Shown: in pieces, positions 1 to 64,000 of the stretch
Layout: each line of letters opens with the position of its first letter
How positions within the stretch are numbered: position 1 is the stretch's first letter
Assembly (NCBI RefSeq): GCF_900176325.1
Contig: NZ_FWXK01000004.1
Coordinates: 1 to 64,000 of the forward strand
Source of the DNA: Aerococcus suis
Lineage (GTDB): Bacteria > Bacillota > Bacilli > Lactobacillales > Aerococcaceae
Length of the DNA: 64,000 bases
Direction of reading: 5' to 3'
The notes under the pieces: model-generated
Databases searched by the model: none
Told to the model about the DNA's origin: nothing
Seen by the model: the letters and a program-made list of their open reading frames with translations, nothing else
Made by a program: the position numbers and the translations under genes

Positions 1-109
1 CGTTCGCCGCTAACGTCAAAGGTGCAAGCACCTCGTCGGTTCGCTCGACTTGCATGTATTAGGCACGCCGCCAGCGTTCGTCCTGAGCCAGGATCAAACT
101 CTCATGAAA
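1..109 (-). rRNA. 16S ribosomal RNA, 5' end (partial)
   Basis: The reverse complement contains the universal bacterial 16S start AGAGTTTGATCCTGGCTCAG (83-102), followed by the usual GACGAACGCTGGCGGCGTG block and the start of variable region V1. Only the first hundred or so bases are present; the gene continues beyond the left edge. The mature 5' end is set near 109 by analogy. From memory the V1 stem with TGCTTGCACC resembles Aerococcus or relatives. Confidence 0.97.
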
Positions 110-281
110 GTTTTTCACGAGCTGTTTGCTAGCTCATTTTATTGCTGACTTATTTATAGTAGTTCTCACTACTTTGAATTGTTTGGTTTATCGATTGTTA
201 TCGATTCCCTACACAAATTGGTTCGTCTTCTTTGTTCAGTTTTCAAAGGTCTATATCGTTGCTGTTTGATGCAACTTTTAT

Positions 282-310
282 AGTATATCGTAATCAGGAG
301 TGATTGTCAA
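282..310 (-). promoter_or_regulatory. rRNA operon promoter, proximal
   Basis: On the minus strand, -35 TTGACA (305-310) and -10 TATACT (282-287) are separated by exactly 17 bp, about 170 bp upstream of the 16S start. It is the closest of three tandem promoters. Confidence 0.8.
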
Positions 311-376
311 TACTTTTTTAAAATTATTTTTTAACAACTTGTTTTGTTGTTGTCGCCTCATCGAAGCGACTTAAAT

Positions 377-406
377 AATATATCATGTTAACCTGTAATA
401 TGTCAA
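377..406 (-). promoter_or_regulatory. rRNA operon promoter, middle
   Basis: On the minus strand, -35 TTGACA (401-406) and -10 TATATT (377-382) are separated by 18 bp. It is upstream of the proximal promoter and in the same orientation. Confidence 0.7.
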
Positions 407-474
407 CAACTTTTTAAAATTTATTTTGTTAAAAAGTTTGAATTAGATTGTCGCTCTAAGAACGACCGATGAAT

Positions 475-503
475 ATATTAGCACGGTTTTAACCTGTTGT
501 AAA
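475..503 (-). promoter_or_regulatory. rRNA operon promoter, distal
   Basis: On the minus strand, -35 TTTACA (498-503) and -10 TAATAT (475-480) are separated by 17 bp. It lies just downstream of the terminator of the preceding gene. Confidence 0.55.
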
Positions 504-520
504 TAACTTTTTTAAATTAT

Positions 521-558
521 CTAAAATTAAAAGAGCCTTATCGACGGATAAGGCTCTT
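521..558 (-). terminator. Rho-independent terminator of the TrmR-like gene
   Basis: Perfect 12-bp stem (531-542 with 547-558, loop GACG) followed on the minus strand by a T-rich tail. It separates the methyltransferase gene from the rRNA promoters. Confidence 0.85.
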
Positions 559-571
559 TAGTCTAGCTATT

Positions 572-1282
572 TTATAGCGAAAAATCATTATGGAAAGATC
601 GATTTTGAGTTTTGCGAACTAAGAGTACACCATCCCCTAATGGTAGAATAGTCGTTTCTATTCCTTCACAATTTTGGATAACTTCTAATAACCGATTCAA
701 TTTTTTATGGATTTTTCGAACACGTTTAGGTATCGTATCTAATTCATCAAATACGGTGCCTCCTTGGAAAATATCATCTATCATGAGCAAGCCATCGCAT
801 TTTAATCGATCCATACAATACGGGAAGAAATCATAATACTTAGCTTTTGCTGAATCCATAAAAATAAAGTCATAGGTCTTATCTAATTCTGGCAAGATAT
901 CCTTGGCATCACCTTCTAGAATGGTCACTTGGTCCATTAAACCAAAAGATTCAAAATTTTTCTTAGCATTTCGTATCATTTGATCGTAACGATCAATAGT
1001 ATCAACATGTCGCTCTGGATGATTATATGCCATTAAAGAAGCTGAAAAACCAATAGCCATTCCAATCTCCAAAATATCGGTTGGCTTAACAACACCTAGT
1101 AAAAAATCTAGAAAAACAGCTGTTTCATGTGGGATGATGGGTACTCGATTTTCATGCGCATAGTTTTCTAGCTCATTAATTGGTTCTGCAAACTCTTTTT
1201 GACTTTGTCGCATATAGTCTAACACTTTAGGCATGACTACTGGCCGATCAAGCATTTCATTGATTGGATGTTTTTCAGACAT
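572..1282 (-). CDS. SAM-dependent O-methyltransferase, TrmR-like
   Basis: A 236-residue class I SAM methyltransferase of the O-methyltransferase family 3 / YrrM group. Motif I, LEIGMAIGFSAS, lies at about residues 71-82. The later FMDSAKAKYYDF segment (about 131-142) carries the acidic and lysine residues typical of metal-dependent O-methyltransferases. In B. subtilis the homologue TrmR methylates 5-hydroxyuridine at the tRNA wobble position; that role is inferred here from family resemblance. The gene follows the CNNM-like gene on the same strand but is separated from it by a terminator. It ends just before its own terminator, upstream of the rRNA promoters. The ATG start has only a weak AAAGAG-type ribosome binding site. 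Confidence 0.85.
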   Translation of the reverse strand: MSEKHPINEMLDRPVVMPKVLDYMRQSQKEFAEPINELENYAHENRVPIIPHETAVFLDFLLGVVKPTDILEIGMAIGFSASLMAYNHPERHVDTIDRYDQMIRNAKKNFESFGLMDQVTILEGDAKDILPELDKTYDFIFMDSAKAKYYDFFPYCMDRLKCDGLLMIDDIFQGGTVFDELDTIPKRVRKIHKKLNRLLEVIQNCEGIETTILPLGDGVLLVRKTQNRSFHNDFSL

Positions 1283-1304
1283 TTTCTACCACTCTTTCTA
1301 TTAA

Positions 1305-1336
1305 TGAAAATAGAGCTGAGATTACTCAGCTCTATT
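1305..1336 (-). terminator. Terminator of the CNNM/CorC-like gene
   Basis: Perfect 12-bp inverted repeat, AATAGAGCTGAG (1309-1320) and its complement (1325-1336), with loop ATTA. It is followed on the minus strand by TTTTCATT. Confidence 0.85.
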
Positions 1337-1343
1337 CGACTAA

Positions 1344-2678
1344 TTATTCTTCTTCATCATTTTCATCTTCAAGATCAAATTTTTTCTTCACTTGAATTCC
1401 CCGAATTCGACCATTTTCAACTGCTGTTGTTGTTAATTCGTACTGCCCAATTTGAATCACTTCTTCAGCGCGATCCTCTGGGAAATAACCTAATCTTTCA
1501 ATCATATAACCAGCAATCGTATCAGATTCTTCGGTATCCACATCTTCTTTAAATAGTTGATTAAATTTCGAAATTGGCATAACGCCGTTCACAATATATG
1601 TATCATCATTAATTTTTTTGAACAGATGAGAAATCTCATCATATTCATCTTCAATGTCACCAACAATTTCTTCCAATAAGTCTTCAAGAGTGACAATTCC
1701 GACAACACCATTATATTCATCTTTTAAAATCGCCATATGTTGGTGATTCCGTTTAAAGTCGAGTAGTAAGTCATCAACAAAAATCGTTTCTGGTGCAAAG
1801 TAAGCTGGTTTAGCTATATTTTCAATTTTGATATGTTCAAATCCAACTTTATTTGCTTCACGAAGAATATCTTTGGCATGCATAATACCAATAATATTAT
1901 CTTTATCATCATCATAAACTGGAATTCTAGAATATTGTGAACTTAATACCTCTTCGAGTACCTCAAGTGAATCATCTTCAATATCGACCATAAAGGTATC
2001 TGTTCGTGGTGTCATAACTTCTTTCGCTAATTTGGTGTCAAGAGATAACACCCCTTGCATCATTCGAAATTCATCAACATCAATCACACCATCATTACGT
2101 CCGCTAGCAATAACAGCTTGCATCTCGTTACGCGTTAAATGCTCTTCATTATTGGTAAATTCAATTGGTGTAATTTTTTTCAATACTGCTGTTGATGCTG
2201 ATAACAGCCATACGAATGGTTTAAAAATTGTTTGTAAGAAGTTAATAGATCCAGCAGTAAACATCGCATATTTTTCTGGCATTTGAATAGCGACCTGTTT
2301 AGGATATAACTCACCGAAAACTAAAGTGAAGTAAGATAAAATCAATGTCACGACAGCTGTAGCAATCGTGGATCCACCTGGCACATTAGCCAATAGTGGT
2401 TCTAAATATGACACAAAAGTTGTTGAGGCTGACGCAGATGAGAAGAATCCTGCAAAAGTAATTCCTACTTGAATAGTTGACAAGAAATCATCTGAATCAT
2501 CTAACAAACGGAGCACTTGTTTAGCCCGTTTATTCCCTTCATTCGCTAACTCTTTAATTTTTGATTGATTCACTGAAACAAATGCTAGTTCTGCCCCTGC
2601 TAGATAAGCATTAATAACCGTTAAAATAATAATTAAAATAATCTGTCCACCTAAATTTGTGGCCCCAGGGTCTCCCAT
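1344..2678 (-). CDS. CNNM/CorC-family membrane protein (hemolysin C-like)
   Basis: A 444-residue membrane protein with the three-part UPF0053 layout. An N-terminal DUF21/CNNM transmembrane domain (about residues 8-190) has several hydrophobic segments. A CBS pair follows (about 210-335, with the VMTPRTD motif), then a C-terminal CorC_HlyC domain (about 345-430), and the tail is very acidic. Relatives such as MpfA of staphylococci export Mg2+ or give Mg2+ tolerance; the ion transported here is not shown by the sequence. The ATG is preceded by AAGGAGAG at good spacing. It is transcribed alone, with a terminator directly downstream. Confidence 0.88.
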   Translation of the reverse strand: MGDPGATNLGGQIILIIILTVINAYLAGAELAFVSVNQSKIKELANEGNKRAKQVLRLLDDSDDFLSTIQVGITFAGFFSSASASTTFVSYLEPLLANVPGGSTIATAVVTLILSYFTLVFGELYPKQVAIQMPEKYAMFTAGSINFLQTIFKPFVWLLSASTAVLKKITPIEFTNNEEHLTRNEMQAVIASGRNDGVIDVDEFRMMQGVLSLDTKLAKEVMTPRTDTFMVDIEDDSLEVLEEVLSSQYSRIPVYDDDKDNIIGIMHAKDILREANKVGFEHIKIENIAKPAYFAPETIFVDDLLLDFKRNHQHMAILKDEYNGVVGIVTLEDLLEEIVGDIEDEYDEISHLFKKINDDTYIVNGVMPISKFNQLFKEDVDTEESDTIAGYMIERLGYFPEDRAEEVIQIGQYELTTTAVENGRIRGIQVKKKFDLEDENDEEE

Positions 2679-2963
2679 AATATCGAATTCTCTCCTTGTT
2701 ATTAAAAATGTTTAATTAAGTCAATTATAGAAGCTAAATTTCCTAATTGCAATCATTATATTTATATACGTTCTTGTCATTACGCTTTTTAAACCGTATT
2801 CACTCACATCAATTTTGGGTCAATTATGGTAACCGTTCACATTATATGATGAGTTTTCTCACAAAAATATTAATTTCCCCTTTTATTAATGAAAAGGATT
2901 TTTAGAATTCAAAAATAATCCTTGATAAATACTAAAATATCGTTTTTAATTATGTAGGCTGTG
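2679..2963. other. Divergent intergenic region
   Basis: AT-rich gap between the CNNM-like gene and the CBS-ACT gene. It holds a TATAAT-like -10 for the minus strand (2841-2846) with no convincing -35, and the upstream part of the promoter for the plus-strand gene. I see no RNA gene or small coding region. Confidence 0.5.
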
Positions 2964-2970
2964 TTATACT
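2962..2970 (+). promoter_or_regulatory. Extended -10 promoter of the CBS-ACT gene
   Basis: TGTTATACT is an extended -10 element (TGn followed by TATACT at 2965-2970). It lies 37 bp before the chosen ATG. No clear -35 is visible, as is common for extended -10 promoters. Confidence 0.55.
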
Positions 2971-3006
2971 GTTTATTAGAATTCGATTAAATTAGTGAGG
3001 AAAATT

Positions 3007-3654
3007 ATGGATTTAAATCATTACTGTATCAAAAAATCCGATGTCTTATTTGTTAATGAGGACACCACTTTAAAGGAAGCCAGTGATTTAATGGAAAAAC
3101 ATCATTTTCGCTGCATTCCTATTTTAGATAAGTCAGGAACGCTATTTCGCGGAACCATTTATCGTCAACATATCTATCAACATTTATTAACGAATGGATC
3201 ACTTGATTTACCCGTCACGTATCTACTTAAAAACGCAACGAAATATATTTTTACCGATAGCTCTTTCTATCAAATCATTTTCGCAATTCGTGACCTTCCT
3301 TATATCAGTATTTTAGATAAAGATCACACATTTGCGGGAATTCTTACTCATCGTGCTTTCGAGAAAGCATTGTATCGTGCATGGGGATTAAACCAAGAAA
3401 GTTATGTTCTAACCTTAAGCATTCCCCAAAACAAAAAAGGATTTTTAGCAAAAGCCACACGGATTATTGGTCGTTATTGTTCTATCACAGCAATGATTTC
3501 CTTGGCAAGTGAAACAAGCAAATCTACCAATTATGTTACTGTTAACTTAGATAAAGATTGTAATGAAAATACCTTACACAAAATATATAATGGTCTAGAA
3601 CGACACAACATTGAAGTGGTTGCTACTACCCATACTCGAGACATATTCTTATAA
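3007..3654 (+). CDS. CBS-ACT domain protein, CbpA-like
   Basis: A 215-residue soluble protein with two CBS motifs in the first 130 residues and a C-terminal ACT-like region (about 135-205, VLTLSIPQNKKGFLAKATRII). Listeria CbpA has this same CBS plus ACT architecture and binds c-di-AMP; binding here is an inference. The start is set at the ATG (3007) because GTGAGG, a good ribosome binding site, lies 6-7 bases upstream. The in-frame GTG at 2995 is part of that site and is an unlikely start. The gene is monocistronic and converges on queT over a shared terminator. Confidence 0.8.
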   Translation: MDLNHYCIKKSDVLFVNEDTTLKEASDLMEKHHFRCIPILDKSGTLFRGTIYRQHIYQHLLTNGSLDLPVTYLLKNATKYIFTDSSFYQIIFAIRDLPYISILDKDHTFAGILTHRAFEKALYRAWGLNQESYVLTLSIPQNKKGFLAKATRIIGRYCSITAMISLASETSKSTNYVTVNLDKDCNENTLHKIYNGLERHNIEVVATTHTRDIFL

Positions 3655-3688
3655 AAAAAGACAGCGAATCTTTCATCGCTGTCTTTTT
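3655..3688. terminator. Bidirectional terminator between the CBS-ACT gene and queT
   Basis: A-rich arm and GACAGCGA pair with TCGCTGTC and a T-rich arm, giving a 13-bp stem with A and T tracts on both sides. It serves the two convergent genes. Confidence 0.85.
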
Positions 3689-3690
3689 CA

Positions 3691-4185
3691 TTAATGTTCC
3701 ATTAATTGTTTAAAATGAATCCGTTTGTTGGCTAGATGCATAATAGGAGCAGTCAACGCCATAATAATGATTTCGCTTAAAAATAGTGTGAAGTATGTTC
3801 CCCAGAATGGTAATTTCAATACCCACATTAATTCTAAAGCAATAATAAAAATCATCACAGAGAATACTAGCGTTAAAACAACTAAACGTTTTTTCTCATC
3901 ATGAATTTTATGGAATAGCCATTCAGCAATTAAAAAGCTCAATGCGGTATGAACCGTTCCAAACATTAAATCAATAATACCTAAATCGGTTGAAAAAAGT
4001 AAATTCGTTAAAAAGACACCTAAAATAACGCCCCACTTGTAATCTTTATGGTAGGCTCCTAAATGATTCAACCCCTCAGCTAAACGAAATTGAATCGCCC
4101 CAAAACCGAAACTAGCAAATGGTAAGGTTAAAATCACATATATCGCAGAAACAACTGCTAAATTAACTATTTTCTTTACTGACAT
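3691..4185 (-). CDS. queT: QueT family transporter (queuosine precursor ECF S component)
   Basis: A 164-residue, very hydrophobic protein with five to six membrane segments. It carries the family signature around residues 25-45 (FGFGAIQFRLAEGLNHL) and LGIIDLMFGTVHTAL near 70-85. QueT proteins are substrate-binding S components of group II ECF transporters and are linked to uptake of preQ1 or other queuosine precursors. No energizing EcfAA'T genes are in this window, as expected for shared ECF modules. The start ATG follows a G-rich ribosome binding site, GGGGGAAG. The leader may be a preQ1-responsive element (separate entry). Confidence 0.85.
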   Translation of the reverse strand: MSVKKIVNLAVVSAIYVILTLPFASFGFGAIQFRLAEGLNHLGAYHKDYKWGVILGVFLTNLLFSTDLGIIDLMFGTVHTALSFLIAEWLFHKIHDEKKRLVVLTLVFSVMIFIIALELMWVLKLPFWGTYFTLFLSEIIIMALTAPIMHLANKRIHFKQLMEH

Positions 4186-4189
4186 CTTT

Positions 4190-4231
4190 CTTCCCCCTAG
4201 TTTTTTTATGTTGGATGGTTTCGAACAACAT
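4190..4231 (-). promoter_or_regulatory. Possible preQ1-type leader of queT
   Basis: On the minus strand a perfect 6-bp hairpin (ATGTTG / CAACAT, 4226-4231 with 4208-4213) holds a 12-base loop. It is followed by an A-rich tail, then ACTAGGGGG, which merges with the ribosome binding site. PreQ1-I riboswitches have this shape: a small hairpin with a loop of about 12 bases, an A-rich tail, and a tail end that covers the ribosome binding site. The canonical UAG/CUA pseudoknot pairing is not evident, so the class is unproven. Confidence 0.38.
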
Positions 4232-4235
4232 TAAA

Positions 4236-4265
4236 TAGTTTACCACAACCCCCTACCCCTCAACA
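4236..4265 (-). promoter_or_regulatory. Promoter of queT
   Basis: On the minus strand, TTGTTG and TAAACT are separated by 18 bp, with a TG one base before the -10 (extended -10). Transcription would start almost at the base of the leader hairpin. Confidence 0.4.
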
Positions 4266-4276
4266 ATATTCACTAA

Positions 4277-4307
4277 ATAAAAAAAGCGATTGGAACTTCC
4301 AATCACC
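4277..4307 (-). terminator. Terminator of the pur operon after purD
   Basis: A 9-bp stem on the minus strand, GTGATTGGA with TCCAATCGC (one G-T pair), is followed by TTTTTTTATTT. It lies 9 bases after the purD stop. Confidence 0.85.
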
Positions 4308-4315
4308 ACTTTAAT

Positions 4316-5554
4316 TTATTGACCAATATCTGTTCGATGAAAAGTATGTGGTATCGCTAACTCATCAATCCAATGACACACTTTTCGATTCGCATCAGAT
4401 AGTGTTTGACTTTGAACAACAGGCATAAATAAGCGCCCGCCAGCTGCTTGATAACCTGTCGTTTGATTACCAGAAATACCTGCTCCATAAACTTTAATTC
4501 CTGAGTCACTTATTAATTGCCCTAACTCAAACCCTTTTTTAGGGGTATGAGGATAACCTTCAGCCGCAACGACAACACCTAAAGAATAACCTTCTTCAAA
4601 TGAAACGGTGTATGATTGGTTATTGACAATAGCATCCAATGCAGCAAATAACGAACTATTCATATGATGCATAATCACTTGTGTTTCTGGATCCCCAAAG
4701 CGAGTGTTGAATTCAATCACTGCTAAGCCTTTTTTAGTACGCATAAGACCGCTATACAACACACCAGTAAACGGTGTCCCATTGGCTTTCATTTGGTCTA
4801 ATACTGGATAAATAATTTTTTCATAGGCAGAAACGACTAATTCATCATTTACATTTGGTACTGGCGTAATCGCACCCATTCCTCCAGTATTTGGCCCCAC
4901 ACCGTGATCATAAGCACGTTTATAATCTTGGGCGACACCCGCATGTATCACGGTATCCTCACCCACTAAAGTAAAGATAGATAACTCTTCACCCTCTAAA
5001 TATTCTTCGATGACGACAGTAGCTTCTGCATCGTCATGATAAATATCTTGTAGTGTGGCTTGAGCCATTGCTTGATCTGTCGCAATAGTTACGCCTTTTC
5101 CAGCTGCTAATCCATCTTTTTTAATGACAGTAGGGAACGAATGAGATTGCGTATATGCTAATGCTGAACGGTAGTCATTAAAAACCGTACTATCCGCCGT
5201 TAATACTCCACATTGAGACATAATGTCCTTCGCAAAGGATTTTGAACTCTCCAATTGAGCAGCAGCTTTAGTTGGTCCAATAATTTTTAACTGTTGCTTT
5301 TGAAACTCATCAACCATTCCAACATTTAAAGGAGCCTCTCCACCAACAATTGACCAATCAATATCATGATCTAGACAAAATGAGGCTAATGCCTCACTAT
5401 CGGTTTCAGCAATGTCTATACATTGAATACCATCAGCTGCCATCATCACATTACCTGGCGCACAATAAACTTCTGGTTGTTCAGGAGATTGTTTTAAATG
5501 GTAAGCTAAGGCATGCTCACGCCCACCTTTACCAATAACTAATACTTTTTTCAT
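4316..5554 (-). CDS. purD: Phosphoribosylamine-glycine ligase (GAR synthetase)
   Basis: A 412-residue ATP-grasp enzyme that joins glycine to phosphoribosylamine with ATP to give GAR, the second step of purine synthesis. It has the N-terminal GxGGREHA loop (residues 8-15), KKDGLAAGKGV in the ATP-grasp core, and the GGMGAITPVP and EFNTRFGDPETQ signatures. Length is normal for the family. It is the last gene of the purine run, 8 bases after purH, and ends at a strong terminator. Confidence 0.97.
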   Translation of the reverse strand: MKKVLVIGKGGREHALAYHLKQSPEQPEVYCAPGNVMMAADGIQCIDIAETDSEALASFCLDHDIDWSIVGGEAPLNVGMVDEFQKQQLKIIGPTKAAAQLESSKSFAKDIMSQCGVLTADSTVFNDYRSALAYTQSHSFPTVIKKDGLAAGKGVTIATDQAMAQATLQDIYHDDAEATVVIEEYLEGEELSIFTLVGEDTVIHAGVAQDYKRAYDHGVGPNTGGMGAITPVPNVNDELVVSAYEKIIYPVLDQMKANGTPFTGVLYSGLMRTKKGLAVIEFNTRFGDPETQVIMHHMNSSLFAALDAIVNNQSYTVSFEEGYSLGVVVAAEGYPHTPKKGFELGQLISDSGIKVYGAGISGNQTTGYQAAGGRLFMPVVQSQTLSDANRKVCHWIDELAIPHTFHRTDIGQ

Positions 5555-5562
5555 AAGTCCTC

Positions 5563-7101
5563 CTAGTGTTTAAAATGACGTAAACCTGTCATTACCATAG
5601 CAATTCCAGCTTCATCAGCAGCAGCAATCACTTTTTTATCTTTAATACTTCCACCCGGTTGAACGATGACAGGGATACCATATTCAGCAGCTAATTCCAC
5701 AGTATCTGGCATAGGAATAAACGCATCACTGGCTAATACCGCTTCACTTAAATCAAAGCCATTATCAAGCGCCTCTTCAATCGCAATTTTAGCGGAGCCC
5801 ACTCGATTCATTTGACCAGCACCAATTCCTATTGTTTGCTTATCATTTACTAGGACAATCGCATTTGATTTCGTATGTTTAACCACTTGCATACCAAAGC
5901 GAATTTTATCCCAATCCGTTTCTTTAGGTTGTTTTTTCGTTGGTGTCGACACGTTTTCATCATCGAATAACGCGTTATCATTATCTTGGATTAATAAACC
6001 ACCACTAACAGAAACAACTTGTGGAGATGTAGATACTTGGTCATTAACAGGCAACTCTAGTACACGAACTTTTTTCTTATGACTTAAAATTTCTAACGCT
6101 TCATCAGAATATTCTGGTGCAATAATAATTTCTAAGAAAATTTTCCGTAACTTCTCAGCTAGTTCAGCAGTCACTGGCCGGTTTAAAGCAATAATGCCTC
6201 CAAAGATTGAAACAGGATCACCATCATACGCACGGTCAAAAGCTGTTACAATATCATCACCAAATCCAATCCCGCAAGGATTCATATGTTTAACAGCCAC
6301 TGCCGTTGGTTTTTCAAATTCTCTAACCATTCGCAATGCCGCATCAGCATCTTTTATATTGTTATAAGAAAGTTCTTTTCCTTGGTATTGTTTTGCTTGT
6401 GTTAAGGTGGCTTCACTAGCTAATGGTTCCCGATAAAAACTTGCCGCTTGATGACTATTTTCGCCATAACGCAAATGACTTTGTTTTTCAAAAGTCATTG
6501 TTACTTTTTCTGGGAATTGTTCATCTGTTCGTTTGGTTAAGTAATCCGCAATTAATGCATCATACGCTGCAGTATGACGAAAAGCTTTTGCTTGTAACCG
6601 ATTGTGCGTTTTTTCTGATACACTGCCTTGATCACGTAATTCTTCTCCAACGACTTCATAATCTTCAGGATCAACAATCACTGTAATTTGTTGCCCATTT
6701 TTAGCAGCTGAGCGAAGCATACTAGGTCCACCAATGTCAATATTTTCAATAGCATCCGCAAAGAATACGTCTGGTTGACTAATTGTTTCTTTAAACGGAT
6801 AAAGATTAACAATAACAAAATCGAATAATTGGATATGGAGTTTTTCTAACGTTTCCATATGTTCTTGGTTATTACGATCTGCTAGCAAACCAGCATGAAC
6901 ATGAGGATGAAGTGTTTTTACTCGTCCATTTAATATTTCTGGAAACTCTGTCACTTCCTCAATTCCTGTCACTTGAAATCCATGATCTTCTAAATAAGCT
7001 TTAGTTCCACCAGTTGAAATCAATTCAACCTCTTGTTTCACTAAATCTGTTGCTATTTTATCTAAATCAGTTTTATCTGAAACACTTAATAAAGCACGCA
7101 T
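5563..7101 (-). CDS. purH: Bifunctional AICAR formyltransferase / IMP cyclohydrolase
   Basis: 512 residues carrying the last two steps of IMP synthesis. The N-terminal IMP cyclohydrolase domain (about 1-145) has STGGTKAYL and GRVKTLHPHVHAGLL. The C-terminal AICAR transformylase domain has LRYGENSHQAA, AVKHMNPCG and SDAFIPMPD. The start is placed at the ATG (7101), whose product begins MRALLSVSDK. It has AAAGGAG 7 bases upstream, and homologues begin at this point. The longer in-frame opening to 7149 runs back into purN. The ATG lies one base after the purN stop, so translation is probably coupled. Confidence 0.97.
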   Translation of the reverse strand: MRALLSVSDKTDLDKIATDLVKQEVELISTGGTKAYLEDHGFQVTGIEEVTEFPEILNGRVKTLHPHVHAGLLADRNNQEHMETLEKLHIQLFDFVIVNLYPFKETISQPDVFFADAIENIDIGGPSMLRSAAKNGQQITVIVDPEDYEVVGEELRDQGSVSEKTHNRLQAKAFRHTAAYDALIADYLTKRTDEQFPEKVTMTFEKQSHLRYGENSHQAASFYREPLASEATLTQAKQYQGKELSYNNIKDADAALRMVREFEKPTAVAVKHMNPCGIGFGDDIVTAFDRAYDGDPVSIFGGIIALNRPVTAELAEKLRKIFLEIIIAPEYSDEALEILSHKKKVRVLELPVNDQVSTSPQVVSVSGGLLIQDNDNALFDDENVSTPTKKQPKETDWDKIRFGMQVVKHTKSNAIVLVNDKQTIGIGAGQMNRVGSAKIAIEEALDNGFDLSEAVLASDAFIPMPDTVELAAEYGIPVIVQPGGSIKDKKVIAAADEAGIAMVMTGLRHFKH

Positions 7102-7102
7102 C

Positions 7103-7684
7103 CTATTTCTCCTTTTCTGCTTGTAAAAATTCTTGAATGGTTTTAGCATATAATCTTTGTTCCACCTGATGAATTTTCGCTTCTAATGTTTCTAATGTAT
7201 CATCTTCTGTAATATCGACTGTTTGCTGAGCTAATATTGGTCCTGAATCAATGCCACTATCAATCAAATGAACCGTTACACCCGTTTGACTCACCCCTGC
7301 ATCCCATGCATCTTGAATTCCTTGTCGCCCAGGGAAATGTGGGAGTAATGCTGGATGGATATTCAAGATATGACCTGGATATTTATCGAGCATATAAGGT
7401 GTCACTATACGCATATAGCCAGCAAGAATAATAACATCTACGTCATAAGCCTCTAATCCTTTAACAATAGCTCGCTCGTAATGATTTTTATCTTTAAAAT
7501 CACGCGGTTCCAAAATAATAGCTGGGATTTGAAGATGTTTCGCTCGTTCGATAACATATGCATCCGCATGATCGCAAACTAAGCAAACAATTTCAGCTTC
7601 TAATGTATGATTTTGAGTGGCTTTTACTAATGCCTCAAAATTTGATCCATTTCCACTCGCCATGACGGCTAACTTAGGCCACAT
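7103..7684 (-). CDS. purN: Phosphoribosylglycinamide formyltransferase
   Basis: 193 residues; transfers a formyl group from 10-formyl-THF to GAR. Visible family features are MASGNGSNFEAL near the N-terminus, the catalytic HPALLPHFPG motif, and TVHLIDSGIDSGPILAQ. Three possible starts lie close together (GTG 7693, ATG 7690, ATG 7684). The last is chosen because AGGTGA is then at proper spacing and the protein begins [15 protein letters not shown]. The gene overlaps the end of purM by 11 bases. Confidence 0.95.
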   Translation of the reverse strand: MWPKLAVMASGNGSNFEALVKATQNHTLEAEIVCLVCDHADAYVIERAKHLQIPAIILEPRDFKDKNHYERAIVKGLEAYDVDVIILAGYMRIVTPYMLDKYPGHILNIHPALLPHFPGRQGIQDAWDAGVSQTGVTVHLIDSGIDSGPILAQQTVDITEDDTLETLEAKIHQVEQRLYAKTIQEFLQAEKEK

Positions 7685-8684
7685 GAACATCACCTATTAC
7701 AACAGGTTTTTCTTCCTGAGCTCGTAGTATCGTCATCACTTCATCAACTTGGTCAGGAGCAACAGCTAAAACCATACCAATTCCCATATTGAACACATCG
7801 TATAATTCTGATATGTCAATCTCTCCTACTTTCCCTAAAAAACGGAAAATTGAAGGAACTTCCCATGCTGAATAATCAATATGATAAGTAAGGTTTTCAG
7901 GAAGCATACGCGGAATATTTTCACTAAAACCTCCACCAGTAATATGACTAATCCCATGTATTAAATGTTTATTTAATAATGGTAATACTGCTTGCACATA
8001 AATTTTTGTTGGTGTGAGTAACACATCACCTAATCGTTGATTATTTAACTCAGGAATAATATCCGTTAATTGATAATCATGATCTTTAAATAAAATTTTT
8101 CTGACGAGAGAAAAGCCATTAGAATGTAAACCACTAGAAAGTAGTCCAATTAATACATCACCATCTTCAACACGTTCAGGTGTGAGAACATCTTCTTTAT
8201 TCGCTGCTCCCACTGCGAATCCTGCTACATCGAATTCTTCATCTGAATACATATCAGGCATTTCTGCTGTTTCACCGCCGACAATTTCACATCCGGCTTG
8301 AACACATCCTTCAGCTATACCAGAAACGATATCCGCAATACGATCAGGATTATTTTTTCCAACAGCTAAGTAGTCTAGGAAAAATAATGGTTCTGCCCCT
8401 TGTGCAATAATATCGTTAACTACCATTGCTACCGCATCTATACCAATAGTGTCATAAATAGTCATAGCCATAGCTAATATAAGTTTTGTTCCGACACCAT
8501 CAGTACCAGAAACTAATACAGGATGATTAAACCGTTCTAAATCTAGACCAAATAAACCACCAAAGCCACCTAACGAACTAAGAGCTCCAGGTTTTTGTGT
8601 GCGAGCAACATGCTTTTTCATTTTTTCTACAGCTTCATAGCCTGCTTCAACATCTACCCCAGCAGCTTTATAATTATTTCGCAT
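7674..8684 (-). CDS. purM: Phosphoribosylformylglycinamidine cyclo-ligase (AIR synthetase)
   Basis: 336 residues, normal length. It converts FGAM to AIR with ATP. The [14 protein letters not shown] motif (about residues 58-71) and the [11 protein letters not shown] motif of the PurM/PurL ATP-binding fold are clear. It starts inside the end of the purF frame (11-base overlap) and overlaps purN at its own 3' end, so purF-M-N-H-D are translationally chained. Confidence 0.97.
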
Positions 8685-10122
8685 GGTTCACCTGCTTCCC
8701 TTTATCTAAAAAAGCTTCTTGTAATGGTGTCAATTGTTCTAAATAACGTTCTTTGAAATCAGCGATCGGTGCAGGATAATAACCAGTGAAAGATTCCATA
8801 CACAATCCGTTATACGGTGCATCATAATCAATACCAATCGCATCAACTAAACCATCGACACTTAAGTAACTTAAAGAATCAGCACCAATATATTCACGAA
8901 TTTCATCTTCTGTTTTGTGGGCAGCTATCAATTCCGAACTGGTTGAAACATCAATACCATAAAATGATGGGAACATAAATAACGGACTAGCAATTCGCAC
9001 ATGAACTTCTTTCGCTCCAGCATTTTTTAGCAGACGAACGATTCGTTTACATGTCGTCCCACGAACAATTGAATCATCAACCATCACTACACTTTTTCCT
9101 TGAACCACACCACGAACAGCTGATAATTTCATTCTTACCGCTTTGTCACGCAACGCTTGAGTGGGTTGAATAAATGAGCGTCCAACATATTGATTTTTTA
9201 CTAATCCCATTTCATAAGGCAACCCACTAGCTTCTGCATAACCACTAGCTGCAGATAGGGATGAGTTTGGCACGCCTATCACAATATCTGCTTCAGGAGC
9301 GGAAGCTTCCTCAGCTAAATGTTTTCCAGAGTTTTTACGGGCTGTATGAACGTTAATCCCTGCAATATTAGAATCCGGACGAGCAAAGTAAACATATTCC
9401 ATTGCTTCAATAGCCGTTGTGGTATTTTCGGTATAGCTAATTAAATCATACTCCTCTTCATGGAAGTGAATAATTTCTCCCGCTTTGACTTCACGAACAA
9501 ATTCTGCTCCACAGACATCAAGCGCACAAGTTTCACTGGCTAACATGTAGCCACCATCAGGAAATTGCCCAACGACTAACGGACGGAAACTATATGGATC
9601 AACTGCCCCATATATATGGTTTCCAACCATCAAAACAAACGTAAATCCACCTTCTAATTGACGTAACGCGTCCTTTAATTGTTCCATAAAAGTCGGTTGT
9701 GGACTGCGTCGAATCAAATGGATAAGTAATTCCGTATCGCTTGTTGAATTAAAAACAGCTCCTTGATCCTCTAATTGGTTACGTAAACTTTTTGCATTGA
9801 CAATTTGCCCATTGTGAGCAAAACTAATTTTTTGATCATGAAATCGAAAAACAAAAGGTTGAACATTGCGCAAAATATTATTGCCATCAGTCGCATAACG
9901 AACGTGTCCTAAGGCATAATCACCAGTCAATTTGGTCATACTTTCTGGCGTATTAAATACCTCAGTCACTAACCCTAAATTTGAGTGTAAATGACAGTCT
10001 TCATCATTTACATCATAAGTCGCAATACCAGCTGCTTCTTGTCCACGATGTTGTAAACTATGTAACGCAAAATAAGTTAACTCAGCAGCATGTTTATGAT
10101 TATGAATGGCAACGACTCCACA
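8674..10122 (-). pseudogene. purF: Amidophosphoribosyltransferase, 5' end lost at a rearrangement junction
   Basis: The reading frame matches PurF from the catalytic cysteine onward: [20 protein letters not shown] begins at the TGT codon 10120-10122, then [22 protein letters not shown], and the PRPP loop [12 protein letters not shown]. The start codon and residues before the cysteine are absent. An in-frame TAG (10123-10125) sits directly before TGT, and the DNA then changes to purB sequence on the other strand. The longest frame with a usable start (GTG at 9969, 431 aa) lacks the nucleophile cysteine and the first part of the glutaminase domain. Such a product could not use glutamine. It is either a real inversion breakpoint or an assembly misjoin. 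Confidence 0.85.
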
Positions 10123-10123
10123 C

Positions 10124-10514
10124 TATTTCTCATTCCAGTTCAGAACGAATGATTTTACCAGATGCAAAGGGATTATTTGACTATATGCTTAATCGTTTTG
10201 CTGCTATTGTTGATCAATTAACGGTCTTCCCTGATAATATGAAGAAAAATATGAATCGTACTTATGGTCTTATTTTCTCTCAACGTGTGATGCTTAAACT
10301 CATTGAAAAAGAATTATCACGCGAAGAAGCCTACGACCTTGTTCAACCTAAAACAAAACGCGCTTGGGATGAAGGGCTCCATTTCCGTGACTTATTAGAA
10401 GATGATTCTCGAATTACGACCCACTTAGATAAAGAAGCCTTAGACGATGCGTTTGACCCTAACTATCATATTCGCAATGTCGATACGATTTTCCATCGGG
10501 TTGGTTTAGAATAA
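10124..10514 (+). pseudogene. purB: Adenylosuccinate lyase, C-terminal fragment
   Basis: About 130 codons match the C-terminal third of PurB. They begin at ISHSSSERMILPDAKGLFDY, the conserved region after the histidine of the family signature. DYMLNRF, LTVFPDNMKKNMNRTYGL, SREEAYDLVQPKT and a terminal NVDTIFHRVGLE follow. The upstream two thirds are missing: sequence to the left of 10124 is purF read from the other strand. The fragment has its own stop and terminator, so the original gene ended an operon. An open frame runs back to 9981, but that part is antisense purF and not PurB. Confidence 0.85.
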
Positions 10515-10530
10515 CTTTATCAATATATAA

Positions 10531-10564
10531 AAAGAGGCGATTGGATTGCTCCAATCGCCTCTTT
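10531..10564. terminator. Bidirectional terminator after the purB fragment
   Basis: A 15-bp stem, AAAGAGGCGATTGGA with its exact complement, loop TTGC. It is shared by the purB fragment (plus) and the UPF0316 gene (minus). Confidence 0.88.
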
Positions 10565-10566
10565 GT

Positions 10567-11205
10567 TTATTCATCTTTATCTTGTAATGATTCTGTAGCT
10601 TCTTCTAGATAAGTATCTTTATCTGGAATCTCATCCACAACAATTTCCTCAGCTTGCATATCTTTCTCGACATACTCTTCAATTTTTGGTGGATTCACTC
10701 GTTTCGTCCAGAAACCACCATGAATATAACGAGCATCATAAGAAATATAAAAGGCTTTATTATCGATTTCATCAATGGTTCGTCGCAAATTTCCTTCATT
10801 TGAGCGCGGTGTTAAGACCGTTAAAATTAATCGATCACCATCGCGACCATATCCAGGCTGAACAGTTACACCATAACCACGCTCTCTTAAAGCGTTAGGT
10901 AAGGTATGATCCGCATTTTGCGAGAAAATTTGGACAACAGAGTAACCTAAGGCCATCCAATCTTCAATCAACATACCACAATAAACGCCAACACCAAATC
11001 CTAGAGCGTAAGCTACTAAATACACTGGATTAGAGAGATAAGCCATTACCATAGATAATCCTAAGGTATATATCGTCACTTCCATTACCGATAAACAAAC
11101 AGCTGATTTACGATACCCTTTCATCGTTAAAAGCGTTCGTATCGTATTTAACATAATATAGACTAAGTTTATTCCGAAGATTTGGACTAATAACATCCAA
11201 TTCAT
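10567..11205 (-). CDS. UPF0316 / DUF2179 membrane protein
   Basis: 212 residues. The first 90 hold three hydrophobic membrane segments (LVQIFGINLVYIMLNTIRTL, VMEVTIYTLGLSMVMAYL, YLVAYALGFGVGVYCG). A soluble DUF2179-type domain follows (about 100-175, with GYGVTVQPGYGRDGDRLILTV), then an acidic tail. This is the B. subtilis YebE-like family, whose function is not established. DUF2179 domains elsewhere are thought to bind small ligands. It sits 15 bases after the opuC-type genes on the same strand, so it may be the last cistron of that operon. Confidence 0.8.
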   Translation of the reverse strand: MNWMLLVQIFGINLVYIMLNTIRTLLTMKGYRKSAVCLSVMEVTIYTLGLSMVMAYLSNPVYLVAYALGFGVGVYCGMLIEDWMALGYSVVQIFSQNADHTLPNALRERGYGVTVQPGYGRDGDRLILTVLTPRSNEGNLRRTIDEIDNKAFYISYDARYIHGGFWTKRVNPPKIEEYVEKDMQAEEIVVDEIPDKDTYLEEATESLQDKDE

Positions 11206-11219
11206 CCATCCGTACCTCC

Positions 11220-11888
11220 TTAAGCTTTGTCACGTGATGGATCCATCTTCGTTTCAATAAATGATAATAACCAGTCAGTTGCCATTGCCATTAACGCAAT
11301 TGGAATTACACCAGCTAATATAATACTTGTCCCATCAGATGCGTTAACACCACGTGTCAAAATATCACCTAAACCACCAGCACCAACAAAGGTCCCAATG
11401 GTTGAAATTCCAATACCTGTAATAAAGGCATTACGAATACCACCCATTATAACAGGTAAGGCCAGTGGAAATTCCACTTTAAAAATTAATTGCCATCTTG
11501 TCATTCCCATTCCTTTCCCAACATCGATTAAACCGAGATCAAGACTGCTTACTCCAGTATAAGTATTTCGAATAATTGGTAAGAGTGAATATAAGAAGAC
11601 CGTTAACACAACTAAGTTAGTCCCTAAACCTAAAACTAGCATTAAAATTGATAATAAAGCTAACTGTGGAACGGTTTGAATCGTATTAGCAATTGCAATA
11701 ATCCATTGTGACCCTTTTGGATTATGAGCAATATAAAAACCTAACGGAATCGCAATAATCATCGCAAAAACCACACCATAAAAGGACATTAGAAAATGAC
11801 GTAAAAATTGTGATAACACATAGAAGCCATTGTTTTGGAAGTATTGAAATAACTGCTCCCATAGGCCTAGTTCACTAATATTTTCCAT
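11220..11888 (-). CDS. opuCD: Osmoprotectant ABC transporter permease, OpuCD-like
   Basis: 222-residue inner-membrane permease with five to six membrane segments. It has the binding-protein-dependent permease loop (about residues 125-160: DVGKGMGMTRWQLIFKVEFPLA) that contacts the ATPase. With OpuCB, OpuCA and OpuCC it forms an importer for quaternary ammonium osmoprotectants such as carnitine, choline or betaine; the exact substrate is not deducible. Its ATG overlaps the stop of the binding-protein gene (TAATG), showing translational coupling. Confidence 0.9.
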   Translation of the reverse strand: MENISELGLWEQLFQYFQNNGFYVLSQFLRHFLMSFYGVVFAMIIAIPLGFYIAHNPKGSQWIIAIANTIQTVPQLALLSILMLVLGLGTNLVVLTVFLYSLLPIIRNTYTGVSSLDLGLIDVGKGMGMTRWQLIFKVEFPLALPVIMGGIRNAFITGIGISTIGTFVGAGGLGDILTRGVNASDGTSIILAGVIPIALMAMATDWLLSFIETKMDPSRDKA

Positions 11889-12853
11889 TATTCTAACACT
11901 CCTTTATCTACTGGTTCGACATATGGCTTAGCATCTTCAAAATAATTATTATCTTTTAAGAATTCATCAGCCACTGTTTTTGGTTCAAGTAAGTATTCAT
12001 CACTTGCATAGTTAATTTTTTGCATATCTTCATCAGTAATTGTATTGGCCATTTTTTGTAATACTTTATCTAATTCAGGATATTCCTCTAAAATTTTATG
12101 AGTGACTACAGGACTTGCATCATAAGGTGGAAAGAGATGTAAATCGTCTTCCAATACAACTAAATCTTCAGAAATGATTCGTCCATCCGTTGAATAACCT
12201 AATACAGCGTCCACTTCATTATTAGCAGCAGCCGTATAAACTAATCCAATAGACATTGGATATAAGTCAGGGATTTCAAATCCATACGTGTCGACGAAGG
12301 CATCATAACCGTCACCTTCACGATTAATCCAGTTACTATCAACACCTACTTTAAAGTCATCAATATAAGGCTCTAAATCACTAACTTTTTCTAATCCTAA
12401 TTCTTCAGCTTTTTCTCTTGTTACCATAAAAGCATACGTATTAGCGAAACCATAAGATGGCATCCATTTTTGATCAAATTTTTCGTCAAAACCTTTTTTC
12501 ACTTGTTCTAACGCTTTATCAGGATCAGTTTCTGGTTTTTCATTCAATTCCCCAGTTAAACTCGTTCCTGTATAACGAATCGCTGATACATCAGCATCGC
12601 CACCCATAACCGCTTGGTGGTTCATTGATGAACTTCCTAAGTTACTAATCACATTTGTTTCTGTATCAATGTAGTGATTAATCATACCTTCAACAAGATA
12701 GCCAACGACTTGCATCTCGGTTGTATTACCAGATGTAATTGAAATGGTTTTATGTCCACTCAAATTACCGCCTAATCCTGGTAAACTACATCCGGTTAAA
12801 ACTACTGTTGTTAAGGCTAAGAAAAACCATTGTTTAAGCTTTTTCAACTTCAC
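11888..12853 (-). CDS. opuCC: Osmoprotectant-binding lipoprotein, OpuCC-like
   Basis: 321-residue extracellular substrate-binding protein. It has a lipoprotein signal: lysine-rich start, hydrophobic core, and lipobox LTGC, with the lipid-anchored Cys at about residue 22. The remainder is a type II periplasmic-fold domain of the QAT/OpuAC-ProX family ([26 protein letters not shown] near the end). The start is set at GTG 12853 because AAAGGAGAG lies directly upstream and the lipoprotein signal then sits at the N-terminus. A longer in-frame opening to 12919 runs inside opuCB. It overlaps opuCB by 20 bases. Confidence 0.9.
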
Positions 12854-13490
12854 TCTCTCCTTTCGCGGAAGTAGTGGTTGAGCTAGCCCATTTTTCCAGC
12901 CGTCCCATAAGAAAATCAATAACTAATGCTAAAATAGTGACAGGTATCGTACCGCCTAAAATTAATTCTGGCATAAAAAGGTTTAGCCCATTAAAGACCA
13001 TTTCACCTAAACCGCCACCACCAATATAAGCAGCTAAAGTCGTCCAAGCAATAACATAAACGGTAGATAAACGAATCCCCGCCATAATAACTGGTATCGC
13101 TAGAGGCAACTGTACTTTACGAATAATTTGCATTTGCTTCATTCCCATACCTTTAGCAGCATCAAGTAAATTCGCATCGACACCTTGCATCCCTAAGAAC
13201 GTATTTCTTAAAATGGGTAATAAAGAGTAAATAAATAACGCAATAATTGAAGGAACTTTCCCAATACCAAATAGAGGAATCATTAACGCTAATAATGCTA
13301 ACGTCGGAATAGTTTGTAAAACACTCACAATATTAATCACCACATTAGCAACCTTAGGAAATTGAGATAACAAGATTCCTAAAGGAACTGCAACAATAAT
13401 TCCTAAAAATAACGCGATTGCTGAAAGTGATAAGTGCTCAATGGTTAATCGAATTAACTCAGAACCATGAGATTCAAAGAACGCTATCAT
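12834..13490 (-). CDS. opuCB: Osmoprotectant ABC transporter permease, OpuCB-like
   Basis: 218-residue permease, a paralogue of the downstream OpuCD-like protein. It has the same loop motif ([21 protein letters not shown]) and a similar hydrophobic profile. The two permeases would make the heterodimeric channel. The ATG overlaps the TGA stop of opuCA by four bases (ATGA). Confidence 0.9.
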
Positions 13491-14644
13491 TTATCTTCAA
13501 CTCCTTCAGCAACAATGCTATTCGTATCATCGCCCCAAATACTATCGTAGACTAAGTTAACTAATGTTGCGCGCGTCACAATACCTGTTAATTGATTTTT
13601 ATCATTGACTATGGGAACATTAGGTACTCGACCTTTTAAAATACGTTGCATAGTATCTTGGACTAATGAACTTTCTTTTACCGGACGAATTGTCGTTTGC
13701 ATCGCATCTGACACACTCATTTCATAATCTTTTTGTGCGGTAATATCAGAAAGTGATAACCGACCTTTATAGTGGTGATTATCATCAACGACAAATAAAC
13801 TATCGACACTATTGTCTCGCATCTCAGTTAAAGCATCAGACAATGACTTACCTAAACTAATCGCTAATGGTTTTGCTCGCATAATATTGCCAACTTCTAG
13901 ATAATTTGTTTTTGCTTGGATAAGTCGTTCTTCACCTAAGAAATCACGAACATAATCGTTCGCAGGATTTTTTAAGATATTTTCAGGAGTATCATATTGT
14001 AATAAATCTCCTTCATGCCAAATAGCAATTCGATCAGCTAAGTTTAACGCTTCATCCATATCATGCGTTACAAACACAAAGGTATTCCCGTATTCACGTT
14101 GTAGTTCCTTCACTAAGTCTTGTAAGGCATCTCGTGTAATAGGGTCTAGCGCTCCGAAAGGTTCATCCATCAATACAATTTCAGGATTAGCAGCAAGTGC
14201 CCGAATAACACCAATCCGTTGTTGTTGTCCACCAGATAATTCCCCTGGATACCGTTTTAAGTATTCTTCTGGTAACTCAACTCGTTTGAGTAAACGTTTA
14301 GCAACATCTTGACATTTATCCTCTGACCAACCTAACATTTTTGGCACCATGATAATATTGTCATAAACGGTCATATGTGGCATAAGTCCAATTTGTTGGA
14401 TAACATAGCCAATTTCACGACGTAATTTTACGGGATCTTTATCCGTCGTTTTCTCACCATTAATTAAAATTTCCCCTTCAGATGGGTCGTGCATCCGATT
14501 AATCATTCGTAATGCCGTTGTTTTACCACTACCAGAAGTCCCAATAAAGCAGACAAATTCTCCATCATCAATGGTCAATGTGGCATCTTTAACTGCCTTT
14601 ACGCCTCCTGGATAAACTTTCTTCACATTTTTAAATTCAATCAT
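13487..14644 (-). CDS. opuCA: Osmoprotectant ABC transporter ATPase with CBS pair, OpuCA-like
   Basis: 385 residues. An N-terminal ABC ATPase has Walker [10 protein letters not shown] (about 34-42), signature LSGGQQQR, Walker [14 protein letters not shown] and the H-loop THD. A C-terminal CBS pair (about 250-375) follows. In Listeria and other Firmicutes the OpuCA CBS domains bind c-di-AMP and inhibit uptake, so the same control is likely but inferred. It is the first gene of opuCA-CB-CC-CD, with AACAGGAG upstream of its ATG. It ends in TGA. Confidence 0.93.
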
Positions 14645-14863
14645 TTTCCCAACTCCTGTTAGTCTATTTCTAAAAATATGGTCATCTATAATATACCAAG
14701 AATCGCGACAAATCGCTAATTATAGTCGATTTTAATGGTTATTATTATCACTATCTTGCGATTCACTTCACTTTTTGGAGCACTTCCAATAAGTAGGATT
14801 AAACTATAGAACCTCTTTTATTCAAAATACAATTTTTGTTTATATTTTATGATTAAATACAAA

Positions 14864-14895
14864 GAAAAAGAGCCAAATCATTATTCAGCTCTTTC
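14864..14895 (-). terminator. Terminator after acpS
   Basis: On the minus strand AAAGAGC pairs with GCTCTTT. An inner AAT/ATT pairing is separated by a small mismatch, and TTTTTC follows. It ends the cshA-acpS unit. Confidence 0.7.
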
Positions 14896-14900
14896 TCTCA

Positions 14901-15257
14901 TTACGGTTGTTCCAAAATCACTTCGGCAACAGCTGATGAATTGTGGTGGGCAATAGACACAAATGCTCTCCCTTTAAATTTAGAAGACACTATTTGTGGC
15001 TGACCATTGTTATGATAATAAGTTTCAATATCTTGAAACGTTAATTCTCTTCCTATACCTGTTCCCAATGCTTTTGCATAAGCTTCTTTTGCGGCCCATC
15101 GACCGGCTACAAACATCACTTGCTGGGAATAGTTTTTTATTTGAGAACACATCTTTCTTTCCTCAACTGTTAATACACGTCGCAAAAACTGAGAATGTTG
15201 CATCGCTTGTTCTATACGATCTAATTCGACTAAATCTATTCCAATACCGTATATCAA
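14901..15257 (-). CDS. acpS: Holo-[acyl-carrier-protein] synthase
   Basis: 118 residues, normal for AcpS. It attaches 4'-phosphopantetheine from CoA to the acyl carrier protein. The Mg2+-binding GIGIDLVELDRI motif (residues 4-15) and the catalytic FVAGRWAAKEAYAKALGTGI motif are intact. It follows cshA by about 40 bases and precedes a terminator. In many Firmicutes cshA, acpS and alr are neighbours; alr is not here. Confidence 0.96.
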   Translation of the reverse strand: MIYGIGIDLVELDRIEQAMQHSQFLRRVLTVEERKMCSQIKNYSQQVMFVAGRWAAKEAYAKALGTGIGRELTFQDIETYYHNNGQPQIVSSKFKGRAFVSIAHHNSSAVAEVILEQP

Positions 15258-15294
15258 AACTTTCTCACCCTCTTATCGACGTTATCTCAAGTCA

Positions 15295-16770
15295 TTACCG
15301 AATTTTAAACTCTGCTTTCCCTTGGTGGCCTTTTTTACCTTTGTTTCGTTGTGAATTTTTATGGTGATTTTTGCCACCTTTATTATGATGTTGATTATTT
15401 TTACGTCCTTTATAGTTTTTATTATGACGACGTTTTCCTTTTTTATTTCGATTAGGCAATGGTCGTTCTGGCGTAATTTTCACTTTCACATCAGCAGGGT
15501 CTTTGGTTAAAACTTTTAATAGCGCATATGCCAATTGATCCTGAGTATATTGTGTGGTTAAAAAGTCGACAGCTTTTTGATATTTATCATAATCTGCTGT
15601 ATCCATATATTCCGCCACTTGTTCTACTGAAGCTTGCATTTGTCCGGAAAAAGCTTCTTCTGATGTTGGTGGTCTTAACGGTGACATTTTTTTACGAGTT
15701 AAATTCTCAATCGTCCGTAAGTAGTCCATTTCATGGCCAATAACAAACGTGACAGACATCCCTTCATTACCCGCACGACCTGTTCGACCAATCCGATGAA
15801 CATAACTTTCTGGGTCTTGTGGGATATCAAAATTATAAACGTGACTCACGCCACCAATATCTAACCCCCGAGCAGCAACATCAGTAGCGACTAAGATATC
15901 CAGTTTACCAGCTTTAAATTCACGTAGAACTTGTAATCTTTTTTGTTGGGTTAAATCCCCATGAATACCTTCAGCAGAATACCCACGTTCAATTAATCCA
16001 CGAGCCACTTCATCTACTCGGCGTTTAGTCCGTGCGAAAACAATCGCTAACTCAGGATTATGAATATCGATAAACCGTGTTAAAATATCAAATTTTTCAT
16101 AATCTTTACATTTCGTAAAATATTGATCAATTAAATCAGCCGTCATTTCTTTGGCTGCAATTTTCACATGTTCTGGATTTTGCATGAAGTTAGTCGAAAT
16201 GCGTTTAATTTCTTGGGGAACTGTTGCTGAGAATAGTAAAGTTTGCCGTTTTTCAGGAATTTCGCGCAAAATTGCTTCAATGTCATCAATAAATCCCATA
16301 TTAAGCATTTCATCTGCTTCATCTAAAACAACAGTTTCCACATCATGAAGTTTTAACACTTTTCGATGAATTAAATCTAAAATCCGTCCTGGTGTTCCGA
16401 CAACAACTTCAGGTTGTCTTTTTAATAATTGAATTTGACGTCCAATCGCAGCACCACCATATACTGTCACGATTTTAGCTTCTTTATATTTTCCTAGATT
16501 ATATAATTCTTCTCCAGTTTGAACAGCTAATTCACGTGTTGGTTCAATAATAATCGCTTGAATCTTTTTCTCATCAATTGATAATTTTCCCAATAATGGC
16601 AATCCAAAAGCTGCTGTTTTACCAGTCCCAGTTTGTGCCTGACCAAAAATATCTTTCCCGTCTAATCCTAACGGAATGGTTTGTGTTTGAATTGGAGTGG
16701 CTTCTTCAAAGCCCATCTCATCTACCGCTCGTAGCAACGGAGTAGACAAATTCATTTCTTGAAATTTCAT
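15295..16770 (-). CDS. cshA: DEAD-box RNA helicase CshA
   Basis: 491 residues. All helicase motifs are visible: the Q motif ATPIQTQ, AQTGTGKT (45-52), PTRELA, DEAD in VLDEADEML, SAT, and HRIGRTGRAG. The C-terminus (from about 425) is an unstructured tail rich in Lys, Arg, Asn, His and Gly, as in CshA proteins that bind RNA in the degradosome and in ribosome assembly. It is the first gene of a short operon with acpS. Confidence 0.95.
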   Translation of the reverse strand: MKFQEMNLSTPLLRAVDEMGFEEATPIQTQTIPLGLDGKDIFGQAQTGTGKTAAFGLPLLGKLSIDEKKIQAIIIEPTRELAVQTGEELYNLGKYKEAKIVTVYGGAAIGRQIQLLKRQPEVVVGTPGRILDLIHRKVLKLHDVETVVLDEADEMLNMGFIDDIEAILREIPEKRQTLLFSATVPQEIKRISTNFMQNPEHVKIAAKEMTADLIDQYFTKCKDYEKFDILTRFIDIHNPELAIVFARTKRRVDEVARGLIERGYSAEGIHGDLTQQKRLQVLREFKAGKLDILVATDVAARGLDIGGVSHVYNFDIPQDPESYVHRIGRTGRAGNEGMSVTFVIGHEMDYLRTIENLTRKKMSPLRPPTSEEAFSGQMQASVEQVAEYMDTADYDKYQKAVDFLTTQYTQDQLAYALLKVLTKDPADVKVKITPERPLPNRNKKGKRRHNKNYKGRKNNQHHNKGGKNHHKNSQRNKGKKGHQGKAEFKIR

Positions 16771-16807
16771 GTATTCCCTCCTATTAACTTAAGGAGTTGG
16801 TCATTAA

Positions 16808-16842
16808 AATAAAAAATAGCCGAACAATGGCTCGACTATTAA
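16808..16842 (-). terminator. Terminator after murF
   Basis: Minus-strand hairpin AATAGTCGA...TCGGCTATT (one mismatch) followed by TTTTTATTTT. It lies about 110 bases after the murF stop. Confidence 0.7.
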
Positions 16843-16952
16843 TATCTAGTGTCTATCTTTTATTTCTTTGATCTTCCTCAAGCTTATTAATAATAGCATA
16901 ACCTTCTCACAAACTCAAACCTTGAATCTATCAGAAAGTTAATATCTATTCA

Positions 16953-18356
16953 TCATTCTTCAGATGACGCCTGCACCTTCAAAGCTTCCACTACTTCTAA
17001 TAATCCAGTGCCATTGCTTGCTTTGATTAGTACTAAGTCATCAGGGGCTAATACTGACTTAACAGCTTTTATTAACGCTTCGCGATCATCGACAAAATGT
17101 TGAACATTGGTTGTATCGAATCCTTTAGCCAATAATGCCTCATATAATGCCTTCATTTCCTTACCATATAGAAAAATCGTTTGATAAGCATCGGAAGAAA
17201 TCACTTCAGCAATTGACGCATGCCACTGAGGACTATTAGGTCCTAACTCAAGCATATCGCCTAAAACTAATACGCGTTTCGCATGATCTTCAATCGGTAA
17301 TTGCGCTAAGTTATCAACCACAGCCCGCATCGCACTTGGATTAGCATTATACGCATCATTTAACAGTTGCGACTCATTATAGCCAGGTAACCACTCCATC
17401 CGATTCGCTGTTAACTGAAAATGAGCTAACTTATCATGAACTTGTTCAATAGATAGTCCTAATGTATAAGCCGTTGCTAAAGCATATAACGCATTTTGAA
17501 CATTATAGGCCCCAGTTACTGGAATATCCATTTCAAAAGTTGGTGATAAATTTGTTGTAAATCGAACATGTTGTTGATCTAAATCCATATCAACAGCATA
17601 AACGTTTTGCTCTTCTGATAAACCAACTGTTAATTGTCTAGCTGATAAATCTTTTGGCATAAACTGTGTCAATAATGGTTCATTGCCAGGATAAATAAGC
17701 GTACCATCTGGGGCAAGGCCATCACAAATTTCTAGCTTCGCTTTAGCGATATTTTCTCGTGAACCCAAATATTCAATATGACTTTCTCCAATCATTGTAA
17801 TGATAGCAATATCGGGTTTAGCTAATTGACTTAGGAAACGAATTTCACCTGGACCACTCATTCCCATTTCCAACACAAGAATTTCCGTATTTTCTGGCAT
17901 AGCTAAAATCGTATAAGGTAATCCAATTTCATTATTATAATTACCTTCTGTTTTATGCACATTAAAATTTGCTGATAGTACAGCAGCTGTCATATCTTTA
18001 GTCGTCGTTTTCCCTGCTGATCCTGTAATACCAATCACTTTAGGTTGAATCACTTCTAAATAATACTGTGCTAATTTTTGCATAGCGACTAAAGTATCTT
18101 CAACTTGAATAATCGCAATATCTTTAGGTGCTTGAGCCATTGGTAATGACCAAAAGGCCGCTGTTGCCCCATTAGCAATTGCTTTATCAATATATTGATG
18201 CCCATCTGTTTGCCCTTGTAATGGGACAAACAAACTATTAGGTTTCGATTCACGTGAATCAAAACTTACCGATTCAACTGTCATTAAACGTTGGTCCGAA
18301 GTATAATCTATTGCTTCGACCGCTTTGACAATTTCATTAATTTGTAATGGTTTCAT
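16953..18356 (-). CDS. murF: UDP-MurNAc-tripeptide-D-Ala-D-Ala ligase
   Basis: 467-residue Mur ligase that adds the D-Ala-D-Ala dipeptide to the UDP-MurNAc-tripeptide. The ATP loop GSAGKTT (112-118), EGNYNNEIGLP, LEMGMSGPGEI and NDAYNANPSAM are clear. It ends in two consecutive TGA codons, which shows TGA is used as a stop in this genome. It follows ddl by 15 bases, placing both D-Ala-D-Ala steps in one operon. Confidence 0.96.
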   Translation of the reverse strand: MKPLQINEIVKAVEAIDYTSDQRLMTVESVSFDSRESKPNSLFVPLQGQTDGHQYIDKAIANGATAAFWSLPMAQAPKDIAIIQVEDTLVAMQKLAQYYLEVIQPKVIGITGSAGKTTTKDMTAAVLSANFNVHKTEGNYNNEIGLPYTILAMPENTEILVLEMGMSGPGEIRFLSQLAKPDIAIITMIGESHIEYLGSRENIAKAKLEICDGLAPDGTLIYPGNEPLLTQFMPKDLSARQLTVGLSEEQNVYAVDMDLDQQHVRFTTNLSPTFEMDIPVTGAYNVQNALYALATAYTLGLSIEQVHDKLAHFQLTANRMEWLPGYNESQLLNDAYNANPSAMRAVVDNLAQLPIEDHAKRVLVLGDMLELGPNSPQWHASIAEVISSDAYQTIFLYGKEMKALYEALLAKGFDTTNVQHFVDDREALIKAVKSVLAPDDLVLIKASNGTGLLEVVEALKVQASSEE

Positions 18357-18371
18357 AAAAACTCCTTGCAG

Positions 18372-19457
18372 TTAATGTTCCAACTGATTTTGTTTTTGTT
18401 GTTTTTGCTCATAGCGTTGCATCGCTAAATCTAATAACTCTTGAATCAACTGTGCATATGGTTTGCCTGTCGCTTCCCATAAACTTGGATACATACTAAA
18501 CTGAGTAAACCCTGGTAATGTGTTGACTTCATTAATATAGATTTTTTCATCTTGAGTCACAAAGAAATCACACCGTGTTAAACCTGATCCATCAATCACA
18601 ACATAAGCTTGTTTCGCATAAGTTTGTAACTGTGCCATCAAATCATCGGAAACATGGGCTGGAATCGCCATTTGAACAGTATTATTGATATATTTCTCTT
18701 CATAGTCATAAAAGCCTTGTTCCTTAACCAATTCACCTGGTACAGAAACTTTTGGATAGTCATTCCCCATCACTGCTAATTCAACTTCACGTGCATTAGC
18801 TAATGATTCTTCCACAACTACTCGGCGGTCGAATTGTAAGGCTAAGTTAATACTATCAACCACTTCATCAGGAGTATTTGCTTGACTAATACCGACACTT
18901 GATCCTAAATTAGCAGGTTTTACAAAGACGGGATATCCTAATTGATTTTGAATCGCATTGAGAAGCGTTTCTTGTTCCGTTTGCCATTCATATTGAGTTA
19001 ATCCGATATATGGTAATTGCGGAATTCCTGCTTTTTCAAATAAATATTTAGAAACTAATTTATCCATTCCAGCAGCACTCGCTAGTACACCAGCACCAAC
19101 ATACGGAATATTTAACGTTTCAAACAATCCTTGAATAGTGCCATCTTCGCCATTAGGGCCATGTAAAGCTGGGAAAGCTAATGTATTTTCTGAAAGGACG
19201 TCAGTAGGGACAACTTCACGTCCGGTTGATTGATCAGCACCATACTTCGCATCATCAGCAATCTCTAAAGTAAGTGACCACTCTTTATCAGGCGCTTGAG
19301 TTAATTTCTCACCAGCAACCCAAATTCCATCTTGTTTAATATAAACAGGTTGAACAGCGTAACGATGATAATCAATCGTTTGAATAATTGATTGTGCAGT
19401 TAAAATTGAAATATCATGCTCTGCACTTTTTCCACCATATAATAAGACAATTTCCAT
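18372..19457 (-). CDS. ddl: D-alanine-D-alanine ligase
   Basis: 361-residue ATP-grasp ligase making the D-Ala-D-Ala dipeptide for peptidoglycan. Signatures: YGGKSAEHDIS (7-17), HGPNGEDGTIQGL (about 99-111), VKPANLGSSVGI and NEVNTLPGFT. The omega-loop has Tyr256 in YDYEEKYI. Enzymes making D-Ala-D-Lac carry Phe here, so a normal, vancomycin-sensitive dipeptide is predicted. It is the middle gene of a three-gene operon with the unknown protein and murF. Confidence 0.96.
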   Translation of the reverse strand: MEIVLLYGGKSAEHDISILTAQSIIQTIDYHRYAVQPVYIKQDGIWVAGEKLTQAPDKEWSLTLEIADDAKYGADQSTGREVVPTDVLSENTLAFPALHGPNGEDGTIQGLFETLNIPYVGAGVLASAAGMDKLVSKYLFEKAGIPQLPYIGLTQYEWQTEQETLLNAIQNQLGYPVFVKPANLGSSVGISQANTPDEVVDSINLALQFDRRVVVEESLANAREVELAVMGNDYPKVSVPGELVKEQGFYDYEEKYINNTVQMAIPAHVSDDLMAQLQTYAKQAYVVIDGSGLTRCDFFVTQDEKIYINEVNTLPGFTQFSMYPSLWEATGKPYAQLIQELLDLAMQRYEQKQQKQNQLEH

Positions 19458-19469
19458 AATGAACCTCCA

Positions 19470-20222
19470 TTAGTCTAACGTCCAATTTTTTTCGCCACGA
19501 TGATAAGTCAGCGTGCCTAATTGATTAAGATTTGGACGATGTTTGATTGATGTTTCAAGATGATCTTCTGCCAAATAAATCGGTACTTCTACATGCTTCT
19601 GGTTGGGTTGGATTTGTGAAAAATCAAGAACCACTCCCTCGCGCAGGAAGTCGCTTAATGCCATTAGAATATCTGTGGATGGCATACAAACACTCGAATT
19701 TTTCACGTCATTATTTTTCTTCCAATTTAACGTCATTCGACGTTCACCAAGCCCTAATTCAACTCGTGAACATAGTGCTTTGGCAAATTGATGATAAAAC
19801 ACATCCCATGACCGATAATAAATTTTTACGACATTAGGTCCAACTGGTAAATAGACAAATTGATTTCGCAGTTTGTAATAAAACGGCGAGTTTAACGGTA
19901 TCGTCATATGCTTTAAATATAATAATTCAGCTAGCTCTTGGGGATGTAATTGGTGCAATAAAGATAATGATTCAAAATCTACCCATTGTGCCCCTAATCG
20001 TCGGCCATTTCGTTGCTGTTTAAAATATTTTTCAACTTTATCTCTTCCACTGATGACATGAAATTTAATATACTCATCAAATTGTTCCAATGCTGTTCTT
20101 TGGTTCAATAATAGAATATTTTCTGGTACGCTAGAAAGCGTGTCATAAAAAAAGTTCAAATCTCGTAGTAATACTTGATGAGATAAAGGGTTAGTCAAAA
20201 CATACCATTCATTTTTCTCCAT
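19470..20222 (-). CDS. Uncharacterized protein upstream of ddl-murF
   Basis: A 250-residue protein I do not recognise. It has no signal peptide or clear membrane segment. It is rich in Tyr, Phe, His and Leu and in basic residues, with KKNNDVKNSS near residue 175 and a hydrophilic end. The start is placed at ATG 20222, which has GGGGGAG five bases upstream; the frame stays open eight codons further back. It is 12 bases from ddl and so is likely co-transcribed with ddl and murF. It diverges from the broken SUKH-like gene. No function is proposed. Confidence 0.65.
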   Translation of the reverse strand: MEKNEWYVLTNPLSHQVLLRDLNFFYDTLSSVPENILLLNQRTALEQFDEYIKFHVISGRDKVEKYFKQQRNGRRLGAQWVDFESLSLLHQLHPQELAELLYLKHMTIPLNSPFYYKLRNQFVYLPVGPNVVKIYYRSWDVFYHQFAKALCSRVELGLGERRMTLNWKKNNDVKNSSVCMPSTDILMALSDFLREGVVLDFSQIQPNQKHVEVPIYLAEDHLETSIKHRPNLNQLGTLTYHRGEKNWTLD

Positions 20223-20302
20223 GTTATCTCCCCCTGAAAACGTCACTATATATCATATCAAAATCACATCAAAAACACTATATTTTTTGAAAGGAGCTTT
20301 AA

Positions 20303-20924
20303 ATGAACCTAATACCTTTACCATTCCAAAAACAATATCATACTTATCTTCCTCAATCACCACTCTATGCTGATATTACGGTTGCGGATTTGCCGATTGC
20401 TTTTCACAATCTATTGAAATCAACAGAACGGTAGATATACGAATCATAGTTACGTTCCTACCTCTCATCCCACTCTAGATGCTTTGAATGCTGTGAATAT
20501 TTCTTATATTGGAGGACTTTTTGCGAATACAAACCAAGAACCCTTTGAAATTCCTAATATTGTGAATCAGAATCAGTTTACCTGTCGGCCATTCATTCCA
20601 GAACGCGCCATTATCTTTTTCGAGGATCAAGAGCGATGTGCCTATTTACGTTATGATATGCACCATCCCAGTCAACACCCTGATGTTTGGTATTATGATT
20701 ATCGATACAATCGGCATCTATGGTTAGCTAATTCGTTTGCTGAATTCTTAGCTGCTTTTGAACACCGGCATTTTTCATTGCTCAATAAACCGCAACTGTT
20801 TTATCATATCGGTAACCAAGCAGCTATTTCCTCCCGTACGCCGAAAGAAAAAAGTGATGCCTTAGCTTATATTCGTGCCCTTAATCATTCTAAATGGGAA
20901 GAGAAAATTAAAGAAGTCATTTAA
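20303..20924 (+). pseudogene. SMI1/KNR4 (SUKH)-like protein, frameshifted
   Basis: The ATG at 20303 has a good AAAGGAG site and opens a frame of 43 codons that stops at TAG 20432. The reading continues one frame over, open from 20418 to 20924. Removing one base near 20417-20420 gives LLKQQNGRY, close to the QNGGY-type motif of SMI1/KNR4 proteins. The downstream part has the family-like FFEDQERCAYLRYDM and LANSFAEFLAAF ends. The repaired product would be about 206 residues. Family members include immunity proteins of toxin systems, but no toxin gene is seen nearby. A sequencing error is possible. Confidence 0.65.
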
Positions 20925-21007
20925 GCGAAAATCCTTTTCATTTCTGCCATCATTTGGATATGATGGTTTTTTTATGAAAATACTTGTGACTTTTTTAACA
21001 ATAACCA

Positions 21008-21036
21008 TTGATAAAATTCCAAACCCCCTTTATAAT
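21008..21036 (+). promoter_or_regulatory. Promoter of adhP
   Basis: -35 TTGATA (21008-21013) and -10 TATAAT (21031-21036) with a 17-bp spacer, 36 bp before the adhP start codon. Confidence 0.8.
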
Positions 21037-21038
21037 CA

Positions 21039-21056
21039 ATGTGAAAGATATCACAT
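21039..21056 (+). promoter_or_regulatory. Rex-like operator at adhP
   Basis: ATGTGAAAGATATCACAT lies directly after the -10, over the likely start point. It matches the Rex pattern TTGTGAAnnnnTTCACAA except at the outermost bases and one inner T. Rex senses NADH/NAD+ and represses fermentation genes, including alcohol dehydrogenases, in Gram-positive bacteria. A Crp/Fnr-type site (TGTGA-N6-TCACA) is the alternative reading. Confidence 0.55.
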
Positions 21057-21072
21057 ACAGGAGGGTATTATA

Positions 21073-22110
21073 ATGACTGATAAAAAAATGAAAGCTATTG
21101 TTGCGAATAAAGACCATAAAGCTGAGGTTGTCGAACATGATTTACGTGACCTACGTCCTGGTGAAGCACTCTTAAAAATGATTTGCTGTGGTGTATGTCA
21201 CACTGATTTACACGTTAAAAACGCTGACTTTGGGGATGTTTCAGGCGTTATCCTTGGTCATGAAGGAATTGGGGAAGTTATTGAAGTTGCCGATGATGTG
21301 ACAAGTTTAGAAATCGGTGACCGTGCAAGTGTTGCTTGGTTCTTCCAAGGTTGTGGTCACTGTGAGTACTGTACGACCGGTCGTGAAACCTTATGTCGTG
21401 AAGTAAAAAATGCTGGTTATACAGCTGACGGAGGAATGGCGGAGTACTGTATTGTTACAGCTGACTATGCCGTTAAAGTTCCTGAAGAACTAGCATCACC
21501 AGCTGCGTCATCTATTACTTGTGCTGGGGTAACAACTTATAAAGCCATTAAATCTGCCAACATCCTTCCTGGCGAATGGATTGTTATTTCTGGTTTAGGT
21601 GGTTTAGGTAACTTAGCGTTACAATATGCTAAAAATGTATTTGGCGCAAAAGTCATTGCCGTTGATATTAATGATGGGCAATTAGAATTCGCTAAAAAAT
21701 ACGGAGCTGATTTAACCGTTAACCCATTAAATGAAGACCCTGGAGAAGTTATCCAAGCCAAAACAGGAGGCGCTCACGCCGCAGTCGTAACAGCTGTTGC
21801 CCGTTCTGCCTTCAACCAAGCTGTTGATTCTGTTCGTGCCGGTGGTCGTATTGTCGCTGTCGGACTACCATCTGAATCTATGGACCTAAATATTCCGCGT
21901 TTAGTATTAGATGGTATCGAAGTTATCGGTTCATTAGTTGGAACACGTCAAGACTTAAAAGAAGCTTTCCAAGCAGGAGCTGATGGCTTAGTGGTTCCTC
22001 AATGTGAAATGCGTCTAATGGAAGATATTAATGATATCTTTGATGAAATGGAAGAAGGTAAAATCCGTGGACGGATGGTTATCGATTTAGAAAATCTATC
22101 AAACCATTAA
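21073..22110 (+). CDS. adhP: Zinc-dependent alcohol dehydrogenase
   Basis: 345-residue medium-chain dehydrogenase/reductase that interconverts ethanol and acetaldehyde with NAD(H). The catalytic-zinc region has GVCHTDLH (Cys42) and GHEGIGEV. The structural zinc has four cysteines in [16 protein letters not shown]. The Rossmann loop is [15 protein letters not shown]. The start is the ATG at 21073, after GGAGGG; the frame remains open much further upstream, across the promoter. It is monocistronic with its own promoter, a Rex-like operator and a terminator. Confidence 0.95.
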
Positions 22111-22125
22111 TTTAGCTAACTAAGC

Positions 22126-22157
22126 AAAAGAGCCTGTTTTCACAGGCTCTTTTTTTG
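22126..22157 (+). terminator. Terminator of adhP
   Basis: AAAGAGCCTGT pairs with ACAGGCTCTTT around TTTC, followed by a T-run. Confidence 0.9.
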
Positions 22158-22212
22158 TCTAATTTTACTAAAAGCTATCCTTCTTCTAATCACAACGTGC
22201 TATAATAGCACT

Positions 22213-22426
22213 CGGGTATCAACTTGTCCGCCTGAATAATGACTTAGGACTCCCTCTTCGAATTAACAACTAACCATCAAGAAAGCCGAGGCAAATATCC
22301 TCGGCCTTCTTGATAGTATATAACTACCTAAGTACCATTCCTTAATAGCTTGGAGAAAATCGTCTGGCATGCAAACGTATGAAGGTTGCTATTAAGGGAT
22401 TTGCGGACATGTTAGTGCCCGTTTTT
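22213..22426 (+). ncRNA. ssrS: 6S-like structured RNA (candidate ssrS)
   Basis: A non-coding stretch of about 214 nt that starts 7 bases after a TATAAT box (22201-22206) and ends in a stem plus TTTTT. The closing arms CGGG...GTCCGC (22213-22231) pair with GCGGAC...CCCG (22403-22421). Inside are an ACTTAGG/CCTAAGT helix enclosing a long hairpin (22276-22314), and a 3'-side hairpin CCTTAATAGC/GCTATTAAGG (22340-22397). A long closing stem, an internal bubble and a small hairpin on the 3' side fit 6S RNA, the RNA polymerase regulator. No conserved primary sequence was available to confirm this, so the family is an inference. Confidence 0.5.
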
Positions 22427-22519
22427 GATACGGAGAGCCTAGCTACTCTCTATCTAAAGCCTATCATCCAATAATAGATAGATAAAGCAATAACCCTCTT
22501 TATTAAAGATTTTAGATAT

Positions 22520-22553
22520 TAAAAAAAGACCGACAATACGTCGGTCTTTTAAT
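22520..22553. terminator. Terminator after rpmE2
   Basis: Stem AAAGACCGAC / GTCGGTCTTT with A and T tracts on both sides. It serves rpmE2 on the minus strand and could act in both directions. Confidence 0.85.
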
Positions 22554-22563
22554 ATTTCTTTGC

Positions 22564-22830
22564 TTATTCTGGTTTGGCATTGGCATCTGTGAAACCGTAT
22601 TTTTTGTTGAAACGGTCCACACGTCCATCTGCTTGTGTGAATTTTTGACGACCAGTGTAGAATGGGTGTGAATCAGAACTGATTTCAACACGAATTAATG
22701 GATAAGTGTTTCCATCTTCCCATTCGATTGTTTCTTCTGAACCTTTAGTTGATCCACTTAAGAATTTATAACCTGTTGTTGTATCCATAAACACAACTTG
22801 TTGGTAATCTGGATGGATATTTTGTTTCAT
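22564..22830 (-). CDS. rpmE2: 50S ribosomal protein L31, type B
   Basis: 88 residues. It begins [16 protein letters not shown] and ends with [12 protein letters not shown], characteristic of L31. The zinc-binding CxxC pairs of type A L31 are absent, so this is the zinc-independent type B form. It follows rho on the same strand with a gap of about 100 bp that may hold its own promoter, and it is followed by a strong terminator. Confidence 0.97.
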
Positions 22831-22929
22831 GTTTTTCTCTCCTCTCGCCCTAAACTATTTGCTAATCTAGAGATTATTTTGACATAACAGTAGCATTTTA
22901 TCATAATCACTACTTAGAAACAAGCTATT

Positions 22930-24210
22930 TTATGCGTCATTTTTAGTGAATATTTTCATACGTTCAATAAATTGTTGGTTATCTTGCGTACGTTTTAGTT
23001 CATGAATAATTTCTTCAGTCTGTGCTAAATGATTTTGACGTAATGACCGTCTAATCGCCCACAATGTTTGTACTTCTTCCTCACTAAGCAACAACTCTTC
23101 ACGTCGGGTACTAGAGCGTTTTAAATCAATGGCTGGGAATATACGGCGTTCTGCCAACTCACGTGTTAAATGTAATTCCATATTCCCAGTGCCTTTAAAT
23201 TCTTCATAAATCATATCATCCATACGTGAGCCAGTATCGACTAAAGCCGTTGCTAAAATTGTTAAGCTTCCACCATCTTCAATATTACGTGCAGACCCAA
23301 AAAATCGTTTTGGACGATAAAAGGCTGACGGATCAATCCCACCTGATAAAGTCCGTCCTGAAGGTTTTTCCACTAGGTTAAATGCTCGTGCTAAACGAGT
23401 AATTGAATCCATTAAAATAACAACATCGCGCTTATCTTCTACTAAACGTCGTGCACGTTCTAAAACAAGCTCCGCCACTCGAACATGATTTTCTGGACGC
23501 TCATCAAACGTACTAGACACCACTTCTGCATTCACACTACGTTCAATATCAGTGACTTCTTCAGGACGCTCATCGATTAATAAGATAATTAATTCAACAT
23601 CCGGATAATTTTCTGAAATCCCATTGGCAATTTCTTTCATTAAAATCGTTTTACCCGCCTTAGGAGGCGCAACAATTAGTCCACGTTGACCGAAGCCAAT
23701 AGGAGCAAACAAATCAATTAAACGAGTAGAAATTCGATTTTTAGCGGATTCAAGATGAATGTTTTGATTGGGGTAAATAGGGGTTAGGGCAGGAAAATGT
23801 TCCCGTTGTTTAGCATCTTCTGGATCGCGGCCATTCACATTATAAACATGCATTAAGCCATTATAACGTTCATTTTCCTTCGGTGGTCGAGCGGTACCAG
23901 AAACTAAGTCACCATTCCGTAAATCAAAGCGACGAATTTGTGAATTTGAAATGTAGATATCTTCTTGACTAGGGGAATAATTAATTGGTCGTAAGAAACC
24001 AAACTCATTGCCGGTAATATCTAATACCCCACTTACGGTGAAAAATCCCTGGCTTTCTTCTTGTGCTCTCAATACCGCCATAATTAATTCTTTTTTATTC
24101 ATCTGGCTATAATACGGAATTTTAAATTCACGCGCATAAGCATAAATTTCTTTTAAGGTGAGTTCTTGTAATTTTTCGAGACTCATCACATGATCAGTTT
24201 GTTTGGACAT
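22930..24210 (-). CDS. rho: Transcription termination factor Rho
   Basis: 426 residues. The N-terminal Rho-N region (about 8-50) is followed by the RNA-binding cold-shock-like domain (about 55-125, [15 protein letters not shown]). The hexameric ATPase has Walker A APPKAGKT and Walker [16 protein letters not shown]. It lies between murA and rpmE2, the usual Firmicutes order. Confidence 0.97.
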
Positions 24211-24232
24211 TATATAAACCTTTCTAAGTAAA

Positions 24233-24302
24233 CAAAAAAGAGAGCATTATTGTGTCACTGTCAATTAGACGATGATTCGATTAAACCAATAATCACTCTC
24301 TA
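24233..24302 (-). terminator. Terminator between murA and rho
   Basis: On the minus strand AGAGAG...ATTATTG pairs with CAATAAT...CTCTCT across a loop of about 35 bases, followed by TTTTTTG. Confidence 0.6.
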
Positions 24303-24313
24303 TTTCTGTCATA

Positions 24314-25579
24314 TTATTCTTCAATTAATTCAATCTCAGCACCTAGAGCATGCAATTTATCTGTTACATGATCATAACCGCGTAAGATATTTTCTGCTCC
24401 ATATAATTCAGTCACACCATCTGCAATTAAAGCCGCATTAATTAGACAAGCTCCTGCACGAAGGTCTGAGGCCCGTACTGTTGCACCAATTAGATGATTT
24501 GGCCCCTCCATCATAATATGGTCATTTTTTACTTGAGCATTTGCTCCCATCAACTGTAGCTCAGGAATATGATTGACACGTTTCGGATAAATTGTATCTT
24601 CAATCATTCCTTTACCTTCAGCTAACAACAATAATGGCGTGATAGGTTGTTGTAAGTCAGTCGCAAAACCTGGGTAAGGCATCGTTTTAATATCGACCAT
24701 TTTTAAAGGTTTCGTCGTAGGATGAACGTAAATTGCATCTTGTTCGATTGTCATATCAACGCCCATTTCACGTAACTTCGCTACAAAACTTTCGATATGT
24801 TCATAAATAACATTATTAATACGGACACCGTCACCCATAGCAGCAGCTGCCGTTAAGTATGTTCCCGCTTCAATACGATCAGGAATCATTTGATGACTCA
24901 CACCATGCAACTCATCAACTCCCTCAACGCGAATAGTTGACGTTCCGGCACCTTTGATTTTAGCGCCCATTTTATTTAATAATACAGCCACATCAATAAT
25001 TTCTGGTTCACGAGCCGCATTTTCAATAACAGTTTCACCTTTAGCTTGTGTTGCTGCTAATAAAATATTAATCGTTGCTCCAACACTAACAACGTCTAGA
25101 TAGATAGTCGTATCACCTTGTAAACCATTATCTGAAGTGGTTAAATGGATGGCTCCTTCTTCATTTTTAACAGTTGCACCTAGTGCTTCAAATCCTTTGA
25201 TATGTAAATCCATAGGACGAGGTCCTAATGAACAACCACCAGGTAACCCAACAACACCTTCGCCGTATTTACTTAATAAGGCTCCCATAAAATAATAAGA
25301 GGCTCTTAAACTTTGAATCTTCCCATCTGGCATAGGAATATTTTGCATATGTGTTGGATCAATTTTTAAAACATTTTCTTGGAAGAAAACGTCACACCCA
25401 AAATCACGCAAAATTTCAATTAGTGCGCGTACATCTTGGATATCAGGCACTCCTTCTAAGACAACTTCAGAGTCAGCCATAATAGCTGCTGGAATTAAAG
25501 CAACCGCACTATTTTTGGCACCACTGACTTCAACTTCACCCGATAAGCGATGTCCACCTTTGATTACAAACTTTTTCAT
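24314..25579 (-). CDS. murA: UDP-N-acetylglucosamine 1-carboxyvinyltransferase
   Basis: 421 residues. It transfers enolpyruvyl from PEP to UDP-GlcNAc, the first committed step of peptidoglycan synthesis. The active-site loop [11 protein letters not shown] has Cys116, the residue alkylated by fosfomycin; the N-terminus has the [14 protein letters not shown] motif. Firmicutes often carry two MurA paralogues. The position next to rho matches the second copy (MurAB/MurZ) of B. subtilis. Confidence 0.95.
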
Positions 25580-25789
25580 ACATTTAATTTCCTTTCCGAT
25601 GTTTCAAGGTATCAGCATTATGACGCCAATCATCTGTTCCTACCTTAAAAGCAATTGTTATCACACAAATGATTAGCCGTTACAACACTTCATACAATCG
25701 TCACACGAAAGTATGCACTCTTCCTATTATACCTAATATCCCTTCATTCGACTACCATATCGCACAATGATTAAATAAAATTTAAAAAA

Positions 25790-25922
25790 GGGTGTGAAGA
25801 AAGGATGCGATAAAGCACGTTTAACCACGGTCGTTGGACCTAAAAGCGATACCTCTCTGCAAGAGAGAAGGAGCTCTTTAGGGAAACGCAGCCGTGGTTG
25901 TGCTTTAGAGCTCGACTACAAA
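25790..25922 (+). repeat. Tandem structured element, unit 1
   Basis: 133-bp non-coding unit that opens with GGGTGTGA (25790-25797) and closes with CGACTA (25913-25918). A long helix pairs AAAGCAC and CCACGG (25812-25830) with CCGTGG and GTGCTTT (25892-25906). A nested hairpin pairs CTCTCT with AGAGAG (25853-25867). The strand is nominal; nothing shows which strand is transcribed. Confidence 0.7.
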
Positions 25923-26043
25923 GCGTGTGAAGAAACGCGCTCTGATTCGAACATCTGGAAGAAAAAGCCCAAGTTTCGCTTTTTGAAACGGTTGATTTTT
26001 CTGAAGAGGCTTCGAATCAGCGTTTCTGAACCCGACTAAAACA
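25923..26043 (+). repeat. Tandem structured element, unit 2
   Basis: Opens with GCGTGTGA (25923-25930) and closes with CCCGACTA (26031-26038). Its long helix is AAACGC and CTGATTCGAA (25933-25951) with TTCGAATCAG and GCGTTT (26011-26025). The helix sequence differs from unit 1 while the position is the same. Confidence 0.7.
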
Positions 26044-26165
26044 GGGTGTGAGTAGCCCGTTTAGACTTGACTTCTTGGAGACATTTAACCGGAGTTTGTG
26101 AAACAAACAGAGGGTAAATGCGAAAGAACGTCAAGTCTGGCGATACGAACCCAACTAGGGTGTGA
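26044..26165 (+). repeat. Tandem structured element, unit 3, and start of a partial fourth unit
   Basis: Opens with GGGTGTGA (26044-26051) and closes with CCCAACTA (26150-26157). Its helix is AGACTTGAC (26063-26071) with GTCAAGTCT (26130-26138), again a different sequence. A further GGGTGTGA at 26158-26165 starts a fourth unit that breaks off before the terminator of the glycosyltransferase gene. Confidence 0.7.
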
Positions 26166-26185
26166 GCATTTGCGATAAATTTTGA

Positions 26186-26232
26186 AATAAAAAAAGTATT
26201 GGAGAAATTTTCTAGTCTTTTCCACCAACACT
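26186..26232 (-). terminator. Terminator of the glycosyltransferase gene
   Basis: On the minus strand AGTGTTGGTGGAAA pairs imperfectly with TTTCTCCAATACT, followed by TTTTTTTATTTC. The stem resembles the fba terminator at 27902-27948. Confidence 0.7.
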
Positions 26233-26274
26233 CTTTTATATAAATATGACAATAACATCTTAAATGATTCAAAA

Positions 26275-27831
26275 TCACGAAACGAAATAAATATTAAAAT
26301 AAGAATGAGTATATAGTTTTTTGCAATTATTAAATTTCGTGTTCTCTAGAATATCATTTTCAACACTTTCTGAATCATTATTTTTTTCAACAAATAGTAC
26401 AAATTCATTTTCTTTACTTAATTTATCATCATTATACAAACCTGAAACACCAGAAAAATCTATCTGTTTAAACTGATTAAATTCGATTAACTCATTTATC
26501 TGAGATTTTGTTTTAAACGTTTTATCAGTTATAACAACTGCTTTATTAAGATTCAAATTTTCAATTTTTTGATGATTTGAACTCATTTCAGGATACAAAT
26601 ATTCAATTTTATCAGTCTCAGTAAAACCAAGCATTACTATAGTTCCCACTAAAAACATTAATACTGAACTTACCAATACCTCATTTTTTAATAGACTTGT
26701 AAATACAAACTGAGACAAAATTAATACCACAAGAATAAACATAGGGGTTATAGCAAAAATATAACGTGATGTTTGATATGGAGATACCTGGCTTATTAGA
26801 AAGAAACTAAGACAAGTTGGAATTAAAATTAAAATAAATTGTTCTAGTTTAAAAAAATCAACTTGCTTTCTATTAAATATATATAATATTGAAATTATAA
26901 TTAATAAAAAGAGCAAAACAAACACTATTACTTTCCCATATCCAGCAAAAGTATTAGCGTTTATTATATCAAGATAATCTTTAAATTTTTCTTCTGATAG
27001 CCCTCCAAGTAATCCACCTACTACTTGCTCACCTCTATTGGACCCCTTAACATGGTCAAATACACTTGGAAAAATATAAAATGCAGTAAATACTGATAAT
27101 AGTGAAGTTAGGCTATAATAAATAGCATACTTAATTTTTTTTAAACTAATTAAAATTACAGCTACACATATCGTTACAAAAACAGCATAAAGATAAAAAT
27201 AGTATTGAGTTAGTCCTCCAGCAATCGTTGTCAAAGCAGTAATTATAAGATATTTTACATGATTATTATCTTCTACATATTTTAAGGAAACATATAGTAG
27301 AAGCAACTGAATAGCTGTTAACAGAAAGTACATTCTAATAAAAACAAAATTATCAATTGTTGAAATACTCAAGCCGAACATAATAACTGTAATATAACCA
27401 ATAATTTTATTATTAGTAAAAATACTTATGATTTTATATACAACAATAGCTGAAATAATAAAAGAGAGCAGATTCACTGATAATCCTATCCATTTATTAT
27501 ATGTTCCAATAAATAAAGAAGAAAGGGTATGAATAATAGAATAATATAATGGTGGGTGAACGTCTTGAGATTGATTATAAAATACAGACCCGTATTCAAA
27601 AGCAGTATTTGATTGGGTAGCTACCATGTCATAAAGATATGAGGTAGGCAACCACTCGTCAACACGGTTTAATTTTATATTATAATAGCTATTAGATAGT
27701 AAATATGATGAAACCTCATCTACATGCATTCCACCTTTTAATGTTCCCATCCAAATCAAAAATATAGATATAACTGCGATAATCAAAATTAAAAGCCAAT
27801 TATTTCGACATAATTTTTTTATTTTCCCCAC
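26275..27831 (-). CDS. GT-C type membrane glycosyltransferase (GT39-like)
   Basis: 518 residues with a basic N-terminus and 11-13 predicted membrane segments. The first outside loop has the acidic motif GGMHVDEVSSYLL (about residues 33-45), and DVHPPLYYSI is near residue 90. Both are typical of polyprenyl-phosphate-sugar-dependent GT-C enzymes such as PMT and ArnT. A soluble domain of about 100 residues ends the protein. It probably adds a sugar to a cell-surface molecule from a lipid-linked donor; the acceptor is unknown. The gene is more AT-rich than its neighbours. It sits alone between fba and murA, a place where relatives have core genes, suggesting acquisition. Confidence 0.75.
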   Translation of the reverse strand: MGKIKKLCRNNWLLILIIAVISIFLIWMGTLKGGMHVDEVSSYLLSNSYYNIKLNRVDEWLPTSYLYDMVATQSNTAFEYGSVFYNQSQDVHPPLYYSIIHTLSSLFIGTYNKWIGLSVNLLSFIISAIVVYKIISIFTNNKIIGYITVIMFGLSISTIDNFVFIRMYFLLTAIQLLLLYVSLKYVEDNNHVKYLIITALTTIAGGLTQYYFYLYAVFVTICVAVILISLKKIKYAIYYSLTSLLSVFTAFYIFPSVFDHVKGSNRGEQVVGGLLGGLSEEKFKDYLDIINANTFAGYGKVIVFVLLFLLIIISILYIFNRKQVDFFKLEQFILILIPTCLSFFLISQVSPYQTSRYIFAITPMFILVVLILSQFVFTSLLKNEVLVSSVLMFLVGTIVMLGFTETDKIEYLYPEMSSNHQKIENLNLNKAVVITDKTFKTKSQINELIEFNQFKQIDFSGVSGLYNDDKLSKENEFVLFVEKNNDSESVENDILENTKFNNCKKLYTHSYFNIYFVS

Positions 27832-27901
27832 ATTTTTCCTCCGAAAATTTATAATCTTCCCCTGATAGTTTATTTGTAACGTATTACTTTTGTATATTTA
27901 A

Positions 27902-27948
27902 AAATAGTGTTGGGGGAAATTTTTAAAAATGTCCCACCAGCACTATTT
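27902..27948 (-). terminator. Terminator of fba
   Basis: Long stem on the minus strand, AAATAGTGCTGGTGGGA... with ...CCCCCAACACTATTT, followed by TTTAAA. It lies about 30 bases after the fba stop. Confidence 0.75.
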
Positions 27949-27978
27949 ATTATAGAATCATCTTTATTATGAAGGTAA

Positions 27979-28833
27979 TTAAGCTTTACCAGCTGAACCG
28001 AAGTCACGTAATGTTTGACGTGATGTTTCAACAATAGCTTCTTTACCAGGACCGATGATTTTACGTGGGTCGTAAACATCAGCATCGTTATTTAATTTTT
28101 CACGAACTGCTGCAGTCCAAACTTGTTGTAATTCAGTATTAACATTGATTTTAGCATGTCCACGATCAATAGCTTTTTGTACTTGTTCTAATGGAATACC
28201 TGATCCACCGTGAAGTACTAATGGAGCACCTGTTAAATCAGAAATTTCTTTCATTTCATCAAAACCTAATACTGGTTCTCCTTGGTAAGGGCCGTGAACT
28301 GATCCTAAAGCAGCAGCTAAAGCATCAATACCAGCTTCATCTACTAAACGTTTACATTCTTGTGGGTCAGCATAGTTAATACCACCAGTAACACCGTCTT
28401 CAGTACCACCTACAGTACCGATTTCAGCTTCAACAGAGGCACCACGTTCGTGTGCATAGTCAACGACTTGTTTAGTCATTTCAATGTTTTCTTCTAATGG
28501 GAAGTGTGATTTGTCAATCATAACACTTGAATAACCGGCATCGATAGCACGTTTACATGTATCAAATGAAGAACCGTGGTCTAAGTGTAGAGCAACAGGA
28601 ACAGTAATGTTCATGTTTTCCATTAAAGCTTCAACCATAGGAACAACGACTTCAGGGCCACCCATGTATTTACCAGCACCTTCTGATACACCTAAGATAA
28701 CTGGTGAATTTTCAGCTTGAGCTGCTTCTAATACAGCTTGTGTCCATTCTAAGTTGTTGATATTTAATTGCGCTACAGCATAGTGTCCTTCTTTTGCTTT
28801 GTTAAGCATGTCTGTCATACTTACTAGTCCCAT
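27979..28833 (-). CDS. fba: Class II fructose-1,6-bisphosphate aldolase
   Basis: 284 residues. A zinc-dependent glycolytic aldolase that splits fructose-1,6-bisphosphate into DHAP and glyceraldehyde-3-phosphate. HLDHGSSFD (about 82-90) has the catalytic Asp and zinc-binding His. [13 protein letters not shown] and VLHGGSG with INVNTELQ supply the other metal and phosphate ligands. A strong promoter precedes it. It is in the usual rpoE-fba-murA region, but pyrG is absent. Confidence 0.97.
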
Positions 28834-28882
28834 TTTTGTATTCCTCCTATTTATAAATGCATCGGATTAATCGCTCGCACTT

Positions 28883-28912
28883 ATTATAACTCTATTGCAA
28901 TGTATTTGACAA
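28883..28912 (-). promoter_or_regulatory. Promoter of fba
   Basis: On the minus strand, -35 TTGTCA (28907-28912) and -10 TATAAT (28883-28888) are separated by 18 bp. AGGAGG precedes the fba ATG. Confidence 0.75.
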
Positions 28913-28962
28913 GAAAAACGAAAAGGTTTCTTAGTTATTTAACTTATTTTATATATAACACT

Positions 28963-29001
28963 TAAAAAACAAGGATGATAGATTTGATTTCAACCATCCT
29001 T
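28963..29001 (-). terminator. Terminator of rpoE
   Basis: AAGGATG pairs with CATCCTT over a 17-base loop, followed by GTTTTTT on the minus strand. It lies just after the rpoE stop. Confidence 0.65.
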
Positions 29002-29015
29002 ATTAACGTCACAAC

Positions 29016-29591
29016 TTACATATCGTCATCGTCGTCTTCATCATCTGATAATTCGGTTAAATCGCCTTCTAGGCCATCTTCTAAATCATCATCATCGTCG
29101 TCATCATTAGAAAATGAACTTAAATCAGAAGAATACTCTTCTAGTTCATCGTCATCATCGTCCTGATCATAATCATCATCTTGGTCATCTAAATCTTCAT
29201 CTTCAGGGTCATCAGATCCGTAGTCAATAAGATCTTTTTCAGTTGAAGCAAAACTACTACTTTTTTTGCGACGTCCTTTATGTTTTTTCGTAATTTCATC
29301 ATCTTCAATCGTTGAAATAATTTCTTCATCAATTGAATCAACTGGATACCATTCTCGTAGTCCCCAACGGTTATCCCCTAATGAAATAAAACGTCCATCT
29401 GCATTCATTTCTGTATAGAACAATGCCATTTTTTCTTCCAATTCATCTTGTGGCATTTCTAGGTAATCTTGAATTGCTACTAATAAATCATCAAATGAAT
29501 GAACAACATTAGTTTCTTCTAAAAGTGCATACGCTACTTCGACCATAGCAATTTGGTTTTTATTTAAGCCATCGAGTTTTTTTAATTTCAC
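29016..29591 (-). CDS. rpoE: DNA-directed RNA polymerase delta subunit
   Basis: 191 residues. The N-terminal HARE-HTH domain (about 1-90, MKLKKLDGLNKNQIAMVEVAYALL) binds RNA polymerase. After a short basic stretch (KKHKGRRKKSS, about 103-113), the C-terminal third is almost entirely Asp and Glu, the disordered acidic tail of delta. Delta helps release RNA and recycle polymerase in Firmicutes. It is transcribed alone. Confidence 0.95.
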   Translation of the reverse strand: MKLKKLDGLNKNQIAMVEVAYALLEETNVVHSFDDLLVAIQDYLEMPQDELEEKMALFYTEMNADGRFISLGDNRWGLREWYPVDSIDEEIISTIEDDEITKKHKGRRKKSSSFASTEKDLIDYGSDDPEDEDLDDQDDDYDQDDDDDELEEYSSDLSSFSNDDDDDDDLEDGLEGDLTELSDDEDDDDDM

Positions 29592-29713
29592 TATGATTTC
29601 ATCCTTTCAACGAATGATTGACACTTCAGTGCACATCTCTATTATATTACACCAAATCCGTGGTTAATTGCAATGCAGGAAGGCAATGAATTCAATACAA
29701 TTCTCTTATCACG

Positions 29714-30142
29714 TTACTTTTTAGAAGCAAAATTTAACCGATGAGTATATACCCCTAACATGTTATCTGCTTGATATAATCGATAAGTAAATTTCACCTC
29801 ATCAGCAGAGACCTCTAAGTCATCTAAAAATCCTACTAATTCTATCGCCTGTTTTTCAGTTATCGGATGATAATTTAGCGTCGCTTTTTGACGATTAAAA
29901 TTCAACACGTAATTAACTCCTGTAACACGACGTTTAATCATCACATTATCTTCACCAGTTACTTTAATTTGAACAGTATGGTCTCCTTCTTCGTGAGGTT
30001 CAACATACCAAAGATATAATTGTTGTTGGCGTTGATAAATTTTTCCATCCGTTTGCCACTGATTTTTCTCATATGCTTCTTCAACTTGCGCTGTTTGATC
30101 AACAATTGATGTGATTTGCAACTCGACATTTGTCGTTTTCAT
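29714..30142 (-). CDS. DUF1934 domain protein (YwiB-like)
   Basis: 142 residues of predicted beta-barrel, matching the DUF1934 / calycin-like family of Firmicutes. Hallmarks are the early beta strands with VELQITSI, the VMIKRRVTGVNYVLNF block, and the closing TYRLYQADNMLGVYTHRLNF. The family has no firm function; it is often found near rpoE and argS. The start is the ATG at 30142, preceded by GAGGGATGGA; the GTG at 30154 lies before that site. Confidence 0.75.
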   Translation of the reverse strand: MKTTNVELQITSIVDQTAQVEEAYEKNQWQTDGKIYQRQQQLYLWYVEPHEEGDHTVQIKVTGEDNVMIKRRVTGVNYVLNFNRQKATLNYHPITEKQAIELVGFLDDLEVSADEVKFTYRLYQADNMLGVYTHRLNFASKK

Positions 30143-30210
30143 TCCATCCCTCACTTCAAAAATCTATCTTATTTTCAATGAATTAGTCCATTTTAACACT
30201 TATTTTAAAA

Positions 30211-30238
30211 TTGGTGTACTCGTTTGATATGTTATAAT
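30211..30238 (+). promoter_or_regulatory. Promoter of the LipL-like gene
   Basis: -35 TTGGTG (30211-30216), 16-bp spacer, -10 TATAAT (30233-30238) with a TGn extension. Confidence 0.65.
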
Positions 30239-30266
30239 AAAAGCATTATAAGGAAAGGATTCCGCT

Positions 30267-31115
30267 ATGAATTTAAACACGATTTACCCCCACCACCAAA
30301 TGATTAATTTAGGAATTGCAGCTCACCAACCATCAAAAGATGAACTCATTTTACCGTTTGCATGGGATGATGCTTTTATGCATGCCTTAAACAAAGACGA
30401 ACTGGGCGTTCAAGCAGTGTTACATTTCTGGCCAACCGCTCCCACTGTATTTTTGGGAGCAATGGATATGCAAGCCCCCTTTATAGCAGATGGTCTCACT
30501 TGGTTAATCCATTCTAAACAATTAATGCCAATATTACGACCAGCAGGAGGCTTAGCCGTCGTTAGCGATCCTGGTATTATTAATTTTACGCTTATCCTTA
30601 AAAGTGATGATAAACGTTTGATGATTGACGATGCCTATGCCTTCATGGTAGATCGTATGAATGCCATATTTAAATCATACGGTGAAGTAGCAACAACTGG
30701 TGAAGTGGAAACTTCCTATTGTCCAGGAAAGTTTGATGTCAGTATGAGAGGGAAAAAAATAGCTGGCATTGCGCAAAGACGCATTGGAAAATCCATTGGT
30801 ATTTATGTTTACCTCTCTTTAAGTGGTAACCAAATGGCTCGCGGGGAATTGATTCGTCAATTTTACCAAGAAACCATCAAAGATCAACCAACAACGGTTG
30901 ATTATCCAGCTGTTGATCCACAATCCATGGCCAATCTTAGTGACTTTATTCCTGAATTGGCGGATAAGACATTATTTTGTCAACGACTAATTAAGAGTAT
31001 CAGTGAAGGTGAGCAGACAATAACGAAGGACGTTGTTCTTACTACTGAACAGCTAAAACGACCTATCCAACAAATGATTAAACGTAATCAACGCATTCAA
31101 AAAGCTATTTCATAA
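30267..31115 (+). CDS. Lipoate/octanoate protein transferase, LipL-like
   Basis: 282-residue protein of the biotin/lipoate A/B ligase fold. The signature SYCPGKFDVSMRGKKIAGIAQRR (about 150-172) includes Cys152. A Cys at this site marks the LipM/LipL amidotransferases, which move octanoyl or lipoyl groups between GcvH and E2 subunits through a thioester, rather than ATP-dependent LplA. RPAGGLAVV near 91-99 is the substrate loop. It is followed closely by an HD-domain gene, the same pair as ywfL-ywfO of B. subtilis, which supports the LipL reading. Confidence 0.8.
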   Translation: MNLNTIYPHHQMINLGIAAHQPSKDELILPFAWDDAFMHALNKDELGVQAVLHFWPTAPTVFLGAMDMQAPFIADGLTWLIHSKQLMPILRPAGGLAVVSDPGIINFTLILKSDDKRLMIDDAYAFMVDRMNAIFKSYGEVATTGEVETSYCPGKFDVSMRGKKIAGIAQRRIGKSIGIYVYLSLSGNQMARGELIRQFYQETIKDQPTTVDYPAVDPQSMANLSDFIPELADKTLFCQRLIKSISEGEQTITKDVVLTTEQLKRPIQQMIKRNQRIQKAIS

Positions 31116-31127
31116 TGGAGGGACACG

Positions 31128-32495
31128 ATGCCTATGACGCAAGCTAGTCAGACAATTCCAGAAAAAGTATTTCGTGACCCTGTTCACGACTATATCCATG
31201 TTCAACATCAGTTAGTTCTAGACTTAATTAATACTCGTGAGATGCAACGACTTAGACGTATTAAACAGCTAGGCACTTCAAGTTTTACTTTTCATGGAGC
31301 GGAACACTCCCGTTTTTCGCATTCTCTAGGCGTTTATGAATTGACGCGTCGTATTGTTGATAAATTCCAACGCAATTATCCGTCCCAAACACCAGACGAT
31401 GGATTATGGAACGACGACGAACGGTTAGTGGTCCTCTGTGCGGCTTTATTACACGATGTTGGTCATGGGCCATTTTCACATACGTTTGAAAAAATTTTTA
31501 ATACGGATCATGAAGAAATCACTCAAGCAATTATATTGTCAGAAGAAACCGAAGTGAATACGGTATTGCGTCAAGTAAGTGCTGATTTTCCCGCTAAAAT
31601 CGCTTCTGTCATTGATAAAACCTATCCGAATCCACAAGTAGTTCAATTGATTTCAAGTCAAATTGATGCGGATCGTATGGATTATTTAATCCGTGACTCC
31701 TATTATACGGGAACTAATTATGGTAATTTTGATATGACACGAATTTTACGCGTTATGCATCCTTATAAGGACGGGATTCTCTTTGATTATGCAGGGATGC
31801 ATGCCGTAGAAGACTATGTCACGAGTCGCTATCAAATGTATATGCAAGTCTATTTCCATCCTGTTTCTCGCGGCATGGAAATGGTACTTAATCGACTCAT
31901 GCAACGTGCGAATGACCTTTATCATTCTAAATGGGTAAATATTGGACAATCTGCGCCCTTTCTTATTCCCTTTTTTGAACAAAATTGGTCATTAACTGAC
32001 TATCTACATCTCGATGATAATGTGTTACAAACTTACTTTGCTCATTGGCTAGCTCAAAATGATGATGCTATTTTAAGCGATTTAGCAAATCGTTTTCTCA
32101 ATCGTAAACCTTTTAAATCCGTCACCTATAATCGCGAGACAGATCAGCACTTGTTAAGCGAATTATGCCAATTAATTGAAGAATTAGGCTATAATACGAC
32201 TTACTATACGGCACAGAACAGTAGTTTCGATTTACCTTATGATTTCTATCGCCCTGAAGCTAAAAAGCCACGAACTCAAATTGAATTACTCGAAAAAGAT
32301 GGCACATTAACCGAACTCTCTCAAGCTAGTACCCTTGTTCAAGCCTTTACTGGGAAAACAAACGGTGATCAGCGTTTATATTTTCCTAATGAACTCTATT
32401 ACGGAAAAAATAAAGCACATGTTTCGCTTTTTGAGCCCATTTTAGCTGAGATTCATCAAATGACTAAAACAGGAAAATTACGTCCAAAAATTTAA
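31128..32495 (+). CDS. HD-domain phosphohydrolase (YwfO / EF1143-like)
   Basis: 455 residues with an N-terminal HD domain. H in HSRFSHSLGVYELTRRI, HD in LLHDVGHGPFSHTFE, and a later D in SSQIDADRMDYLIRDS form the metal site. Close relatives in Enterococcus (EF1143) are dNTP triphosphohydrolases, so nucleotide hydrolysis is likely but not certain. The ATG follows GGAGGG. It lies 12 bases after the LipL-like gene and 20 bases before the DUF1129 gene, in an operon of four. Confidence 0.85.
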   Translation: MPMTQASQTIPEKVFRDPVHDYIHVQHQLVLDLINTREMQRLRRIKQLGTSSFTFHGAEHSRFSHSLGVYELTRRIVDKFQRNYPSQTPDDGLWNDDERLVVLCAALLHDVGHGPFSHTFEKIFNTDHEEITQAIILSEETEVNTVLRQVSADFPAKIASVIDKTYPNPQVVQLISSQIDADRMDYLIRDSYYTGTNYGNFDMTRILRVMHPYKDGILFDYAGMHAVEDYVTSRYQMYMQVYFHPVSRGMEMVLNRLMQRANDLYHSKWVNIGQSAPFLIPFFEQNWSLTDYLHLDDNVLQTYFAHWLAQNDDAILSDLANRFLNRKPFKSVTYNRETDQHLLSELCQLIEELGYNTTYYTAQNSSFDLPYDFYRPEAKKPRTQIELLEKDGTLTELSQASTLVQAFTGKTNGDQRLYFPNELYYGKNKAHVSLFEPILAEIHQMTKTGKLRPKI

Positions 32496-32516
32496 GGAAT
32501 AAAAGGAGTTATTACT

Positions 32517-33527
32517 ATGTCAGAAATTGAGGTTGAAGAAACATCCCTTACCTCTAAAGAGCTCTATCAAAAAAATCAAAACGCCATTAAACAGCTCGAA
32601 GCACCATATCAAGATTTTTTCTTTGATTGCCAAGCCTATCTGTATCTATCGACACCGCCAACAGTAGCTGTGGATAATGAATTAAGTAAACTGATTAAGC
32701 GTCTACAAATTGCTGAACGTCAAGGATTGTCTGTTGAAGCGGTTATTGGTATGGATGGCGAATCCTATTGTAAAAGTATTTTGCGCCGTATTAAAGCACC
32801 CAAATATCGCATTGATGTCAGTGTATGTGTTAAATATGTTGCTCTCTATATCTTACTAACTTTGTTCATTGTTTCTATTTTTGAAAGCATTCGTGGTGGT
32901 GTGTACTACGGTGATATCTCAGCAGCTATTCAAATGCCTGTTACGGTGAGTTTACTAGGGGTTCCTCTCCAAATTTTAACATTATTTTCAGCAGGATTTT
33001 TTGCGATTCAATTTAGGATGAATCGATCATTCGATGCAACGTGGTATAGTCACGGTAACATTCTTTATTTGTTAGCAACCATTGTGTCATTAGTGGCTGC
33101 CGTTACCATTCCATTTATCACTCACTACTATCAAGTCTTTCTTATCAGCTTCCCAGTTTGGTTAATTTGGATTATCGCAATGATTACAGGAAGCTACTTA
33201 GCACTTAGTGATAAAGTTCACTTCAGTGATCGCATCTTTACAATGGTCGATAACCATCAACAAGCTCAGGAACAAAAACAAACGGTTGAAGTGGATAATG
33301 AAGAAAATAATCAGGATCTTGAAGAAGAGAATACGAGCATTTGGCAAACTATCCGCCTTAAAAATCCATTATTGACTAGAAAATCCTATCGAAAATGGCA
33401 AGAACAACAAGAAAAAGAAGAGAAAGCTGCTGAAGATATTCATTCTAAACGCCTAAAATATCGTGACGATACTTCACAAAATAAGGATACTTCTGTTTCT
33501 AGTAAAGAGGAAGAAACTAACGATTAG
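32517..33527 (+). CDS. DUF1129 family membrane protein
   Basis: 336 residues in three parts: a cytoplasmic N-terminus of about 100 residues with the DUF1129 features (ELSKLIKRLQIAERQGLSVEAV), four hydrophobic segments between about 105 and 235, and a charged coiled tail rich in Glu, Lys and Gln. The family is common in Lactobacillales and has no established function. GGAGTT precedes the ATG. It is the third gene of the LipL-HD-DUF1129-oxidase operon. Confidence 0.75.
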   Translation: MSEIEVEETSLTSKELYQKNQNAIKQLEAPYQDFFFDCQAYLYLSTPPTVAVDNELSKLIKRLQIAERQGLSVEAVIGMDGESYCKSILRRIKAPKYRIDVSVCVKYVALYILLTLFIVSIFESIRGGVYYGDISAAIQMPVTVSLLGVPLQILTLFSAGFFAIQFRMNRSFDATWYSHGNILYLLATIVSLVAAVTIPFITHYYQVFLISFPVWLIWIIAMITGSYLALSDKVHFSDRIFTMVDNHQQAQEQKQTVEVDNEENNQDLEEENTSIWQTIRLKNPLLTRKSYRKWQEQQEKEEKAAEDIHSKRLKYRDDTSQNKDTSVSSKEEETND

Positions 33528-33538
33528 AAGGAGATTGT

Positions 33539-34663
33539 ATGAAAAATATTGCTGTAATTGGCGGTGGGATTGTAGGATCAACTGCCGCCTATTATTTATC
33601 TAAAGATCCAAATATAAACGTGACGTTATTTGATTACCAAAAAGGGCAAGCCACAAAAGCAGCAGCAGGTATTATTTGTCCTTGGTTTTCTAAAAGACGT
33701 AATAAGCCGTGGTATCGTTTATCGAATCAAGGAGCACACTTTTACTTAGATTTATTACAAGATATGGCAGCTGATGGGTTACAAACAAAAGCCTATCAAA
33801 AGAAAACAACATGGATTGTTAAGAAAAAAGAAAAGCTAGCCCATGATTTATTAAAAGTTGGCCATAAGCGACAAGAAAATGCGCCACTCATTCAACAATT
33901 AGAAATCATCTCTACAGAACAAATACAATCCGTATTTCCTAATCTTAATCCTGATTTTCATGTTATTGAAACAGATGCTGGAGCTATTATCGATGGTGAG
34001 CAATTTTGCCACGACTTACAACAATTAGCCGTTAACAATGGTGCGCAAATTATCGAGGACCAAGTCGCTATCCGTCATCTCTCAGCAAATTCTGTTCAAA
34101 TTAGTGGTCATCATACAGAAAGGCAAGATTTTTCGGGCGCTATTTTGGTAACAGGGGCTTGGTTAGCTGAATTATTAGAACCCCTCGATTATCATGTAGA
34201 TGTTCGCCCACAGAAAGGCCAGTTAGCAGTTTACCAAACAACTTATCCAACTGACCAATTGCCTTTAATTATGTTAGATGGAGAAGGAGATATCATTCCC
34301 CACCAACAAGGTCAAATCTTCGTTGGTGCGAGCCATGAAGATGATAAAGGCTTCGATTTAACCGAAGATATGAGTCCCTTAACAGAATTGATTGATGAAT
34401 TTGACCGCTTTTTCCCAACCATGGCCGATATCAAACCAGATCAAATTAAAATCGGAACACGGGCCTATACGAGTGACTATGCCCCATTTTTTGGTCACTT
34501 ATCTGATGCCCCTCATATTACAGTTGCTAGTGGTTTAGGTTCTAGTGGGTTAACTTCTGGCCCATTAATTGGCTACGAATTAGCTCATTCTTATATTGAT
34601 GGACAAACCACAATTAATTGGGATGACTATCCAGTGGAAAATTATATTAGTAAAAAGAGATAA
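33539..34663 (+). CDS. FAD-dependent oxidoreductase, DadA / glycine oxidase-like
   Basis: 374 residues of the DAO superfamily. The FAD-binding motif IGGGIVGSTAAYYL spans 7-20. The acidic end of the second strand is FDYQKGQATKAAAGIICPW, and ILVTGAW and the C-terminal VASGLGSSGLTSGPLIG close the FAD site. It likely oxidises an amine or a D-amino acid; the substrate is unknown. It is the last gene of its operon, 11 bases after the DUF1129 gene, and is followed by a strong terminator. Confidence 0.85.
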   Translation: MKNIAVIGGGIVGSTAAYYLSKDPNINVTLFDYQKGQATKAAAGIICPWFSKRRNKPWYRLSNQGAHFYLDLLQDMAADGLQTKAYQKKTTWIVKKKEKLAHDLLKVGHKRQENAPLIQQLEIISTEQIQSVFPNLNPDFHVIETDAGAIIDGEQFCHDLQQLAVNNGAQIIEDQVAIRHLSANSVQISGHHTERQDFSGAILVTGAWLAELLEPLDYHVDVRPQKGQLAVYQTTYPTDQLPLIMLDGEGDIIPHQQGQIFVGASHEDDKGFDLTEDMSPLTELIDEFDRFFPTMADIKPDQIKIGTRAYTSDYAPFFGHLSDAPHITVASGLGSSGLTSGPLIGYELAHSYIDGQTTINWDDYPVENYISKKR

Positions 34664-34668
34664 TTAAA

Positions 34669-34717
34669 AATCCCTCTACAATAAGTCAAAGATTTATTGT
34701 AGAGGGATTCTATTTTT
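34669..34717 (+). terminator. Terminator after the FAD oxidoreductase
   Basis: AATCCCTCTACAATAA pairs with TTATTGTAGAGGGATT, followed by CTATTTTT. It may also act for mscL on the other strand. Confidence 0.88.
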
Positions 34718-34722
34718 CTTCC

Positions 34723-35118
34723 TTATTTTGATGCAGATTGTTTTTCTTCACGTAATAAATCACGAATCTCTGTTAGTAAGGCTTCAGTTGGATCAACTTC
34801 TTCCTCTTCTTCCTCTTCCTCATGAGTAAAGCGGTTTTTAAGAGAAGCAACTGCTTTCATAACAAAAAATAGTACAATAGAGATAATTAAAAATGTAAAG
34901 ACAGCTTGCATGAAATTCCCAATTCTAAAGGTAATTCCTGCAACCTTAACTACAATACTAGTAAAATCAGTAGAGCCGAGTGCAGCTTCTACGAAAGGCA
35001 TAATAATGTCTGAAACCATTGAATTCACAATAGATGTAAAAGCTGACGCCATTACAACCCCAATAGCCATATCTAATACATTACCTTTAGCAATAAAATC
35101 ACGAAATTCTTTTAACAC
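34723..35118 (-). CDS. mscL: Large-conductance mechanosensitive channel
   Basis: 131 residues. It opens with LKEFRDFIAKGNVLDMAIGVVMASAF, the amphipathic helix and first pore helix of MscL. A second membrane helix follows at about 60-90 and a Glu-rich cytoplasmic end. It is a turgor-release valve in the membrane. The start is the GTG at 35118, with GAGGGAG seven bases upstream, which gives the standard N-terminus. The in-frame ATGs further upstream would add an atypical extension. Confidence 0.93.
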   Translation of the reverse strand: MLKEFRDFIAKGNVLDMAIGVVMASAFTSIVNSMVSDIIMPFVEAALGSTDFTSIVVKVAGITFRIGNFMQAVFTFLIISIVLFFVMKAVASLKNRFTHEEEEEEEEVDPTEALLTEIRDLLREEKQSASK

Positions 35119-35330
35119 AATGATACTCCCTCTCATCACACAAATATTATTACTCACTTATTTAATCACAAGTGCACAAGGAATGCAAGAAAAGGTTGTT
35201 TTATTAAGAAGAATATCCTAGTTAAATGGGCTTTCCTTTATTACTTATTTCAATCGGTTGTATTTATAATAGCTCTTATAAAATTTAAGTTAAGCTTAAT
35301 AGAAAATATATAAAATAAAATAACACATAA

Positions 35331-35366
35331 AAAACAGCACCTTCCTAACACTAGGAAAGAGCTGTT
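35331..35366 (-). terminator. Terminator of the DUF218 gene
   Basis: AACAGC and CTTTCCTA pair with TAGGAAG and GCTGTT, followed by TTTTT on the minus strand. The stem overlaps the last codons. Confidence 0.75.
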
Positions 35367-36403
35367 TGGCTAAAGTAAATCACATGAATAATGCCAACCG
35401 CAATTAATAAAATAGTCATTAAAAAATGTAATTTTCGATGCATAAATAAAATCGCAATATATTCGCGAAACACACCAAAAAGATGATCAAGAAATGGTGT
35501 TTTAGCCCCAATTCCCGCGATATGATACCACCCTTCCATGTTGGCATATAAATGACTGCGATACAGATGATAATTATTCGTCACAAAAGCAGCTGGAGTA
35601 GTTTCCATAATATACCCTTTTGCTTGGATTAAAGCTTTCGTATAGCGGAAATTATCATGGGTATTTTGAGCCTCTTCTTCTAAGATAATATGATTTTTAT
35701 CTAATCCATGCGCTATCAAGTATTCAGCCATTTGTTTAGCTTCACTACTAGCAATATGCTCTATTGTTTGCGCACCTGTTACTATTACTGTGGGCATTTT
35801 TCGATGAAGATATTGTTGTCGTTCTACGTATCGCAAAGCCATATCTAAACGAGAAGTTAAATCACGGTTAAGTTTCCCGTCTGCATTTAGTTGTGCACCT
35901 AAGACAATGACAAACTCTTTTTTGGCTTCATCTTCCAGTAAAGATAGCCGCAGTGTGACTAATAAATAATTAATAAATAAAAGCACAAAATATGCCATAA
36001 CAAAACTAGGAAGTGTTATCCAATCTTCATAAGCGGTACCTGGAAAAAATGCTAATAAATAATAAGGGACTGCTAATAAGGCAATAAGTAAAATTCCTAA
36101 CATGCACCCAATCATCAGTTGAAGACGATTGTTTTCAATTCGATAGAGACGAATAGCAAAACTAATCATCCCTACTCCTAGAATAATCATAATTAACGGT
36201 GCCAAAAATAGCGCGACTCGACTACCCGTCATAAATAATTGTTGAATAACCGTATACTCTCCAAAATTAGGGTCAAGGAGAATCGCAATAAATAAAATAA
36301 CGGCTCCTGCTATCATAATAAAATTATCAATTAAATTTTGAGGAGCTAATACAAAAATGAATACCCCCATCACAAAGAGGGCAAAACTAATTAAATAGAG
36401 CAC
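35351..36403 (-). CDS. DUF218 / YdcF-like membrane protein
   Basis: 350 residues. About five membrane helices occupy the first 155, followed by an outside DUF218 domain (about 160-310). Its core motif VIVLGAQLNADGKLNRDLTSRL has the Gly-Arg pattern of the SanA/YdcF family, with a later ASSEAKQMAEYLIAHGL and VTNNYHLYRS. A last membrane helix closes the protein. The biochemical role of the family is unknown; SanA-type proteins affect envelope barrier. It abuts rsmI with no gap. Confidence 0.8.
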   Translation of the reverse strand: MLYLISFALFVMGVFIFVLAPQNLIDNFIMIAGAVILFIAILLDPNFGEYTVIQQLFMTGSRVALFLAPLIMIILGVGMISFAIRLYRIENNRLQLMIGCMLGILLIALLAVPYYLLAFFPGTAYEDWITLPSFVMAYFVLLFINYLLVTLRLSLLEDEAKKEFVIVLGAQLNADGKLNRDLTSRLDMALRYVERQQYLHRKMPTVIVTGAQTIEHIASSEAKQMAEYLIAHGLDKNHIILEEEAQNTHDNFRYTKALIQAKGYIMETTPAAFVTNNYHLYRSHLYANMEGWYHIAGIGAKTPFLDHLFGVFREYIAILFMHRKLHFLMTILLIAVGIIHVIYFSQTALS

Positions 36404-37297
36404 TTAGTCACTTCCTTCAATGTGATAGGCAGTATACACTTCTCGTTTATTTAACTGATTTTCTTTGGCCACTTTTTTAATCGCTTGCTTAGAACTTAAA
36501 TCTTTCGTTGACATCCACCATTCCACTTGCCAAGACAATGGTTTTTCACGAATCGTTGCTTCTATTCCTTCATCCACTTCATTAGGGGTAGGGTTACCAG
36601 CAACAATGAAGCAAATTTCTCCCTTAACATCAGAATGCTCTTCAAAATAAGTCTGCAATTCACTTAATTGTCCTCGTAAAAATTCTTCATGCGTCTTCGT
36701 TAATTCACGGACCACCACTGCTTGTCGTTCTTCCCCCCAAGCTGTCACTAAATCAGCAACCGTATTCTTTATCCGAAAAGGTGATTCATAAAAAAGCATC
36801 GTAGCCGTTTCATTTTTTAATGACGCCAACATTTCATTTTTAGCATTCTTTTTGCGTGGTAAGAAACCAATAAACTTAAATTGTTCAGTGGATAATCCAG
36901 AAGCAATTAAGCCCGTTAAAGCGGCATTAGCTCCAGGTAACGGAACAACAGCGAGTTGATTTTCAACGCAAGCTGAAACTAAATCTGCTCCTGGATCAGA
37001 AATAGCAGGCATTCCCGCATCACTCACTTGGGCAATGGTTTCTCCTGCTTGTAAACGGTGAATCACGTCATCTAAACGACTTTTTGAATTATGTTCATGA
37101 AAACTCAAAGTTGGTGTTTGAATATCAAAATGATTGAGGAGTTTTTGTGTATGGCGAGTATCTTCAGCTAAGATTAAATCAACCGATTTTAGCGTCTCAA
37201 CAGCACGAAATGTCATATCATCTAAATTACCAATGGGTGTCGGAACTAAATACAATTTACCACTTGCTATTGTTTGAAAGCTTTGTTGTTGAAACAT
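36404..37297 (-). CDS. rsmI: 16S rRNA 2'-O-methyltransferase (C1402)
   Basis: 297 residues of the SAM-dependent tetrapyrrole methylase fold. Signatures: LYLVPTPIGNLDDMTFRA (about 15-32), LILAEDTRHTQKLLNHF, VSDAGMPAISDPG and ALPGANAALTGLIASGL (with the usual variation). RsmI methylates the ribose of C1402 in the decoding centre of 16S rRNA. It is in the conserved order yabA - methyltransferase - GIY-YIG - rsmI. Confidence 0.95.
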   Translation of the reverse strand: MFQQQSFQTIASGKLYLVPTPIGNLDDMTFRAVETLKSVDLILAEDTRHTQKLLNHFDIQTPTLSFHEHNSKSRLDDVIHRLQAGETIAQVSDAGMPAISDPGADLVSACVENQLAVVPLPGANAALTGLIASGLSTEQFKFIGFLPRKKNAKNEMLASLKNETATMLFYESPFRIKNTVADLVTAWGEERQAVVVRELTKTHEEFLRGQLSELQTYFEEHSDVKGEICFIVAGNPTPNEVDEGIEATIREKPLSWQVEWWMSTKDLSSKQAIKKVAKENQLNKREVYTAYHIEGSD

Positions 37298-37316
37298 GCC
37301 ATTCCTCCTCTATAGG

Positions 37317-37658
37317 TTAACAATCATCTAAAAATGGGGTTTGAAGATCTAAATCGACTCGCTGTTGACTAGATTGAACAGTAAATGCCTTCACTCCTAT
37401 TTTTCTTAAGCACCGTTCTTTTTGCAACCGTGTCAATTGTTTGAAACGATATTCACAAGACATTGCCTCACTTCGAGACGCAAAGGCTTTAGTCATTAAC
37501 ATCCGACAAGGTTGGCGTCGTTTGAGTCGTGTATACTTGGCGCCTTTCCTACTTTGATGTTCCTGTTCTCGTCGCTTCGGATTGGTCGTATATCCTGTAT
37601 ACAATGTCTGATCAGCACACGCTAGCACATAAACATAGTGTTTCTTACTCTTGGCCAT
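37317..37658 (-). CDS. GIY-YIG domain protein (YazA-like)
   Basis: 113 residues. The single GIY-YIG nuclease domain has YVYVLACADQTLYTGYT (about 8-24) and the Arg helix KRREQEH. The start is the ATG giving MAKSKKHYVYVL; it overlaps the upstream methyltransferase gene by 14 bases. YazA/UPF0213 proteins are of unknown function; structure suggests nuclease activity, possibly in repair. Position between the tRNA methyltransferase gene and rsmI is conserved in Bacilli. Confidence 0.88.
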   Translation of the reverse strand: MAKSKKHYVYVLACADQTLYTGYTTNPKRREQEHQSRKGAKYTRLKRRQPCRMLMTKAFASRSEAMSCEYRFKQLTRLQKERCLRKIGVKAFTVQSSQQRVDLDLQTPFLDDC

Positions 37659-38394
37659 AAATAATATGCCTTGCTTCCTCAGAATAATTATCATCTACTG
37701 TTTGCGTATAAAATGGTGGCAAAACAATTAATCCTTTATCTTGCCCATTTTTCATAAATTCAAGTAATACCGTTTTGGCTGGTTCTCCTGGTTTCGGATA
37801 AATAAACTGTAGCCGTTTTAGAATTAATTGGCGAGATTTGCCAGCAACAATCAATTCACTAAGGCGTTCTGGACGATGAACTAAATAAAGTTTTCCTTTT
37901 CCTCGTAATAAATATTTTGCTTGGATAAAAATATCTTCTAATGTCATTGCAATCTCATGACGCGCTAATGCTTTTTTATCATTAGGATTTAATCGGGATT
38001 CTTCATATAGTTTGAAGTATGGAGGATTACAAGTAATAACATCCACTGCATCTTTCGCAAAAAGCTTATTAGCTGTTTGAATATTCGCTGTATGAATTGT
38101 AATTTGATCATCCAAATGATTATGCTGTACTGACCGTCTTGCCATATCAGCTACTTCTTCTTGTAGTTCGATGCCATGAATTGGTGCCTCTGTCTTATCC
38201 GACAGTAACAACGGTAACACACCATTCCCTGAACAAAAATCAACAATCAATTGCCGTTTCTTAGGACGAATACGGGCAAAATTTCCAAGCAGCAAAGCGT
38301 CAATTGAAAAGGTGAATGCTCCTGTCGATTGAATAATATCTAATTGTTGCGGAATTAGACGATCAAATCGTTCATTCGAATATAATTGCGTCAT
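37645..38394 (-). CDS. tRNA1(Val) N6-adenine methyltransferase-like (YabB)
   Basis: 249 residues, class I SAM methyltransferase. The SAM loop is VDFCSGNGVLPLLL (about 50-63), and the N6-adenine methylase motif NPPY lies in VITCNPPYFKLYE. The E. coli homologue TrmN6 modifies A37 of tRNA1(Val). In B. subtilis the protein is YabB. The gene lies 12 bases after yabA. Confidence 0.9.
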   Translation of the reverse strand: MTQLYSNERFDRLIPQQLDIIQSTGAFTFSIDALLLGNFARIRPKKRQLIVDFCSGNGVLPLLLSDKTEAPIHGIELQEEVADMARRSVQHNHLDDQITIHTANIQTANKLFAKDAVDVITCNPPYFKLYEESRLNPNDKKALARHEIAMTLEDIFIQAKYLLRGKGKLYLVHRPERLSELIVAGKSRQLILKRLQFIYPKPGEPAKTVLLEFMKNGQDKGLIVLPPFYTQTVDDNYSEEARHIIYGQE

Positions 38395-38406
38395 AATATC
38401 TATCCT

Positions 38407-38787
38407 TTAAGCATCTTTTGTTTGTTTTCCATATAAAATATCCAAGCAGAACATACAAGGTTCATCATTATCTCGACGTTGACCATAGGAAATATTGCAA
38501 ATATGAAATCCATCATCATAAATATTCATTAAATTTTGTCGAGCTTTTGAAAGACCTAAGTCGCTTGTTTGAGCGATTTCTTCAACTGGCTCATCATTAA
38601 CTGGTGATGTTAATTGTTGGTGAGATGCATTTAATCGTTCGCGCAAATAATGATTTTCCATTTCTAAATTATGTGACGTTACAAGAACTTCATCCCATTC
38701 CTGACTCATTTCTTCAAGTGTTTCGCTCATTTCTTGAAGTTGCGCTTGCATCATTAGTAATTTATCAGACATTTCTTTCTTATTCAC
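38407..38787 (-). CDS. yabA: DNA replication initiation control protein YabA
   Basis: 126 residues. An N-terminal coiled coil (about 1-60) is followed by a zinc-binding C-terminus with His-x-Cys and CxxC (FHICNISY...EPCMFCLDIL). YabA binds DnaA and DnaN and restrains initiation at oriC. It heads the yabA-yabB-yazA-rsmI group. Confidence 0.95.
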   Translation of the reverse strand: MNKKEMSDKLLMMQAQLQEMSETLEEMSQEWDEVLVTSHNLEMENHYLRERLNASHQQLTSPVNDEPVEEIAQTSDLGLSKARQNLMNIYDDGFHICNISYGQRRDNDEPCMFCLDILYGKQTKDA

Positions 38788-38949
38788 GGCACGACACCTT
38801 CCTTCACTCTATCATACAAACCTACCACATATCATACCATATTTTGTGCCTCTCTAGTGAAACCAACACAAGATTCTCAAAAAAGTATCGTAAATGTGAT
38901 TACATTAATGAGCATGGTATACTAATCCAATGAAAGGACGAACAGACTT

Positions 38950-39717
38950 ATGATTACTTTTAACGATATTCATCATTGGATTGATTGTGTCGATGAAACA
39001 GAGTATTTTACATTTATTGGGAATTCACAACTCCCCCAAACATATACATTAAATATTATGGAATTGGAAATTGTCCCACTGACTGAGGAGCTCAACTTAT
39101 TGGAAAGTATTTTTGATGATTATATCGAAGAACTCAATCTTTCCTATTATTCATTCGCTCTTCCTCCTAATGAAGGGATTCCTGAAGACTTACAAACCAC
39201 TTTATCTCAAAAGCAATATGGGGTGGCGATTAATCAGTTAATGGTATTATCCCCCTCTAATTTCCAACCAACACGATACTCACATCCGACTGTCCAGGTC
39301 CAGCCAATTACAGCAGCTACTTTGTCGCAATACTTATCCCTCAATAATCACATTTATCGTGAAATCGCACCTGATTATGTGGATGAAAAAATTAAAGAAC
39401 TTACCTATTATTTTGAGAATCAAGAAGCGATACAATTAGGAGCTTTTCTGGATAACCGCTTAGTCGGAAGTATGGATATTTTCCCTTCTTCAGGCGGCTT
39501 AGAAATTGATAATTTTTCTGTTCTTGATGCTTACCAACATCAAGGGATTGGTCAAAAAATGCAGGAATGGGTGATTGATGAAGCCCAAAAACGCCATTGT
39601 CCGATTTTCTTACTAGCTGATGTTGATGATACGGCTATTGAAATGTATAAACGCCAAGGCTATCAATTGACTGATTATCAAATTTCTTTTAATAAAAAAG
39701 TTGATTCTAATCATTAA
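38950..39717 (+). CDS. GNAT family N-acetyltransferase
   Basis: 255 residues. The C-terminal half (about 118-250) is a GNAT fold, with the acetyl-CoA loop VLDAYQHQGIGQKMQEWV (Q/R-x-x-G-x-G type) and the late AIEMYKRQGYQ strand. The N-terminal 110 residues match the extra domain often found in Lactobacillales GNAT proteins and may be a degenerate acetyltransferase. The acceptor is unknown. An extended -10 (TGGTATACT) precedes it, and it converges on holB over a shared terminator. Confidence 0.8.
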   Translation: MITFNDIHHWIDCVDETEYFTFIGNSQLPQTYTLNIMELEIVPLTEELNLLESIFDDYIEELNLSYYSFALPPNEGIPEDLQTTLSQKQYGVAINQLMVLSPSNFQPTRYSHPTVQVQPITAATLSQYLSLNNHIYREIAPDYVDEKIKELTYYFENQEAIQLGAFLDNRLVGSMDIFPSSGGLEIDNFSVLDAYQHQGIGQKMQEWVIDEAQKRHCPIFLLADVDDTAIEMYKRQGYQLTDYQISFNKKVDSNH

Positions 39718-39723
39718 CAATAT

Positions 39724-39752
39724 AAAAAGAAGCTGTTTCCCAGCTTCTTTTT
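39724..39752. terminator. Bidirectional terminator between the GNAT gene and holB
   Basis: AAAAAGAAGCTG pairs with CAGCTTCTTTTT around TTTCC. It has A and T tracts on both sides. Confidence 0.88.
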
Positions 39753-39765
39753 ATATCTCATAGAT

Positions 39766-40782
39766 TTAATCTTTTTTCCACCATGCTAAAACAAAATATT
39801 CTAATGCTCCTTGAACTGTCACTTGTTGCTGAATCATCCGTTGAGTGTGATTAACTAAATAAACTCCTTTTGCGATATCAGCTATCGTTAATTTAGGCAA
39901 TAATGGTGTCCATTTCGCTTTTTGTTGAGGATAAATTAACTCGTCACTCAACATATCGTTTGCTAAATATTGTGACTCATTTAATTTCATCACTAATAAA
40001 TCATGCCAAGCCAACCCCATCAATTCGAGCCCTCTTAATGTGTCTTCACGGTCTTTTGTTAACTTGATTAATTGGGTTTGAATAATAGTAAACGCTCTAG
40101 GATCACGAATAATTAGTAATTCTAACCATCTCACAATTTGTTTCATTTGTTGGTTAAACAGTTCATCATTAGCCATTTCTTGTGCTTTGGTTATATCATT
40201 CGTCAGATGACTAAGAACGCGTGCCATCTGATCTCCCATTCCTACTTCTTTCAATGTCACTTCAAATTGACTAGGATTTAACTGTTGAAAATGAAGGATT
40301 TGACAACGTGATAAAATCGTCGGTAACAAGGCATCTTTGTTCGCTGTTAACAGAAAAATAAACATATTAGGATACGGTTCTTCAATGAATTTTAACAAAC
40401 TATTTGCGGCTTGAGTTGTCATTGTTTCAGCCTGTTCTATCACGAAAAATTTATAGTCGCTTTCCAACGCACTAATCGTTAATTTCTGTTTAATCCCCCG
40501 AATTTGGTCGATTTTCAGAGACTGTCCTTCTGGCTTCACATGTATTAAATCTGGATAATCTTCAGATTGGATACGACGACAACGTTGACAATGACCACAA
40601 GGTTTATTATCAGCTTGACAAACAAAATAAGCCGCAATATATTTCACTAAATCAATTTGACCCGCTCCAGACATTCCCTCAAATATATAAGCATGGCCAA
40701 CACGATTAGCTTTTAATACTCGGTCCATCATCGTATATAATTGCGGTTGTTTTTCTTGGATAGCCCATGTGGTTTCTGTCAT
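39766..40782 (-). CDS. holB: DNA polymerase III delta' subunit
   Basis: 338 residues of the AAA+ clamp-loader family. The P-loop is degenerate (GMSGAGQID), as expected for delta', which does not hydrolyse ATP. A zinc module has Cys residues in VCQADNKPCGHCQRC, and the SRC motif is in LSRCQILHF. It works with DnaX and delta to load the beta clamp. It follows tmk closely, a standard Firmicutes pair. Confidence 0.93.
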   Translation of the reverse strand: MTETTWAIQEKQPQLYTMMDRVLKANRVGHAYIFEGMSGAGQIDLVKYIAAYFVCQADNKPCGHCQRCRRIQSEDYPDLIHVKPEGQSLKIDQIRGIKQKLTISALESDYKFFVIEQAETMTTQAANSLLKFIEEPYPNMFIFLLTANKDALLPTILSRCQILHFQQLNPSQFEVTLKEVGMGDQMARVLSHLTNDITKAQEMANDELFNQQMKQIVRWLELLIIRDPRAFTIIQTQLIKLTKDREDTLRGLELMGLAWHDLLVMKLNESQYLANDMLSDELIYPQQKAKWTPLLPKLTIADIAKGVYLVNHTQRMIQQQVTVQGALEYFVLAWWKKD

Positions 40783-40796
40783 CGTTACCCTCCTTT

Positions 40797-41432
40797 TTAA
40801 AATATGTCAGGGAATCGCGTTTTAATAATATTCAAGGCCTCTTGCTGCATAGCTTCTGGTGTTTGTGTGGCATCAATTGTCACTACCCGGTCTCCAGCTT
40901 TTTGATTTGCAACACGGTACCCAGTCACTACTCGTTCATGAAAAGCAATCTCTTCTCGATCCAAGCGATTCATTTCGTTCGACCGTTGTTCTTTGATTCG
41001 TTTGATGCCTTCCTCAGCTGTTAAGTCTAAGTAAATCGTTAAATCTGGCATATGGTCTTCAATGGCAAATTGATTAATAGCTATAATCCCTTCGACACCA
41101 ATTTCACGACCATACCCTTGATACGCAACCGAAGAATCGACAAAACGATCACAAATCACCACTTGTCCTTGCTGCAAAGCTGGAATCACTTTATTCATAA
41201 GATGTTGGCGACGACTCGCTGCATACAGTAAGGCTTCTGCTCGGGGATCTAACTGTGTATGAGTAGGATCTAAAATAATATCTCTAATTTCTTCTGCTAA
41301 TGGTTCGCCACCTGGTTCACGCGTTAAAACCAATGGCACTGTTAATTGCTCTTTAAGTAACGATACTAACCCTTTAATTAATGTCGTTTTACCAGCGCCA
41401 TCTGGTCCTTCGATAGTGATAAACGGTGTCAT
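40797..41432 (-). CDS. tmk: Thymidylate kinase
   Basis: 211 residues; phosphorylates dTMP to dTDP. P-loop EGPDGAGKTT (about 7-16), the DR motif ICDRFVDSSVAYQGYGR, and the LID region are clear. The start is the ATG giving MTPFITIEG, after AAGGAGG; the frame remains open back into recR. Confidence 0.96.
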   Translation of the reverse strand: MTPFITIEGPDGAGKTTLIKGLVSLLKEQLTVPLVLTREPGGEPLAEEIRDIILDPTHTQLDPRAEALLYAASRRQHLMNKVIPALQQGQVVICDRFVDSSVAYQGYGREIGVEGIIAINQFAIEDHMPDLTIYLDLTAEEGIKRIKEQRSNEMNRLDREEIAFHERVVTGYRVANQKAGDRVVTIDATQTPEAMQQEALNIIKTRFPDIF

Positions 41433-41445
41433 ATCAATTTCCTCC

Positions 41446-42045
41446 TTAACGAATTTCACGACGTCCTTCCAGGGCACGCATTAGTGTCATTTCATCAGCA
41501 TATTCGATATCACTGCCAACCGATAATCCATAAGCTATCCGTGACACTTTAATGCCAGCTGGTTTGATTAAACGCGATAAGTATGTGGCAGTTGCTTCTC
41601 CTTCAGCTGTTGCATTGGTTGCAATAATGACTTCTTTAATTTTTTCGTCTTGTAATCGCGATAATAAGCTAGGAATATTTAAATCTTCTGGGCCAGTTCC
41701 TTCCATTGGAGATAAAACACCATGTAATACATGATATTTGCCATGGTACTCATGCATTCGTTCTAAGGACACAACATCACGAACTTGCTCTACTACAAGA
41801 ATTTGCTCATCGTTTCTTGTTTCATCAGTACAAATATCACAAGGATCATGTTGTGTGATATTTCCGCAAATCGAACAATACTGCAATTCACGTTTCGCAT
41901 CAATTAACGCGTTAGCAAATTGTAAAACCTCACCTTCTGGCATATCTAAAATATAGAAGGCTAACCGAGCAGCCGTTTTACGCCCAATACCAGGCAACTT
42001 CGAAAAGCTATCAATTAAATGAGCAATTGGTTCTGGATATTGCAT
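41446..42045 (-). CDS. recR: Recombination protein RecR
   Basis: 199 residues. A helix-hairpin-helix near the N-terminus ([14 protein letters not shown]), a four-Cys zinc finger ([17 protein letters not shown]), and a Toprim domain ([13 protein letters not shown]) are in the RecR order. With RecF and RecO it loads RecA on gapped DNA. It lies downstream of ybaB, separated by a terminator-like hairpin. Confidence 0.96.
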
Positions 42046-42085
42046 GTTTCGACCCTTTCTCTTTCAATCTGTTTATTTATCATAA

Positions 42086-42120
42086 TAAAAACCTAGGTAT
42101 CAATAAACTGCTACCTAGGT
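42086..42120 (-). terminator. Terminator between ybaB and recR
   Basis: ACCTAGGTA and TACCTAGGT (42091-42120) form a perfect 9-bp stem, followed by TTTTATT on the minus strand. It suggests partial termination inside the dnaX-ybaB-recR-tmk-holB cluster. Confidence 0.75.
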
Positions 42121-42140
42121 CCCTATTTTAGCCTGTAACA

Positions 42141-42455
42141 TTAAAAACCAGGAATATTTTTCGTATATTGACCCATCATATTTGATGTTTCTTTTTCCAC
42201 TTGTGATAAACCATCGTTTACGGCAGTGATAATTAAATCTTGAAGCATATCGACGTCTTCAGGATCAACAGCATCCGGTTGAATATTAATGGCTTTCATT
42301 TTTTTATCACCAGTCATAATCGCTTCCACCATACCTGATGGTTCTTTACCTGTAAATTCTTTCGCTTCTAATTCCTTTTGTGTGTTCTCCACTTGTTTTT
42401 GCATCTTTTGCATTTTACGCATCATTTGTTGCATATTTGCCATTCCACCGGCCAT
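42141..42455 (-). CDS. YbaB/EbfC family nucleoid-associated protein
   Basis: 104 residues. A Met- and Gln-rich N-terminus with a long helix (MQQMMRKMQKMQKQVE) is followed by a beta region and a C-terminal helix. This matches the YbaB/EbfC dimeric DNA-binding family, typically found between dnaX and recR. The start is the ATG at 42455, preceded by AAGGAAG. Confidence 0.93.
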   Translation of the reverse strand: MAGGMANMQQMMRKMQKMQKQVENTQKELEAKEFTGKEPSGMVEAIMTGDKKMKAINIQPDAVDPEDVDMLQDLIITAVNDGLSQVEKETSNMMGQYTKNIPGF

Positions 42456-42475
42456 ATTAATCACTTCCTTATTAA

Positions 42476-44284
42476 TTAGTCGTCTACTATTGTAACAGAT
42501 TCTTCTCCAAATAGGTCAACTGCCTGTTTCGCAATATCATCTGCTTGTTGATTATCATCTTCAGTTATCCAATCATGATCTGATTGATGGTCTTGGGTCA
42601 TTGCTTCAGGAGTCGCATCCTCATCTGCCGTTGCTTCTCCGGTTAGCAATTCTTCTGTTCTTCCTTCTTTTCTAGCAGTCACATAATGTTGGCGAGTTTC
42701 TTGCCATTGTTCTTGAGTTAAGACATACATTTTACTTTGATGACCAAGCATATTTTCTAGGTGATTTTCAATCACCGCTTGAACTTCAGTATCATCCGCC
42801 ACTTTTTGACATAAAATATCATAGGCAAATTGAATCACAAATCCTTTAGGACTCGCTGCAGCAGGTTGAGTTTGTTTAAGTAGTGCTGCTTGCATATTAG
42901 GTAAACTAGCAATCAAATCTGTCCATACCGCATTTAATTGATCCAAATCAGGGCGAGTTGCCTGATTAAGAACTTGATAAATTTGTGTATAATTAGGTTT
43001 AAAGGATTTAGTATGTCGTGACGTGGTTCTTTTTTTCAACTCAGAAGATGATGTCGTAGTTGGATTACTATCTCCCTTAGCAATCGATTGTTTCAAATCA
43101 GCAAGTTCACTTTTAAGGCTAGCGAGTTCTTGCATAACTTGATGATTAGCTTCTACCGTCTCATTAGACGTTATTTCTGATGGCTGCTGAGATTGCGTTG
43201 GTAAGTCATGTGCGAGTTGAACTGTCACAATTTCTAAATAAATATCCGCTTGTAAAGTAAACCGTATGTCACTTTGCGTTTGTTTAAAGGCATCCATTAG
43301 GACAAGAATTTGTGAAACTGACATTTCTTGCCCTAACTGGAAGAAAGCTTCATCATATCGCTGAGTTAATGTTTCTGTTGCCTCTTCATCCATTTCTTTA
43401 CTCATTAATAAATCACGAGCAAATAATAATTGCTCTTCGACAAATCGTTTCGCGTCTTGTCCTTGTGATAATAAATCTTGTAAAGTCGTTAATGCACGTT
43501 GCATCTCACCTTGCAATAGAGCAGTAGTATATTGTAATAGCTGCTCCTCACTCAAAGTTCCCGTAATTTCTCGCGTTAATTGTAACGTGATTTCGCCATC
43601 TGAAAAAGAAATCACTTGATCCAATAAGCTTAACGCATCACGCATTCCTCCATTAGCAGCCCTAGCAATGACAGCTAAACTCCCTGGTTCAACTGCAATC
43701 TCTTCTTGCTCTAAAATATAGGCTAACCGTTTTTCAATCGTCTGATGATCAATCCGTTTAAAATCAAAGCGCTGAGTTCGAGAGATAATGGTTGCTGGAA
43801 TTTTATGTGGCTCAGTCGTTGCCAAAATGAAAATCACATTAGCAGGAGGTTCTTCTAACGTTTTTAATAAAGCATTAAAGGCTCCAGTTGATAACATGTG
43901 AACCTCATCGATAATATATACTTTATATTCCGCTTCAGTTGGCGCATAACGCGCTTTATCGCGAATTTCGCGAATTTCTTCTACACCATTGTTACTGGCG
44001 GCATCAATTTCAACAACATCACTTAACGTTCCTTCAGTAATTGCGCGACAAATATCACAAGTATTACATGGCTCCCCATGTGTTTGATTCGGACAATTAA
44101 TCGCCTTAGCAAAAATTTTAGCGGCACTTGTCTTACCCGTTCCTCTCGGTCCTGTAAATAAATAGGCATGACTCGTTTTACCGGATTGAATCGCATGACT
44201 CAACGTTTTAGTGACAGCTTCTTGCCCGACTAAATCTTGAAAACGTTGGGGGCGCCAAACGCGGTATAATGCTTGATAACTCAT
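42476..44284 (-). CDS. dnaX: DNA polymerase III tau/gamma subunit
   Basis: 602 residues. The AAA+ clamp-loader ATPase has Walker A GPRGTGKTS (about 45-53), four zinc-binding Cys in CPNQTHGEPCNTCDIC, DEVHML and SRTQRFDF. A long Gln/Ser/Thr linker (about 370-430) leads to the C-terminal tau region. Its length fits full tau. It is the first gene of the replication-repair group, downstream of the SRP RNA and the ATP-grasp gene. Confidence 0.95.
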   Translation of the reverse strand: MSYQALYRVWRPQRFQDLVGQEAVTKTLSHAIQSGKTSHAYLFTGPRGTGKTSAAKIFAKAINCPNQTHGEPCNTCDICRAITEGTLSDVVEIDAASNNGVEEIREIRDKARYAPTEAEYKVYIIDEVHMLSTGAFNALLKTLEEPPANVIFILATTEPHKIPATIISRTQRFDFKRIDHQTIEKRLAYILEQEEIAVEPGSLAVIARAANGGMRDALSLLDQVISFSDGEITLQLTREITGTLSEEQLLQYTTALLQGEMQRALTTLQDLLSQGQDAKRFVEEQLLFARDLLMSKEMDEEATETLTQRYDEAFFQLGQEMSVSQILVLMDAFKQTQSDIRFTLQADIYLEIVTVQLAHDLPTQSQQPSEITSNETVEANHQVMQELASLKSELADLKQSIAKGDSNPTTTSSSELKKRTTSRHTKSFKPNYTQIYQVLNQATRPDLDQLNAVWTDLIASLPNMQAALLKQTQPAAASPKGFVIQFAYDILCQKVADDTEVQAVIENHLENMLGHQSKMYVLTQEQWQETRQHYVTARKEGRTEELLTGEATADEDATPEAMTQDHQSDHDWITEDDNQQADDIAKQAVDLFGEESVTIVDD

Positions 44285-44362
44285 ACTTGCCTCTCCTTAC
44301 CTCTCTCAATACTAGTCTCATTATACGGAACTCAATCATTTTATTCAATCTTTCACGGAAGC

Positions 44363-44445
44363 AAAAAAGGAGGTATGTAGCCTACCCTCTAAAAGTCGTA
44401 CATTAAGTACGACATTATGGGGTTACTACCTTTCCCTCCTTTTAT
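44363..44445 (-). terminator. Large interrupted hairpin after the ATP-grasp gene
   Basis: AAAAGGAGG (44365-44373) and CCTCCTTTT (44435-44443) close a structure with a perfect 7-bp inner hairpin (GTCGTAC / GTACGAC, 44395-44413). Between them are possible GTAG/CTAC and CCC/GGG pairs. A T-run follows on the minus strand. It is larger than a normal terminator and may be a structured 3' UTR or small RNA. Confidence 0.55.
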
Positions 44446-44455
44446 TTCAATATGA

Positions 44456-45667
44456 TTAGTTAAAGTGATGCTCACGATATTTCTTCAAATAATTAATCGC
44501 ACGTAATTTCAGAAAAATACGCCGTTTTAAATTTAAATCGGGTTGGTAACTTAATGGGTTTCCCCATTTTCCGTCAGCAATATGTCTTTTAGCATCTTGT
44601 AAAACTGATTCATTAGTCACGTAACGATCTAACACTCTTTCTGGGACAAGGCTAAATAAAAAGTCTTCATTTAAATAATAAAGATCCTTATGTTTATGAT
44701 AAATCAAATCATCGACTAGAAATTCAGCCATATTATGTCCTGTCGCTGTTGTATAATAACTTGAGCGACCTTGACGCAAATTCACTTCAAAAATTTTAAA
44801 TGTTTTGTCACGGGCATCGTACTTCAAATCAAAATTAGCAAATCCTGTATAATTCAAATTAGTTAGAAACGTTACTAATTGATTCATCACGTCTTTATTA
44901 AATCGTGTTAGCAATGCCGTATAGTTTCCAACTGCTGAAGGTTGCGGTTCTTGAGTAACGACTTGAGCAAACGTAATTAATTGTGGTTCACCTTGCGAAT
45001 TAGCGTAAAAAACCGCGTCAAACATGTAAGTATCATCGCCAGGAATGTAATCTTGGATGATTAATTCATCCGTATATCCTGCTGACTTTATCATTTCAAT
45101 GACTTCGTCGAGTTCATTGGCTGACTCCACTTTATAAACTTTTTCTTGTCCAGGAAAATCTAGAGCAAAGTAAGCAACACCATTGTTAGGTTTAACAACC
45201 ACTGGATAAGTAACTTCTCCCGTAAAAGGTAACTGACTATCACAATCATAATAATAAGTTTTAGGGATAGGCATCTCATAATGTTCACATGTTTGATAAA
45301 AATCCTTTTTCTCAAATAAAGCATCACGAACTTCTGGTTTTGGAACATTCAGTAGGAAATCTTGACGCAATTCATCTTGATGGTCAATAATCAAATTTTG
45401 ATATTTATCATTAGTACCAATCAAAATTAAATACTCAGCGTCAGATTTCACCCCCTCCGCTACCTTTTTTAAGGTTCGCTTAAAAACAGCTGGGTCCTCG
45501 AAATCTTCATCGAAATAGACAGCCTTCTTCAATCCGCTATTTCGTGTAAATTGTACCTCTTCCTTACCGACTAGAACAGATTGTACCCCATAAGCTTCAT
45601 GAAACGATGTCATCATATTATAGGCATTCATATCGGTACCGACAATAATCGGTAAAAACTTTTCCAT
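44456..45667 (-). CDS. ATP-grasp carboxylate-amine ligase
   Basis: 403 residues. The N-terminal third is a Rossmann-like domain (IVGTDMNAYNMMTSFHEAYG). The ATP-grasp domain has YPVVVKPNNGVAYF (about 172-185), EVNLRQGRSSYY (Mg2+ and ATP ligands) and GFANFDLKYD. Relatives include the D-aspartate ligase of E. faecium that builds the peptidoglycan cross-bridge, but no aspartate racemase is nearby. The substrate is therefore left open. It lies between the SRP RNA and dnaX. Confidence 0.75.
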   Translation of the reverse strand: MEKFLPIIVGTDMNAYNMMTSFHEAYGVQSVLVGKEEVQFTRNSGLKKAVYFDEDFEDPAVFKRTLKKVAEGVKSDAEYLILIGTNDKYQNLIIDHQDELRQDFLLNVPKPEVRDALFEKKDFYQTCEHYEMPIPKTYYYDCDSQLPFTGEVTYPVVVKPNNGVAYFALDFPGQEKVYKVESANELDEVIEMIKSAGYTDELIIQDYIPGDDTYMFDAVFYANSQGEPQLITFAQVVTQEPQPSAVGNYTALLTRFNKDVMNQLVTFLTNLNYTGFANFDLKYDARDKTFKIFEVNLRQGRSSYYTTATGHNMAEFLVDDLIYHKHKDLYYLNEDFLFSLVPERVLDRYVTNESVLQDAKRHIADGKWGNPLSYQPDLNLKRRIFLKLRAINYLKKYREHHFN

Positions 45668-45750
45668 ACTAACCTTCCTTTGAGTCGAAATTAAACATTT
45701 AAAAATAGTATATCGTATTCATTTAACATTTTAATAACAAACAAAATAAA

Positions 45751-45788
45751 ACCTCTTAAAGTAATATCGTTGTCTTACTTTAAGAGGT
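45751..45788 (-). terminator. Terminator of the SRP RNA / amt transcript
   Basis: ACCTCTTAAAGTAA and TTACTTTAAGAGGT form a perfect 14-bp stem (45751-45764 with 45775-45788). TTTATTTTG follows on the minus strand. It is 12 bases beyond the SRP RNA. Confidence 0.88.
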
Positions 45789-45799
45789 GTTTGTTTCCT

Positions 45800-45900
45800 A
45801 TCAATCTTATAGCACAGAATGGACAATGCTTAGAGCTGCTTCGTTCCCGATCTGACCCGGTTCACATCTCCACCCTTGCCATAAGGCCTTTCGGCACTTA
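45800..45900 (-). ncRNA. ffs: Signal recognition particle RNA, small bacterial type
   Basis: The minus strand has GGTCAG ATCG GGAA CGAAGCAGC, the Ffh-binding domain IV with the GGAA tetraloop. The usual CC/GG closing pairs are replaced by CG/CG, a compensatory change. The outer arms CTTATGGCA and TGCTATAAG (45877-45885 with 45806-45814) pair over 9 bp, and GGGTGGA pairs with TCCATTC. A small GCC-GAAA-GGC hairpin opens the RNA. It directs Ffh to signal sequences. The ends are approximate. It lies upstream of dnaX, as in many Firmicutes. Confidence 0.92.
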
Positions 45901-46996
45901 GTAGTGTATCATATATTGACTCTTGGTTCAAATGATTTTCTAAATAGCGGACGAAACATTTTAATAAACCAAAAATAAAACTTCCTAATGCGATGGTTAC
46001 AACAATTCCTACCAATTGTCTTTCTACTTGTTGCCCTGAAAACATCAATCCACAAACTAGTGCACTCATAGCTCCTCCAATTCCATTCATTGAAAAAGAA
46101 TCGACACTATCATATATCGATATACGCGACAATAGATGGCGCTGACTCCAATTAATCGTTAAACAAGACACGCCGCAAATTACCATCACTTTAAATGGGG
46201 AGACAATTCCTACAGCTGAAGTTGACGTCACCAGCCCACAAATCATACCGTCACACAAATCACTTAATTGAATACGCCGATGACTAAAATAGCCGACAAT
46301 TCCCATTACGATAACTCCTATCACAATGCTAATCATAGAATTGAGTAATGCCAACATCGCTTCATTATTAAATCCTTTTGCAGGAGCCATATTAAATGCG
46401 AACCAACCAAAAGCAATTAATATCGAACTAATAAATTGCCACGGGTAATCTTTAGGTATTTCTCTGGCATCCTCACTTGGTGGCGAAAATAACCAAGCAA
46501 ATAAATAAGCAACAAATCCTGCACTTAAGTGAACAACAAGTGCTCCAGAATAATCGATCACGCCTAATTGAGCTAACCATCCTTCCTTAGTCCATATCAT
46601 ATGAGCTAAAGGTGCGTAACATCCTACTATCCAAATTGTGATAATGAAACATAAGTCTCGTATTCGACATCGGTCAATTATTCCTCCTATCAGCATTGTA
46701 ATCGCATATAGACAAAAGCATAATTGAACAAACATTTCCTTAATCATTGATGGATTAATTATTGACTCAGTAAACAGTTTTAACCATCCCAAAGACCAAT
46801 AACCGATAAAACCATTACCGTCATTAAAAGCTAGCGGATATCCTATCAATAACCAAGTTGTAATTCCTACAATCATAGCGCTAAAGAAACGTTTAAGTAT
46901 TTGTTCTTTCGCAACATGCGGTAACATCGCCATATAAAGTAATCCGACAGCAAAAATCATGACCCACATATTTAAAAAACATAGCCATTCAAACAT
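45830..46996 (-). CDS. Ammonium transporter family protein, atypical
   Basis: 388 residues with about 11 membrane segments. Amt features: YAPLAHMIW (128-135), GALVVHLSAG with the first pore His (His156), and DGMICGLVTSTSAVGIVSPF. The second pore His, in the FGVHG-type motif, is replaced: YDSVDSFSMNGIGG has Asn304. The start is the ATG after AAGGAGG (46996), not the in-frame upstream ATG at 47020. The last 23 codons lie inside the SRP RNA gene, so the native C-terminus may have been lost. It diverges from a flavoprotein gene. Ammonium transport is uncertain. Confidence 0.8.
   Translation of the reverse strand: MFEWLCFLNMWVMIFAVGLLYMAMLPHVAKEQILKRFFSAMIVGITTWLLIGYPLAFNDGNGFIGYWSLGWLKLFTESIINPSMIKEMFVQLCFCLYAITMLIGGIIDRCRIRDLCFIITIWIVGCYAPLAHMIWTKEGWLAQLGVIDYSGALVVHLSAGFVAYLFAWLFSPPSEDAREIPKDYPWQFISSILIAFGWFAFNMAPAKGFNNEAMLALLNSMISIVIGVIVMGIVGYFSHRRIQLSDLCDGMICGLVTSTSAVGIVSPFKVMVICGVSCLTINWSQRHLLSRISIYDSVDSFSMNGIGGAMSALVCGLMFSGQQVERQLVGIVVTIALGSFIFGLLKCFVRYLENHLNQESIYDTLLSAERPYGKGGDVNRVRSGTKQL
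45903..45931 (-). promoter_or_regulatory. Promoter of the SRP RNA, inside the amt frame
   Basis: On the minus strand, -35 TTGAAC (45926-45931), 17-bp spacer and -10 TACACT (45903-45908) with a TGA extension. Transcription would start at about 45896-45900, matching the predicted RNA 5' end. Confidence 0.7.
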
Positions 46997-47009
46997 ATAA
47001 CCCTCCTTG

Positions 47010-47038
47010 TTGACAAACAATAAAAATAACGTTACGAT
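47010..47038 (+). promoter_or_regulatory. Promoter of the flavoprotein gene
   Basis: -35 TTGACA (47010-47015), 17-bp spacer, -10 TACGAT (47033-47038). The ribosome binding site GAAAGGA follows before the ATG at 47100. Confidence 0.65.
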
Positions 47039-47049
47039 TAAACCGTAAC
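47031..47049. promoter_or_regulatory. Inverted repeat in the divergent amt promoter region
   Basis: GTTACG and CGTAAC, separated by 7 bases, overlap the -10 of the flavoprotein promoter; a further TTACGATT lies just downstream. This is a candidate operator for an unknown regulator of both genes. Confidence 0.4.
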
Positions 47050-47099
47050 TATTACGATTTAATTATACTTTTATCGATTTGTCAATGAAAGGATTACCT

Positions 47100-48224
47100 A
47101 TGTCAAAACATTATAAAGTAGCAATTATTGGAGCTGGTGCAGCTGGTATTGGAATGGGATGCCTTCTCAGTCAATTCAATTGGAATGATTTTATTATTTT
47201 AGAACAAGAAACCATTGGAAATTCTTTTTTGCATTGGCCTGAATATACACGTTTTATTACACCATCTTTTACAACTAACGGTTTCGGATTCCCAGATTTA
47301 AATGCCATCGTCCCTGATACGTCACCTGCTTATACTTTTGGCAAAGAGCACCTATCTGGTAAAGAATATGCCACCTATTTAAAAGGAGTCGCAACTTATT
47401 ACGAATTGCCAATCAAAGAACATAGTCAAGTGACACTAATAAAATCCCAACCCACCTTCTATGTAATTAAAACCGACCAAACAACGTATACTGCCAACTA
47501 CGTCGTTATGGCAACTGGAGAATATGGTTACCCCCATATGGCGGATATTCAAGGAAACCATCTCGCACGACACTATAGTGATATCCAAAACATTGATCAA
47601 CTACAGGGGCATCATTTTAATGTTATTGGTGGAAATGAAAGTGCCATTGACTTAGCAACGAATTTATATCTAAATGGCAAAGAAGTCAATATTTATACCG
47701 ATCATACTGGATTAGATAGCCACGTTCCTGATCCTAGCATCAATTTAGCTCCAATTACCAAAGAACATTGGCAACGAGCTAACCGTTACCGTCAAAATAT
47801 CCCTGTGTACACGAATCATCAATTAAAATTTATCGATAAAACCCAAGAGACCTATCGACTAACATTTACTAATGGCGAACAAATAACATCAGCTACACCA
47901 CCGCTATTAGCTACTGGATTTGAACCTATTATTAAACGTCAGTTTTATCATCTATTCGATTTTATGCCCAATGGTAAACCACTCTTAACCGCTCAAGATG
48001 AATCCACTTGTGCTAAAAATATCTTTGTTATTGGTCCTAGTGTTCAACACAATCAAGTTATTCTTTGTTATATTTATAAATTCAGACAACGTTTCTTACC
48101 GATTATCGAAACGATTGCTCAACGCGAAAAATATCCTTTAAATCCTAAAATCATTTCTTGGTATCAACAAAATGCGATGGCAATGAATGAACTAGACCCT
48201 TGTTGTGTGAACTGTCATTGTTAA
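47100..48224 (+). CDS. FAD/NAD(P)-dependent oxidoreductase (CzcO-like)
   Basis: 374 residues. The first Rossmann motif IIGAGAAGIGMG (about 8-19) binds FAD. ATGEYGYP and a second nucleotide motif VIGGNESAIDLATNLYL (about 180-195) follow in the order of flavin monooxygenase / CzcO-like proteins. The C-terminus ends DPCCVNCHC, four closely spaced Cys plus a His that could bind metal. The start is the ATG after GAAAGGA; the in-frame opening at 47079 lies before that site. The substrate is unknown. It diverges from the amt gene and shares its upstream region. Confidence 0.75.
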   Translation: MSKHYKVAIIGAGAAGIGMGCLLSQFNWNDFIILEQETIGNSFLHWPEYTRFITPSFTTNGFGFPDLNAIVPDTSPAYTFGKEHLSGKEYATYLKGVATYYELPIKEHSQVTLIKSQPTFYVIKTDQTTYTANYVVMATGEYGYPHMADIQGNHLARHYSDIQNIDQLQGHHFNVIGGNESAIDLATNLYLNGKEVNIYTDHTGLDSHVPDPSINLAPITKEHWQRANRYRQNIPVYTNHQLKFIDKTQETYRLTFTNGEQITSATPPLLATGFEPIIKRQFYHLFDFMPNGKPLLTAQDESTCAKNIFVIGPSVQHNQVILCYIYKFRQRFLPIIETIAQREKYPLNPKIISWYQQNAMAMNELDPCCVNCHC

Positions 48225-48230
48225 TACAAA

Positions 48231-48269
48231 AAAGGCCTCCCACTAATTAAAATAGCGGGAGGCCTTTTA
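48231..48269. terminator. Bidirectional terminator between the flavoprotein gene and ntpD
   Basis: AAAAGGCCTCCC pairs perfectly with GGGAGGCCTTTT around a 15-base loop. It serves the flavoprotein gene (plus) and the V-ATPase operon (minus). Confidence 0.9.
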
Positions 48270-48275
48270 GGTGTG

Positions 48276-48920
48276 TTATTCTTCTTCACCCATATCTTTA
48301 ACTTTCATCATTCGTGTAATTGAAGCCCGTTCGTCTTCTTCGAGTTTCATTTCGATATATTTTATCGTTTCTTGATGATCAGGAATCATCCGATGCTCTA
48401 AAGCATTTACTCGACGACGAGTGCTTTCAATTTCATCAGCCATTAATTGACATGTTTTTTCTATCTCACTTAATTTCAATAAATTAGGTAATACAGCATT
48501 CATAACATTTAATGACTCATCGAGTTCACTTGACGTATTCAAGTAACCGTAAGATAAATCTTTTTCTTTATCTTCTTTTTCTTCAGAATAATGAAATTGC
48601 ATTTCTGGGACAGTAACACTCATAACATTTTTCCGATGAATTTCTAACGTTGCTTCTTGAGTTGGAATAGCAACTAATTCATCAACGAAAGCATCATTCA
48701 TTGTTGAAGAAGCAAGAACAAAGTTTTGTAAGGCACCTGATAGTTCTTCTTCAACTTGTTTTCTTAATTCATTGTTTTCTTTAATTAAATCAATAAACTG
48801 ACGCATCAATTCGTCTTGTTTATCTTTTAATAATTTATGCCCACGCTCAGCGACATCTAAACTTTCTTTTAGATTGCTAAGCTCCATACGAGTTGGTTTG
48901 ACGTTTAATGCATTCGCCAT
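48276..48920 (-). CDS. ntpD: V-type ATPase subunit D (central shaft)
   Basis: 214 residues, mostly two long helices forming the rotor shaft. The start [32 protein letters not shown] is the family signature. It turns inside the A3B3 ring. It is the last gene of the operon here; the E. hirae operon continues with ntpH and ntpJ, which are not present. Confidence 0.95.
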
Positions 48921-48927
48921 TTAAACA

Positions 48928-50304
48928 TCACTCTCCTTCAGGCATATATTTTTCAATCATATCATCTTTAATCCGAGTTAATTCAGATTTCGGTAAGATA
49001 CTCAATAATTTCCATCCTAATTCTAGCGTTTCTTCAATTGAACGGTTAGTATCAAAACCTTGGTTGACATATTCTTCTTCAAATGCATTGGTAAATTTCA
49101 AGTAAAGTTTATCCGTATCAGATAAAGCGGATTCCCCTAACACGACAGATAACTCTTTAGCTTCTTTACCTTTCGCATACGCTGCGAATAATTGGTTCAT
49201 TGTTGAAGAATGGTCTTCACGTGTTTTGCCTTCACCAGTCCCTTTATCTTTCAAACGAGATAAAGAAGGTAACACATTGATTGGTGGTTCAATCCCTTGG
49301 TTATTAAGATCATTATCTAAAATAATTTGTCCCTCAGTAATATAACCTGTTAAGTCAGGAATTGGATGGGTAATATCATCTTCTGGCATCGTTAAAATAG
49401 GAATTTGGGTAACAGACCCTTTACTTCCTTCTAAACGACCAGCACGTTCATATAATGTTGAAAGGTTAGTATATAGGTAACCTGGATAACCACGACGACC
49501 AGGAACCTCGCGACGTGCAGCTGATACTTCACGTAACGCTTCACAGTAGTTTGTCATATCAGTCATGATAACAAGCACGTGCATGTCTTTTTCATAAGCT
49601 AAGTATTCAGCAGCTGTTAAGGCAATTTTTGGAGTAGCTAACCGTTCAATGGCTGGGTCATCCGCTAAGTTAACGAACATAACAGAACGATCAATCGCAC
49701 CTGTTTCACGGAATGAATCCATGAAATATTTAGATTCTTCAAAGGTAATTCCCATCGCTGCAAAAACAACGGCGAATTTTTCGTCATCATTTAATACCGT
49801 CGCTTGACGAGCAATTTGGGCTGCTAATTCTTTATGTGGTAAACCTGATCCTGAGAATACCGGTAATTTTTGACCACGAACTAGAGTATTTAGATGGTCA
49901 ATCGTTGAAATACCTGTTTGAATAAATTCATCTGGATAATCACGAGCCATTGGATTGATTGCTTGACCGTTAATATCTAGACTTTCATCAGGAATAATTT
50001 CTGGTCCATCATCAATTAAGTTACCTAACCCATCATAGATACGACCAATCATATCTTCAGAAACACCAAATTCTAGTGGGTGTCCTTTGAAACGAACTTT
50101 TGTTTCTTGTAAGTTAATTCCTGAACCGCCACCATAAATTTGGACAACTGCTCGGTCCTCTTCAATTTCTAGTACTTGTCCGATTCGTGTTTCACCGTTT
50201 TGTAATTGGATTTCGACAAGTTCGTCATAGCTGACATCCGCAACATCATCGACAATCATAAGAGGTCCATAAACGTCAGAAACTGTTTTGTATTCTTTTA
50301 ACAC
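48928..50304 (-). CDS. ntpB: V-type ATPase subunit B
   Basis: 458 residues, non-catalytic nucleotide-binding subunit. It lacks the Walker A GKT ([13 protein letters not shown] in its place) and has the typical [13 protein letters not shown] and [10 protein letters not shown] motifs. It alternates with NtpA in the head ring. Its start shares the base of the ntpA stop. Confidence 0.96.
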
Positions 50305-52079
50305 TATTCTTGACCTCCTTTTTGAATAGTTGCTCCAATTTGTTCATCAATATCAGAAAGAATGGTATCAAATTCTGCAATATCATCTTCATGAATATAT
50401 TTCATACGACTAATTTTTTCACGAACTTCTTTTGTTCCTTTCAAGATTTCATCGTAATAAGCACCAACATCCATTGCTTTACGTGCTTTTTCAGAGAAGT
50501 GTAAGATGACAGATAACATTTTAGTTTGTTTTTCATCAGATGTTGTTGTATCGACATCATCAAAGGCATTTTGTTGTAAGTAGTCTTCACGTAACATCCG
50601 AGCAACAACTAATGTTAAACGGTCTGATTCTGATAAAGCATCCACACCAACTAAACGAACAATTTCTTGTAGTGAACTTTCTTCACTTAAAATACCCATT
50701 GCTTGGCGAACCATGCCTGACCAGTCAACACCACGTTCTTCTGATAAGTGTTTTGTCACGTCATTTTGGTATAGAGAATATGAATCCAACCAGTTAATCG
50801 CTGGGAAGTGACGTTGTTGTGACAAGCTAGAATCTAATCCCCAGAACACTTTAACAACACGTAACGTATTTTGAGTAACGGGTTCTGATGTATCTCCCCC
50901 TGGAGGTGAAACGGCACCAATAGCAGTAACAGATCCCGTACGATCGTCATGTCCTAACGTTTGGACAATACCAGCACGTTCATAATATTCAGCAATACGT
51001 GATCCTAAGTAAGCTGGATAACCTTCATCACCAGGCATTTCTTCTAGACGACCAGACATTTCACGTAACGCTTCTGCCCAACGTGAGGTTGAGTCGGCCA
51101 TAATCGCTACAGAGTATCCCATGTCACGGAAGTATTCTGCAATCGTAATACCTGTATAAACAGAGGCTTCACGCGCAGCTACCGGCATGTTTGATGTATT
51201 CGCAATTAATACCGTACGTTCCATGATGGATTCTCCAGTTTTAGGGTCAACCAATTCAGGGAACTCATTAATTACGTCAGTCATTTCGTTACCACGTTCA
51301 CCACAACCAACATAAACAACGATATCAGCATCCGCATATTTAGCGATTTGGTGTTGAACAACTGTTTTACCTGCTCCGAAAGGTCCAGGTACGGCAGCTG
51401 CTCCACCTTTAGTAATTGGGAAGAAAGTATCAATTACCCGTTGCCCAGTTGACATAATACGGTTTGGTGCATATTTTTCTTGAACTGGACGTCCTTGACG
51501 TACCGGCCATTTTTGCATCATGGTAAAATCTTTTACACCATTTTCAGTTTCTACTTGATAAACTGTATCTTCAATGGTAAATTCGCCACTTTCGATACTT
51601 GCCAATCGACCAGAAACGCCAACTGGAACCATAATGCGATGCTCAACAACTGGTCCTTCTTGGACAGTACCAACAATATCACCAGCAGTTACTTCGTCAC
51701 CAACAGACATTTTTGGTTCAAATTCCCATTTAGCAGAACGATCTAAGGCATCAACCCGTACACCACGTTGTAGGAACCATGAGTCTGTTTGTGTCATAAA
51801 ATCTTGCAATGGACGTTGAATCCCATCAAACATCCGTGTCAACATACCAGGACCTAACTCAACTGATAGTGGTTCTCCTGTTGTCTTAACAACTTGGCCT
51901 GGTTTTAATCCTGATGTTTCTTCGTAAACTTGGATAAACGCTGTGTCCCCGTGCATTTCGATAATTTCACCAGTAAGGTTTAAATCCCCAACTAAACAAA
52001 TGTCACGAACAGCTGCTTCATCCATCCCACTTGCTTTAATCAGTGGTCCAGAAACTTCAATAATTTTTCCGTCTTTCAA
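50304..52079 (-). CDS. ntpA: V-type ATPase catalytic subunit A
   Basis: 591 residues. Walker A GPFGAGKT (232-239), [12 protein letters not shown] and the catalytic [24 protein letters not shown] region are complete. The non-homologous insert of about 80 residues that distinguishes A from F-type beta is present (about 115-190). It hydrolyses ATP to drive ion export. Confidence 0.97.
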
Positions 52080-52094
52080 AGCTGTTCCTCCCTC

Positions 52095-52409
52095 TTAATC
52101 TAATATATTTTGTCCAACCGCTTTTTCAACATTGCGGTTTACACGTTCTTTCGCAATACCTAAACTTCCTTGATGAGAAGGGATAAGAATAATTGCTGGA
52201 ATAACTTTCGTATCATAACGACTGATTGTATCGGGAATTTGTTTCGCCATCGTTTCGGTTAAATAAATCACCCCATACGAATCTTTCGCTAATTTATCCA
52301 CTGCTTCTCTCGCTTGTTTAGCATTTGCTACTGGATATGAATCAAAGCCGATTAATTGAAAAGGAACAACGACATCTTTTTCACCGACTACACCAATTTT
52401 ATAAGCCAT
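52095..52409 (-). CDS. ntpG: V-type ATPase subunit F (NtpG)
   Basis: 104 residues. It starts MAYKIGVVGEKDVVVPFQLIGF, the canonical beginning of the rotor subunit F. The ATG at 52409 lies within the end of ntpC (11-base overlap), so the two are coupled. The frame remains open eight codons upstream. Confidence 0.92.
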   Translation of the reverse strand: MAYKIGVVGEKDVVVPFQLIGFDSYPVANAKQAREAVDKLAKDSYGVIYLTETMAKQIPDTISRYDTKVIPAIILIPSHQGSLGIAKERVNRNVEKAVGQNILD

Positions 52410-53400
52410 AGATAGGTCGCATCCTTTCTTCAATTTGATCTTTTTCTAAACCATAATCTTTTGCGGTTAAAATTAAACGAATATTACTTACTTCATTTTC
52501 TTTAAAGTAAAGATAAGCCAGACTAGGCATTGGTCCAAAAGCTTGTAAGTTAGCTTGTTTCATTAAGTCTGCTTCAATTTCGCTAATTGTCGCATCAACA
52601 GACACTAAATCGACATTTTCGCCTGAACCAACATATTCATTTAATGGCTCACCATATGGCAATAAAGCAAAACGTTCAATAATACCATCATAATCATTAT
52701 GATCTGCTAAAGCCATCAACTCTTCTTGAGAAACAGATCCGTTATCATTAATAATATTTCTTAAGAAACCTTGAGAACGGCCTTGTTTCATTCCTCTAAT
52801 TAAAGTTGATAGGTTTTGCAAATTAATCACGACATCAATATATTCTTCGACATCAGCTGAAGAAATATCTTCTTTAATTGCCGCGATATGTTCAAGATAA
52901 GCATTATCTAACATAATAGAAATCCCATTCACATCTTCATAATCATTGTAATAGGATTTAACTAATTCAATATTATGACGCATCACTTGATGTAATGTTT
53001 TACCTTCGCTCGTTTTAATCGCATGGCGTAAGGTGTCCACATCATAACGTCCAAATGGTAAATACATCCGACTTAAGTCTTTATCCGCATACCATTCTTT
53101 AAATAGAACTTTTAGATTATGATAATCATAACGCAAAGCAAAGATATCAACTATCGCGTCATCAGGGATTCCTGCGTATAATTCCCGATAAATTTCTTCT
53201 AGACTTTGATTTAAAAAGCTCTCAAAATCTTTTGTTTCTAAAATGTCATCAGGCACATGGTAATCCATTTTCCGTAACACTGAAATAGCTTCTTCAAGAG
53301 AATCGGCGCGTAGCATAGCTTCATAATCAGAAGAAGTTAGAAAAGTGGACTCTCTAACTCGAACCGTGGTGTTAATCGCACCATAAGCTACATCTTGCAT
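52399..53400 (-). CDS. ntpC: V-type ATPase subunit C
   Basis: 333 residues, mostly helical, with the family markers YGAINTTVRVRES at the start, FALRYDYHNLKVLFKE and a C-terminal FKENEVSNIRLILTAK. It is the funnel-shaped subunit linking the membrane ring to the central stalk. Confidence 0.93.
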   Translation of the reverse strand: MQDVAYGAINTTVRVRESTFLTSSDYEAMLRADSLEEAISVLRKMDYHVPDDILETKDFESFLNQSLEEIYRELYAGIPDDAIVDIFALRYDYHNLKVLFKEWYADKDLSRMYLPFGRYDVDTLRHAIKTSEGKTLHQVMRHNIELVKSYYNDYEDVNGISIMLDNAYLEHIAAIKEDISSADVEEYIDVVINLQNLSTLIRGMKQGRSQGFLRNIINDNGSVSQEELMALADHNDYDGIIERFALLPYGEPLNEYVGSGENVDLVSVDATISEIEADLMKQANLQAFGPMPSLAYLYFKENEVSNIRLILTAKDYGLEKDQIEERMRPIYGL

Positions 53401-53415
53401 AGTTCCACTCCTCTC

Positions 53416-53994
53416 TTAAAATCCTCGTTTAGCAATTTCTTGAGCTAATTGATCTTTAAGCTCATCAATAATTGCTTCATAAGTAAAGTTATAGTCCATA
53501 CCTTCACTTGCTAAGATAAAACCACTTTTGTTTTTCAATGATTGATCAGCAAAAACCAATCCTGAAAATTCTGTTTGTAGTGCTTCTTTATCAGTTGTTG
53601 ATAGAATGTCTTGGCTTTTATCTCCCAAATGGATAGTTGCATTTTTATTCGTATCAACTTGGTTTAGAGCACCACGAATCAATTCTTTAAACTCATCACT
53701 ACTCATTTGATTAAGTGCCGTAACACTATCTGAGTAAACGGAACGAATTAATTGTTGTTTTGCTTTTAACGTTTTATTACGTAATTCATTAACATAACTT
53801 TGTTTATCACGTTGTAACTTCGCATCAGCAGCTTTTTCATTATGTTCTTTACCAGCTGCTATTTTTTCGTCAATTCGGTTCATTTTTTCATTTTTTTCTT
53901 GATCAAGTTTTTCAGCGTATTCATCATAATCTGCTTGATGCTTTGCTTTTACTTTATCTAATACCGATTGCGTTAATTCTTGAATATCTGCCAC
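53416..53994 (-). CDS. ntpE: V-type ATPase subunit E
   Basis: 192 residues. A long charged coiled coil in the first 110 residues, rich in Lys, Glu, Ala and Gln, is followed by a globular end (GFILASEGMDYNFTYEAIIDELK). It forms the peripheral stalk with NtpF. It lies 36 bases after ntpK. Confidence 0.9.
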   Translation of the reverse strand: MADIQELTQSVLDKVKAKHQADYDEYAEKLDQEKNEKMNRIDEKIAAGKEHNEKAADAKLQRDKQSYVNELRNKTLKAKQQLIRSVYSDSVTALNQMSSDEFKELIRGALNQVDTNKNATIHLGDKSQDILSTTDKEALQTEFSGLVFADQSLKNKSGFILASEGMDYNFTYEAIIDELKDQLAQEIAKRGF

Positions 53995-54030
53995 TCGTAG
54001 TCCTCCTTTCTTGTTTTGCTTCAGCTAAGA

Positions 54031-54513
<483 letters not shown>

Positions 54514-54529
54514 TTATACCTCCAAAAAA

Positions 54530-56491
54530 TTAATTATTATTTTTAACATCTTTTAATCGAATATGTTCTTGTAACGTTTTAATTGGTGAGAACGCACGTC
54601 CGCCACCTTCGTAGAATTTACCAAAGAATTCAACGAAAATTAAACGAGCGCCATGGACATAAGCACTCAATAATCCTAATAACATATTAAAAATATGTAA
54701 GAATGCTAAGATGACAATCCCAATTGTAAATCTCGCGGGTGCTGGGAAGAAAGCAATCAACATGTTAAACGCTAAAGCGATACTACCACTTGATACCCCA
54801 AGAGCCATTAACCGTGTATATGAAACGAAATCCCCAATATAGTTAGCAATTCCGTATAAGTTATAAGCTCCTAGTCCAGCTCCTAATAAGGTTTTATCAT
54901 TAAGAATCATTGGAACAACAATCATACCGATTGCCGCAATAATAGCTGTCCATTTACCAATTGTAAATAGTAATGGAATATCCATCGCAAATGATGAACC
55001 AACTAGCATGACAATTAAGCCAAGTAGTAATAGTAACCATCCTAATCCATCACTATAAGCACTCTCATAATCTTTATCACGAGAAGCCGAATAAGTTTTT
55101 AAAATTAATCCTAAGAAAATATGAACTGTACCAAAAATAATAGATAAAAGAATAACTAATTCAACATCTTCTGTTGGATTCACTAATTGGAATGGCAAGG
55201 CCGCTCCGAAAATAGACCCATAAATAAGTCCCCAAATCATCGTCGGATAACTTAAAATATGACCAAATTTCATAAACCGTTTAGGACCTGGTTTTAGGTC
55301 CATCATTTTAAGTGCAAATAATGTCACAATCCACATAATTAATCCATAACCTAAGTCTGCCATCATCATTCCGAAGAATAAAATGTAGAAAGGCGTTAAG
55401 AAAGGTGTCGGATCAATTTCTGTATATTTAGGTAAACTATACATTTCCGTAACGGTTTCAAACGGTCTAATAAATGCATTATTTTTTAATTTGATTGGGA
55501 CATCATTATTTTCAATTTCATGATTTGAAATTTCTTCTGTTAATAACACAACATCTGAGTAGTCATGGTCAACTGTTGATTGAATACTTGCATATTCATC
55601 TTCAGGCACCCAACCACTAATCACTGTTAAAATATCACTATCATAAGTGAGATTTTCAGCAGTTTTTAATTGTGCTTGATTATAGAAAACTTCGGCAGCT
55701 AATTGTAAGGTTTCTCGTCCTGATTGAGACGATTGTAAGGATTTAACAACTTCCTCTTCGTCTTTAATCAATTGCTTACGTTCATCTTCTAATTTTTTAA
55801 AACTAGCGTCGGGAGATTGTTCATAAGGATAATCCCATTCGCTAAAGTTTTGTTCATTTAATACTCCAGTCACATCAGTGTCTGTCGTATTATCCACAAA
55901 AACAACTAATCCAATTTCTGTTTCATTAGCATAAACTTCAGCCACACTTAACCCATCAGTTGCTTCTAGTGCTTTCCATGCGGTTCGATTTTCATCATTA
56001 GGAATTGTTCCTAAAGTCGCATCAAAGTATTTAAACGAAGCAAATGTGCTAGGGTCAACAGGCAAGCTACGCCAATTTGCTAATTCACTTTGTCTTTTCT
56101 CAACGGCTTCACGTTCATCTTGAATAGCAATCCGTCGTTTCTTCAAGGATTCAATGTCTTCTATTAGCTCTTTGGCATCATCTAAATTAACGGATGCGCT
56201 TAATTCATCCATTGACATCACTGGACGTTTGGCTAATAGTTTATCCTTCAACGATTGTTTTTGCCGATATTGAGACAATACACTCAAACTCTCCTCAGCA
56301 CGTTCATACCAAGTATAATATTCAACATATGCTTCAGATGACGTTCCTTCCACATGAAATTCATCTTCAGCTAGTTCACTCGGTAAATCGCGCACTTCGA
56401 CATTTTGTAAAGTCTGCATATCACGCAAGATGGATGCTTTAAGTTCAGGTTCAGCAACAATTGAGATTTTTCTCATTTTAGCTATTGCCAT
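54530..56491 (-). CDS. ntpI: V-type ATPase subunit I (a subunit)
   Basis: 653 residues. The N-terminal half (about 1-320) is cytoplasmic and coiled-coil rich. The C-terminal half has seven or more membrane helices with the essential Arg in the DFVSYTRLMALGVSSG segment. It forms the stator half-channel next to the K ring. Its start overlaps the end of ntpF by 14 bases. Confidence 0.95.
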   Translation of the reverse strand: MAIAKMRKISIVAEPELKASILRDMQTLQNVEVRDLPSELAEDEFHVEGTSSEAYVEYYTWYERAEESLSVLSQYRQKQSLKDKLLAKRPVMSMDELSASVNLDDAKELIEDIESLKKRRIAIQDEREAVEKRQSELANWRSLPVDPSTFASFKYFDATLGTIPNDENRTAWKALEATDGLSVAEVYANETEIGLVVFVDNTTDTDVTGVLNEQNFSEWDYPYEQSPDASFKKLEDERKQLIKDEEEVVKSLQSSQSGRETLQLAAEVFYNQAQLKTAENLTYDSDILTVISGWVPEDEYASIQSTVDHDYSDVVLLTEEISNHEIENNDVPIKLKNNAFIRPFETVTEMYSLPKYTEIDPTPFLTPFYILFFGMMMADLGYGLIMWIVTLFALKMMDLKPGPKRFMKFGHILSYPTMIWGLIYGSIFGAALPFQLVNPTEDVELVILLSIIFGTVHIFLGLILKTYSASRDKDYESAYSDGLGWLLLLLGLIVMLVGSSFAMDIPLLFTIGKWTAIIAAIGMIVVPMILNDKTLLGAGLGAYNLYGIANYIGDFVSYTRLMALGVSSGSIALAFNMLIAFFPAPARFTIGIVILAFLHIFNMLLGLLSAYVHGARLIFVEFFGKFYEGGGRAFSPIKTLQEHIRLKDVKNNN

Positions 56492-56804
56492 AAACTTTTT
56501 TCACCTCTCCAACAACGTAATTAATGAGCTCGCTTTTCTTCGCTTGAAAATCACTATCCATTTTTTGAATGGTTTCTTGATTTTCATTATCTTTGGCTTC
56601 TTTAAAGCTTTCCAGCTCGGAAGCTTTTTCACGTTGCAAATCATCTTTATGTTTTGCAAGAATATCGTCCGCCTCAGATTTATGCGTTTCAACTGCTTGC
56701 TCATTATCAGCTTTAAGTTGTTCGCGTTTGTCTTTGAAGGCTTCTTCAATCGCTTTGGCTTCTTTTTCTGTTGCCACAACCGTATCAATTGTACTACTTC
56801 CCAA
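56478..56804 (-). CDS. ntpF: V-type ATPase peripheral stalk subunit (NtpF)
   Basis: 108 residues of continuous charged coiled coil, matching the NtpF/subunit H (G-type) stalk protein that pairs with NtpE. The start is a TTG (56804), eight bases after AGGAGG. The in-frame GTG at 56813 directly touches that site and is too close. It is the first gene of the operon ntpF-I-K-E-C-G-A-B-D, the same order as in E. hirae. Confidence 0.85.
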   Translation of the reverse strand: MGSSTIDTVVATEKEAKAIEEAFKDKREQLKADNEQAVETHKSEADDILAKHKDDLQREKASELESFKEAKDNENQETIQKMDSDFQAKKSELINYVVGEVKKVYGNS

Positions 56805-56836
56805 AAATTCCACCTCCTAATTCATGCATACGCTTC

Positions 56837-56842
56837 ATTATA
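56837..56842 (-). promoter_or_regulatory. Promoter of the V-ATPase operon (-10)
   Basis: TATAAT on the minus strand with a TG extension (ATGTTATAAT), about 33 bases before the ntpF start. The -35 (TTAAAA at 17 bp) is weak. Confidence 0.6.
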
Positions 56843-56973
56843 ACATTTTTTTAACACCTTTTTAAGTCGTTACGCTCTACAAATAGACATTCTAAGCGGT
56901 TTCGTACAGTTTCTTCCTATTTAACTATAAGCATGAAAAAATTTTTATTTGTTACTCTAACAACACTTATTAT

Positions 56974-57534
56974 TTACCCTTTATCCTCATTTTCTATTGC
57001 TCGTTTTGCTTTTTTCATTGCTTTCTTTTCTGCACGTAATTGCTTAAAGAAATTTTGTAAAAGAGCTTTAGTGTCATCGAGCAGGACGCCACCAGTCACT
57101 TCAACTTGATGGTTAAACCGTGAATCAGTCAATAAATTCATTAACGTTCCTGCTGTTCCACCTTTTTGATCATAAGCGCCAAAATAAACATGGCGAATTC
57201 GACTTAAAATCATGGCCCCACTACACATTGGACAAGGTTCTAGAGTGACATATAAATCACAATCAGCTAATCGCCAATTGTCTAAGGTATGATTGGCCTC
57301 TTGAATAGCTAACATTTCCGCATGAGTGGTTGCGTTATGACTCGTTTCTCGTAAATTATGGCCACGTCCAACAATCTGGTTCTGATACACAACGACTGCT
57401 CCAATAGGTACCTCACGTAATTTCTCAGCCTTTCGAGCTTCTTTAATCGCTTCTCTCATCCAATATTCATGGACTCGACGCTCTTTGGCTGTCCATTGGT
57501 TTGTATCTGTATTCCCTTCTTCAGTTGATGTCAT
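56974..57534 (-). CDS. tadA: tRNA adenosine(34) deaminase
   Basis: 186 residues. It converts wobble A34 to inosine in tRNA-Arg(ACG). The zinc-dependent deaminase motifs are HAEMLAIQEA (His and catalytic Glu, about 72-81) and PCPMCSGAMILSRI. The N-terminus is about 20 residues longer than usual and polar, and the C-terminus is Lys-rich. GGAGG lies seven bases before the ATG. Confidence 0.95.
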   Translation of the reverse strand: MTSTEEGNTDTNQWTAKERRVHEYWMREAIKEARKAEKLREVPIGAVVVYQNQIVGRGHNLRETSHNATTHAEMLAIQEANHTLDNWRLADCDLYVTLEPCPMCSGAMILSRIRHVYFGAYDQKGGTAGTLMNLLTDSRFNHQVEVTGGVLLDDTKALLQNFFKQLRAEKKAMKKAKRAIENEDKG

Positions 57535-57591
57535 TCATTCACCTCCAATCATTAAATAGTTTATCATGTGTTTTTAAATATTTAGAGCACA

Positions 57592-57643
57592 AAAAAACTG
57601 ATTACCTCAAAATGATTGTACAATCATTTTAGGCAACCAGTTT
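57592..57643 (-). terminator. Terminator of the P-type ATPase gene
   Basis: Long stem on the minus strand, AAACTG...AAAATGATTG with CAATCATTTT...CAGTTT, followed by TTTTTTTG. Confidence 0.8.
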
Positions 57644-57659
57644 AATAGGCTACAACTGC

Positions 57660-60341
57660 TTATTTTTCTAAACGAACAATTAATTTATTCAATAGATAAA
57701 CTAAGAATGTCGTAATGACTCCAGCTCCTGCAATATACGCCCAAGTAATTCCACGTAAACTTTCTGTTCCGATAATTGTTTGCATAAATGGTGCATAAAC
57801 AGCGACTAATAATAGTAGTACTGAAACTACAATCGCACCAACTAAGAATTTATTCTTGAATAATGTTCGGTCTAAACCAAAGCGTGAGGTTTCGCGAACA
57901 TTGAAAATATGCATTAATTGAGCAATCGCCATGAAACTAAATACCGCTGTTTGACGATATTCTAAAGTTAAACTTTCATTTTGTCCTAAGAACATAAAGA
58001 ATGCAAATGAGGCTAATCCAATAACTAATCCACTAAAAATAATTCGTCCTAAAAATTGTTTATTTAGCAATCCTTGATTACTATCACGTGGACCACGTTC
58101 CATAATATCTTCTTCACCAGTTTCAAATGCAATCGCCATCGCTGGTCCGATATCAATCATCAAGTTTAAGAATAGAACATGTAGTGGCATAATTGGTAAC
58201 GGTAATAAGAAGACAGTTGCTAAGAAAATGGCTGTAATCTCTACCATGTTACATGAGAATAAGAAGGATACATATTTTTTAATGTTTTCAAAAATAATAC
58301 GTCCTTCACGAACCGCATCAACAATCGTTCCAAAACGATCATTCGTTAAAATCATATCGGAAGATTCTTTTGCGACTTCAGTTCCGCGAATACCCATAGC
58401 AACTCCGATATCTGCACCGTTTAATGCTGGGGCATCATTTACTCCGTCCCCTGTCATCGCAACAACTTCGCCTTCTTTACGTAAGGCTTCAACAATTTGT
58501 AATTTGTTTTCCGGAGAAACACGAGCAAATACAGCAGTTTCTCTAATTTTCTCTACAAAATCATCTTGTCCGTACGCTTCATCAATTTCTTTACCTGTCA
58601 TCGTATTTTCGCTATTGTTAATACCAATTTCTTCGGCAATAACAGAAGCTGTTTTTGGATGATCACCAGTAATCATTTTGACTTGAATACCAGCATTTTG
58701 GGTTAATTCAATAGACTCTTTAACATCTTCACGTGGTGGGTCAATAATTCCGAATAGACCAGCCATGGTAAATTCATTCGGATGATTTTCGACAATCTCT
58801 TCGATTGATTTTCCTTTATCATTTCCTTCAACTTCTAAACTAGCTAAAGCAATGACACGTAATCCGTGCTCTGTTAATTCTTCATTGTATTGTGACCAAG
58901 TATCATGGGTTTCATCAGACATATCCGTCATATCGAATAGCACATCTGGTGCCCCTTTAATAACTACAATTTCGTTTGGTCCATCGTAATGAACGGCCAT
59001 ATATTTAGCTTCAGAATCAAATGGAATTTCATCAATTCGTTCATAACCCGCATCTTTAATAACATCACGAGTAATGTCCATTTTTTCAGCTAATACTGTT
59101 AATGCCCCATCTGTAGGGTCACCAATAATGTCATACTCACCATTATCTTCTTTTGTTAACTCAGCATCACTTGCCCATAATCCATAAGCAATCATACTTT
59201 TTAGTTCGGTATGTTCATCTAAATTGACTTCTTCGCCATCTTTAGTAATTTTACCTTCTGGCGTATAACCTGTACCAGAAACATCATACTCAGTATTATC
59301 GGCTAAGCGAATTTTTTGAACTGCCATCTGATTTTCAGTTAACGTTCCAGTTTTATCACTAGCAATGACTGACGTTGATCCTAATGTTTCTACGGCTGGT
59401 AATGATTTCACCAAGGCTTTATGTTTAGCCATTGTTTTCATACCACGAGATAATGTTATCGTTTCTACCGCTGGCATTGCTTCTGGAATAGCAGCTACTG
59501 CTAAAATAACAGCAATATGGAACATTTCAGTCAATTCTTGACCTGTAATCAATCCAGTAATCAATACCGAAATCCCAGCAATGGCTGCCGCAACAATAAT
59601 GACTTTACCTAATTTATCTAGCTCAATATCAAGAGGTGTTTCATTTTTCTCACTGTCGTGAAGCATTTCGGTAATTTTACCAACCTCGGTATCCATACCG
59701 GTTTCAGTAACGACTGCTTCTCCAGTTCCTCGGGTAATTGCGGTTCCTTGGAAAACCATATTTAAACGGTCACCAATTCCCTCTTCATCTTCGAAGATTT
59801 CTTCAGCATCTTTATCAACCGCTTCTGATTCACCTGTTAAGGCTGCTTCAATCGCTGCTAAGTTTTTCGTTTTTATTAAACGAGCATCTGCCGCAACAGC
59901 AGCACCTTCGCCTAAAATTAAAATATCACCTGGTACAATGTCAGCTGAATCAATTTCTTGTACTTGGCCATTACGACGAACTTTAGCACTTGTTGATCCC
60001 ATACTTTGAAGGGAATCTACTGATTTTTGGGCTGAATATTCCGTAATAAACCCGGTTAATACTGATAAAATAATCGCAATGATAACAGCAAAGCCTTCAA
60101 TTGGTTCTCCAGTTAAGAAAGATAATAACGCAGCAAATAATAATAAGTAAACGATGAGGTCATTGATTTTATCCCATAAAATCTCCCACCAACTCATTTT
60201 TTCTTGCTCTTCTAACTCATTGGTCCCGTATTTTTCTCGCGCTGATTCTACTTGATCATCATTTAATCCTTCGTCTTGCGAGACATCAAATTCTTTTATC
60301 GTTTCGTCGATAGTATACTGATAAAACTCTTTTTCAGACAT
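57660..60341 (-). CDS. Cation-transporting P-type ATPase (Ca2+-type, P2A)
   Basis: 893 residues. Actuator motif LTGESEAVDK, phosphorylation motif SDKTGTLT (about 330) and hinge TGDGVNDAPAL are intact. M4 keeps the Ca2+-site Glu (AAIPEAMPA). M5 has the Asn and Glu of the site in NMVEI, and M6 has Asn and Asp in NLMIDIG, where SERCA has Asn, Thr, Asp. Ca2+ export, like Listeria LMCA1, is the best reading; Mn2+ is possible. It is transcribed alone. Confidence 0.92.
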   Translation of the reverse strand: MSEKEFYQYTIDETIKEFDVSQDEGLNDDQVESAREKYGTNELEEQEKMSWWEILWDKINDLIVYLLLFAALLSFLTGEPIEGFAVIIAIILSVLTGFITEYSAQKSVDSLQSMGSTSAKVRRNGQVQEIDSADIVPGDILILGEGAAVAADARLIKTKNLAAIEAALTGESEAVDKDAEEIFEDEEGIGDRLNMVFQGTAITRGTGEAVVTETGMDTEVGKITEMLHDSEKNETPLDIELDKLGKVIIVAAAIAGISVLITGLITGQELTEMFHIAVILAVAAIPEAMPAVETITLSRGMKTMAKHKALVKSLPAVETLGSTSVIASDKTGTLTENQMAVQKIRLADNTEYDVSGTGYTPEGKITKDGEEVNLDEHTELKSMIAYGLWASDAELTKEDNGEYDIIGDPTDGALTVLAEKMDITRDVIKDAGYERIDEIPFDSEAKYMAVHYDGPNEIVVIKGAPDVLFDMTDMSDETHDTWSQYNEELTEHGLRVIALASLEVEGNDKGKSIEEIVENHPNEFTMAGLFGIIDPPREDVKESIELTQNAGIQVKMITGDHPKTASVIAEEIGINNSENTMTGKEIDEAYGQDDFVEKIRETAVFARVSPENKLQIVEALRKEGEVVAMTGDGVNDAPALNGADIGVAMGIRGTEVAKESSDMILTNDRFGTIVDAVREGRIIFENIKKYVSFLFSCNMVEITAIFLATVFLLPLPIMPLHVLFLNLMIDIGPAMAIAFETGEEDIMERGPRDSNQGLLNKQFLGRIIFSGLVIGLASFAFFMFLGQNESLTLEYRQTAVFSFMAIAQLMHIFNVRETSRFGLDRTLFKNKFLVGAIVVSVLLLLVAVYAPFMQTIIGTESLRGITWAYIAGAGVITTFLVYLLNKLIVRLEK

Positions 60342-60363
60342 TTCTTCTCTCCCTTTACACTTA

Positions 60364-60654
60364 TTAAGTAATAGTTAATAAAAACTGGTACAATGCATGT
60401 TTCTGATGCTCACTTAACTGATGCACCCGATGTGAAATTTCTTGTTCAATAGGCTCAATATTGTCCAAGAAAAAATCTGACATTGACACTTCTAAAACAT
60501 CACAAATTTTTTCTAACTTCATAAATGAAATACTTGATTGCTGATGTTCCACCGCTGAAATAAACGCTGGGGAAACTTCTGCTTCACAAGCTACTTCCTT
60601 AACTGTTAGTCCTTTTGCTAGCCGTAGCTGATGCAATCGTAACCCTATATCCAC
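60364..60654 (-). CDS. Small XRE-family transcriptional regulator
   Basis: About 96 residues with one helix-turn-helix domain of the Cro/C1 type (about 6-60: RLHQLRLAKGLTVKEVACEAEVSPAFISAVEH). A short helical C-terminus follows. The start is set at a GTG (60654) because GGAGG lies eight bases upstream; the frame opens further at ATG 60669 and GTG 60672, which precede that site. Targets are unknown. It lies 22 bases upstream of the P-type ATPase gene on the same strand and may be co-transcribed with it. Confidence 0.75.
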   Translation of the reverse strand: MDIGLRLHQLRLAKGLTVKEVACEAEVSPAFISAVEHQQSSISFMKLEKICDVLEVSMSDFFLDNIEPIEQEISHRVHQLSEHQKHALYQFLLTIT

Positions 60655-60777
60655 TTTTGTATCCTCCATCACTTCAATTTACTCACCAATCATAGCATGA
60701 GCAAATCAGCAATTTAAAGTAATATGATATAAAAATAGATAAAAAAATTAGTGTCACTTTATATCGTAAGAACGTTA

Positions 60778-60806
60778 TTGATAATAAATCGCTTACATGA
60801 TATAAT
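60778..60806 (+). promoter_or_regulatory. Promoter of the trehalose operon
   Basis: -35 TTGATA (60778-60783), 17-bp spacer, -10 TATAAT (60801-60806), 55 bp before treB. Confidence 0.85.
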
Positions 60807-60813
60807 ACTACCA

Positions 60814-60829
60814 ACTTGTATAGACAAGT
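60814..60829 (+). promoter_or_regulatory. TreR operator
   Basis: ACTTGTATAGACAAGT is a near-perfect palindrome that differs by one base from the B. subtilis-type TreR site ACTTGTATATACAAGT. It overlaps the likely transcription start, so TreR would block initiation until trehalose-6-phosphate is present. treR itself is not in the window. Confidence 0.85.
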
Positions 60830-60861
60830 AATTTTAGCGGTTATTTTAAGGAGGATTTTCT

Positions 60862-62325
60862 ATGGTAGAAGAATTTAAACATGATGCCAAAGCACTGCTC
60901 TCTCATGTTGGGGGAAGCGAAAACATTCAAGCTGTGACCCATTGCGCCACTCGGATGCGCTTTGCATTGAAAGACCCTAAACAAGCAGATGCTAAAGCCA
61001 TCGAAGAACTTAAATCCGTCAAAGGAACATTTACGCAATCGGGACAATTTCAAGTTATTATTGGTAATAAAGTGGCCGATTTTTATAATGAATTCGAAAA
61101 AGTCTCTGGCGTATCAGGAACATCAAAAGCTGATGTTAAAGAGGCAGCGGCTGCTAATAACCAAAACTGATTACAACGCGCCATGACCTTTTTAGCCGAA
61201 GTCTTTGCCCCTATTATTCCAGCAATTATTGTCGGGGGGTTAATTTTAGGCTTCCGTAATATCCTCGAAGGCGTCCCAATGAGCTTCTTAAATGGACAAA
61301 CCATTACCGAAGTTAGTCCTTTTTGGGCAGGAGTCAATGCGTTTCTATGGTTACCTGGAGAAGCCATTTTCCACTTCTTACCCGTTGGTATTACATGGTC
61401 AGTTACTCGTAAAATGGGAACCACTCAAATTCTAGGAATTATTTTAGGAATTACTTTAGTATCTCCCCAATTGTTAAATGCTTATGATGCGCCAGCAGCT
61501 ATCGCAAATAATGAGGTTCCTTTCTGGGATTTCGGATTCTTCCATCTTGATATGATTGGTTATCAAGCTCAAGTATTGCCTGCTTTATTCGCTGGCTTAG
61601 CTTTAGGTTATTTAGAAAAATTCTGGCGTAAAGTCATCCCTGAAATGATTTCAATGATTTTTGTGCCGTTCTTAGCGTTACTTCCTGCAATTATTTTAGC
61701 GCATACCGTTCTTGGTCCAATCGGTTGGACACTAGGTTCTTGGATTGGTGAATTATTCTATATTGGATTAACAGGCTCATTCAGTTGGTTATTCGGTATT
61801 CTTTTCGGAGCGTTCTATTCTCCATTAGTTATTACTGGACTACATCATATGTCTAATGCTATCGACTCTCAGTTAGTGGCTGATTTCGGTGGAACAGGTC
61901 TTTGGCCAATAATTGCCCTATCTAATATTGCGCAAGCTTCTGCTGTTGTTGGGGTATGGTGGATGACTCGTCACGATGAAGAGGAATCACAAATTACAAT
62001 TCCATCTTTTATTTCCGCTTACTTAGGTGTCACTGAACCAGCCATGTTTGGGGTAACTTTAAAATACGTTTACCCATTCGTAGCAGCGATGATTGGTTCT
62101 GGTTTAGCTGGATTAATTTCAACTGTTTTTAAAGTTCAAGCAAACTCTATCGGTGTCGGAGGGTTACCTGGATTCTTAGTCATCCAATGGCAAACTATGA
62201 TTCCGTTCTTGGTCGCAATGGCCGTTGCAATTGTTGTTCCATTCGCATTGACCGTATTCTTCAAGAAAAAAGATATCTTAACCAATAGCGGCTTAGATTT
62301 TAATATTCCATTCTTTAATAAATAG
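60862..62325 (+). pseudogene. treB: Trehalose PTS EIIBC, interrupted by an in-frame TGA
   Basis: A single frame of 488 codons encodes the trehalose-specific PTS permease. The IIB domain (residues 1-90) has the phosphorylated Cys28 in VTHCATRMRF; the IIC membrane domain (about 105-480) has HFLPVGITWS, TGLHHMSNAIDSQ and YLGVTEPAMFG. Codon 103 is TGA (61168-61170), where relatives such as NQNWLQR have Trp. The frame continues without shift, and an ATG occurs at 61183. The result is a 102-residue IIB piece and a possible 380-residue IIC piece with no good ribosome binding site. It may be a point nonsense mutation, a sequence error, or a split that still works by re-initiation. Confidence 0.85.
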
Positions 62326-62336
62326 GAGGCTAATAT

Positions 62337-63995
62337 ATGCAATCTCATTTCAGTGACAAAGTCATCTATCAACTTTATCCTAAGTCATTTAAAGACTCTG
62401 ATGGTGATGGTATGGGGGATTTACGTGGTGCCATCGAAAAATTGGATTATATTCAATCATTAGGGGTTGATTTAATTTGGATGAATCCTTTTTATCCTTC
62501 CCCTCAAAACGACAATGGCTATGATATCAGCGACTATACAGCGATTAATCCTGATTTTGGGACCATGGCTGATTTCGAAGAATTAGTACAAAAAGCTGAT
62601 GAACGAGGAATGGGATTAATGTTAGACTTCCCATTAAACCATACGTCAACAGCACATGAATGGTTCCAGAAAGCTTTAGGTGGAGATCCTTATTATCAAG
62701 ACTTTTATTACATTAAACCACCTAAAGCTGATGGCTCCCTACCAACAGATTGGGCCTCTAAATTTGGTGGCCCCGCATGGGAACCATTCGGAGATACCGG
62801 AAATTATTATCTTCACCTTTTCGATGTGACACAAGCCGATTTAAATTGGCATAATCCTAATGTGCGAGAAGAATTATATCAAATTGCCAATTTTTGGTTA
62901 GAAAAAGGAATCAAAGGGATGCGTTTCGATGTCTTAAATGTCATCGGTAAAGAAGAGTTTGTCGATAGTGGAGCGCCTAATTCCGCTCAAGAAAAAGCAT
63001 TATATACCGATACCCCTATTGTTCATAAATGGGTAAATGAACTTAACGAACGCACCTTTGGACGTTATAAAGATATCGTGACCGTTGGAGAAATGTCTTC
63101 TACTAATGTTCCTAATGGTATTGGCTATACTCGTCCCAATCGCAACGAATTAAGTATGATATTCAGTTTCCACCATTTAAAAGTCGATTATAAAGATGGC
63201 AATAAATGGACACAAGCGCCTTTTGATATTCCTGCTTTCAAACGTATCATTGCTGAGTGGCAACAAGGAATGACAGATAATGAGGGCTGGAATGCGTTAT
63301 TTATGAATAATCATGATCAACCACGAGCAAATTCACGGTTGACTCACAACCCAAGTTATAACGCTAAAGTCACCACAATGTTAGCAACAACGATTCATTT
63401 ATTAAGAGGAACACCTTACATTTATCAAGGAGAAGAGATTGGGATGACCAATCCTTACTTCGATACCATCGATGACTATCGAGACATTGAATCTTACAAT
63501 GCCTATCGCGAATTATTGAACCAAGGTGTTGATGAAGAAACAGCTATCGCCATTATTGGTGATAAATCGCGTGATGCTGGTCGGACGCCTATGCAATGGG
63601 ATGACAGTCAACATGCTGGCTTTACCACGGGAACACCTTGGATTGGCATTCCAAATAACTATCAACAAATTAATGTTAAAAATGAACAGGAAAATGGTCA
63701 TATCTTTTCTTACTATCAAAAACTAGTTCAATTACGAAAACAACTGCCCGTGATTCAGGAAGGTGATTATACAGAGTTGCTCTCTGATCATCCAACTGTT
63801 TTAGCCTATAAACGACAATTAGAGTCTTCAAGCCTTGTTGTTTATAGCAATTTCAGCGAAGAACCTGCTGATATTCAAGTCGCTGATGAGTTCTTATCTG
63901 GTTATAGAAAACTTATCGGTAATGATGAGACGAATCAACTACAGTCTGAATTGACACTATCTCCTTTTGAAACCATTGCCTTTATTAAGCAATAA
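62337..63995 (+). CDS. treC: Trehalose-6-phosphate hydrolase
   Basis: 552-residue GH13 enzyme that cleaves trehalose-6-phosphate into glucose and glucose-6-phosphate in the cytoplasm. The (beta/alpha)8 motifs are visible: DFPLNHTS, the nucleophile Asp in GMRFDVLNV, the acid Glu in TVGEMSS, and the stabiliser Asp in NNHDQPR. AGGAGG precedes the ATG, 11 bases after the treB stop, so the two form one operon under the TreR-type promoter. The gene is intact. Confidence 0.96.
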   Translation: MQSHFSDKVIYQLYPKSFKDSDGDGMGDLRGAIEKLDYIQSLGVDLIWMNPFYPSPQNDNGYDISDYTAINPDFGTMADFEELVQKADERGMGLMLDFPLNHTSTAHEWFQKALGGDPYYQDFYYIKPPKADGSLPTDWASKFGGPAWEPFGDTGNYYLHLFDVTQADLNWHNPNVREELYQIANFWLEKGIKGMRFDVLNVIGKEEFVDSGAPNSAQEKALYTDTPIVHKWVNELNERTFGRYKDIVTVGEMSSTNVPNGIGYTRPNRNELSMIFSFHHLKVDYKDGNKWTQAPFDIPAFKRIIAEWQQGMTDNEGWNALFMNNHDQPRANSRLTHNPSYNAKVTTMLATTIHLLRGTPYIYQGEEIGMTNPYFDTIDDYRDIESYNAYRELLNQGVDEETAIAIIGDKSRDAGRTPMQWDDSQHAGFTTGTPWIGIPNNYQQINVKNEQENGHIFSYYQKLVQLRKQLPVIQEGDYTELLSDHPTVLAYKRQLESSSLVVYSNFSEEPADIQVADEFLSGYRKLIGNDETNQLQSELTLSPFETIAFIKQ

Positions 63996-64000
63996 CGAAA

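Follow-up and report, generated by a model that had tools for sequence, protein, structure and literature searches.

The window, the whole 64,000-nucleotide stretch of Aerococcus suis DNA that was analysed, carries an array of structured repeats between two open reading frames that are both read from the minus strand. On one side is murA (24314..25579, minus strand), which was recognised by a match to the EPSP_synthase family; the array lies upstream of this gene and antisense to it. On the other side is a 518-aa ORF (26275..27831, minus strand) that had been described earlier as a glycosyltransferase, and for which no Pfam match was found. By eye, a terminator-like hairpin followed by a T run (26190..26236, minus strand) lies 3′ of this ORF. 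The original prediction held that three head-to-tail units and the start of a fourth occupy the spacer, and that each unit contains a long helix of differing sequence. Both statements are borne out, the former by the sequence and by matches to a covariance model, the latter by the predicted folds and the same model matches.

All parts of the array read on the plus strand. It opens with a truncated copy of 13 nt, GGGTGTGAAGAAA (25790..25802), which is identical to the beginning of AGAAACGC-type units and represents the first 13 nt of a unit of unit B's type. Unit A (25803..25918; covariance model score 91.4 bits, E 2.3e-22) is made up of GGATGCGA, an outer stem TAAAGCAC:GTGCTTTA, the bulge GTTT and an inner stem AACCACGG:CCGTGGTT, after which come the UGGA-GAA internal loop and then the tail GAGCTCGACTA. 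A 4-nt spacer, CAAA (25919..25922), leads to unit B (25923..26038; 92.3 bits, E 1.3e-22), which is laid out as GCGTGTGA, the outer stem AGAAACGC:GCGTTTCT, the bulge GCTC, the inner stem TGATTCGA:TCGAATCA and the tail GAACCCGACTA. Following a 5-nt spacer, AAACA (26039..26043), unit C (26044..26157; 77.2 bits, E 1.4e-18) starts with GGGTGTGA, contains the inner stem AGACTTGAC and closes with the tail GAACCCAACTA; its outer stem is one base short relative to the model. A 3′-truncated fourth unit of 19 nt, GGGTGTGAGCATTTGCGAT (about 26158..26176), abuts unit C with zero spacer and matches the start of CATTTGC-type units. An 81-codon frame also spans units A and B and is taken as incidental.

The three full units measure 116, 116 and 114 bp. 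Of the lengths first proposed (133, 121 and 114 bp), only the last stands, and the earlier unit 1 was too long because the 13-nt front fragment had been merged with the full unit A. Common unit ends had been claimed as well, and by eye these are GGGTGTGA and RACTA. The ends are indeed shared, but unit 1 starts at 25803 with GGATGCGA and not at 25790. In unit A, the ends GGATGCGA and GAGCTCGACTA replace GGGTGTGA and GAACCCGACTA as a paired variant. Shuffle z-scores of the folds, computed with the unit limits given earlier, were -4.5, -3.4 and -5.1 for the plus strands of the three units and -5.0, -1.75 and -4.6 for their minus strands. The short motif GNGTGTGA alone was not enriched in the window (7 matches against a chance mean of 4.79; 22 of 100 shuffles had as many). 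What goes beyond chance is the fold together with the genome-wide family, rather than GNGTGTGA by itself.

A repeat family defined by its fold

The strand that begins with GGG folds into one long interrupted hairpin in a unit of about 115 bp. At the base of the hairpin is a foot of 2+2 bp with a bulged T, followed by a G-A/G-A step and an 8-bp outer stem. The outer stem is separated by a 4-nt bulge (GNNN) from an inner stem of 8 bp, above which a UGGA/GAA internal loop leads on to one more stem and the loop; the tail, RACTA, is unpaired. When a hand-written structure was applied to 22 units, 91.7% of 660 cells were paired and 193 were changed on both sides. The covariation score of this alignment was 0.766, compared with at most 0.180 for slid controls, and none of 500 shuffles attained any of the five observed values. 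Similar figures were obtained when the model was used to collect 58 distinct rows from another 20 stretches, of which 15 belong to other genera (91.5% paired, 549 cells changed on both sides, covariation 0.772, slid controls at most 0.144), in an alignment that was fitted to the structure and leans to the model. In this alignment, 10 of 500 shuffles attained the observed value for further pair types, which is one of the five measures.

The unit ends covary too, with GGGTGTGA...GAACCC in some units replaced by GGATGCGA...GAGCTC in others. A K-turn-like foot and internal loop was considered but discarded, since the foot covaries as expected for 2+2 bp with a bulged T. In a check for the terminal inverted repeats of MITEs, the ends were found to pair only as this foot, ahead of the outer stem. 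The stems were then counted in 258 distinct units. As with the end, spacer, stop-codon and turnover figures below, these counts come from a strict end pattern, which misses units with other ends, applied to collected loci from an uneven sample of genomes. All eight outer pairs were present in 149 of the 258 units and all eight inner pairs in 162, and the stems with seven or eight pairs comprised 47 outer and 53 inner sequences. In a set of 120 units, 23 outer and 38 inner types occurred in 62 combinations. Mispairs in the stems of the 258 units were G-T in 64 cases versus A-C in 26, which points to the strand starting with GGG as the more likely of the two to fold. Taken together, the covariation, the variety of the stems and the 58-row alignment support the earlier proposal of selection on a single-strand fold.

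The units are not confined to the window. The pattern GNGTGTGA N92-120 CNACTA matched the A. suis genome 26 times, versus 4 times for the reversed pattern; one of the 26 matches, L001, lacks the stems common to the others and was put down to chance. With a covariance model derived from 22 units that came from several genomes, at least 39 copies were found in this genome; the refuting outcome named in the original prediction, a genome search without further units, did not occur. Within the genus Aerococcus, the model was matched in 11 of 15 genomes. Copy numbers were at least 31 to at least 103 in nine of these genomes and at least 150 in G003 and G004, all of them floors, since no more than 150 of 231 to 841 candidates per genome were scored. 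Genomes G001, G007, G008 and G009 had zero model copies among the candidates scored.

Broader surveys of the order and the class scored 12 candidates per genome under stricter filters than the genus survey. Across the order, at least 65 of 295 genomes and at least 28 of 75 genera matched the model, in agreement with the original suggestion that similar boxes occur in other Lactobacillales. In a draw from the class, matches were found in at least 9 of 299 genomes, of which two belong to the genus and seven lie outside the order; the best E-values of these seven range from 1.7e-8 to 1.4e-5. One genome outside the order, G416, has a tandem array in which the same GCGTTTAG...CTGC core can be seen by eye. 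With four loci outside the order inspected, it seems probable that such elements arose before the order did. The strict unit pattern was absent from five stretches of unrelated organisms (of 74), namely Acidilobaceae, Prevotella, Geofilum and two cyanobacteria.

When the window and 17 loci were searched with the 4227 models of Rfam 15, no unit was matched at the gathering cut-off, and the earlier statement that no named family was known therefore holds for this database. Elsewhere in these sequences, one THF riboswitch was found in L177, off the units, and below the cut-off there were two snoRNA matches far under threshold. A literature search, for which most subscription papers were outside reach, brought up no description that we recognised as this family. 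The units form a real and widespread repeat family that is defined by its fold and has no Rfam match. Small bacterial repeats have usually been found through sequence identity, and a search of that kind would miss a family kept by its fold, or would split it into many 'different' repeats.

Ends, insertion sites and turnover of the units

Near-identical units (at most 4 mismatches) at different places have the stretch from GGG to ACTA in common, and their two flanks mostly differ at once; GGG and ACTA are also the limits of the search pattern in this comparison. This does not apply to G010 copies that lie within a larger repeat, nor to one pair from G006 and G014 that looks orthologous. The possibility that the spacer travels with the unit was rejected, as most near-identical pairs differ in spacer on both sides. 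An A immediately precedes the unit in 251 of 252 cases. Successive units are separated by 0-6 nt, most commonly by 4 nt (78 of 172 spacers), and 171 of the 172 spacers are empty or end in A. Among 850 differences between close copies, 72 fall at position 18, which lies in the bulge, and 50 at position -5. The idea that the NNN of the bulge acts as a guide matching the target was not upheld, the best mutual-information z-score among 48 position pairs being 4.1, a small effect.

Identical 5-nt flanks were found in 8 of 214 units (0.8 expected) and identical 4-nt flanks in 13 (5.1 expected). This excess suggests that some insertions may duplicate their target or may come from tandem duplication. 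On the same count, 5-bp target duplication was rejected as a rule, and the units have no duplication of fixed length, a feature of classical MITEs.

Many arrays are placed directly behind open reading frames. When same-strand open frames of 80 codons or more were considered, a stop codon was found at most 10 nt ahead of 52 of 97 array starts. The stops ahead of these 52 arrays are TAA in 45 cases and TAG in 7, and never TGA. Since TGA makes up 60 of 500 stops of frames of at least 150 codons in Aerococcus loci, its absence from all 52 has a chance of 0.0013; these counts use mechanical frames and not annotated genes. The other 45 array starts, including that of the window's array, have no detected stop within 10 nt. 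In an antisense control, which considered the ends of opposite-strand frames at the 3′ side of the 97 arrays, none lay within 10 nt, 2 lay at 11-30 nt and 11 at 31-100 nt, although this control is weak because truncated copies pad the 3′ ends of arrays. By eye, some units of other genera directly follow TAA.

A second element type, GAGTGYGA...GAACACGTTTTGATTA and its variants, has the same skeleton as the units described so far (the first type). First-type units are found inside second-type elements, where they lie in antisense and follow CCACTTCA, or CCATTTCA in the case of A. tenax. The 4-nt spacers at these nested insertions differ: HMSC062A02 has TGCA, A. tenax has CACA, and G010 has both CACA and TACA. 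Compared by eye with second-type copies without an insertion, no target is duplicated, except possibly a single A. The excess of identical 5-nt flanks is the main observation that speaks against this. The empty sites used in this comparison are other copies of the second element and not clean orthologous sites, and the best candidate for an orthologous empty site (G010 versus A. tenax) looks like a deletion remnant.

The turnover of arrays was assessed between two related species, G003 and Aerococcus sp. HMSC062A02, by comparing 13 pairs of orthologous arrays with flanks 82-97% identical; units with N were excluded. For at least 5 of 31 G003 units, the orthologous array contains a unit that matches at 90% or above; this number is a lower bound because 6 of the 13 HMSC062A02 arrays contain assembly gaps. 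A match of this quality elsewhere among the 106 HMSC062A02 units was found for 30 of the 31, and 27 of the 31 match better elsewhere than in the orthologous array, the pool of units elsewhere being larger than any single array. Recombination between arrays, rather than transposition, could be the source of the changed content. Differences were also seen in A. tenax, which at one site has the second element type 3′ of the stop where HMSC062A02 has the first type, and at another site carries neither. The spacer upstream of murA in A. tenax (L227:41660-42433) carries a unit oriented as in the window, beside pieces of the second type. With a unit upstream of murA in this species as well, the site may be used repeatedly.

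Carriage of the units by phages was rejected as a candidate, the first-type pattern having no exact match in viral contigs; a search with one unit of another genus also gave no phage match. Two units of another genus gave one plasmid match, in A. tenax, but the genes of the matching record show it to be chromosomal. The A. tenax UMB3669 record CP127381.1 (591 kb; L224-L228) is labelled a plasmid, yet it carries dnaA, gyrA, gyrB and ribosomal protein operons and thus looks like a piece of chromosome.

Mobility and possible mechanisms

Mobility of the units is well supported by the turnover of arrays and by the nested insertions. We consider it fairly probable that the array in the window consists of copies of a non-autonomous mobile element of about 115 bp that is defined by its fold and not by its sequence. 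Of the three options set out in the original prediction, the mobile hairpin is the one favoured by the nested insertions, the unit limits and the turnover.

In the mechanism whose cut-and-join details we infer here, an enzyme acting in trans would bind the folded strand, either as single-stranded DNA or as RNA, and would cut a few bases 5′ of GGG and directly after ACTA. The unit would be joined after a YA dinucleotide, for example the TA at the start of TAA or TAG, with no regular target duplication, and the stop codon could be re-formed by the first inserted base. Because the terminal ACTA of each unit would supply a fresh TA target, units might accumulate in tandem. More tentatively, these elements may belong to a class of mobile elements in Bacilli for which the fold is the identity while most stem pairs can change in step, with the folded strand recognised by an enzyme and inserted in sense behind the TA of a stop codon, and in which ACTA would drive self-extending arrays of fast turnover. 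The family provides natural evidence for fold-based recognition, and possibly for a new insertion mechanism aimed at stop codons.

Several other explanations were weighed against mobility of this kind. The units could be functional 3′-UTR or small-RNA modules, such as mRNA stabilisers, processing sites or sponges, that selection keeps in transcripts and that have spread only as a by-product of recombination. Lying in sense behind stops in 52 of 97 cases, such units would be part of the gene's transcript; it is also the sense strand that more likely folds, and the fold is found in at least 28 of 75 genera. However, orthologous genes mostly have different units, with the second type or none in A. 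tenax, and units occur in antisense inside other repeats. Moreover, the window's array has no detected sense gene ahead of it, and the genomes of one genus contain anywhere between 0 and at least 150 copies. We therefore regard this explanation as unlikely, and the small RNA of the original prediction keeps a minor share of the probability with it. A different possibility is that the fold is recognised in site-specific recombination, as in integron attC arrays, by a tyrosine recombinase other than IntI. A conserved fold with free sequence, tandem arrays at fixed sites and changed array content are all consistent with this. All 15 genomes gave matches to the integrase model below its threshold, such as other tyrosine recombinases would produce, but carriers and non-carriers were alike in this. 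None of the 15 genomes has an integron integrase over the TIGR02249 cut-off, the arrays that were read have no cassette genes between units, and we consider recombination of this type quite improbable.

Enzymes of two other kinds showed an uneven distribution among the 15 Aerococcus genomes. The Y1_Tnp domain (PF01797) is present in five (G000, G005, G006, G013 and G014), all carriers, and in 0 of 4 non-carriers. This would suit REP-like or IS200/IS605-derived single-strand DNA elements moved by a Y1 (HUH) transposase, as would a bulged hairpin beside a conserved short tail, the lack of regular target duplication and the resemblance of the tail to the target. With the Pfam model, PF01797 was nevertheless not found in carriers G002, G003, G004, G010, G011 and G012, which bear 45 to at least 150 copies, and such an origin seems very unlikely to us. 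RVT_1 is likewise present in five of the 15 genomes, all carriers, and in 0 of 4 non-carriers. That the unit RNA is reverse-transcribed and then inserted would agree with this and with the sense orientation, the A-rich variable 5′ spacer and the lack of regular target duplication. Against it, RVT_1 was not found in six carriers (G000, G002, G011, G012, G013 and G014), and the reverse transcriptase of G003 (L220:499-2253), which has a relative in HMSC062A02, matches a PADLOC defence model, RT-Toprim_I-C, which we take to be a retron class. We regard a retroelement as very unlikely too.

Neither PF01797 nor RVT_1 was found in carriers G002, G011 and G012. The IS110 DEDD transposase occurs in only 2 of 15 genomes, carrier G014 and non-carrier G001. 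Y1 transposase, RVT_1, integron integrase and IS110 were all rejected as required mobilisers, as they do not fit all carriers. None of the four is a general mobiliser, although loss of an enzyme after past activity may apply.

Related repeats

Fold-bearing repeats are known from other bacteria. EFAR of E. faecalis is a structured intergenic repeat with a two-hairpin L-shape. REP/BIME sequences with TnpA-REP (RAYT) are short hairpins in many copies, each with a short conserved sequence beside the hairpin. The units resemble them as multi-copy hairpins with a short conserved adjoining sequence, but no Y1 transposase was found in six carriers, and at about 115 nt our units have a far longer hairpin. 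Integron attC arrays conserve their fold while the sequence varies, and are tandem with changing content. These properties are shared by the arrays described here, which differ from attC in having no integrase over the cut-off, no cassette genes in the arrays read and an orientation behind stop codons. On the features tested, the units do not fit REP elements, integron arrays or classical MITEs.

Three repeats of Lactobacillales are also comparable. BOX of Streptococcus pneumoniae consists of boxA, boxB and boxC, and has terminal inverted repeats and target duplications (PMC3049150). Like our units, it is small, high in copy number, intergenic, strongly folded, modular and variable, and it occurs in Lactobacillales (PMC3049150). 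In contrast, the units found here are single rods of about 115 nt with variable stems, arranged in tandem, with a RACTA tail and no regular target duplication. RUP of S. pneumoniae, at about 107 bp and with 110 copies in the genome studied, is similar in length, intergenic position and abundance, but has terminal inverted repeats and target duplications (PMC3049150). Efa-1 of Enterococcus faecalis, a repeat of 163 nt, is a structured intergenic repeat from the same order; its description as a pair of adjacent stem-loops (PMC2267715), a different fold, sets our units apart from it.

Two further repeats were noticed by eye near the units. A second tandem hairpin repeat, shorter at about 45 bp (ACCCACAATCAAAG...GAGTGTGGATTGA), directly follows several arrays of G003 and HMSC062A02 (L064, L065, L069, L082). 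An insert of about 57 nt, TACGCATACTATATCTGTAACTCGCT..., is present in second-type units, beside the CTGGAG loop, in L217, L227 (the murA-rpoE spacer) and L228.
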